Shown: positions 1-34,832 of the stretch, one piece after another
Layout of the letters: the number at the start of each line of letters is the position of its first letter
Position numbering within the stretch: the first letter of the stretch is position 1
NCBI GenBank assembly: GCA_021816695.1
Contig: JAKAXE010000017.1
Coordinates: forward strand, 1 to 34,832
DNA: 34,832 nucleotides
Direction of reading: 5' to 3'
From: a bacterium
GTDB lineage: Bacteria; Chloroflexota; Dormibacteria; Aeolococcales; Bog-877
Made by a program: the position numbers and the translations under genes
The notes under the pieces: generated by a model
Seen by the model: only the letters and a program-made list of their open reading frames with translations
Database searches by the model: none
Told to the model about the DNA's origin: nothing

Positions 1-1
1 C

Positions 2-106
2 TGCGCCTACCGCCAGCTGTGTGGTGGCTCCCGGGCCCGGGCCTTCGCCGCCGGCGGTGACCCGCTCGGCGAGGACCCCGGCTGCGCCTACCGACCGGCG
101 GCCTGA
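2..106 (+). CDS. Radical SAM/SPASM protein, C-terminal fragment
   Basis: Only the last 34 codons lie in the window; the rest is upstream. The readable tail contains CAYRQLCGGSRARAF, then GDPLGEDPGCAYRP and a TGA stop. This is the Cys-rich end of SPASM-type radical SAM proteins related to the heme-maturation NirJ/Ahb group, whose usual CGGCRARAYA...GD..AEDP.C pattern it follows with Ser in place of one Cys. In this family such cysteines bind an auxiliary Fe-S cluster. The substrate cannot be told from so short a piece. The next gene starts 27 nt downstream on the same strand, with its own possible -10 box. Confidence 0.75.
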   Translation, partial: CAYRQLCGGSRARAFAAGGDPLGEDPGCAYRPAA

Positions 107-121
107 ATCTCGGGTCCCGCC

Positions 122-127
122 GATAAT
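122..127 (+). promoter_or_regulatory. -10 box for a possibly leaderless transcript
   Basis: GATAAT lies exactly 6 nt before the ATG at 134, which would put the transcription start at or next to the start codon. No purine-rich ribosome-binding site and no clear -35 hexamer are seen. The same geometry recurs before several other genes in this window. Confidence 0.45.
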
Positions 128-133
128 CGGGGG

Positions 134-1021
134 ATGCTGGGTGCCCGCCGTGATCCCCTGAGGGCAGGAGACGCAGCCCGCGGAATGCTTCTGGGCATGG
201 CCGCGGGCGAGCTGCTGGGCGGGGAGACCACCCTGCCCCTCACCTGGCACGCCCTCACCCTCGCGGAAAGCCTGGCGGATACGGGGCGTCTGGTCCCCGA
301 TCGCGTGGTCGCCGCCTGGTTGGCGCTCCCGGCGGCACACCGGCTGCCGGCCACCTCGACGACGGGGATCGCCCTCCGGCTCGCGGCCCGGGGAATGGAC
401 CCCGCAGAGCTGGGCCCGGCGGCGGCCTCGGCGGCGGGGGCAGCGGCCCTGGACCTGCCGCTGGTCCGGGTGCTCCCGGTGGCGCTGGCCGCCTCCCGCA
501 GCGGGGCCGCCACCCGCGCCTGGGCCCAGCTGGCGGCCGGCCTCACCCATGGGGAGCTGCTGGCCCAGCTCGCGGCGGTGGCGACGGCGCTTCTGGCGCG
601 TGACCTCCTCACCCTGGACCTGGAGGACAGCCTGGTGCGGACGGCCCAGGCGGTGCGGGAGGAGGCGCCGGAGGGCTTCCAGCGGCGGCTCCGGCCACCC
701 GAGCCGGGGGCCGGCGTACCCGAGGGAGCCGATGCCCCGGACGTCCTGGAGGCGGCGGTGGCCGCCCTGGCCGGGGCTCGCGACTGGACCGAGGCGGTGG
801 CCGCGGCCAGCTCGCGACGGCCCCCAAGGGACCAGCTGCCGGCTGTCGTGGGCGGGCTCGCGGGAGCCCGCTGGGGACTGCGGGGGGTGGACCAGGAGGT
901 GCTGGGGCGGCTCCCCGGGGATCTCCCCTCCCGGCTGTTGGCGGCGGCGGAGCTGGTGGGCACCGGCCCGGTGGAGTCACCGCTCGCCCCTTCCGGTTGG
1001 GCTTGGCCCGACCCCCGATGA
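134..1021 (+). CDS. ADP-ribosylglycohydrolase-like protein, probably catalytically degenerate
   Basis: A 295-residue soluble Ala/Leu-rich helical protein. The N-terminal GMLLGMAAGELLGG (about residues 17-30) and C-terminal VVGGLAGARWG (about 238-248) resemble the two glycine-rich ends of the ADP-ribosylglycohydrolase (ARH/DraG) fold, and the length fits. The acidic metal-binding motifs of active enzymes are not present: where TDDT-like and DADT-like motifs are expected, the protein has GGETTLPLTWH and RRPPRDQL. I infer a non-catalytic or binding role. Its stop overlaps the next start in ATGA (1018-1021), so it is probably co-translated with the NYN-domain protein. The family assignment rests on weak motifs. 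Confidence 0.6.
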   Translation: MLGARRDPLRAGDAARGMLLGMAAGELLGGETTLPLTWHALTLAESLADTGRLVPDRVVAAWLALPAAHRLPATSTTGIALRLAARGMDPAELGPAAASAAGAAALDLPLVRVLPVALAASRSGAATRAWAQLAAGLTHGELLAQLAAVATALLARDLLTLDLEDSLVRTAQAVREEAPEGFQRRLRPPEPGAGVPEGADAPDVLEAAVAALAGARDWTEAVAAASSRRPPRDQLPAVVGGLAGARWGLRGVDQEVLGRLPGDLPSRLLAAAELVGTGPVESPLAPSGWAWPDPR

Positions 1022-1554
1022 TCCGCTCCCTGCTGGTGGTCGACGGCACCAACGTCAGCTGGGCCTGGCCCAGGGCCCGCCCGCTCATGGTGGCCGGCCG
1101 CCACCAGGACGCCCAGGCGCTGCTCCTCTCCTACAGCCAGAGCTCGCCGCTGCTCACCCAGCACGACGAGCTGGTCATCGTCTTCGACGGCCCGCCCCAC
1201 CGCCTCCCCGGGGTACGCAGCCCGCGGGTGCGCATCCTCTATCCGGACCCGGGCACCTCCGCCGACCACCGCATCATCGAGCTGGTGGAGGCCCACCGCC
1301 ACCGCGGGGCGCCGGCGCGGTTGGTCAGCAGCGACAGGGCGCTCCGGGATGCGGTGCGGAACCTGGGGGCGACCACCATGGGGGCGATGGAGCTGATCTC
1401 GGTGATAGATCGGCGGGGAGGTGACGGCCCGGACCGGCCTCCCCGGGCGCGGGGGGAGAAGCCGCTGCCCTCAGCCGAGGACACCCGTGACTGGCTGCGC
1501 CGGTTCAACCACCATGAGAGGCGGCGCGGTCAGAAGGAGGGCGACTCCCGGTAG
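1018..1554 (+). CDS. NYN/YacP-like PIN-fold ribonuclease
   Basis: 178 residues. The N-terminus [11 protein letters not shown] (residues 5-15) is the typical first acidic motif of NYN/PIN-fold nucleases. Further acidic sites follow in [19 protein letters not shown] and [12 protein letters not shown], matching the spacing of the YacP-like group, thought to act in RNA processing. The ATG at 1018 is preferred over one 21 nt upstream because the protein then begins directly at the first beta strand and overlaps the previous stop by 4 nt. The C-terminal ~40 residues are charged and probably flexible. The gene overlaps the mutase gene on the other strand tail to tail by 25 nt. Confidence 0.8.
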
Positions 1555-3218
1555 GTCCCGAAGACCTCCTGGAGGGCGGCTATGATCTCACCCTCGGTGG
1601 CCAGGGCCCGGCAGCTGTCCAGGATCCGGGGCATGAGGTTTTCGGACCCTCGCGCCGCCTCCTGAAGCCTCTCCAGAGCCAGCGATACCGAGGTGCTGTC
1701 GCGCCCCTCCCGCAGTCGGCGCAGCGTGCCCAGCTGCTCCTCCTCCACCTCGGGACCGATCCGCAGCAGTTCGGGGTCGTCCTCGTCGGTGGAGGTGAAG
1801 GCGTTGACGCCCACCACCAGCCGGTCGCCAGAGTCCAGCTGCTGCTGGTAGCGGAAGGCGGCGTCGGCGATCTCGCGCTGGAAGAAGCCCTGCTCGATGC
1901 AGGCCAGGACCCCGCCCCGGGCGTCGATCTCCTCGAAGTACCGCTCCGCCTCCTGCTCCATCCGGTTGGTGAGGTCCTCCACGAAGTAAGAGCCCCCCAG
2001 CGGGTCGATGGTCGCCGTCACGCCGGTCTCGAAGGCGATGATCTGCTGGGTGCGGAGCGCGATCTGGGCCGCTTTGGCGGTGGGCAGGGCCAGGACCTCG
2101 TCCATGGCGTTGGTGTGCAGCGACTGGGTGCCCCCCAGCACCGCCGCCAGCGCCTCCAGGGCGGTGCGGGCGATGTTGTTCTCCACCTGCTGGGCGGTGA
2201 GGGAGCAGCCGGCGGTCTGGGTGTGGAAGCGCAGCAGCCAGGACCGGGGATCGCGGGCCCCGTACCGGTCGCGCATCCTCCGGGCCCAGATCCGGCGGGC
2301 CGCCCGGTACTTCGCCACCTCCTCGAAGAAGTCCATGTGGCTGTTGAAGAAGAAGCTGAGCCGGGGCGCGAACTCGTCCACCGCCATCCCCCGCTCCATC
2401 CCCGCCTCCACATAGGCGAAGCCATCCGCGAGGGTGAAGGCCAGCTCCTGCACCGCGGTGGACCCGGCCTCGCGGATGTGGTATCCGGAGATCGAGATCG
2501 GGTGCCAGCGGGGGACATGCTGGGCGCAGAAGGCCACCACGTCGGTGACCAGGCGCAGGCTGGGCTGGGGCGGGAAAATGTACTCCTTCTGGGCGATGTA
2601 CTCCTTCAGGATGTCGTTCTGCAGGGTGCCACCCAGCCGGTCGGCCGGCACGCCCTGACGCTCCCCCACCGCGATGTACATCGCCAGCAGGATGGCCGCC
2701 GGGGAGTTGATGGTCATCGAGGTGGTGACCTTGGAGAGGTCGATGCCCTCGAAGAGCCTGGCCATGTCCTCCAGGGAGTCGATGGCCACCCCGCAGCGGC
2801 CCACCTCCCCCTGACCTAGCGGGTCGTCTGAGTCGCGGCCCATGAGGGTGGGCATGTCGAAGGCCACCGACAGCCCGGTCTGGCCCTGCTCCAGCAGGAA
2901 GCGGTAGCGCTGGTTGGTGGCCGCGGCGGTGCCGAAGCCCGCGAACTGGCGCATGGTGAAGAGCTTGTCCCGGTACATGGAGTCGTACACCCCCCGGGTG
3001 TAGGGGAAGGAGCCCGGGTAGCCGATGGTGGCCGCGTAATCCTGGCCTGAGAGCGAGCTCGGGGTGTAGAGCGGCTCCACCGGCATACCGGAGAGGGTCT
3101 CGGGAAGGGGAAGGAAACCCTCTCGGGCCCGCCGCTGGCGAGCCGCGCGGTAGCGCTCGGCCCAACGCCCCAGCTCCTCCTCGTCGTCCACCATGCCAGC
3201 CGACTTCTGTTCCAGCAT
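1530..3218 (-). CDS. icmA: Acyl-CoA mutase large subunit, isobutyryl-CoA mutase type
   Basis: 562 residues: the TIM-barrel catalytic part of the methylmalonyl-CoA mutase family, without the C-terminal B12-binding domain, so it needs a separate small subunit. It would interconvert isobutyryl-CoA and n-butyryl-CoA by a radical carbon-skeleton rearrangement, linking valine and fatty-acid metabolism. Two substrate-pocket positions separate the subfamilies. The Tyr89 equivalent of methylmalonyl-CoA mutase is Phe92 here (TMRQFAGFG) and the Arg207 equivalent is Gln210 ([11 protein letters not shown]), the Phe/Gln pair known from Streptomyces IcmA. The sequence [19 protein letters not shown] is also IcmA-like. 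ATG 3218 has AGAGGAG upstream and follows meaB by 5 nt. A related pivalyl- or other branched acyl-CoA mutase cannot be excluded. Confidence 0.85.
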
Positions 3219-3223
3219 CACTC

Positions 3224-4201
3224 TCAGCTCCTCTGCACGGAGGGCAGGGCGTCTGCCATTGTGCGCTCCTCGGCGACGATCCGGGATAGCAGGGACTGTG
3301 CCAGAAGCTCCGGCTGGGCCAGCTCCGGCTGGCTGCCCAAGAGCTCCGGGCCTTCCGCGGCCAGGATCCGGCGCGCGGCCCTCGCCGAGCGCGCGGCCAC
3401 CAGCCCCACCAGCTCGTCCAGGAGGCGACGCCGTGTGCGGTCCGCCCCCTCCCCGGATGCCTGCAGATGAGCTGCGTGCTCCTCCACCGCCCGCGCCAGC
3501 TCGCCGACCCCCTCCGGTCCCCGTTCCGCGATGGTCTTGACGACCGGCGGGCGCCAGGGAGCCGGAGGCGAGAGCCGCACCATGTCCCGCAGCTCCCGGA
3601 ACACGCGGTCGGCGCCCGGGAGGTCGGCCTTGTTGACGGCGAAGATGTCGGCGATCTCGGTGATCCCCGCCTTGATCACCTGGACCGAGTCGCCCGCCGC
3701 CGGAGTCGCCACCACCACCACGGAGTCCGCCAGCTCGCAGACCTCCAGCTCGGACTGCCCCACCCCCACGGTCTCCACCAGGACCATCTCCCACCCGAGG
3801 GCGTCCAGCAGGCGCACCGCCGCCGAGGTGGCGAGAGAGAGCCCGCCGAGGTGGCCGCGGGCCCCCAGGCTGCGGATGAAAACCATGGGGTCCAGGGCGT
3901 GCCCCTGCATTCGCACTCGGTCCCCCAGCAGCGCTCCTCCGGTGAAGGGGCTGTTGGGGTCCACGGCCAGGACCGCGACCCGCCGCCCCTGCGCCCGCCA
4001 GACCGTGGTGAGGGCGTCCGCCAGGGTGCTCTTCCCGGACCCCGGGGAGCCGGTGAGCCCCACCACCTTGGAGCCCGGTCCAAGCCGGCTCCGACGCAGA
4101 TCGGCGATCGCCTGGAAGATCCCCGGGTCGCCCCCCTCGATCAGCGAGATCGCCCGGGCCAGCGCCCTCGTGTCGCCTCGCCGCAACGGCTCCAAGTCCA
4201 C
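3224..4201 (-). CDS. meaB: MeaB/ArgK-type GTPase chaperone of B12-dependent mutases
   Basis: 325 residues, the normal length for this G3E-family GTPase, which gates cofactor loading of methylmalonyl- and isobutyryl-CoA mutases and protects them from inactivation. Visible motifs are the P-loop [12 protein letters not shown] (48-59), the metal/switch segment [19 protein letters not shown] (about 77-95), [12 protein letters not shown] (about 140-151) and the base-specifying NKADLPGAD (about 197-205). It lies 5 nt upstream of the mutase it presumably serves. The start is GTG at 4201; TACCAT sits exactly 6 nt before it and the next gene upstream is about 100 nt away, so the mRNA may be leaderless. 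Older annotations call this family an arginine transport ATPase; the context argues against that. Confidence 0.93.
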
Positions 4202-4207
4202 CCTTCC

Positions 4208-4213
4208 ATGGTA
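4208..4213 (-). promoter_or_regulatory. -10 box of the meaB-icmA operon, possibly leaderless
   Basis: TACCAT on the minus strand is separated from the GTG start of meaB by 6 nt (GGAAGG). The spacer itself resembles a ribosome-binding site but touches the start codon, too close to act as one. I see no convincing -35 element. Confidence 0.45.
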
Positions 4214-4299
4214 TGGCCCAGAGTTGGCTCAGGCCCGGGGTCGGCGCCGGGTGCACTCCCCGCTAATGCCGGGGCATCGCGGGTTGGTCGAGTTGCCCC

Positions 4300-5292
4300 T
4301 CAGCAACTCCAGGCGCCGGAGAGGATCAAGGAGTCGCCTGCCCGGTTGACGAAGCGGATGAACATCCGGCCGCGGTCGGTCCCGGCGAGGACGCTGAAGT
4401 CCCCCCCAACTCCTCCCCACAGGTCCCCAGGAATCCTCCCCACCTGGGAGGCGTCCCCCTGCAGGGAGAGCTCAGCGGCGGCGAAGGGACTGTTGACTGG
4501 GAGATCGGCGGGGGTGAGGGCTGGGTAGTACCAGCCTTCCCCCTGGTACTGGGGCAAATAGACCTGCAGGATGTAGGGCTGGCCGGCGAGCACCAGGGAC
4601 ATGGCCAGGTTGAACCTGCCGCTAGTGAACACCCCGCAGTTGGGGGCGCCACCCACCAGATCTGCCCCTGGGACCACGGCCTGGTCCACCTGAGCCTGGA
4701 TCGCGCCCGAGGCGATGAGCGCCTCGGAATGGTCCGGCCCCGTGGGAGGTGGGGAAGCGGAGGACCCCGCGGCCGGCGTGGAGCAAGACCAACCTCCCCC
4801 GAGCGTCTCGGTCTGGCCTGCCCCCTTCATCGACAGGGAGAGGGTCCCCCCCATGCCTCCCGCGGCCACACTCACCCACCCGGACCCGGCCGCGTAGACG
4901 CCCTGGAGGCTGGCCGTAGCCACCTGGACTGGGCCAGCTCCGGAGACGGAGTAGCGGCCGGGGCCCCCATAGTTGGGAAGGGCAAGGCGCAGAGTCTCGA
5001 CCCGCCCGGGAAGGCTGAGGTCCAGGACCGCGGAGAAGCCGGTACCGGCGTACACCCCGCAGGCGGTCGCGTAGGCGGACCTGACCTCACCCCGGATCGG
5101 GCCCTGGAGCACCAGGGACTGGGAAAGCGCCGCCCCAGAGGGGAGCGCCCCGGCGGGCAGGGGAGGCACTGCCGTCCGGCGCCGGCGGGCGCTCAGATGC
5201 GCGGCCGGCGAACCGCAACCGGCGACACCGGCCAGGCAGACGAATCCGCAGGCCGAGCCGACCAGCAGGCTGAGGAGGACGGTGCGCCTCAA
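4300..5292 (-). CDS. Predicted lipoprotein with two related Cys-paired domains, unknown function
   Basis: 330 residues. The start MRRTVLL, a hydrophobic stretch and VAGC with Cys26 form a lipoprotein signal peptide, so the protein should be lipid-anchored outside the membrane. The mature part seems to hold two related domains. Both contain a CGV motif (Cys78 and Cys219) followed by beta-rich sequence, and both end in WSC (GGGWSC at 165-170, SGAWSC at 325-330), joined by a Ser/Pro-rich linker around 171-190. Each CGV/WSC Cys pair could form a disulfide. I do not recognise the family. The only usable start in frame is TTG at 5292. It stands alone between meaB and an acyl-CoA dehydrogenase. Confidence 0.75.
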   Translation of the reverse strand: MRRTVLLSLLVGSACGFVCLAGVAGCGSPAAHLSARRRRTAVPPLPAGALPSGAALSQSLVLQGPIRGEVRSAYATACGVYAGTGFSAVLDLSLPGRVETLRLALPNYGGPGRYSVSGAGPVQVATASLQGVYAAGSGWVSVAAGGMGGTLSLSMKGAGQTETLGGGWSCSTPAAGSSASPPPTGPDHSEALIASGAIQAQVDQAVVPGADLVGGAPNCGVFTSGRFNLAMSLVLAGQPYILQVYLPQYQGEGWYYPALTPADLPVNSPFAAAELSLQGDASQVGRIPGDLWGGVGGDFSVLAGTDRGRMFIRFVNRAGDSLILSGAWSC

Positions 5293-5347
5293 CTTCGGTC
5301 GGCGCCCAGGGGAGGACGGGAGGTGGGACAGGGCATGCCTTGGGTCA

Positions 5348-5353
5348 AAGGTA
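5348..5353 (-). promoter_or_regulatory. Possible -10 box for the lipoprotein gene
   Basis: TACCTT on the minus strand lies about 55 nt upstream of the TTG start of the lipoprotein gene, inside the 240-nt gap 5293-5532. No -35 partner is evident. Apart from this and the hairpin at 5505-5518 I see nothing in the gap. Confidence 0.2.
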
Positions 5354-5504
5354 CGCCCTGGCTCCGGCGGCGATCAACCTCCCGCACCGGTGGAGACCCA
5401 CCCGCTCCCTCGAGCCCCTCCCCCATTCGGGCCGGTCGCGCCCGGTTGACCAGCCCAGACTCGCCTGCCCGGGCCACCCAGGGGGCGGGGTCCCCAACTC
5501 TCTA

Positions 5505-5518
5505 CCGTCTGATGACGG
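5505..5518 (-). terminator. Short hairpin downstream of the acyl-CoA dehydrogenase gene
   Basis: CCGTC and GACGG form a perfect 5-bp stem around a 4-nt loop, 15 nt past the stop at 5533. The tract after it is TAGAGAGTT rather than a run of T, so it could be a weak or Rho-assisted terminator or no terminator at all. Confidence 0.25.
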
Positions 5519-5532
5519 GGCCGCGTCCGGCC

Positions 5533-6672
5533 TCAGCTGAGCAGCTGCTTGGCGATCACCACCCGCTGGATCTGGTTGGTGCCCTCGTAGATCTGGGTGA
5601 TCTTGGCGTCGCGCATCATCCTCTCCAGGGGAAACTCGTTGACGTAGCCGTATCCGCCCAGCACCTGCACCGCGTCGGTGGTGACCCGCATGGCCGTGTC
5701 CGAGGCCATCAGCTTGGCCATGGCGGCGAGGCGGGTCACCCCCTCCTGCTTCTCGTCAATCGCCCGGCAGGCGGCATGGACGAGCTGGCGGGAAGCCTCC
5801 AGCTGCACCGCCATGTCCGCCAGCATGAACTGGATACCCTGGAACTCGGAGATCGGCCGGCCGAACTGGCGGCGCTCCTTGGCGTAGGCCACCGCCCGCT
5901 CCATGGCACCCGCCCCGATCCCCAGTGCCTGGGCCCCGATCTGCGGCCGGGATCGGTCCAGGACCCCCATGGCGATCCGGAAGCCATCACCCTCCTGGCC
6001 CAGAAGTCGCGAGGCCGGGACCCGGCAGGAGCGGAACGCCAGCTCGGCGGTGTCGCTGCCCCGGATGCCGAGCTTGCCGTGTATCGGTCGGCGCTCCAGC
6101 CCCGCGCTCTCTCCGTCCACCAGGAAGGCGGAGATGCCGCGGCTGCCGCGGTCCGGGTCGGTGACCGCGAAGACCACGATGAGGTCGGCCACCGAGCCGT
6201 TGGTGATCCACATCTTGCTGCCGTCGAGGACGTAGGACTCGCCATCACGTCGGGCCCGGGTCCGCATCGCGGCGGGGTCACTGCCGGCGTCCGGCTCTGA
6301 GAGCGCGTAGGCCGAGATCAACTCCCCGGAGGCCAGCCTGGGGAGGAACTCCCGCCGCTGTGCCTCGCTTCCACCAAGGAGGATGGGGTAGCCCCCGAGG
6401 GCCTGAACCGCGAGGAGCAGGGAGGAGGTGGCGCAGACCTTGGCCACCTCCTCGATGACCATCGCCAGAGTCAGGGCCGAGCCCGACACCCCCCCGTACT
6501 CGGGCGGAAAAGCCACCGCGTAGACATCGTGGGTCCGGAAGAGGTCGACCACGTCCCAGGGGTACTCGGCGGTGCGGTCGATATCGGCCGCTCGAGGCTC
6601 GATACGTTCCCGGGCCAGCTCCCGGACCGCGTCCCTGAGGGCCAGCCCCTCGACCTCTGCCTGCACCGCCAC
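5533..6672 (-). CDS. Acyl-CoA dehydrogenase
   Basis: 379 residues, the standard length. The FAD enzyme oxidises acyl-CoA to 2-enoyl-CoA and passes electrons to ETF. The N-terminal helical domain is followed by YALSEPDAGSD (122-132), the substrate/FAD loop MWITNGS (154-160), RRQFGRPISEFQ (267-278) and the C-terminal catalytic segment YEGTNQIQR, where Glu363 is the expected base. The position of that Glu fits the short-chain/butyryl or 2-methylacyl type rather than isovaleryl-CoA dehydrogenase, but the substrate is not certain. GTG 6672 was chosen because GGGGAGGAGGG lies 6 nt upstream and the protein then begins where the family does; a reading frame continuing to 6810 adds unrelated residues. 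It sits near the isobutyryl-CoA-mutase-type gene. Confidence 0.93.
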   Translation of the reverse strand: MAVQAEVEGLALRDAVRELARERIEPRAADIDRTAEYPWDVVDLFRTHDVYAVAFPPEYGGVSGSALTLAMVIEEVAKVCATSSLLLAVQALGGYPILLGGSEAQRREFLPRLASGELISAYALSEPDAGSDPAAMRTRARRDGESYVLDGSKMWITNGSVADLIVVFAVTDPDRGSRGISAFLVDGESAGLERRPIHGKLGIRGSDTAELAFRSCRVPASRLLGQEGDGFRIAMGVLDRSRPQIGAQALGIGAGAMERAVAYAKERRQFGRPISEFQGIQFMLADMAVQLEASRQLVHAACRAIDEKQEGVTRLAAMAKLMASDTAMRVTTDAVQVLGGYGYVNEFPLERMMRDAKITQIYEGTNQIQRVVIAKQLLS

Positions 6673-6678
6673 CGGATG

Positions 6679-6689
6679 CCCTCCTCCCC
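6679..6689 (-). promoter_or_regulatory. Strong ribosome-binding site that fixes the dehydrogenase start
   Basis: GGGGAGGAGGG on the minus strand ends 6 nt before the GTG at 6672. It selects this codon over upstream in-frame starts and over the GTG 6 nt further in. Confidence 0.7.
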
Positions 6690-6710
6690 GGGCGGGTCCC
6701 GGGCGAGCCG

Positions 6711-6716
6711 ATTGTA
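6711..6716 (-). promoter_or_regulatory. -10 box of the acyl-CoA dehydrogenase gene
   Basis: TACAAT, one mismatch from TATAAT, on the minus strand about 40 nt before the GTG, inside the 67-nt gap between this gene and the membrane-protein gene upstream. A clear -35 is not seen at normal spacing. Confidence 0.45.
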
Positions 6717-6739
6717 GTCCGTGCCCTGGTCCGGAGCGC

Positions 6740-7321
6740 CTACGCTGCCAACCCGGGGTGCCCCGGTGCGCGATCTGGCCGGTGGCCACCGGCCACGAGC
6801 AGGAGGTCAATCCCCCAGAGCCCCAGCCGCCCCCGGCGCAGCTGGACGAGCAGCTGCTCTCCCGAGGTGAGCTCCTCGCACCTGGTCCACCAGAAGAGCC
6901 CCAGCTGCTGGCCGCCGGTCACGGCCAGAGCTGCCGTGAGCGCCAGCACCGTCAGGGCGCCGCCGAAGTGCGTGAGCAGGACGGCCCCGACCAGCGCCGC
7001 ATACAGGACGGCGAACCAGATCCCCGTCTCCAGCAACACCCGGGCGGGATACGGGGACACGTCGGGGCTGGGTGGTCCCAGTCCGGCGCCGTGCCAAAGG
7101 CGCCGGGCGTGCCCGCGTGAGGAGACGGCACCAACACCGACCCCCAGGCCAGCACCGCCCACCCCCCACAGCACCACGTAGGGCGGCCCCAGAGGCCCGT
7201 GCCAGAGCAGGGCCGCCACGGCCACCCCCACTGCCGTCACCAGCAGGATCGCCGCTGACTGACCGAGGAAGAGGTCCCGGGCCGGGACCAAACCGGCGGT
7301 GGGTGCGGACGATCTTCCCAC
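6740..7321 (-). CDS. Small integral membrane protein, unknown function
   Basis: 193 residues. Four likely membrane helices are visible, at about 23-42, 47-67, 98-118 and 120-137, with a charged loop between the second and third pairs and a basic C-terminal tail. No catalytic motif or known family is recognised. The GTG at 7321 is supported by a TAAACT box exactly 6 nt upstream, suggesting a leaderless mRNA. The gene is divergent from the ArsR-type regulator at 7527, with a 205-nt region between them holding an inverted repeat, so it is a plausible regulatory target. The coding call rests on the hydrophobic pattern and the promoter; an overlapping longer frame in another phase lacks such structure. 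Confidence 0.65.
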   Translation of the reverse strand: MGRSSAPTAGLVPARDLFLGQSAAILLVTAVGVAVAALLWHGPLGPPYVVLWGVGGAGLGVGVGAVSSRGHARRLWHGAGLGPPSPDVSPYPARVLLETGIWFAVLYAALVGAVLLTHFGGALTVLALTAALAVTGGQQLGLFWWTRCEELTSGEQLLVQLRRGRLGLWGIDLLLVAGGHRPDRAPGHPGLAA

Positions 7322-7327
7322 GCCGCC

Positions 7328-7333
7328 AGTTTA
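7328..7333 (-). promoter_or_regulatory. -10 box, leaderless type, for the membrane-protein gene
   Basis: TAAACT on the minus strand, 6 nt before the GTG at 7321. The same hexamer occurs upstream of sucC. Confidence 0.45.
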
Positions 7334-7455
7334 GCCCGGGGATCAGCTGGAGGTGAGCGCCCCGCCGAACTTCTGCCGCCCACCCCAACGCATCCACCTG
7401 CCGCCGCCGCACCTCCATCCCCGCCGCGAATAGGCTCATCCTGCACCAAGATTTC

Positions 7456-7469
7456 CATATCGTGATATG
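7456..7469. promoter_or_regulatory. Inverted repeat, probable operator of the ArsR-type regulator
   Basis: CATATC-GT-GATATG is a 6+6 bp palindrome with a 2-nt centre. It stands out as AT-rich in a GC-rich region and lies between the divergent membrane-protein and regulator genes. Its right half, GTGATATG, recurs exactly at 7508-7515, overlapping the likely -10 of the regulator gene. Size and symmetry fit a winged-helix dimer site and autoregulation is the simplest reading. Confidence 0.5.
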
Positions 7470-7511
7470 TCGATGTCTACCAAAGGCATGGAGCATCTGC
7501 GATGCCAGTGA

Positions 7512-7517
7512 TATGGT
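7512..7517 (+). promoter_or_regulatory. -10 box of the ArsR-type regulator gene
   Basis: TATGGT lies 9 nt before the ATG at 7527 and overlaps the second GTGATATG half-site (7508-7515), so a bound repressor would cover the promoter. The leader would be very short. Confidence 0.4.
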
Positions 7518-7526
7518 CAGACGGCT

Positions 7527-8522
7527 ATGCCACCGGTCGACATGGGTGAGGATTCGGCGCCGGCCATCCCCGAGGTGAGGTCGTCCGCCCCGCTTGAACT
7601 GCTGTGGTTGGGCCACGTCCTGCTCACCCACCCCGACGGCGACGACCCCCGCCTGGCGGCCCTGGGACCGGAGATGACTCGGAGGCTGGCGAGCGAGCTC
7701 AAAGACTTCTGGAAGGACGGCCATGAGGCGGGGATGGCCGAGATGGTGGTCCTGGCGGATCTGAGCGGCGAGCTCTTCGCCGAGCGGATGGACCGGCTGC
7801 TGCCGGACCTCCCGTCACTCGGCGGCCGGCCCGAGGCCGCGCTCCGCTCCGAGGCTGATGAGGACCGCGGCCGGATCCTGGAACGGCTGGCTCGGCTCTC
7901 CCGGGACGCCACCACCCGCCACCGGTACGGGCTCCTGCTTCAGGCGATCTGGCAGCCGCTGGTGCCCGAGTGGGAGACCCGCGGCCTGCCCCAGGTGCAT
8001 GCCGCGGGGGCCAGCCTCGCCCGCCGGCTGCAGCGCGGCGAGCCCCTGGCCAAGGCTGCCGAGGTGGTGGAGAGGCTGCGGCGGAAGAACCAGTCCTGGG
8101 GGGAGCTGATTGACGAGGGGGAGCGGCTGGGACGGCTGGTGTTGGTTCCGGCCTACTTCGGCGGGAGCTGGAGCATCTGGGATCTGCCCCACCACGTGGT
8201 GGTGGGCTTCAGTGAGGGGGCCAGCCCCACCGAGGAGCTGCTGGGCGAGGCGCGCCACCTCTCCTCCCGCCTCCGGGTGCTGGGGGACGCCACCAGGATG
8301 GCGTTGCTGCTCCGGCTGGCGGAGCAGCCCACCAGCGTGGGGGAGCTGGCCAGGATGTTCGACCTGGCTCAGCCGACGGTGAGCGCCCACCTCCGCGCGC
8401 TCCGGGACGCCGCGCTGGTCACCACCCGGCGAGACGGCCCCCGCACCCTCTATCGCGCCGACCGCGAGTCCCTCTTCGAGCTGCTCTCCCAGGTCGCGGC
8501 GCGCACCGGCGCCAGCGGCTGA
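7527..8522 (+). CDS. ArsR-family transcriptional regulator with a long N-terminal domain
   Basis: 331 residues. The winged helix-turn-helix lies at the C-terminus (about 247-325): LRVLGDATRMALLLRL, then SVGELARMFDLAQPTVSAHLRAL as the reading helix, and the wing VTTRRDGPRTLYRA. The N-terminal ~240 residues are a helical, mostly acidic region without metal-binding Cys pairs, so this is not a classical metal sensor. It resembles the larger ArsR-like regulators with an N-terminal sensor domain of unknown ligand. The start ATG follows a short leader. It probably controls itself and the divergent membrane protein through the repeat at 7456-7469. It meets the thiolase gene tail to tail, 6 nt apart. 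Confidence 0.85.
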   Translation: MPPVDMGEDSAPAIPEVRSSAPLELLWLGHVLLTHPDGDDPRLAALGPEMTRRLASELKDFWKDGHEAGMAEMVVLADLSGELFAERMDRLLPDLPSLGGRPEAALRSEADEDRGRILERLARLSRDATTRHRYGLLLQAIWQPLVPEWETRGLPQVHAAGASLARRLQRGEPLAKAAEVVERLRRKNQSWGELIDEGERLGRLVLVPAYFGGSWSIWDLPHHVVVGFSEGASPTEELLGEARHLSSRLRVLGDATRMALLLRLAEQPTSVGELARMFDLAQPTVSAHLRALRDAALVTTRRDGPRTLYRADRESLFELLSQVAARTGASG

Positions 8523-8527
8523 GCCGC
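8515..8527. terminator. GC-rich palindrome spanning the stop of the regulator gene
   Basis: GCGGCTGAGCCGC forms a 5-bp stem with a TGA loop, the loop being the stop codon of the regulator. It sits between two convergent genes 6 nt apart, so it could slow transcription in both directions. No T tract follows. Confidence 0.2.
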
Positions 8528-8528
8528 C

Positions 8529-9725
8529 TCAGGCGACCTCCACCAGGGTGGCCTCGCCCTGGGCCAGCCCCGAGCAGATGGTCGCCGCCCCCACCCCGCC
8601 GCCGCGCCGACCCAGCTCCAGAACCAGAGAGCCCAGGATGCGGGCGCCAGAGGCCCCGATCGGGTGGCCGATTGCGATCGCCCCCCCATTCACATTCACC
8701 CGGTCCAGCTCCACCTCGAGCATCCGCGAGCTGGTGAGGACCACCGAGGCGAAAGCCTCGTTGATCTCCAGAAGCCGCAGCTCCTGCGCGGTCAGCCCGC
8801 CGTGCCGCCCGAGCGCCTGCTCCAGCGCCAGCGCCGGCACCGTGGCCAGGTAGGGGTGGTCGGCGGCGGACTCGCCGTATGCCAGCCAGGTGGCCAGCAC
8901 CGTGAGTCCCAGCTCACGGGCTCGCCTACGGCTCACAAGGACCACCGCGGCGGCGCCATCATTGATCCCCGGAGCATTTCCGGCGGTTACCGAGCCATCC
9001 GGCCCGCCGAACACCGGGCGGAGCGCCTGTAGCTTCTCCAGCGTCGTGTCCGGCCGGGGCTGCTCATCCTGCTCCACCTGCTCCCGGGCCGTCTTCTGGG
9101 ACACCTCGACGGGTACCAGCTCCTCGGCGATCCTCCCCGCCGCCCGCGCCTGCTCGTACCTCTGCTGCGAGAGCAGGGCGTACTCGTCCTGGGCCCTGCG
9201 GTCCACCCCCAGCTCGGCGGCCACCTGGCTGCCGTGCTCACCCATGTGCACCTGGTCCACCGGGCAGGTGAGGCCGTCCCAGAGCATGGAGTCGTAGAGC
9301 GTCTGGTCGCCCATGGCGAACCCGCCCCGCGCCCCCCGGAGAAGCATGGGGGCCCCCGACATGGACTCCATGCCTCCGGCCACCACCACCTCGGCATCAC
9401 CGGCCCGGATCAGCAGGGCGCCCAGATTGACCGCCTTCAGGGATGAGGCGCACACCTTGTTCACGGAGAGGGCGGGGACGGTGCTGGGGATACCGGCTCG
9501 GAGGGCGGCTTGGCGAGCCGGGACCTGGCCCAGACCGGCAGTGATGACCGTGCCCATCAGGACCTGCTCCACCTGCTCCGGCACCAGCCCCGAGCGCTGG
9601 AGCGCCCCACGAATGGCAACGGCCCCCAGCTCCACCGCCGGCACCTGGCTGAGACGCCCGCGCAGCCTGCCGAACGGCGTCCGGGCGTATCCCACCACCA
9701 CCGGATCCATCTCACCCACGCTCAT
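8529..9725 (-). CDS. Acetyl-CoA acetyltransferase (thiolase)
   Basis: 398 residues, a full-length thiolase that cleaves 3-ketoacyl-CoA with CoA or condenses two acetyl-CoA. All catalytic sites are visible: the nucleophile Cys92 in NKVCASSLKA, the NEAFA motif, His354 in GHPIGASGAR and the second Cys384 in ICSGLAQGEA. The last motif differs from the common CIGGGQG but keeps the Cys-x-Gly core. The ATG at 9725 lies 3 nt after the stop of the acyl-CoA dehydrogenase, so it is the last gene of the sucC-sucD-acd-thiolase operon. Degradative (beta-oxidation) and biosynthetic thiolases are not separable here; the neighbours favour degradation. Confidence 0.95.
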   Translation of the reverse strand: MSVGEMDPVVVGYARTPFGRLRGRLSQVPAVELGAVAIRGALQRSGLVPEQVEQVLMGTVITAGLGQVPARQAALRAGIPSTVPALSVNKVCASSLKAVNLGALLIRAGDAEVVVAGGMESMSGAPMLLRGARGGFAMGDQTLYDSMLWDGLTCPVDQVHMGEHGSQVAAELGVDRRAQDEYALLSQQRYEQARAAGRIAEELVPVEVSQKTAREQVEQDEQPRPDTTLEKLQALRPVFGGPDGSVTAGNAPGINDGAAAVVLVSRRRARELGLTVLATWLAYGESAADHPYLATVPALALEQALGRHGGLTAQELRLLEINEAFASVVLTSSRMLEVELDRVNVNGGAIAIGHPIGASGARILGSLVLELGRRGGGVGAATICSGLAQGEATLVEVA

Positions 9726-9728
9726 ATC

Positions 9729-10937
9729 CTAGACCTCACCGCCCTGGCCCGCCTCGGCCCTGAGCAGGCGGGCCACGGACCCTCCCAGCCCCAGGAGGTG
9801 AGAGGCAATCACCAAGCGCTGCACCTCCGAGGTCCCCTCCCCTATCTCGTTGATCTTGACGTCGCGGTAGTAGCGGGCCACCGGCAGGTCCTCGATGAAG
9901 CCGGAGCCGCCGTGGATCTGCACCGCCTGGTTGGCGCACCAGGTGGCGGTCTCCGAGGCGGCCAGCTTGGCCATGGCGGCCAGGCGGCCGGCCGACCGGC
10001 CGCGGTCGATCTCCGCCCCGGCGCGCCAGACCATGGTCCGCGCCATCTCGATCCTGGTCGCCATGTCGGCGAGCTTGAGCTGGGTGGCCTGGAAGCGGCT
10101 GAGCGGCCGGCCGAACTGCCGCCGCTGCTGGCTGTGGGCCAGGCTGGCGTCCAGGCAGGCCTGGGCCACCCCCACCGAGAGGGCGGCGATCGCCACCCGG
10201 CCGGCCTCCAGCACCGCCAAGAACTGGGCAAAGCCTCCGCCCTCCCGCCCCAGAAGGTTGGAGCGCGGAACCCGGCAGGCGTTGAACGTGAGCTCCCGGG
10301 TGTCGCTGGCGTGCCAGCCGAGCTTGCGGTAGGGCTCGGCCAGCGCGTAGCCGGGGGTCCCCCTCTCGACCATGATGGCGCTGATCCGGGGAGGATCGCC
10401 GGGCCGGCTGGTCAGGGCGGTTATCGTCACCCCCCGGCTGATCTCGGTGCCGGCGTTGGTGATGAAGCACTTGCCCCCGTCGATGACGAAGGAGTCGCCC
10501 TCGGCGAGCGCCCTGGTCCTGGTGCCGCCGGCGTCCGACCCCGCCTCCGGCTCGGTCAGGCCGAAGGCCCAGAGCGCCCGCCCAGCGCAGAGGTCGGGCA
10601 GCCAGCGCGCCTTCTGCTCCTCGGTGCCGAAACTGTAGATCGGGGCGATCCCCAGCGAGACCCCGGCCTCCAGGGTGATCCCCACCGCCGCATCGGCGCG
10701 GGAGATCTCCTCCAGCGCCAGAAGGTAGCTCACGAAATCGCCCCCGGCTCCTCCCATGGCCTCGGGGTAGGGGAGTCCGAACAGCCCCAGCTCCCCCATC
10801 TGGGCGACGATCTGGTAGGGGAAGCGCTGCAGCCGGTCGTTCTCCGCGGCCGCTGGGGCCACCACCTGGTCGGCGAACTCCCGGCAGGTGGAGCGGACCG
10901 CCTCCTGCTCCGGGGTGAGATCGAAGCTGAGCCCCAC
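9729..10937 (-). CDS. Acyl-CoA dehydrogenase
   Basis: 402 residues. It begins with the typical FDLTPEQEAVRSTCREF and contains AFGLTEPEAGSDAGG (124-138), the CFITNAG loop (157-163), RRQFGRPLSRFQ (272-283), QIHGGSGF (340-347) and the catalytic segment IGEGTSEVQR with Glu367 as probable base. It should feed electrons to ETF. It is clearly different from the enzyme at 5533-6672 and may take another chain length or a branched substrate. GTG 10937 begins 6 nt after sucD, so the genes are probably co-transcribed and the following thiolase begins 3 nt after its stop. Placement behind sucCD suggests a shared acyl-CoA catabolic programme. Confidence 0.94.
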   Translation of the reverse strand: MGLSFDLTPEQEAVRSTCREFADQVVAPAAAENDRLQRFPYQIVAQMGELGLFGLPYPEAMGGAGGDFVSYLLALEEISRADAAVGITLEAGVSLGIAPIYSFGTEEQKARWLPDLCAGRALWAFGLTEPEAGSDAGGTRTRALAEGDSFVIDGGKCFITNAGTEISRGVTITALTSRPGDPPRISAIMVERGTPGYALAEPYRKLGWHASDTRELTFNACRVPRSNLLGREGGGFAQFLAVLEAGRVAIAALSVGVAQACLDASLAHSQQRRQFGRPLSRFQATQLKLADMATRIEMARTMVWRAGAEIDRGRSAGRLAAMAKLAASETATWCANQAVQIHGGSGFIEDLPVARYYRDVKINEIGEGTSEVQRLVIASHLLGLGGSVARLLRAEAGQGGEV

Positions 10938-10943
10938 CTAGCC

Positions 10944-11816
10944 CTACCGCAGACGGGCTGTGACCCGCTCCACGATCTGCTCGATGGTGTCGGCGACCTC
11001 CACCCGGGCCCGCTCCAGGGCCGCCACCTTGGAGGCGGCGCTCCCGGTGTTCCCCGAGATGATGGCTCCGGCGTGACCCATCCGCTTGCCCGGTGGGGCG
11101 GTGCGGCCGCTGATGAAGCCCACGACCGGCTTGGGGTAGCCGCGGCCGATGAGCTCGGCCGCCCGCTCCTCGTCCGAGCCGCCGATCTCCCCCGCCATCA
11201 CCACCAGCTCCGTCTCGGGGTCGGTGGCGAACAGCTCCAGGACGTCGGAGAAGGAGAGCCCCAGGACCGGGTCCCCCCCGATGCCCACTGCGGTGGTCTG
11301 GCCGTACCCGGCGGCCCCCAGCGACTGCATGATCTCGTACGTGAGTGTGCCAGAGCGGGACACCACCCCCACGGGGCCCGGCCGCCCGTTCTGGTTGGGG
11401 ATGATCCCCACCTTGCTGCGCTCCCCTGGAGACATCAGCCCGGGGCAGTTGGGGCCCACCAGGCGGGCTCCCCGCGAGCTGAGATAGGCCCGGGCGCGGA
11501 CCATGTCGTTCACCGGGATCAGCTCGGTGATGCAGACCACCAGCTGCAGCCCGGCGGCGGCCGCCTCCATGATGGCGTCGGCGGCGAACGCCGGCGGGAC
11601 GAACACCCCGGAAACGGTGGCTCCGGTGGCGATCACCGCCTCGGCCACCGAGTCGTAGACCGGGCGCCCCAGGTGCTGGCTGCCCCCCTTCCCGGGCGAC
11701 ACCCCGGCCACCACGTTGGTACCGAACTCGATCATCTGCTGGGTGTGGAAGGTACCCTCACTGCCGGTCATCCCCTGGACCAGGACCCGGGACTCGGAGT
11801 TCAAGAGGATGCTCAT
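10944..11816 (-). CDS. sucD: Succinyl-CoA synthetase subunit alpha
   Basis: 290 residues, the usual length. Together with SucC it converts succinyl-CoA, phosphate and NDP to succinate, CoA and NTP in the TCA cycle. The CoA-binding Rossmann motif is VQGMTGSEG (13-21), the carboxylate-binding loop is VGPNCPG (120-126), and the phosphorylated active-site His is His248 in [13 protein letters not shown] 11816 overlaps the sucC stop by 4 nt (ATGA), a sign of translational coupling and equal subunit production. Here it would drain the succinyl-CoA made by the propionate route encoded just upstream. Confidence 0.97.
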
Positions 11817-12997
11817 CGGCCCGCCCCCGCAACCATCTCCACCACCCTCCGGGCGGCCTCTGAGGCAGAGACCGCGGGGATTATGCCCCCCTCCTCCAGG
11901 AGCCTCCGCCCCTCCTCCTCCCGGGTCCCGGTCATCCGGACCACCAGGGGAAGCTTGATCTGCAGCTCATCGCGGGCCTGGATCAGCCCCTTGGCCACCT
12001 CGTCGCCCCGCGTGATCCCGCCAAAGATGTTCACGAAGATCCCCTTCACCTCCGGATCCAGGAGCACCATCTCCAGCGCCTGGCGCACCACCTCGGCCTT
12101 GGCGCCGCCGCCGATGTCCAGGAAGTTGGCGGGACTGCCCCCCTGCTGCTTGACCAGGTCCAGTGTGTTCATGACCAGTCCGGCGCCGTTGCCGATGACC
12201 CCGATGTCCCCCCCGAGGTGCACGTAGGTGAGCCCCCGGCGCCGGGCCTCCACCTCAAGCTGGTCATCCCCGCTGGAGGCAGCCTCGGCGTCTCCGCCCA
12301 GCTCCCGGACCAGATCGTGGTGGCGGTACTCGGCGTTCTGGTCCACCTCCACCTTGCCGTCCCCGGCGATCAGCTGGCCGGACCGGGTGATCACCAAGGG
12401 ATTGATCTCGCAGAGGGTGGCATCCAGCCGCTGGCAGAGCTGGTAGAGCCGCTGCACCAGCGGGACCATGAGGTTCAAGAGGCGGGAGCGGTCCAGGATC
12501 TGCTCCCCCTGGGCACTGGCCAGGGCGTTGAGTGTGAGCTGGCGAATCTCGAACGGGAGGGGCCCGGAGAAGGGGTCCGGCCATAGCTTGGCGATCTTCT
12601 CCGGGGTACGCTCGGCAACATCCTCGATCTCCATCCCGCCGGCGAAGGAGAGCAGCACCGCCAGCCGCCGACGGTCTCGGTCCAGGGTGACTCCCAGGTA
12701 GAGCTCCTGGCCGATGTCCAGCAGCTCCTCGAGAAGGACCGCCGGGACCCGGTAGCCGCGGATTTCCATCTGCAGGATCTGGCTGGCCGCGGCCCGAGCC
12801 TCCTCGGGCGTCCGGGCCACCTTGACCCCTCCCGCCTTGCCCCGGCCGCCGATGGGGACCTGGGCTTTCACCACCACCTCACCCAGCTCTCGGGCGGCGG
12901 ACTCCGCCTCGCCGGGCGTCCGCGCCACCCGCCCCATGGGGCACTCGATGCCCTCGCTGCGGAACTGCGCCTTGGCCTGATGCTCCAGGAGCTTCAC
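11813..12997 (-). CDS. sucC: Succinyl-CoA synthetase subunit beta
   Basis: 394 residues. An N-terminal ATP-grasp domain contains [18 protein letters not shown] (about 41-58) and CEINPLV for the metal-nucleotide site. The C-terminal flavodoxin-like CoA-ligase domain has NFLDIGGGA and [13 protein letters not shown] 12997 is preferred over GTG 13003 because the protein then starts MKLLEHQAK, matching the family start M(K/N)LHEYQAK, and GGGAGG ends 5 nt upstream. The codon at 13003 lies on the ribosome-binding site itself. This is the first gene of the sucC-sucD-acd-thiolase operon; a TAAACT box about 50 nt upstream supports an independent promoter. Confidence 0.96.
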
Positions 12998-13002
12998 ATG
13001 CA

Positions 13003-13010
13003 CCTCCCTC
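13003..13010 (-). promoter_or_regulatory. Ribosome-binding site of sucC
   Basis: GAGGGAGG on the minus strand, 5 nt before GTG 12997. It overlaps the alternative GTG at 13003 and so decides the start. Confidence 0.65.
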
Positions 13011-13045
13011 GGGCGCGCCCGCGGCCGCCCCTCTGACCTCTGCCC

Positions 13046-13051
13046 AGTTTA
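13046..13051 (-). promoter_or_regulatory. -10 box of the sucC operon
   Basis: TAAACT on the minus strand in the 90-nt gap between pccB and sucC. The predicted start would give a leader of roughly 40 nt carrying the ribosome-binding site. No clear -35 is seen. Confidence 0.4.
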
Positions 13052-13087
13052 GGGGCCGCCACCTCCCGGGTTCTCCAGCGAGCGGGG

Positions 13088-14656
13088 CTAGAGGGGGATG
13101 TTGCCGTGGCGGCGGCGGGGCGGTTCGACCCGCTTGCTGTGCGCCATGCGCAGCGCCCTGATCAGGGCGGGGCGGGTCTGCCGGGGCTCGATCACGTCGT
13201 CCAGGTAGCCGCGCTCCGCGGCCAGGTAGGGGTTGGCGAACTGCTCCCGATAGTCTTGGATCAGCTCCTCCTCGGTGCGCTGGCCCTGACTCCGGCGCCC
13301 CAGGAAACGGATCGCCCCCTCCGCCCCCATCACCGCTATCTCGGCGGTGGGCCAGGAGCAGTTGTAGTCGGCTCCCAGGTGCTTGCTGCACATCACGTCG
13401 TAGGCCCCGCCGTACGCCTTACGGGTGATCACCGTGAGCTTGGGGACCGTGGCCTCGGCGAAGGCGTACAGCAGCTTGGCCCCGTGGCGGATGATCCCGG
13501 AGTGCTCCTGGTCGCTTCCGGGCAGGAACCCGGGCACGTCCACCAGGGTGAGCAGGGGGATGTTGAAGGCATCGCAGAAGCGGACGAAGCGCGCCCCCTT
13601 CACCGAGGCGGAGATGTCCAGGGCGCCGGCCAGGTGGCGGGGCTGGTTGGCCACCACCCCCACGCTCATGCCGTCCAGGCGGGCGAAGCCCACGATCAGG
13701 TTGGGGGCGAACAGCGGCTGCACCTCCAGGAAATCTCCGGAATCCACCACCCGGTGGATGACATCCCGCATCTCGTACGGTTCCCGGTGGCTGTCGGGGA
13801 TCAGCGTCTGGAGCTCGGGGTCGGCGCGGTCCACGGGATCCGCGCAGGGGATCCGGGGCGGCGGCTCGGTGCTGTTCTGGGGGAGGTAGGAGAGCAGGGC
13901 ACGGACCTGCTGGAAGGCCTCGTCCTCACTGGCCGCCTCGAAGTGGGCCACTCCGCTCCTCTGGGAGTGGACGTCAGCCCCGCCGAGCTGCTCGAAGTCC
14001 ACCTCCTCCCCGGTGGTCACCCGCACCACCTCGGGCCCGGTGATGAACATGTAGCCCACGCGGCGGACCATGAAGGTGAAATCGGTGATCGCCGGGGAGT
14101 AGACGGCCCCGCCGGTGCAGGGGCCGGCCACCACCGAGAGCTGGGGGATCACCCCACTGCAGCGGACGTTGCGGTAGAAGATGTCGGCGTAGCCGGCCAG
14201 CGCCACCACCCCCTCCTGGATCCTGGCGCCGGCGCTGTCGTTGATCCCGACAAGGGGGCAGCCGGTGCGTTCGGCGAGGTCCATCACCTTGCAGACCTTC
14301 TCGGCGAAGGCCTCGCCCAGGGACCCCCCCATGAAGGAGGCGTCGTGGGAGAAGACGAAGACCTGCCGCCCCCCCACCGTGCCGAAGCCGGTGACCACTC
14401 CGTCACCGGCCGCTCTCCGCTCGGCCATGTCGAACTGATCGGAGCGATGGGTCACGAAGGCATCGAGTTCGGTGAAGCTGTCCGGGTCCAGCAGTCGGCG
14501 GATCCGCTCCCTGGCGGTCAGCTTGCCCCGGCGCCGCTGGGCCCGCTCGGCCTCCCCCCCGCGATGGACGGCGTCGTGCCGGCGCTTGCGCAGCTGGTTT
14601 ATCAGCCGCTCGTTCTCCCCCGGCTCCCCGGAGCGCCCCGCCTCACCATCCGCCAT
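13088..14656 (-). CDS. pccB: Propionyl-CoA carboxylase beta subunit (carboxyltransferase)
   Basis: 522 residues, full length. It transfers CO2 from carboxybiotin to propionyl-CoA, giving methylmalonyl-CoA. The two crotonase-like halves are visible: GKLTARERIRRLLDPDSF at the start, SHDASFMGGSLGE, NDSAGARIQEGV and CTGGAVYSPAITDF in the first half, then VDVPGFLPGSDQEH, RKAYGGAYDVM and SWPTAEIAVMGAEGA in the second. The GGAYDVM form, with Asp, is the one associated with propionyl-CoA preference in actinobacterial enzymes. No biotin-carboxylase/biotin-carrier subunit is in the window. ATG 14656 has GGGGAAG upstream. It follows the mutase gene by 42 nt, completing propionyl-CoA to succinyl-CoA with the two upstream genes. 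Confidence 0.93.
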   Translation of the reverse strand: MADGEAGRSGEPGENERLINQLRKRRHDAVHRGGEAERAQRRRGKLTARERIRRLLDPDSFTELDAFVTHRSDQFDMAERRAAGDGVVTGFGTVGGRQVFVFSHDASFMGGSLGEAFAEKVCKVMDLAERTGCPLVGINDSAGARIQEGVVALAGYADIFYRNVRCSGVIPQLSVVAGPCTGGAVYSPAITDFTFMVRRVGYMFITGPEVVRVTTGEEVDFEQLGGADVHSQRSGVAHFEAASEDEAFQQVRALLSYLPQNSTEPPPRIPCADPVDRADPELQTLIPDSHREPYEMRDVIHRVVDSGDFLEVQPLFAPNLIVGFARLDGMSVGVVANQPRHLAGALDISASVKGARFVRFCDAFNIPLLTLVDVPGFLPGSDQEHSGIIRHGAKLLYAFAEATVPKLTVITRKAYGGAYDVMCSKHLGADYNCSWPTAEIAVMGAEGAIRFLGRRSQGQRTEEELIQDYREQFANPYLAAERGYLDDVIEPRQTRPALIRALRMAHSKRVEPPRRRHGNIPL

Positions 14657-14698
14657 CAGCCAATCTTCCCCGAATGAGGGTGGCGGCGGCTGGAGTAC

Positions 14699-16260
<1,562 letters not shown>

Positions 16261-16279
<19 letters not shown>

Positions 16280-16674
16280 AGCTCCACCAGAACCCCAAGG
16301 GCCGACCTCGGGTGGACGAAGGCCACCTGCCGCCCCCGGGCCCCCGGCCGGGGCGCCTCGTCGATCAGGACCGCCCCCCGCGACCGCCACTCGGCCAGCT
16401 CGGCCGGGAGGTCCCCAACCTCCAGTGCCAGGTGGTGGAGCCCCTCACCACGCCTCTCCAGGAAGCGCTGCACCGAGGACTCCGGCCCCCGGCTCGCCAG
16501 CAGCTCCAGCTCGGTCTCCCCCATCCTGAGGAAGGCCACCTCCACCCCATCCCCGGCCACCAGCTCGCGATGGACGGGGGGACCGGCCAGCGGTCGGTAG
16601 AACGCCAGCGCCAGGTCGAGGTCGCGGACCGCGATCCCGACGTGGTCGACGCGGCGGCCGCTCCAGCTGCTCAC
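16261..16674 (-). CDS. mce: Methylmalonyl-CoA epimerase
   Basis: 137 residues, a vicinal-oxygen-chelate fold protein that interconverts (S)- and (R)-methylmalonyl-CoA. Expected metal ligands are present: His11 in VDHVGIAV, a His in GEGLHHLALEV (80 or 81) and Glu131 in LVELCQ. The order epimerase-mutase-carboxylase beta covers the propionyl-CoA pathway. Start GTG 16674 has TAGACT 7 nt upstream, so an internal leaderless transcript may begin here although the EtfD-like gene ends only 19 nt before. The 3' end overlaps the mutase start by 19 nt. Confidence 0.93.
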
Positions 16675-16681
16675 CGCTGCC

Positions 16682-16687
16682 AGTCTA
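16682..16687 (-). promoter_or_regulatory. Possible internal -10 box, leaderless type, for mce
   Basis: TAGACT on the minus strand is 7 nt before the GTG of mce, in the 19-nt gap after the EtfD-like gene. It would let the methylmalonyl-CoA genes be expressed apart from the upstream part of the operon. Confidence 0.35.
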
Positions 16688-16693
16688 GGCCGG

Positions 16694-18694
16694 TCAGTAG
16701 GTGAGCCCCATCGACTCGGCCACCAGGACCGCCACGTCCGCCGCCTGAAGGCTGCCCTGGAGGTCCTGCGAACTGATGCCCTCCTGGAACATGGTGGCGC
16801 AGAAGGGACACGCCAGCGCCGCCTGCCCGGCGCCGGTGGCCCGCGCCTGCTGGACCCGCACGCGGTTGACCCGCTCTCCTGCCTGCTCCTCCATGAAGAC
16901 CCTGCCCCCGCCGGCGCCGCAGCACATGGCGTCCTCGCGGCTCCGCTTCATCTCGGTGAGGCGGACCCCCGGGATCGCCTGGAGCAGCCGGCGGGGAGCG
17001 TCGTACTCCTTGTTCCACCTCCCGAGATAGCAGGGGTCGTGGTAGGTGAGGTTCCCCTCCCTGAGCTCGCGACTGAGCTGGATGCGCCCCTCTCTCAGGA
17101 GCTGCTCCAGCAGCTGGGTGTGGTGCACCACCTCGAACTTGGCCCCCAGGTCCGGGTACTCGTTGGCGAAGGTGTTGAGGCAGTGGGGGCAGCTGGCGAT
17201 CAGCTTGCGGACCCCGGCCCGCCCCAGCGTCTCCACCACCTGGCCGGCCTGGATCTGGAAGAGGTACTCATTGCCCAGCCGGCGGGCGGGGTCGCCGTTG
17301 CAGATCTCCTGCGGCCCCAGGACGGCGAAGCTGACCCCCGCCGAGGAGAGCACCTGCACCAGCGCCCGGGCGGTGGGCCAGTTGGACTCGTCGAAGGCGG
17401 TGGCGCAGCCCACCCAGTACAGGTACTCGGCGTCCGGGTGGTCGGCCAGGAGGGGCACCTGGAGCCCCTCCGCCCAGCGCATCCGTCCCTCCCTCGCCAC
17501 TCCGAAGGGGTTGCCCCGCTGCTCGATGGAATCCAGCGCCCGCTGCGCCTCCCGGGGCAACCTCGACTCCTCCAGAACCAGGGAACGCCTGAGGTCCACG
17601 ATCACCGGCACGTGCTCGATGAGCACGGGACACTGCTCCACGCAGGCGCCACAGGTGGTGCAGGACCAGAGCGTCTCCTCCTCCACGCTCCAGTCGACAA
17701 GGCGTTCGCCCCCCGCCCCCGCCCCCTGGTGCCAGAAACCGGCCGGCGGCGCCTCGCCCCGGGCCCTGGCCACGACCGCGTCGCGCAGGTCGGTCACCAG
17801 CAACTTCGGCGACAGCGGCTTGCCGGTGTTGAAGGCCGGGCAATGGGACTGGCAGCGGCCGCACTCCGTGCAGGTGAGCAGGTCCAGCTGCTGCTTCCAG
17901 GTGAGCTGCTGCGGCTGGGAGACCCCGAAGGTCTCGGAACCCTCCAGGTCCAGAAGCCTCAGGTGGCGGCCGGCTGGCTCCAGGCTGCGGAAGAAGACGT
18001 TGGGCGCGGCGGTCAGGATGTGCAGATGCTTGCTGCGCGCCAGGTAGACCAGGAATCCGGCGATCAGCAGAAGGTGAAGCCAGAGGAAGAGCTCGTGCCA
18101 GCCGTCCACCTCCCCCCGCCCCATGCCTCGGAACAGGCTGGAGACGGCGTCCGAGAAGGGCCGGAGATTGACCACCTGGTCCTGCCCGGCGGCGATCTGG
18201 GTGCCGTACAGGCCGAGCTGGGTCACCACCACCAGCCCGATGAGCAGGAGGATCCAGGTGGCGTCGCGCTGGTGGGAGCCGGTGAAGCGCCGTGGCCGCA
18301 GCAGGTAGCGGTTGAGCGCCGCCAGCGCCAGCCCCACCAGCACTCCCAGCGCCAGCAGGTCCTCAAGGAAGGCGATCGGGCCCCACCAGAACTGCTGGTC
18401 CAGGTTGAGCGGCGGCACCAGCGCCTCCAGCCCGGCCTGAAGGATCTCCAGGTTGAGGATGAGGAAGCCCCAGAAGATGAGGAAGTGGGCGAGCCCGGAG
18501 AAGGGCCAGGTCAGCAGCCGGCGCTGGCCCAGGACGTACTCCGCTACCCCCCGAAGCCTCTCGCCGAGCCGGCCGCCGCGGTCCTCGGGGGCGGCGGCGC
18601 GCAGCGAGGCCACCAGCGGGCCGAAGCGCCTCCAGCTGAGGGCGGCGGTAAGGGCCACCAGCGCCACCGCCGCCAGTGGGCTGAGCCAGATCAC
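16694..18694 (-). CDS. EtfD-like membrane iron-sulfur oxidoreductase (ETF:quinone type)
   Basis: 666 residues. An N-terminal NarI-like membrane part has helices near 5-20, 68-88, 107-128, 147-168 and 198-219, with possible heme ligands (for example His70, His200, His207). Next come two 4Fe-4S motifs (Cys275/278/281/285 and Cys345/348/351/355), then two CCG-type heterodisulfide-reductase-like domains with Cys430, 465, 502, 505 and Cys555, 591, 592, 629, 632. This order matches mycobacterial EtfD and the HdrDE-like ETF:menaquinone oxidoreductases, which pass beta-oxidation electrons from ETF to the quinone pool. The company of acyl-CoA genes supports that role; no ETF genes are in the window. 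GTG 18694 overlaps the preceding small gene by 4 nt (GTGA). Confidence 0.87.
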   Translation of the reverse strand: MIWLSPLAAVALVALTAALSWRRFGPLVASLRAAAPEDRGGRLGERLRGVAEYVLGQRRLLTWPFSGLAHFLIFWGFLILNLEILQAGLEALVPPLNLDQQFWWGPIAFLEDLLALGVLVGLALAALNRYLLRPRRFTGSHQRDATWILLLIGLVVVTQLGLYGTQIAAGQDQVVNLRPFSDAVSSLFRGMGRGEVDGWHELFLWLHLLLIAGFLVYLARSKHLHILTAAPNVFFRSLEPAGRHLRLLDLEGSETFGVSQPQQLTWKQQLDLLTCTECGRCQSHCPAFNTGKPLSPKLLVTDLRDAVVARARGEAPPAGFWHQGAGAGGERLVDWSVEEETLWSCTTCGACVEQCPVLIEHVPVIVDLRRSLVLEESRLPREAQRALDSIEQRGNPFGVAREGRMRWAEGLQVPLLADHPDAEYLYWVGCATAFDESNWPTARALVQVLSSAGVSFAVLGPQEICNGDPARRLGNEYLFQIQAGQVVETLGRAGVRKLIASCPHCLNTFANEYPDLGAKFEVVHHTQLLEQLLREGRIQLSRELREGNLTYHDPCYLGRWNKEYDAPRRLLQAIPGVRLTEMKRSREDAMCCGAGGGRVFMEEQAGERVNRVRVQQARATGAGQAALACPFCATMFQEGISSQDLQGSLQAADVAVLVAESMGLTY

Positions 18695-18867
18695 GGGTGG
18701 TCGAAGACCAGGAGCAGGGCCAGAGCACAGAGTCCCGCAACCACGGTGCAGGCCGCCACCAGCCAGTACCAGGACGGCTCTTCGATCCAGAACGGGCCCC
18801 ACCTCTGCCGGGCGCCGCCGGTGGAGCTGTTGGGATCCTCCCGGGGCGGCGGCTGGGCCTCGCTCAC
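18691..18867 (-). CDS. Small single-pass membrane protein coupled to the EtfD-like gene
   Basis: 58 residues. A polar Pro/Ser-rich N-terminal half (MSEAQPPPRED) is followed by an aromatic stretch (WGPFWIEEPSWYW, 23-35) and one membrane helix (about 36-55) ending in FDHP. The stop overlaps the start of the EtfD-like gene in GTGA, so translation is probably coupled. GTG 18867 is chosen over GTG 18873 because TACCAT lies exactly 7 nt upstream, the spacing seen at other leaderless starts here. No family is recognised. Size, topology and coupling suggest an accessory or assembly subunit of the membrane oxidoreductase. Its short length is the main doubt. Confidence 0.65.
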   Translation of the reverse strand: MSEAQPPPREDPNSSTGGARQRWGPFWIEEPSWYWLVAACTVVAGLCALALLLVFDHP

Positions 18868-18874
18868 GGCCACG

Positions 18875-18880
18875 ATGGTA
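18875..18880 (-). promoter_or_regulatory. -10 box, leaderless type, for the small protein/EtfD-like pair
   Basis: TACCAT on the minus strand, identical to the meaB box, 7 nt before GTG 18867. It lies in the 22 nt between the enoyl-CoA hydratase stop and the small gene. Confidence 0.4.
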
Positions 18881-18889
18881 GGCGGGAGC

Positions 18890-19678
18890 TCACCTCCCCG
18901 TCCAGACCGGCCGGCGCTTCTCCAGAAACGCCTTGATGCCCTCGGCGGCATCGGCCGTGCGGAAGGTCTCGTCGAAGTGCCCCAGCTCCTCCCCCAGCCC
19001 GGTCGCCAGAGGGCGGTCCATCCCCGCCGCCACCGCCCCCTTGATGGCCGCCACCGCCCGCGGTGCCTGGGCCGCCAGCTTCTCGGCCAGCTGCTGGGCC
19101 TCAGCCCGCAACTGCTCGGGCGCCACCACCCGGTTGACCAGGCCCAGGCGAAGGGCCGTCTCGGCGTCGATCTGCTCACCGGTGAGCAGGAGTTCCAGCG
19201 CCCTCCCCCGCCCCACCAGCCGGGGCAGCCGCTGGGTCCCTCCCCACCCGGGGATGATCCCCAGGAGGATCTCCGGTTGGCCCATCCGGCTGGTGGCTGC
19301 GGCCAGGCGCAGGTCGCAGGCCATGGCCAGCTCCAGACCACCGCCAAGGGCGTACCCGTTCACCGCCGCCACCAGGGGAAGGCGGGAGCTCTCCATCTCC
19401 AGGGTGAGCCGCTGGCCGTGCGCGATCTTCTCCCGGGTGGCGTCCGGGCCGTCCAGGACGAACTCCCCGATGTCCGCGCCGGCTACGAAGAACTTGTCAC
19501 CCGCCCCGGTGACCACCGCCGCCCCCACCTCGGGATCCTCCTCCAGCTCCGAGAGCGCCCGGCGAAGGCCCCCCAGAACCTCGCGGTTCAAGGCGTTGGC
19601 CGGAGGGTGGTCCACCGTGATCCAGCCCACCCTGCCCGAGCGGCCGACCGTGACCGGACCCTGCTGCTGCCCCTCCAT
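18890..19678 (-). CDS. Enoyl-CoA hydratase/isomerase family protein
   Basis: 262 residues, typical crotonase size. It should hydrate 2-enoyl-CoA to 3-hydroxyacyl-CoA in beta-oxidation. The oxyanion-hole segment FFVAGADIGEF (63-73) and the second one GYALGGGLELAMACD (108-122) are intact, as are both catalytic Glu residues of true hydratases: Glu116 in GGGLELA and Glu136 in QPEILLGIIPGWGGTQRL. ATG 19678 is preferred to the GTG at 19684 because GGGAGG (19684-19689) lies 5 nt upstream and would overlap the GTG. It is first in the minus-strand cluster that runs to pccB and is divergent from the gene at 19720. Confidence 0.93.
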   Translation of the reverse strand: MEGQQQGPVTVGRSGRVGWITVDHPPANALNREVLGGLRRALSELEEDPEVGAAVVTGAGDKFFVAGADIGEFVLDGPDATREKIAHGQRLTLEMESSRLPLVAAVNGYALGGGLELAMACDLRLAAATSRMGQPEILLGIIPGWGGTQRLPRLVGRGRALELLLTGEQIDAETALRLGLVNRVVAPEQLRAEAQQLAEKLAAQAPRAVAAIKGAVAAGMDRPLATGLGEELGHFDETFRTADAAEGIKAFLEKRRPVWTGR

Positions 19679-19683
19679 CCTCA

Positions 19684-19689
19684 CCTCCC
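19684..19689 (-). promoter_or_regulatory. Ribosome-binding site of the enoyl-CoA hydratase gene
   Basis: GGGAGG on the minus strand, 5 nt from ATG 19678. It rules out the in-frame GTG at 19684. Confidence 0.6.
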
Positions 19690-19707
19690 GGCCGCACCCG
19701 GCCCCGC

Positions 19708-19713
19708 TACGCT
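19708..19713 (+). promoter_or_regulatory. -10 box, leaderless type, for the gene at 19720
   Basis: TACGCT is exactly 6 nt before the GTG at 19720. It lies in the 41-nt divergent gap to the enoyl-CoA hydratase, which leaves no room for a usual leader. Confidence 0.45.
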
Positions 19714-19719
19714 TGCCAC

Positions 19720-20301
19720 GTGGCCGAGCTTACGGATTCTCCCCCTCCCGAGGGGGCGGCGGAGCCGCTGGAGCAACTCCCGGAGGAGGAGCTGGCGGCT
19801 CGGGACGGGGAGCTGTCCCGGCTGGAGATGGAGGTGCGCCGGCGGCTGGCCCCGCTGCAGGCCGAGCTCCAAGCGCTCACGGCGGAGCGGGGCAGGATCG
19901 CCACCGAGCGGCGCCGGCGGGAGCGCCAGGCCCAGATCCGCCAGCGGCAGGAGGTGCGCACCGAGGTGCGGGAGGGGGCGGCGCCCTCCCTGCTGCAGGC
20001 GGTCTCCTCCACGGATCCGCCCGCCTTCGGGGAGCCCCCCTTCTCGGAGCTGGAGTTCCTTCTGGAGACCGGGGGAGTGGTCCGCCTCGGCTATCCCGGT
20101 TCCAAGACCCAGACCCTGCAAATGACCGATGGGAGCGCCACCGCCCAGGTCTCCGACCTGGCGGAGGCCCGCCGGCTCTATCGCCTGGGCTGGGAGTTCG
20201 GCGTCCCGGCCCGCCCCGGGGTGAGGGTGCACACCCCCGGCACCCGGCTGGAGCGGCTCCTCGCCGCCGAGCGCTGCTTCGTGCGCCCCCGGGGGGAGTG
20301 A
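19720..20301 (+). CDS. Hypothetical protein with N-terminal coiled coil
   Basis: 193 residues, no family recognised. Residues 1-25 are acidic and Pro-rich; about 28-85 form a strongly charged Arg/Glu helix (LEMEVRRRLAPLQAEL, ERRRRERQAQIRQRQE) expected to be a coiled coil. The C-terminal half (about 105-190) looks like a small globular domain with alternating strands (FLLETGGVVRLGYPG) and ends in CFVRPRGE. No signal peptide or membrane helix is seen. GTG 19720 is supported by TACGCT 6 nt upstream. It is 10 nt upstream of coaE and may form an operon with it, but nothing in its sequence ties it to coenzyme A synthesis. Confidence 0.7.
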   Translation: MAELTDSPPPEGAAEPLEQLPEEELAARDGELSRLEMEVRRRLAPLQAELQALTAERGRIATERRRRERQAQIRQRQEVRTEVREGAAPSLLQAVSSTDPPAFGEPPFSELEFLLETGGVVRLGYPGSKTQTLQMTDGSATAQVSDLAEARRLYRLGWEFGVPARPGVRVHTPGTRLERLLAAERCFVRPRGE

Positions 20302-20311
20302 CCTGCCCTCT

Positions 20312-20926
20312 TTGGCCGGGCGGGCGCCGGTGATCGGGCTGACCGGGGGGATCGCCAGCGGTAAGTCCACCGTGGGGCGGATGCTGGAGGAGCTGGGGGC
20401 CGAGGTGGTGGACGCGGACCAGCTGGCGCGCGAGGTAGTGGCCCCCGGCACCCCCGGGCTCTTGGAGGTGGTGGCCACCTTCGGGGAGGAGGTCCTGGAC
20501 GCCGAGGGACGACTGGATCGGGGACGACTGGCATCGCGGGTGTTCGCCGACCCGGGGGAGCGGAGTAGGCTCGAGCAGATCCTCCACCCAAGGATCGCCG
20601 AACTGGCGCGCGAGCGGCTGGCCGCGGTCCGGGGACGGCTGGCGGTCTACCAGGCTCCCCTCATCTTCGAGACCGGTCGGGAGGGTGAATTCCAGGGCGT
20701 GCTCCTCGTCGACTGCGATCCGGAGCTGCAGATGGCCCGCCTCAGGGTCCGGGACCGGCTCGGGGAGGCGGAGGCCAGGTCTCGGCTGGCGGCGCAGCTG
20801 CCGGCGGCGGAGAGGCGCCGGCGCGCCACCTGGATAGTGGACAACTCGGGGAGCCTGGAGGACACCAGGGCCCAGCTGCTCCGCCTCTGGGAGGGGGAGC
20901 TGGCGAAGCTGCGCCGAGCCCCGTGA
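20312..20926 (+). CDS. coaE: Dephospho-CoA kinase
   Basis: 204 residues, standard length. It phosphorylates the 3'-hydroxyl of dephospho-CoA, the last step of coenzyme A synthesis, in the cytosol. The P-loop is GLTGGIASGKST (9-20). VVDADQLAREVV follows as the substrate-binding segment, then FADPGERSRLEQILHP and APLIFETGREGEF, and IVDNSGSLEDTRAQL near the C-terminus. The TTG at 20312 gives a short leader MAGRAP before the first strand; GTG 20330 would start right at VIGLTGG and is the alternative. A supply of CoA suits the acyl-CoA-rich neighbourhood, though coaE is a housekeeping gene. Confidence 0.95.
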   Translation: MAGRAPVIGLTGGIASGKSTVGRMLEELGAEVVDADQLAREVVAPGTPGLLEVVATFGEEVLDAEGRLDRGRLASRVFADPGERSRLEQILHPRIAELARERLAAVRGRLAVYQAPLIFETGREGEFQGVLLVDCDPELQMARLRVRDRLGEAEARSRLAAQLPAAERRRRATWIVDNSGSLEDTRAQLLRLWEGELAKLRRAP

Positions 20927-20945
20927 CTCCCTGGGCGGACCGCGC

Positions 20946-20951
20946 TATGCT
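20946..20951 (+). promoter_or_regulatory. -10 box for the gene at 20964
   Basis: TATGCT, two mismatches from TATAAT, lies 12 nt before GTG 20964 in the 37-nt gap after coaE. Any leader would be only a few nucleotides long. Confidence 0.35.
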
Positions 20952-20963
20952 GGGGATCCAGCC

Positions 20964-21482
20964 GTGGTGAACTCGGGCGATCTCTGGATCAAGGTGCCGG
21001 AGCCCTTCTGGGGGGTGGACACTGTGGGATTCAGCGTCCGCTACCCGCTGCAGCCGGATTCCGAGCCCCAAGCGGTGGTCCCCTTCGTGGTGGAGGGCGA
21101 GGCACCCCTCATGCGCAAGCTGGCCCGGGCGCTGCAGCTCTTCAGTCAGCGGGGACTGTACGTCGACCTCCAGAAACCGGGCGAGGCGTATGGCTGGAGC
21201 GACCCGATCCCGCTCTCCGATCAGGTCGTGGTGATGGGATTCCGGGACCTCAGCATGGACGCAGATGAGGACCCGGTGCGAGCGCTGCGCGAGCGGCTGG
21301 CCAACCAGCTGGTCCCCCTGGCATTCCCGTTCCTGCGCGACTGCGTCCGGGTGGCCCGGCTCAGGCTGGCGGGGCTGATCTCGGTCAAGCTGGTGGTCGG
21401 CTCCCTCCCGGAGATGGAGCTCACACTGCCTCTGGAGAAGATCGGGGTGGGCAATGGCGTGCTCACCCTCTCCGAACTCTGA
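20964..21482 (+). CDS. Hypothetical protein
   Basis: 172 residues, not recognised. It appears to be a soluble alpha/beta protein with no signal peptide, membrane helix or Cys motif. The N-terminal part (WIKVPEPFWGVDTVGFSVRY) and the centre (YVDLQKPGEAYGW, DQVVVMGFRDL) are strand-rich; a helical region follows (VRALRERLANQLVPLAF) and the end is again strand-rich (MELTLPLEKIGVGNGVL). Coding is supported by an uninterrupted frame with ordinary composition, a TATGCT box and a fit between coaE and the convergent ABC permease gene. GTG 20964 is followed by a second in-frame GTG, so the start is uncertain by one codon. Function unknown. Confidence 0.7.
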   Translation: MVNSGDLWIKVPEPFWGVDTVGFSVRYPLQPDSEPQAVVPFVVEGEAPLMRKLARALQLFSQRGLYVDLQKPGEAYGWSDPIPLSDQVVVMGFRDLSMDADEDPVRALRERLANQLVPLAFPFLRDCVRVARLRLAGLISVKLVVGSLPEMELTLPLEKIGVGNGVLTLSEL

Positions 21483-21496
21483 GGACGGGGCTCAGA
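21478..21496. terminator. Hairpin spanning the convergent stops at 21482 and 21492
   Basis: TCTGAG-GACGGGG-CTCAGA is a perfect 6-bp inverted repeat with a 7-nt loop. It covers both stop codons of genes that converge 9 nt apart, so it would act equally in both directions. It lacks a T tract. Confidence 0.3.
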
Positions 21497-22346
21497 CCTC
21501 CCTCCGGTCCAGGCTCAGCACCGCCATGGCCAGGACCAGGAGGACCCAGGCGGCGGCGAACACCAGATAGGCCGGGGTCGGCCCGGAGGTGGCGGAGAAG
21601 GGGCTGCCCACCCGGCTCAGGGAGGCCGAGGCGAAGAGCCTGGGCTGGATCTCGTAGACGGCGGCCCGCCAGAGACCGTCACTGGGAACGAGCAGGTGGC
21701 TAACCGTCCCCACCGCTGAGATCGCCGTGTTGTGGAAGGCCGAGCCGAAGGCTCCGGCCACACCCGCCACCCACATGGCCCCGAACACCACCACCGCCAC
21801 CACTCCGGAGGTCATGGCTGAGAGCCGGGTGCTGAGAGCCAAGGTCAAGGTGAGCAGCACCAGCCCTTGGCCGGCCAGGGCGGCCTCCGCACCCACGGGA
21901 TTGGGGGGCGCGTACCCGGTCCCCACCGCCACCAGCCAGAACTCCACCGAGGCGGAGAGCACCACGTAGGCGAGCAGCGGCAGGGCCAGCCCCAGCCAGC
22001 GCCCCACCAGGAACTCCGCCCGGGAGATGGGACGGGCCAGCACCGCCAGGGCGATACCGGACTCCAGCTCCCCGGCCACCGCCGGCGCCGCCAGGAAGGC
22101 GGCGGTCAAACCGACCACGAAGCTGAACATGAACATCACGAGGAGCTGGAGCTGGGCGGCGGCCAGCCTGGCGAGCTGGGTGGTGAGCAGCTCACCACCG
22201 AGGTGGAGGTGCGGAATGCGGGAGAACCCCCAGCCGGTGAGGACCAGGACCAGCGCCGTGAGCAGCAGCAGCGCATGCACCAGCCGGCGCCGCAGCAACT
22301 CGCGGGCGGTGAGTCCGGCGATGACCTCCAGGGGGCGCCTTCTCAC
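21492..22346 (-). CDS. ABC-2 type transporter permease
   Basis: 284 residues. About six membrane helices are visible, at roughly 25-44, 67-90, 120-141, 155-172, 178-200 and 255-276, the pattern of ABC-2 export permeases; the segment ELESGIALAVLARPISRAEFLVGR after the second helix is typical of the NosY-like group. It would form the membrane channel for the ATPase encoded just upstream. The GTG start overlaps the ATPase stop by 4 nt (GTGA). No substrate can be assigned. It is the last gene of the set that begins with the small gene at 24690. Confidence 0.92.
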   Translation of the reverse strand: MRRRPLEVIAGLTARELLRRRLVHALLLLTALVLVLTGWGFSRIPHLHLGGELLTTQLARLAAAQLQLLVMFMFSFVVGLTAAFLAAPAVAGELESGIALAVLARPISRAEFLVGRWLGLALPLLAYVVLSASVEFWLVAVGTGYAPPNPVGAEAALAGQGLVLLTLTLALSTRLSAMTSGVVAVVVFGAMWVAGVAGAFGSAFHNTAISAVGTVSHLLVPSDGLWRAAVYEIQPRLFASASLSRVGSPFSATSGPTPAYLVFAAAWVLLVLAMAVLSLDRREV

Positions 22347-23263
22347 GCCCGCTCCAGCAGCTGCAGGAAGCGCTCCTCCAGGCTGGCCCGCCCCTCGTCC
22401 ACCTGGAACACCCGCCCCCCCGCGGCCACGATCGCCGCCACCAGCTCGGGGGTGTGCGAACTGTCCAGTCCGGGAACGGAGACCCAGTCCCCGTCACGCC
22501 TCAGAGCACCCAGGCCGGGGAGGGCATCCCCGGGCAGGTCCAGGCAGCGCACCCGTGGGCCTTCGCCTGAGAGGAGATCAGTCAGCGCACCCTGGGCCAG
22601 CACCCGCCCCCGGTCCACGACGGCCACCCGGTCGCACACCAGCTCGACCTCGGAGAGCAGGTGGGAGTTGAGGAAGACGGTCACCCCCTCCTGGCGCAGC
22701 CGGCGGATCAGCTCCCGGACATCGTGGCGCCCCACCGGGTCGAGCGCCGAGGTGGGCTCATCCAGCACCACCAGGCGGGGAGACCCCAGCAGGGCCACCG
22801 CCAGTCCCAACCGCTGCTGCATCCCCTTGGAGAAGGTGGCCACCACATCCTCGCCCCGGCCGGCCAACCCCACCAACTCAAGGCTCCTGCCGAGCTCGTC
22901 GGGAAACCCTGCCGCCGGGAGGCCGGCCAGCTGGCAGTGGAGGGTGAGCACCTCGCGGGCTCGCAGCCAGCCCTGATAGCGGAAGAGCTCGGGCAGGTAG
23001 CCCACCTTGGAGCGGGCCGACCGGTCTCCCAGCGGCCGGCCCAGAAGCTGGCCGGTCCCCGCGCTGGGACGGCCCAGGCCGAGCAGCAGCTTGACGAAGG
23101 TGGTCTTGCCGGCGCCATTGGGGCCGAGGAAGCCGAACACCTCTCCGTAGCCCACGTCGAGGTCGAGCCCGTCCAGCGCCAGCCGGCTCCCATACCGCTT
23201 GGTCAGCCCCCGGGTGAGGACCGCCTGCCGTTCAGGTCGCCCCCCGGCCCCGGCCGCGGCCAT
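22343..23263 (-). CDS. ABC transporter ATP-binding protein
   Basis: 306 residues. The nucleotide-binding domain shows Walker A GPNGAGKTT, a Q-loop region near VGYLPELFRYQGWL, signature FSKGMQQRLGLAVAL, Walker B LVVLDEPTSALDP and the H-loop LNSHLLSEV. The C-terminal ~80 residues form the extra domain common in exporters of the drug/antibiotic or NosF type. It pairs with the ABC-2 permease whose start overlaps its stop. ATG 23263 begins 4 nt after the Ser/Pro-rich membrane protein gene. Lantibiotic, drug or other export are all possible. Confidence 0.94.
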   Translation of the reverse strand: MAAAGAGGRPERQAVLTRGLTKRYGSRLALDGLDLDVGYGEVFGFLGPNGAGKTTFVKLLLGLGRPSAGTGQLLGRPLGDRSARSKVGYLPELFRYQGWLRAREVLTLHCQLAGLPAAGFPDELGRSLELVGLAGRGEDVVATFSKGMQQRLGLAVALLGSPRLVVLDEPTSALDPVGRHDVRELIRRLRQEGVTVFLNSHLLSEVELVCDRVAVVDRGRVLAQGALTDLLSGEGPRVRCLDLPGDALPGLGALRRDGDWVSVPGLDSSHTPELVAAIVAAGGRVFQVDEGRASLEERFLQLLERA

Positions 23264-23267
23264 CAGC

Positions 23268-23651
23268 TCAGGGTGTCGGCGAGGCCGACTTGGAGGCGGA
23301 AGGTGACGGGGATGCCGACTTGGTCGGGGTGGCGGAGGGGGTTGCGGTCCTGGAGGGCGAGCTGCTGGGAGAAGGGGTCGGCGTCTTCACCACCACCGAC
23401 GGCTCGGGGCAGCCGAAGGGCACCGACGGCAGCGCAACCGGGGCGGTCGGCGAAGCGGAGGTGCCTGGTGAGGGGGTCGGGGTGGCCTGGAGCACGATGG
23501 GAGTGAACCGCGGACAGGGCGGCGGCGGGGGCAGCGGCGAGGCGCCGATGGACTTGATCACCAGCATCAGGAGGACCACCAGGCCCCCCAGCACGACGGT
23601 GCCTACGAAGGCCACCGCCCCCCACTCCGACTCCAGAAAGCGCCGGTTCAC
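23268..23651 (-). CDS. Membrane-anchored Ser/Thr/Pro-rich protein
   Basis: 127 residues. A short N-terminus (MNRRFLESEWG) precedes one hydrophobic helix (about 12-35). A run of prolines follows, and the rest is a low-complexity Ser/Thr/Pro tail with many TPSPS and SASPS units and two cysteines near 46 and 81. It should sit in the membrane with a long extended, probably extracytoplasmic and possibly glycosylated, tail. The function is unknown. The GTG start overlaps the PHP gene stop by 4 nt (GTGA) and the ABC ATPase starts 4 nt after its stop, so it is firmly inside the operon. Confidence 0.75.
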   Translation of the reverse strand: MNRRFLESEWGAVAFVGTVVLGGLVVLLMLVIKSIGASPLPPPPPCPRFTPIVLQATPTPSPGTSASPTAPVALPSVPFGCPEPSVVVKTPTPSPSSSPSRTATPSATPTKSASPSPSASKSASPTP

Positions 23652-24439
23652 GCGGGCAGAGCCCCCTCTCTGCCCACCCGGCCGGTGATCCGCTGCCAGG
23701 TGAGCCAGCCCATGCTCCTCCCCTGCTGGCGCAGCCGGTCGGCCAGCGCCGGCCCGGGCGGCACGAGGTACCGCTCCAGTGGCCGAGTTGTGGCCTCCCC
23801 CATAGCCCGTCGCAGATCGGCCGCGCCAGAGCCGGGGAAGAGGGTCACGTTGCGGGCCAGGTCGCGGGCCCCGAAATGGCTGTCGCTGGAGCCGATGGCC
23901 GCCCCCATCCGGTCACGGTGAAGATCGTAGAACTGGTCCAGCTGGCGGCTCCGCATGGGAGTGGTGAGGGCGGTGTGGCGGAGCTCCACTCCATCCACCG
24001 GGGTTCGCCCCAGAAGTCGGCGCAGGGCTGCCGGGGTGATGGAGGCGAAGTAGGTGGGCATGAAGGGATGGGCGAGAACCGCCAGCCCTCCCTGGTCGTG
24101 GACCGCGCGGATGGTGTCCTCCACGGACATCCCCATGCGCACCGGCCCGGCGAGGAAGAGCCCCAACACGTGGACCTTGCCCAGGCCGCCGGTGGTTATC
24201 TCCTCCCCTGCCACCACCTCCACTCCCAGCTCTTGGCCGGCGTCCACCGCCTCCGGAACGCCGGCCATGGTGTCATGGTCGGTGACCCCCAGGACCGCCA
24301 GCCCGGCCTGGCGAGCCGCCTCCACCAGCTGGCGGGAGGTAACCATGCCGTCGCTGGCCAGGGTGTGGGCGTGGGGATCGGCGGCCGAGAAGCCATCGGG
24401 AATGGCCCGCGCCCGGGCCCCCGGTCCGGCGGCGCTCAG
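23648..24439 (-). CDS. PHP-domain phosphoesterase
   Basis: About 263 residues. All metal-site motifs of the PHP family are visible: DPHAHTLASDG near the N-terminus, GVTDHDT, VVAGEEITT, LAHPF and SSDSHFGA. It resembles the YciV/TrpH-type nucleotidases and phosphoesterases acting on 3'-phosphorylated or cyclic nucleotides, but the substrate is unknown. The start is unusual: in this frame no ATG, GTG or TTG lies between a codon at 24595, deep inside the upstream gene, and the first metal-binding histidine. The CTG at 24437-24439 overlaps the upstream stop as CTGA and has GAGGA just before it, so it is the best candidate; ATT further in is an alternative. Confidence 0.85.
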   Translation of the reverse strand: MSAAGPGARARAIPDGFSAADPHAHTLASDGMVTSRQLVEAARQAGLAVLGVTDHDTMAGVPEAVDAGQELGVEVVAGEEITTGGLGKVHVLGLFLAGPVRMGMSVEDTIRAVHDQGGLAVLAHPFMPTYFASITPAALRRLLGRTPVDGVELRHTALTTPMRSRQLDQFYDLHRDRMGAAIGSSDSHFGARDLARNVTLFPGSGAADLRRAMGEATTRPLERYLVPPGPALADRLRQQGRSMGWLTWQRITGRVGREGALPA

Positions 24440-24690
24440 AGGTCCTCGCCCCCGCCCTCTCCGCCCTCGTGACGGTTGCGGGTGTTGAGGATGCGCAGGA
24501 AGTCCTGGGCCCTGGCCATGGCCTTCCAGCGCTCGGGGAAGAAGTCCTGGGCGACGATGCTCGAATCCTCCAGCCGGAGCACCGAGACACACCACTTGTT
24601 CAGGGTGTGCGAGACCTCTACCTCGAAGTCGCCCTCCTGGCTGCGGTAGCGCAGGAGGTCGTCACCGCGTCGCGGGCGTTGCACTGCCAT
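24436..24690 (-). CDS. Small hypothetical protein
   Basis: 84 residues, soluble, not recognised. The N-terminal half is strand-rich (DFEVEVSHTLNKWCVSVLRL) and the second half holds a helix with aromatic residues (FFPERWKAMARAQDFLRIL) before an acidic, Gly-rich tail. ATG 24690 begins MAVQRPRRGDDLL; a longer frame to 24804 would add residues with no support. A TATACT box lies about 67 nt upstream. It heads the set running through the PHP protein to the ABC exporter, and its stop overlaps the next start. Confidence 0.65.
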   Translation of the reverse strand: MAVQRPRRGDDLLRYRSQEGDFEVEVSHTLNKWCVSVLRLEDSSIVAQDFFPERWKAMARAQDFLRILNTRNRHEGGEGGGEDL

Positions 24691-24756
24691 TGCACTACCT
24701 GATCGAAGTGAGCATTGAGGACGGAGTAGGCCGCCACGGTTGCCATCTGGGGCTGC

Positions 24757-24762
24757 AGTATA
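24757..24762 (-). promoter_or_regulatory. -10 box of the 24690-21492 operon
   Basis: TATACT, one mismatch from TATAAT, on the minus strand about 67 nt before ATG 24690, in the 110-nt gap after galU. No good -35 at 17 nt. Confidence 0.4.
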
Positions 24763-24800
24763 GCGCCAGCGCACCGCCCGGTCCTGGGGCCGGGCACTGA

Positions 24801-25670
24801 TCAAGGCTCGGCCTCCAGCTCTCGGATCCGCGCCCTGAGCGCTGGCCCCAGCACGGGGTCCCGCCAGACGATGGCGGCATTGGTGGCCAGCCAGCTGTCC
24901 AGCGTTCCCACGTCCAGAAGGCGGCCGGTGAACTCCACCCCCACGACCCGGCCGGTCCGGGCCACCTCCCGGATGGCATCGGTGAGCTGGATCTCTCCCC
25001 CCGCTCCCGGTGCCACCTGATCGAGGCGGTCCAGGACCTCCCGGGTGAGGACATAACGGCCCATGATCGCCAGATCGCTGGGCGCCTCCTCCGCGGACGG
25101 CTTCTCCACCACGTCGGTGACCTGGAAGACCGGGCCCTCGCCGGCCACCTCGGCAACCCCGTAACGGGAGATGGACTCCCGCGGGCAGCGCCGAAGGGCC
25201 AGCACGGTGCAGCCCTCCCAGGCGTGGGCCTCTATGAGCTGGGCGAGGAGCGGCGGCGTCCCGTCGAAGAGGTCGTCCGGGAGCAGCACCGCCGCGGCGT
25301 CCTCACCCTCGAGCAGCGGCCGGGCGCAGAGGACCGCGTGCCCCAGCCCCAGCGGCTCAGGCTGCTCCACGAACTCCAGCTGGCAGAGGTCGGCGATGTG
25401 GCGCACCTGCTCCGCCAGCTCCGAGCTGCCCCGAGACTCCAGGATCTGCACCAGACCGGGGTCGCTGGCGAAGTGGGCTCGGATGAGGTCCTTCCCCGGT
25501 GCGGTCACCACCACCGCCCGGCGGATCCCCGAGGCCACCGCCTCCTCCAACCCCCACTGGATGGCGGGCCGGTCGCCCACCGGAACCATCTCCTTGGGCA
25601 GGGCCTTGGTCGCCGGCAGGAACCGGGTGCCCAGCCCTCCGGCCGGCACCACCACGGTGGTAACCGTCAC
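24801..25670 (-). CDS. galU: UTP-glucose-1-phosphate uridylyltransferase
   Basis: 289 residues, normal for bacterial GalU. It makes UDP-glucose for glycans and cell-surface polymers. The nucleotide-binding signature AGGLGTRFLPATKALPKEM is near the N-terminus (about 10-28), followed by EQPEPLGLGHAVL, VLLPDDLFDG (metal/substrate site), VVEKPSAEEAPSDLAIMGRYVL and GGEIQLTDAI, all in family order. GTG 25670 is chosen because the protein then begins at the first beta strand and TAGAAT lies 8 nt upstream; the longer frame to 25814 would overlap the neighbouring gene. It is separate from the sigma-factor pair by 59 nt. Confidence 0.95.
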   Translation of the reverse strand: MTVTTVVVPAGGLGTRFLPATKALPKEMVPVGDRPAIQWGLEEAVASGIRRAVVVTAPGKDLIRAHFASDPGLVQILESRGSSELAEQVRHIADLCQLEFVEQPEPLGLGHAVLCARPLLEGEDAAAVLLPDDLFDGTPPLLAQLIEAHAWEGCTVLALRRCPRESISRYGVAEVAGEGPVFQVTDVVEKPSAEEAPSDLAIMGRYVLTREVLDRLDQVAPGAGGEIQLTDAIREVARTGRVVGVEFTGRLLDVGTLDSWLATNAAIVWRDPVLGPALRARIRELEAEP

Positions 25671-25678
25671 GCGGTGTG

Positions 25679-25684
25679 ATTCTA
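25679..25684 (-). promoter_or_regulatory. -10 box of galU, nearly leaderless
   Basis: TAGAAT, one mismatch from TATAAT, on the minus strand 8 nt before GTG 25670. No ribosome-binding site is seen between them. Confidence 0.45.
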
Positions 25685-25729
25685 AGTGCGCCTGCCCGGC
25701 TTCGGCCGCCCGGGCAGTTCGCGGCTCGC

Positions 25730-26074
25730 TCAGAGCCCGGTGCCGTGCTCCCGCTGGCGGAGCAGCGCCAGCCCCACCGCCGCCCCGACGGCGACCCCGC
25801 CGATCCCCAGCCAAGCCGGAGCGGGGATCTGCCGGGCAGCCCGGGCCAACTCGCCCAGAGGCGCCGGGTCAGAGCCCCGGGCGGCGTACTCCGCCAGCGC
25901 CCGGCGATAGAGGCGGGAGCGGGTGTCCTCCGCCAGCTTGCGGGGCGCCAGGGCGTCCACCAGAAGCACCGCAGTCTGGGCCACCGCCCGGGACTCCGCG
26001 TCCGGGGCGGCCGGCTCACCGTCCAGCCACTCCGCCAGCCGGCTGGCCATCCGCTTCTCCTCCCGGCTGGCCAT
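25730..26074 (-). CDS. Probable anti-sigma factor, single-pass membrane protein
   Basis: 114 residues. A charged cytoplasmic helical part (about 1-75, including RMASRLAEWLDGEP and LLVDALAPRKLAEDTRSRLYRRAL) is followed by one membrane helix (about 87-105, PAWLGIGGVAVGAAVGLALL) and a short basic tail. There is no zinc-binding HxxxCxxC motif, so it is not a classical ZAS-domain protein. It starts 2 nt after the ECF sigma gene; membrane anti-sigma factors commonly occupy this position. The role is inferred from context and topology, not from a family match. Confidence 0.6.
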   Translation of the reverse strand: MASREEKRMASRLAEWLDGEPAAPDAESRAVAQTAVLLVDALAPRKLAEDTRSRLYRRALAEYAARGSDPAPLGELARAARQIPAPAWLGIGGVAVGAAVGLALLRQREHGTGL

Positions 26075-26076
26075 GC

Positions 26077-26703
26077 TCAGCCCTCCTCCGGGAGGTCGTT
26101 CCGGGCCACGGTCAGCTCCGGGGGGAGGTGGGCGGCAAACTCCGGCCCCAGCCGCTCCTCAAGCTTGCGCAGGGCGCGGAAGATGAGCAGCTTGACTGCC
26201 CCCTCACTCTTCCGCATGACCTGGGCCACCTCGGCGTTGCGCAGCCCGGCGCCGAAGCGAAGGGTGATCGCCTGGCGCTGATCCCGGGAGAGCCGGCGCA
26301 CAGCTGCCTGGACCTTGGCCACCCGATCAGAGCGAAGCGCCGCCTCCTCGGGGCCTTCGCCCGGATCCACCAGACCTTCCGGCAGCTCGATCCAGCCCGG
26401 CCGCCGGTGATCTCGGAGGATCTGGTTGGAGGCAACCCGGTAGAGCCAGGCTGAGTAAGGCACCCCCCTCCACTCGAACTTGCCGATCTCCGCGTAGGCG
26501 CGCATGAAGGTGGTGGCGGTCACGTCCTCGGCTCGCTCCCAGCTTCCGGTCTGGTGGTAGACGTAGGCGTGGATGGCATCCACGTAGCGGTCGTAGAGCT
26601 GCGCGAAAGCGGCGGGGTCGTTCTTGGCCGCTTCGACAAGCTGGCGCTCCTCTTCGAGGTCGTGGGGCTGCCGGCGCGGCCGCGACGCGGCCACGTCTCT
26701 CAC
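26077..26703 (-). CDS. ECF-type RNA polymerase sigma factor
   Basis: 208 residues. Region 2 covers about 40-105: LYDRYVDAIHAYVYHQTG, AEDVTATTFMRAYAEI and PYSAWLYRVASNQILRDHRR, the last including the -10-recognition helix. Region 4 covers about 140-195: RRLSRDQRQAITLRFGAGL, NAEVAQVMRKSEGAVKLLIFRAL, the helix-turn-helix for the -35 element. It lacks regions 1 and 3, as expected for ECF/group 4. GTG 26703 is likely; GTG 26694 is an alternative. It follows kbl by 29 nt and precedes its likely membrane anti-sigma factor by 2 nt. The inducing signal is not visible. Confidence 0.92.
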   Translation of the reverse strand: MRDVAASRPRRQPHDLEEERQLVEAAKNDPAAFAQLYDRYVDAIHAYVYHQTGSWERAEDVTATTFMRAYAEIGKFEWRGVPYSAWLYRVASNQILRDHRRPGWIELPEGLVDPGEGPEEAALRSDRVAKVQAAVRRLSRDQRQAITLRFGAGLRNAEVAQVMRKSEGAVKLLIFRALRKLEERLGPEFAAHLPPELTVARNDLPEEG

Positions 26704-26732
26704 TCTCTGGAATTCGGGCGCCGCGGCCAAAG

Positions 26733-27935
26733 TTACGACGCGGCCCGGGACCCCGCCAGCCCCAGCTCCCGGCCCGCGTCCTGAAAGGCCTCCAGCGCCC
26801 GGTCGAGCTGGGCCCGCGTGTGGCTGGCGGTGACGATGGTCCGGACTCGGCCCTTGTCGCGGGCCACAGTCGGGAAGGCGATGCCCTGGGCGAAGACCCC
26901 GCGCCGCCGGAGGGCGTCCGAGAGCCCCATCGCCTTGGCCGCCTCCCCCACGATCACCGGGGTGATCGGCGTCTCGCTCTGGCCGCAGTCGAAGCCCAGC
27001 TGCTCCAGCCCCTGCTTGAAGTACCGGGTGTTGTCCCAAAGCCGCTCCTGCAGCTCCGGCTCGGAGTCCATCACCTCCAGAGCGGCGATGCAGGACGCCA
27101 CCACGGCCGGAGGATGCGAGGTGGAGAAGAGGAAGGGGCGGCCGAGATGGATGAGGACGTCCCGCAGCTCCTGGGAGCCGGCCGCGTAGCCGCCCAGGAC
27201 TCCCACCGCCTTGCTCAGGGTCCCCACCTGGATCTCCACCTGCCCCTCCAGGTGGAAGTGGCTCACCGAGCCCCGGCCACCCCGGCCGAGAACCCCGGAG
27301 GCGTGGGCGTCGTCCACCATCACCGCCGCCCCCGCCGCCCGGGCCCGCTCCACGATCCCGGGAAGAGGGGCGATGTCCCCATCCATGCTGAAGACCCCGT
27401 CGCTGACCACCAGGACCCGGCGGCGGCCATCCCGGCGCGCCTCCCCCAGCCTCTGCTCCAGCTGGTCCAGGTCCTTGTGGGCGAACAGGTAGCGATGGGC
27501 CTTGGTGAGCCGGATGCCGTCGATGATGCTGGCGTGGTTGAGCTCGTCACTCACCACCGCGTCGGGTTCGCCCAGGACGCCCCCCAGCACCGCCAGGTTC
27601 GCGGCATATCCGCTCTGCAGAGTGAGCGCCGCCGGCGTTCCCTTGAACTGTGCCAGCCGAGCCTCGAGCTCCTCATGGATCGCCTGGGTGCCGGCGATGG
27701 TGCGCACCGCCCCGGATCCCGCACCCCAGCGGCGGGCCGCCTCGCAGGCCGCCTCCACCAGCTTGGGGTGGGTGTTGAGGCCCAGGTAGTTGTTGGAGGA
27801 GAGGTTGATCAGCCGCTGCCCGCCGATCACCACCTCCGAGTCCTGGGGGCCCTCCAGGACCGCCAGCTCCCGAAACCGGCCCTCCTGGCGCAGCTGGTCC
27901 AGCTCCGCCCGCAGGCTCTCGCGCAGGTCCGTCAT
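26733..27935 (-). CDS. kbl: 2-amino-3-ketobutyrate CoA ligase (glycine C-acetyltransferase)
   Basis: 400 residues, a PLP enzyme of the alpha-oxoamine synthase family. It splits 2-amino-3-ketobutyrate with CoA into glycine and acetyl-CoA. Landmarks are LINLSSNNYLGL (42-53), ELNHAS with His134, MVDDAHASGVLG (206-217) and the PLP lysine Lys242 in GTLSKAVGVLGGY. By sequence alone it could be an 8-amino-7-oxononanoate synthase, but the gene directly upstream is tdh and its ATG overlaps the tdh stop (ATGA), which settles the role. GGAGGGAAGG precedes the start. A long in-frame extension to 28208 lies inside tdh and is not real. Confidence 0.94.
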   Translation of the reverse strand: MTDLRESLRAELDQLRQEGRFRELAVLEGPQDSEVVIGGQRLINLSSNNYLGLNTHPKLVEAACEAARRWGAGSGAVRTIAGTQAIHEELEARLAQFKGTPAALTLQSGYAANLAVLGGVLGEPDAVVSDELNHASIIDGIRLTKAHRYLFAHKDLDQLEQRLGEARRDGRRRVLVVSDGVFSMDGDIAPLPGIVERARAAGAAVMVDDAHASGVLGRGGRGSVSHFHLEGQVEIQVGTLSKAVGVLGGYAAGSQELRDVLIHLGRPFLFSTSHPPAVVASCIAALEVMDSEPELQERLWDNTRYFKQGLEQLGFDCGQSETPITPVIVGEAAKAMGLSDALRRRGVFAQGIAFPTVARDKGRVRTIVTASHTRAQLDRALEAFQDAGRELGLAGSRAAS

Positions 27936-28978
27936 TGCCACCTTCCCTCCGGAGGATAGAGCACCACCTTGCCGATGACCCCCGACCGGGCCAGCTCCGC
28001 AGCCCGCTGAAACTCTGCCATGGACACCCGGTGGGTGATGATCGGCCGCACGTCCACCCGCCCGGAGCTGAGGTAGGCCGCGGTCTGGTCCCAGGTCTGG
28101 AACTGCCGGCGCCCGGTCACCCCGTACAGCGTGATCCCGCGCATCACCACCTCGGTGGAGAGGTCGAGGGTGGTCTCGCGATCGCCCAGACCCAGGAGGC
28201 TGATCCATCCCCCAGGCGCCACCACGTCAATGGCGGCACGGATGAGGCGGGCGTCCCCCGACATCTCCAGCACCCCGCCCGCGTCATCCCCGCAGGCTTG
28301 GCGCAGGGCGGCCGCCAGGTCCTCTGTCCGGCTGGTGTCCACCAGCGCGTCCGCGCCCATCTGCTCGGCGAGCCGCAGCCGCTCCGGCACCCGGTCCACA
28401 GCCACCACCCGGCTGGCCCCTTCGGCCCGGGCGATCCCTACCGCGGCCAGCCCGATCGGGCCGCACCCGGTGACGATCACCGGGCGGTCGGAGAGCTCTC
28501 CCTGCGATGCCGCATGGACGGCGTTGCCCATGGGCTCCTGGAAGGCCACGAGAGCCGGGTCCAGCCCGGGTGGGGCGACCCGGCAGTTGCGGGCCGGCAG
28601 CACCGCCCTCTCGGCGAAGACGCCGTCGGTGTCCACCCCCAGGATGCGGGTGTTCTGGCAGACGTGAAAGTCCCCCCGGAGGCACTGCGGGCACCGGAGG
28701 CAGACCAGGTGGCTCTCGACCCCGACCAGATCCCCGACCGCGGGGCTCGACACCCCCTCGCCGGTCGCCAGCACCCTCCCGGCCATCTCGTGGCCGAGCA
28801 CGCGGGGCGGCTTGACGCGGGCGGCGGCCCACGGGTTCCAGTCCAGGATGTGAAGGTCCGTCCCACAGATCCCATTCGCCACCACCTGCAGCAGCACCTC
28901 GCCCGGGCCGGGCTCCGGCTCCGGAACGCTGGCCACGGTAGCCCCCGGGCCGGGGCTGGGCTTGACGATCGCCTGCAC
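27932..28978 (-). CDS. tdh: L-threonine 3-dehydrogenase
   Basis: 348 residues, zinc-dependent MDR dehydrogenase. It oxidises L-threonine with NAD+ to 2-amino-3-ketobutyrate, which Kbl then cleaves. Catalytic zinc ligands are Cys38 in GICGTDLHI and His63-Glu64 in LGHEMAG; the structural zinc site is Cys93, 96, 99 and 107 in CLRCPQCLRGDFHVC. The sequence HILDWNPWA after CGTD and EPMGNAVHAA are like Tdh, and VTGCGPIGLAAVG is the NAD site. GTG 28978 is selected by GGGGAGGTGG upstream and by the family start (MQAIVK). It is divergent from the stand-alone RAM-domain gene at 29253. Confidence 0.93.
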   Translation of the reverse strand: MQAIVKPSPGPGATVASVPEPEPGPGEVLLQVVANGICGTDLHILDWNPWAAARVKPPRVLGHEMAGRVLATGEGVSSPAVGDLVGVESHLVCLRCPQCLRGDFHVCQNTRILGVDTDGVFAERAVLPARNCRVAPPGLDPALVAFQEPMGNAVHAASQGELSDRPVIVTGCGPIGLAAVGIARAEGASRVVAVDRVPERLRLAEQMGADALVDTSRTEDLAAALRQACGDDAGGVLEMSGDARLIRAAIDVVAPGGWISLLGLGDRETTLDLSTEVVMRGITLYGVTGRRQFQTWDQTAAYLSSGRVDVRPIITHRVSMAEFQRAAELARSGVIGKVVLYPPEGRWQ

Positions 28979-29040
28979 GCCACCACCTCCCCTGCGCAGC
29001 CGGCCATGGCGCCGACCCCGCACATCATGGCGCGCCGTCC

Positions 29041-29056
29041 CTCCGGCCCGCCGGAG
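29041..29056. repeat. Inverted repeat upstream of tdh
   Basis: CTCCGG-CCCG-CCGGAG, a 6-bp perfect stem with a 4-nt loop, 63 nt before the tdh start. It lies in the 274-nt divergent gap 28979-29252. Operator or chance in GC-rich DNA; nothing decides it. Confidence 0.3.
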
Positions 29057-29170
29057 CGATCTCGGGACCGTGAGGAGTCGTCCCTGAGACCGCGGCAGCT
29101 GGTGCGCCCGGAGTTGGGATCCCGGAGGTAGGTCCTGAGCCGGGGGCCGCCGCTCCTGGGCGAAGCGGCC

Positions 29171-29189
29171 GGGGCACTCCAAAAGCCCC
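29171..29189. repeat. Hairpin in the tdh / RAM-gene divergent region
   Basis: GGGGC, a 9-nt A-rich loop, and GCCCC form a perfect 5-bp stem; CC and GG outside it extend the pairing with one bulge. It lies 10 nt before the TATGGT box of the plus-strand gene, so it may be an operator. A terminator is unlikely since no plus-strand gene lies upstream. Confidence 0.3.
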
Positions 29190-29199
29190 CGGAATCAGC

Positions 29200-29205
29200 T
29201 ATGGT
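29200..29205 (+). promoter_or_regulatory. -10 box for the RAM-domain gene
   Basis: TATGGT, 47 nt before ATG 29253, where a strong ribosome-binding site (AGGAGGGAGG, 29241-29250) is present. This gene therefore has a normal leader, unlike several others in the window. Confidence 0.4.
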
Positions 29206-29252
29206 GGCGCCGGGATTTCTTCCCCTGCGGGCGGATCACGAGGAGGGAGGTT

Positions 29253-29483
29253 ATGGTCCGGGCTTACATCCTGATGACCCTGGAGCCGGGCAAGGCCATG
29301 GACGTGGTCCAGCGGATGCGCCGCGAGGAGGGAGTCCTCCAGGTGGACGCCATCACCGGCGAGTACGACGCCATCGCCCAGGTGCAGGCCGAGGACGTGA
29401 GGGGCATCGGCAGGCTGATCGTGGACCGGATCCAGAGCTTCAGCGGGGTGGTGCGGACCATCACCTGCCTCGCTGTGGAGTAG
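29253..29483 (+). CDS. Stand-alone Lrp/AsnC ligand-binding (RAM) domain protein
   Basis: 76 residues, the entire beta-alpha-beta-beta-alpha-beta fold of the Lrp/AsnC effector domain (MVRAYILMTLEPG, VLQVDAITGEYDAIAQVQ, GVVRTITCLAVE) with no helix-turn-helix. Such proteins bind amino acids and can assemble with or modulate full-length Lrp-type regulators. The ATG follows AGGAGGGAGG by 2 nt. It is divergent from tdh-kbl, and Lrp is known to control tdh-kbl in Escherichia coli, so a role in sensing an amino acid for threonine breakdown is plausible but inferred. It overlaps the toxin gene on the other strand tail to tail by 23 nt. Confidence 0.9.
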   Translation: MVRAYILMTLEPGKAMDVVQRMRREEGVLQVDAITGEYDAIAQVQAEDVRGIGRLIVDRIQSFSGVVRTITCLAVE

Positions 29484-29922
29484 GCGCCTCCCGGACAGAG
29501 ACCAGCCGCCGCTCCAGCCGCTCCGGATCCACGATCTGCAACCTGGGGAAGTAGGCTCGAAAGAATCCCTGGTCACGGGTCAGCAGCCGGTCCGCCATGG
29601 TCTGAGCGTGGGCAGCCACCAGGAAGTCGGCCAGCATCCGCTCCCGCCCTCCCCCCTGCTCCCGGTAGCGGCGCTGGACCCGGGCCGCCTCCAGCGCCGC
29701 AGCCAGTCCGCCCGGCCGGTGGCTGACGCCCAGCACCTGGAGTTCGCGGGCCGCCAGCGCAGGGTCGCGGTACAGATGGGCGAGCTCCCCCACCACCGCG
29801 TCGCAGGCGATCACCTCGCCCTCCCCCACGCACCGGCCCAGCGCCAGGGCGGACGCCCGGCCGAAGCGCGGGTCGGCCCGGAGCACGTCGATCAGCACGT
29901 TGGTGTCGACTGCGGTGATCAC
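29461..29922 (-). CDS. vapC: PIN-domain toxin, VapC-like
   Basis: 153 residues. The PIN-domain acidic quartet is visible as Asp6 (AVDTNVLID), Glu46 (VVGELAHL), Asp99 (MLADFLVAAHAQ) and Asp117 (LLTRDQGF), expected to hold Mg2+ for RNA cleavage. The GTG at 29922 overlaps the stop of the upstream antitoxin-like gene in GTGA, the usual toxin-antitoxin arrangement. The protein is slightly longer than many VapC, with a basic C-terminal tail that reads across the end of the convergent RAM gene. Confidence 0.9.
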   Translation of the reverse strand: MITAVDTNVLIDVLRADPRFGRASALALGRCVGEGEVIACDAVVGELAHLYRDPALAARELQVLGVSHRPGGLAAALEAARVQRRYREQGGGRERMLADFLVAAHAQTMADRLLTRDQGFFRAYFPRLQIVDPERLERRLVSVREAPTPQRGR

Positions 29923-30092
29923 GGCAGCTCCCCCCTGCCCCGGAGCTCCGCGATCAGCTGGTCGGTGTCGCCCTCCAGATGGAGGGTCCCGTACCGCGAC
30001 CAGATGGCCGCCATCGCCCGCCGCCGCGCCTCTCGGTCCGGGTCCCGCCGTGCCGGAGCCTCCACCTCCCCGTCCCGCTCCCTCTGACCCAC
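29919..30092 (-). CDS. vapB: Small antitoxin, VapB-like
   Basis: 57 residues. The N-terminal half is highly charged (MGQRERDGEVEAPARRD, then REARRRAMAAIW) and the C-terminal half (YGTLHLEGDTDQLIAELRGR) ends in a helix suited to wrapping the toxin. GTG 30092 has GGGAGG 6 nt upstream; the stop overlaps the toxin start by 4 nt. The order, overlap, size and charge make it the antitoxin of the PIN toxin. It lacks an obvious AbrB or ribbon-helix-helix motif, so the subfamily is open. Confidence 0.75.
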   Translation of the reverse strand: MGQRERDGEVEAPARRDPDREARRRAMAAIWSRYGTLHLEGDTDQLIAELRGRGELP

Positions 30093-30098
30093 GATCCA

Positions 30099-30104
30099 CC
30101 TCCC
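30099..30104 (-). promoter_or_regulatory. Ribosome-binding site of the antitoxin gene
   Basis: GGGAGG on the minus strand, 6 nt before GTG 30092. It supports this short reading frame as a real gene. Confidence 0.6.
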
Positions 30105-30114
30105 GTGATCTCCG

Positions 30115-30130
30115 CCACCGGCACCGGTGG
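30115..30130. repeat. Inverted repeat between lpd and the toxin-antitoxin pair
   Basis: CCACCG-GCAC-CGGTGG, a perfect 6-bp stem with a 4-nt loop, in the 82-nt gap 30093-30174. It is 22 nt upstream of the antitoxin start, where an autoregulatory operator would be expected, and downstream of lpd, where it could weaken read-through. No T tract. Confidence 0.35.
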
Positions 30131-30174
30131 CTCTGCCAAGGAGGTCCGGGTGGGCCTCCCGAGGGGGACGCAGA

Positions 30175-31545
30175 TCAGCTCAGGTAGGGGGCGATCTTTT
30201 GTCCCTGCTGGGCGGCGTCCATCACCACCTCGCTCATGGTGGGATGGGCATGGATCACCGACCCCAGCTCGGCCATGGTGAACCCGTCGCTGATGGCCAC
30301 CCCCACCTCGTGGATCAACTCGACCGCATGCGCGCCCATGATGGTGGCCCCCAGCAACCGATCGGTGCCGGCGTCGGCGACGAGCTGCACGTACCCCTCG
30401 GAGTCGCCCTCCGCCAGCGCCTTGGCCTCTCCGATGAAGCGGGCCTGGCCCAGCCGGACCTCATGGCCCTGCTCCCGTGCCAGGTCAGCGTGCAACCCCA
30501 CGGTGGCGATCTCCGGGTCAGTGAAGATGCAGCTGGGCACCACGGTGCGGTCCATGGGCATGGCCTGTTGGGGCCGGAGGGCGTTCTCCACCGCCCGGGC
30601 CGCCTCGGCCGAGGCCAGGTGGGCCAGCTGCAACCCTCCAATGCAGTCCCCCGCGGCCCAGATCCGGGGACTGGCGGTGCGCAGGTACTGGTCGACCTCG
30701 ACGTGCCGGCTGGCGGCCACTCGCACGCCCGCCTCCTGGAGCCCGATCCCCTCGGTCTGGGGCCGGCGGCCGACCGCCACCAGGAGGAGGTCGGCCTCCA
30801 CCTCGGCACCGTCGCTGAGGTGCGCCCGGACCGAGTCGGGGAGATACTCCGCCCCATCGACCTTGGTCCCCAGATGGACCTCGACGCCCCTGCCCTCCAG
30901 CAGCCGGCGGAAGGCCTCGGCGGTGCGGCGATCCACCCCGGTCAGCAGCTGGGGGAGGAGCTCAACCACCGTGACCCTGGTCCCCAGCGGAGCGAAGAGG
31001 CTGGCGAACTCACAGCCGATCACCCCGCCGCCCACGATCAGGAGCCGCTTGGGAATCTCCGCCAGCGTCCACACCCCATCGGAGGTGATGACCCGGGGCT
31101 GATTGAGGTCAAGGTCGGGTAGACCCGAGGGCTCGGTGCCCACGCAGACCACTAGGTGGTCGAACTCCAGCCGCTGCCCTTCGGCCTCCACGGCGTCTCC
31201 GACCAGGTGGCCCTCTGCCGATACCACCTGGACCGAGTGGCGGCGGCAGGCGGACTCTATTCCCCCTCGGATGCGGCTCACGATCTCATCCTTGCGAGCC
31301 TGCATCCTGGGGAAGTCGAACTCCAGCTCCCCCACGCGCAGGCCGAACTCGTCGGCCCGGCGGATCTTGCCAGCGAGGGCGGAGATTGCCAGCAGCGCCT
31401 TGCTGGGAACGCACCCGCGGTTGGTACAGGTCCCCCCCAGCTCCCGGCGCTCGACCAGCGTGACGTCGGCCCCCATCTGAGCGGCTCTCAGGGCGGCGAC
31501 CGCCCCCGCCGGCCCGCCGCCGAGCACCACCACCCGCTGCGCCAT
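30175..31545 (-). CDS. lpd: Dihydrolipoyl dehydrogenase
   Basis: 456 residues, a flavoprotein disulfide reductase that reoxidises dihydrolipoyl groups with NAD+. The FAD motif is VVVLGGGPAGAVAA (5-18), the redox disulfide is Cys40-Cys45 in GGTCTNRGCVPSK, the NAD motif is LLIVGGGVIGCEFASLF and the second FAD site is IWAAGDCIGG. The catalytic His434-Glu439 pair lies in HAHPTMSE. ATG 31545 shares one base with the kgd stop (TGATG), so the two are translationally coupled and Lpd is probably the E3 of the 2-oxoglutarate complex. A reading frame extended to 32238 lies inside kgd and is an artefact. Confidence 0.95.
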   Translation of the reverse strand: MAQRVVVLGGGPAGAVAALRAAQMGADVTLVERRELGGTCTNRGCVPSKALLAISALAGKIRRADEFGLRVGELEFDFPRMQARKDEIVSRIRGGIESACRRHSVQVVSAEGHLVGDAVEAEGQRLEFDHLVVCVGTEPSGLPDLDLNQPRVITSDGVWTLAEIPKRLLIVGGGVIGCEFASLFAPLGTRVTVVELLPQLLTGVDRRTAEAFRRLLEGRGVEVHLGTKVDGAEYLPDSVRAHLSDGAEVEADLLLVAVGRRPQTEGIGLQEAGVRVAASRHVEVDQYLRTASPRIWAAGDCIGGLQLAHLASAEAARAVENALRPQQAMPMDRTVVPSCIFTDPEIATVGLHADLAREQGHEVRLGQARFIGEAKALAEGDSEGYVQLVADAGTDRLLGATIMGAHAVELIHEVGVAISDGFTMAELGSVIHAHPTMSEVVMDAAQQGQKIAPYLS

Positions 31546-34500
31546 CAGGCGGAGGCTCCCGGCTCGAGAGCGGCCACGGCGTCGGCCAGCAGCCGCTCCT
31601 GCTCCTCCAGGTGGGCTTTCATCGAGCCCTCGGAGGGGGAGGCCGCCGCGGCCCGCCCGGCGTATCCCAGCTCCACACCGGCGGGCAGAAGCGGCTGCAG
31701 CCGGGGCGCTACGTAGCCGAAGGCCCCCATGTTCCGGGGCTCCTCCTGAACGAAGGTGACCGACTCCAGCTTGGGGTAGGCGGCCAGCTGAGCGGAGAGC
31801 GCCGAAGCCGGGAACGGGTACAGCACCTCCAAGCGCAGCACGGTGACGTCCTGCCTTCCCTCCTTGGTTAGCCGCGCCTCCAGCTCGTGGGCGACCTTGC
31901 CGCTGGCCACCAGCAGGCGGCGGGTCCCGGGTCCGGGGGCCACTGACGCCAGCACCGCCCGCAGCCGTCCGGCGGCCATCTCCGATGCAGGCGAGGCGTA
32001 GCTGGGGAGGCGCAGCCCACTCTTGGGGGTGAAGACCACGAGCGGGCGCCGCACCTCGGAGAGCGCCTGGAGCCGCAAGAGGTGGAAGTACTGGGCGGCG
32101 GTCGAGGGGTAGGCGACGCGGAGGTTGCCGCCGGCGGCCAGCTCCAGGAAGCGCTCGATGCGGGCGCTGGAATGCTCCGGCCCGCTGCCCTCGTATCCGT
32201 GGGGCAACAAGAGGGTCAGCCGGCACTCCTGACCCCACTTGGCCTGCCCGGCGGCCAGGAACTGGTCCACGACCACCTGGGCGTTGTTGAAGAAGTCGCC
32301 GTACTGCGCCTCCCAGATGACGAGGGCCTCGGGCTTGGTGACGGCGAAGCCGTATTCGAAGGCCATCGCCGCGTACTCGGACAGGGGGCTGTTGCGCACC
32401 TCGATGGTGGCCTGCGCCTGGTCCAGGTGCTGGATCGGGGCATACGCCTGGCCGGTGTCCGGGTCGTGGAGGACCAGATGGCGCTGGCTGAAGGTCCCGC
32501 GCTCGGTGTCCTGACCTGTGAGCCGGATGGCCACCCCCTCCGTGAGGAGCGCGGCCAAGGCCAGGGACTCGGCCTGCGCCCAGGGCACTCGGCCGCCCTC
32601 GGCCAGCGCGGCGGCCCGTTGGGAGAACGCTCGTGCCAGCTTGGGATTCATGCGGAAGCCGGGGGGTAGTTGCACCAGCTGTGCGTCCAGCTCCTGGAGC
32701 CGCTCTCCGGCCACCGCGGTGTCTACCTCGGGCAGGCCGTCGGGCTCGGCCATGCGGCCGTTGCCCGCCGCCGCCGACGCCAGCTCAGCGCTCCGCGCCA
32801 CCACCCGGCGGTGAGCCTCGGCCATCTCCTGGTAGCGGAGTGCCTGCTCGGCCTCCACCTCTTCGGCGGTGAGCAGCCCCTGCCGGACCAGCTCCGCCCC
32901 GTACACCGCGACCGGAGTGGGATGGCTGCGGATGCGAGCCGCCATCTGCGGCTGGGTGTAGGCCGGCTCGTCCCCCTCGTTGTGGCCCCAGCGCCGATAG
33001 CCGATGAGGTCGATGAGCACGTCCCGCTCGAAGGTGGTCCGGAAGGCCACCGCCAGGCGAACGGCGTCCAGACACGCCTCTAGGTCGTCCCCGTTTACGT
33101 GCACGATGGGGATGTCGTAGCCCTTGGCGATGTCGCTGGCGTATCGGGTGGAGCGCCCGTCCAACGGCTCGGTGGTGAAACCGATCTGGTTGTTGGCGAT
33201 GACGTGCAGGGTTCCCCCCACGCGGTAGCCTTCAAGCCCCTGCAGGTTGAGGGTCTCGGTGACCACCCCCTGGCCGGTGAAGGCCGCGTCCCCATGGATC
33301 AGGATCGGTACGGCGCGGCGGGTGTCCTGAAGTATCTCGGGAGCCCGGTCCGTGGTCTGCCGGGCCCTGGTCCGCCCCTCGACCACCGCGTCCACCACCT
33401 CCAGATGGCTGGGGTTGTGGGTGAGCACCACCGCCACCTCCCGCCCCGAGGGCAGGCGGTAGGCGCCCTCGGCGCCGTAGTGGTACTTGACGTCGCCGGT
33501 CCAGGCCCCGCCGAGATAGGCCTGGCTCTCGAACTCGGAGATGATCTCGTCCAGGGATCGACCCACGATCCGGGCGGTGACGTTGAGTCGGCCGCGGTGG
33601 GCCATTCCCAGGAGGATCTCCTCGGTGCCTGCCTCCGCAAGCAGCCTGATCGACTCCTCCAGCATCGGTACCAGTGCGTCCACACCTTCGATGGAGAAGG
33701 TGTGCTGGCCGAGGTAGGTCTTGCGCAAAAAGCGCTCGAAGGCGTCCACCTGGGCCAGGCGCTGGAAGAGGTGGAGCCGATCCTCCGCGCTGAGCTGGCG
33801 GCGGTGAGCACCGGACTCGATCTGCCGCCGGAGCCAGGCGCGCTGCTCGTGGCTGGAGATGTGCTCGATCTCGTAGGCGATGGTGCCGCAGTAGGTCCGG
33901 CGCATCTCAGGCAGGACCTCCGCCAGGTTGCGACCCGGAACCGCCACCCGAAGGACGTCAGCGGGAACTGCCTCCATAAGCTCCTGGCTCAGGCCGGCGG
34001 TGCCGGGATCCAGGGCAGGGTCACCGGGGGGATCACTTCCCAGCGGGTCAAGGTGCGCCGCCAGGTGGCCGTGGGTGCGGAATCCCTGCACCAGCGACAT
34101 CCCCGACGCCACCGCCCGCAGCAGCTCCGGTCCAGCCGAGGCGGGCCGGGTGCGCACCGGCGCCACCACCGCGGGGGCCACCGTGGTCGGAAGCGGGGGC
34201 ATCTCCAGCTTGAGGTCGGCGAAGACGTCCTCGTAGAAAGCGTCGTCGCCCGCCAGGAGCCCCTCGAGCCGTCGCAACAGCATCCCCGACTCCAACCCCT
34301 GGACGATGCGATGGTCATAGGTGCTGGTGACGGTCATGACCGGACGCATACCGAGAGCGGCGGCGGCCTCGTCAGCGAGACCGGAGAAGCCTGCCGGGTT
34401 GCCGATCGCCCCCAGGGCGATGATCGCCGACTGGCCGGCCATCAGCCGCGGAACCGACGCCACCGTCCCCACCCCACCGGGGTTGGTCAGGGTGAGAGTC

Positions 34501-34832
34501 GCCCCCTCGAGGTCCTCCACGGCCAGCCCACCCGACCGGGTTTTATCCACCAGCTCCTCGTAGCGGGCCCGGAACTGCTGGAACGGCAGCCGCTCCGCCT
34601 CCTTTATCACCGGCACCAGCAGGAAGCGGGAGCCGTCCCGGCGCTCGACGTCCACCGCCAGCCCGAGGTTGACCCCAGGCTGCTGGGCTCGGCCCGGCCG
34701 GCCCTCAAGGCTCCGGAATGAGGCGGAGAAGGCGGGCATCTCGCGGGCCGCGCGCACCAGCGCGTAGGCGATGAGGTGGGTGTAGGAGCAGCGCAGCTGG
34801 GAACGCCCGGCGGTCCGGAGGAGCTCGTTGAG
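31545..34832 (-). CDS. kgd: Multifunctional 2-oxoglutarate metabolism enzyme (KGD, fused E2-E1), N-terminus outside the window
   Basis: 1095 codons are visible; about 130 residues are missing compared with the ~1230-residue mycobacterial KGD. The visible part starts inside the succinyltransferase (E2) domain (YTHLIAYALVRAAREMP) with its catalytic DHR motif (STYDHRIVQGLESG) about 174 residues in. Then come a linker and the thiamine-diphosphate E1 part: YCGTIAYEIEHISSHEQR, GMAHRGRLNV, the cofactor motif GDAAFTGQGVVTETL with IANNQIGFTT, RGTFSQRHLVLHD and FVQEEPRNMGAFGYV. The protein decarboxylates 2-oxoglutarate and can transfer the succinyl group onto lipoyl carriers. This fusion is typical of Actinobacteria. 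It is coupled to lpd, but E2p-type lipoyl carriers are not in the window. Confidence 0.95.
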   Translation of the reverse strand, partial: LNELLRTAGRSQLRCSYTHLIAYALVRAAREMPAFSASFRSLEGRPGRAQQPGVNLGLAVDVERRDGSRFLLVPVIKEAERLPFQQFRARYEELVDKTRSGGLAVEDLEGATLTLTNPGGVGTVASVPRLMAGQSAIIALGAIGNPAGFSGLADEAAAALGMRPVMTVTSTYDHRIVQGLESGMLLRRLEGLLAGDDAFYEDVFADLKLEMPPLPTTVAPAVVAPVRTRPASAGPELLRAVASGMSLVQGFRTHGHLAAHLDPLGSDPPGDPALDPGTAGLSQELMEAVPADVLRVAVPGRNLAEVLPEMRRTYCGTIAYEIEHISSHEQRAWLRRQIESGAHRRQLSAEDRLHLFQRLAQVDAFERFLRKTYLGQHTFSIEGVDALVPMLEESIRLLAEAGTEEILLGMAHRGRLNVTARIVGRSLDEIISEFESQAYLGGAWTGDVKYHYGAEGAYRLPSGREVAVVLTHNPSHLEVVDAVVEGRTRARQTTDRAPEILQDTRRAVPILIHGDAAFTGQGVVTETLNLQGLEGYRVGGTLHVIANNQIGFTTEPLDGRSTRYASDIAKGYDIPIVHVNGDDLEACLDAVRLAVAFRTTFERDVLIDLIGYRRWGHNEGDEPAYTQPQMAARIRSHPTPVAVYGAELVRQGLLTAEEVEAEQALRYQEMAEAHRRVVARSAELASAAAGNGRMAEPDGLPEVDTAVAGERLQELDAQLVQLPPGFRMNPKLARAFSQRAAALAEGGRVPWAQAESLALAALLTEGVAIRLTGQDTERGTFSQRHLVLHDPDTGQAYAPIQHLDQAQATIEVRNSPLSEYAAMAFEYGFAVTKPEALVIWEAQYGDFFNNAQVVVDQFLAAGQAKWGQECRLTLLLPHGYEGSGPEHSSARIERFLELAAGGNLRVAYPSTAAQYFHLLRLQALSEVRRPLVVFTPKSGLRLPSYASPASEMAAGRLRAVLASVAPGPGTRRLLVASGKVAHELEARLTKEGRQDVTVLRLEVLYPFPASALSAQLAAYPKLESVTFVQEEPRNMGAFGYVAPRLQPLLPAGVELGYAGRAAAASPSEGSMKAHLEEQERLLADAVAALEPGASA

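Follow-up and report, generated by a model that had tools for sequence, protein, structure and literature searches.

The locus described here lies on the minus strand of a 34,832-nucleotide stretch of bacterial DNA, and this whole stretch is called the window below. The minus-strand order of genes is echA, a small frame, etfD, a probable methylmalonyl-CoA epimerase gene and a mutase-like gene. The features used in the analysis are listed below in this order.

18890 to 19684, minus strand: echA, encoding an enoyl-CoA hydratase/isomerase; upstream neighbour.
18875 to 18880, minus strand: TACCAT, a -10-like box, 7 nt before the start codon of the small gene.
18691 to 18867, minus strand: small-protein gene with GTG start and TGA stop; encodes a single-pass membrane protein of 58 amino acids.
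18763 to 18804, minus strand: conserved core of the small protein, R22-x-G-P-F-W-I-E-E-P-x-W-Y-W35; predicted cytoplasmic membrane interface.
18706 to 18774, minus strand: predicted transmembrane helix of the small protein, residues 32-54 (AlphaFold2 and hydropathy).
18691 to 18694, minus strand: GTGA, the four-base overlap of the small-gene stop and the etfD start.
16694 to 18694, minus strand: etfD, encoding a 666-amino-acid EtfD-type ETF:menaquinone oxidoreductase with five membrane segments, two 4Fe-4S sites and two CCG domains.
16261 to 16674, minus strand: gene for a glyoxalase-superfamily protein, probably a methylmalonyl-CoA epimerase; downstream neighbour.
14699 to 16390, minus strand: gene for a methylmalonyl-CoA mutase-like large subunit in the same operon direction, with a tentative start codon and a name given from sequence and context.

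The 58-amino-acid product of the frame running from 18867 to 18691 is MSEAQPPPREDPNSSTGGARQRWGPFWIEEPSWYWLVAACTVVAGLCALALLLVFDHP. The TGA stop codon of this frame occupies positions 18693 to 18691 and the GTG start codon of EtfD begins at 18694, such that the two genes share the sequence GTGA. The first-pass annotation had reported this frame together with an upstream box and the GTGA overlap, and each of these elements is present at the positions listed above.

Relatives of this locus were compared by searching 101 related genomes with EtfD and then examining the DNA ahead of each etfD gene. In addition, a profile search covering the whole Dormibacterota family to which the window belongs, a family of uncultured soil bacteria, recovered the small protein in 17 of 18 genomes, with one copy in each. 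In the remaining genome (G006), the region is flanked by contig breaks. Wherever the locus is assembled (17 family genomes), the small gene lies directly before etfD with an NTGA overlap, and the etfD start codon is only ever GTG, ATG or TTG. The first-pass annotation had staked its proposal on conservation of the frame and its overlap among relatives, and both are indeed conserved at these loci. For the small frame, pN/pS among members of the genus is 0.36, compared with 0.96 and 1.75 in the two shifted frames, which shows that purifying selection acts on the small gene's own reading frame only. Because of its presence in 17 of 18 genomes, this contrast in pN/pS, and the restricted start codons downstream, the frame at 18691 to 18867 is confirmed by sequence comparison as a real gene that is more than a chance occurrence. 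Further matches in the same genome (L072-L074), considered as possible paralogues, were set aside as chance only.

A different view of this region would treat the small frame as a chance open frame or as a misread N-terminal part of EtfD. Long chance frames are common in high-GC DNA, and a 702-amino-acid frame with an EtfD start at 18802, which would give the enzyme an N-terminal extension, does cross the region in the window. However, relatives L002 and L010 carry in-frame stops that eliminate this upstream start. These stops, together with conservation in the small frame alone, purifying selection, and the same position in 17 of 17 loci, indicate that such a view is already refuted by the comparison, and we assign it a negligible probability.

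The small protein consists of a variable polar N-terminus, a conserved core (GARQRxGPFWIEEPxWxW, with the consensus R-x-G-P-F-W-I-E-E-P-x-W-x-W), one helix, and a D-x-P ending. Residues R22, G24, F26, W27, E30, P31, W33, W35, D56 and P58 are invariant across the family, and five of these (P31, W33, W35, D56 and P58) are family-specific additions to a core shared with the sister-family homologue described below. The single membrane helix noted earlier is borne out both by hydropathy and by an AlphaFold2 single-chain model, in which one helix spans residues 32-54 with pLDDT values of about 95-98 over most of its length. From the positive residues before the helix, we predict that the N-terminus is inside and the C-terminus outside. 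Searches with the small protein yielded only chance-level matches in Pfam (best E 0.02), no match in NCBIfam, and nothing in the PDB either by sequence or by fold. These results agree with the earlier description of the protein as unrecognised. A regulatory leader peptide would be expected to be unconstrained or to conserve only its stall residues, and the small protein does not appear to be of this type because its core and helix are conserved across a frame with a pN/pS of 0.36.

The large Fe-S protein, which the first-pass annotation had called EtfD-like, can be identified more precisely by comparison with Mycobacterium smegmatis EtfD (PDB 9ojn; phmmer E 2e-134). The heme b histidines of the M. 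smegmatis protein are His78 and His241 (PMC13083937), and on alignment to 9ojn both are kept in the window's protein as the H in GLAHFL (query position 70) and the second H of SKHLHI (query position 225). The aligned cluster ligands reside in the motifs CTECGRCQSHC, CTTCGACVEQC, VGCA, EICNGD, CPHC, HDPC, MCCGAGG and CPFC, in which all eight cubane-cluster cysteines and the CCG-domain ligands of the linear 3Fe-4S and non-cubane 4Fe-4S clusters are preserved. Because all cluster and heme ligands of 9ojn are kept, we conclude that the 666-amino-acid neighbour is, on sequence evidence, a genuine EtfD, for which electron uptake from ETF and reduction of menaquinone are predicted. The protein has five hydrophobic membrane segments, and its Fe-S domain is cytosolic. 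From this topology we expect the EtfD N-terminus to face outward, as the C-terminus of the small protein is predicted to do.

The box that had been described as the small gene's own -10 element is present as a promoter-like sequence and is shared by all 17 relatives, where the small-gene start is preceded at 7-9 nt by a TAnnnT-like box (TACCAT in 15, and TAGGAT and TGCCAT in the others). This arrangement predicts a leaderless transcript for the small gene. Because the conserved box spacing fits such a transcript, the start codon is assigned to 18867. An alternative start at the GTG at 18873, which would yield a protein of 60 amino acids, was rejected because this spacing and the alignment of starts favour 18867. 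No Shine-Dalgarno-like site was found in the 22 nt upstream of etfD in any of the 17 relatives, which suggests that translation of EtfD probably requires ribosomes that reinitiate after reading the small frame.

Coupling of translation by short gene overlaps is a general finding (PMC10666635), and this finding and the sequence together make translational coupling between the small gene and etfD well supported. The coupling that had been proposed from the window alone therefore appears to hold, given that the NTGA overlap and the lack of a Shine-Dalgarno-like site before etfD recur in 17 of 17 loci. Gene pairs spaced at -8 to +10 nt encode subunits of a complex in 30% of cases in E. coli and 45% in H. 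volcanii, compared with 6-7% for distant pairs (enrichments of 4.5-fold and 8.1-fold, respectively), although the same counts mean that 55-70% of the close pairs do not encode complex subunits (PMC10666635). These coupling statistics give a reasonable prior expectation that the small protein and EtfD are physical partners. In addition, a proline immediately precedes the small-gene stop in 17 of 17 loci. Termination can be slowed by a C-terminal proline (discussed in PMC7246954), and the invariant Pro-TGA could slow termination over the etfD start. This possibility is only suggestive because the third base of the proline codon is shared with the etfD start, and any base at that position specifies proline.

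The pairing of the small gene with etfD belongs to one family. In the sister family, which falls within the same order, the small frame is absent before etfD in the 20 loci read. Here echA lies directly before etfD, and was found upstream in 19 of the 20. Likewise, no small frame was found before EtfD genes in other families of the class. Within the window's family, genome G010 still carries the small gene and etfD as a pair, and echA is unmatched on this contig. Members of the family also encode a second EtfD-type protein, about 42% identical, that is preceded by an ETF-subunit-like frame (L047-L050), and a small membrane protein is absent beside it. Sister-family etfD loci L051, L052 and L070, for which translated frames only were viewed, may have a TATAAT-like box between echA and etfD, which suggests that a promoter at this site predates the small gene.

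When the phylum was searched with the profile, weak matches appeared in the sister family; these correspond to a single-copy protein of ~50 amino acids, composed of an R-x-G-P-F-W-I-E-E core and one helix, in which EEGxG replaces EEPxWxW. Profile comparison of this protein with the small protein by hhalign gave an E value of 1.2e-12. Of 32 sister-family genomes, 26 carry the homologue, whereas none of 60 genomes from the class's other families does. This tally was made with an alignment in which one N-terminal row contained a typing error; the profile comparison and the phylum search, run on corrected alignments, gave an unchanged picture. In all nine loci read (of 26), its gene lies upstream of a ~775-850-amino-acid protein, which is a class A penicillin-binding protein (PBP1A-type) in the three cases tested. 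Its stop codon lies roughly 70-120 nt before the start of the PBP frame in the loci read, with no overlap, and it also has a leaderless-type start. At L111-L119 (e.g., L112 near 4249-4400), for example, the conserved ~50-amino-acid membrane protein reads PLDEG...RRRVGPFWIEEG-TM, has no NCBIfam match, and is encoded with a leaderless-type start upstream of the class A PBP and divergently from an AAA-type ATPase.

In the other families of the class, no PBP gene was found with a homologue upstream. The window's family has kept PBP loci of this type without the small gene, and the window's own genome has such a locus with the same divergent ATPase, likewise without it. Each family thus appears to carry the gene once, at one of two complementary places, for which the simplest history would be a move, or a duplication with differential loss. 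The sister family's PBP-side location may be the ancestral context of the protein encoded in the window. The two proteins are short, with one helix each, and the case for their homology is a single strong motif, supported by the single-copy, complementary distribution. Matches from five genomes outside the order (G404, G411, G051, G083 and G205) were regarded as chance, being partial matches or having host-ORF length or internal stops; those of G083 and G205 were not read. On contig C12 of G404 (L103, near 1501-1617), an ABC-transporter permease-like frame has an N-terminus (GARKRRPPFWSSERPWIWLLP) that resembles the small-protein core, and this too is taken as chance. The small protein appears to be order-restricted.

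We hypothesize, with a probability of roughly 0.42, that the small protein is an accessory partner of EtfD that was captured into the etfD operon and is co-translated with the enzyme. In a comparably tentative extension of this proposal, it would be a previously undescribed integral-membrane subunit of an ETF:menaquinone oxidoreductase that one family recruited from a small protein found next to a PBP gene in the sister family. The small gene would open a small-etfD-(epimerase-mutase) operon as its first cistron, with transcription starting on or next to its start codon. Ribosomes that finish the small protein would then reinitiate on etfD, such that both proteins are made in a fixed ratio. 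The small protein would insert such that its N-terminus, which contains Arg, faces the cytoplasm and its C-terminus faces outward, and the FWIEEPxWxW belt would be located at the inner membrane face. The least certain steps are that the small protein would stabilise or help assemble the heme b/menaquinone membrane domain of EtfD in the window's family, and that the source of its recruitment would be the order-specific small membrane protein found upstream of the class A PBP in the sister family. The physical tie between the small protein and EtfD is one that we infer from operon structure only.

The motif conserved at the membrane interface and the residues specific to the family make an accessory role more likely, and the location of the sister-family homologue elsewhere and the absence of the small protein from other EtfD enzymes make it less so. 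A rival reading is a function that is order-wide and independent of EtfD, for example in the cell envelope or membrane, in which case the gene would have moved into the etfD promoter region in one family and been compacted into an overlap there, with co-translation being incidental. The single-copy homologue with core and helix in 26 sister-family genomes, upstream of a PBP-type gene where read, and the complementary absence of the small gene from the PBP locus of one family and from the etfD locus of the other, make this a serious competitor that we consider only slightly less likely than an accessory role. It accounts less readily for a strict NTGA overlap without a Shine-Dalgarno site before etfD across five genera, for retention of the small gene beside etfD in G010, where echA was not found, and for the extra residues that are fixed only in the etfD-linked version. 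The same overlap could instead mean that the small frame is mainly a translational device, whose leaderless first cistron loads ribosomes for etfD and whose Pro-TGA slows termination, with the peptide itself being of minor importance. The leaderless-type start, the missing Shine-Dalgarno site and the universal proline before the stop, given what C-terminal proline can do (PMC7246954), agree with such a device. However, we consider it improbable in view of purifying selection on the amino acids and the strong conservation of the interface motif and helix, and because the sister-family homologue ends well short of the PBP frame.

The first-pass annotation had proposed that the small protein is a structural or assembly subunit of the oxidoreductase. 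This idea gains partial support within the window's family, where the gene is always paired with etfD, but it is not supported for EtfD enzymes in general. The small frame is absent beside etfD in the 20 sister-family loci and in the rest of the class, as well as beside the second EtfD-type protein; the sister-family homologue sits beside a PBP rather than etfD; and no such chain was reported in the M. smegmatis structure (PMC13083937).

We found no small subunit of EtfD described in the literature. The enzyme connects beta-oxidation with the respiratory chain, to which it passes electrons from fatty acids, and it has attracted study as a drug target in tuberculosis. If the accessory-partner reading is correct, a co-translated partner in one lineage would mean that the EtfD membrane domain can accept an accessory helix. 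Moreover, homologues located before two unrelated membrane-protein genes in sister families would offer a clean test of whether overlap and co-translation predict physical association.

The window's EtfD resembles M. smegmatis EtfD in its heme and cluster ligands but lacks the long disordered C-terminal tail of the latter. It is also paired with a 58-amino-acid membrane protein, whereas the M. smegmatis structure comprises one polypeptide with no small subunit reported (PMC13083937). The sister-family protein (M.VPLDEG...RRRVGPFWIEEGxG-TM-RP) shares with the small protein its core, its one C-terminal helix, its single copy and its leaderless-type start. It differs in lacking the PxWxW part and a link to etfD, and in having a PBP gene at some distance downstream. 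Among respiratory enzymes, CydX, CcoQ and KdpF are small single-pass accessory subunits. No sequence relation to these proteins was found, and the small gene precedes its large partner whereas theirs follow, with the association here being putative. The small protein nevertheless resembles these subunits in its size class (about 30-60 residues), its one helix, its aromatic interface, and its being encoded beside a large membrane enzyme.
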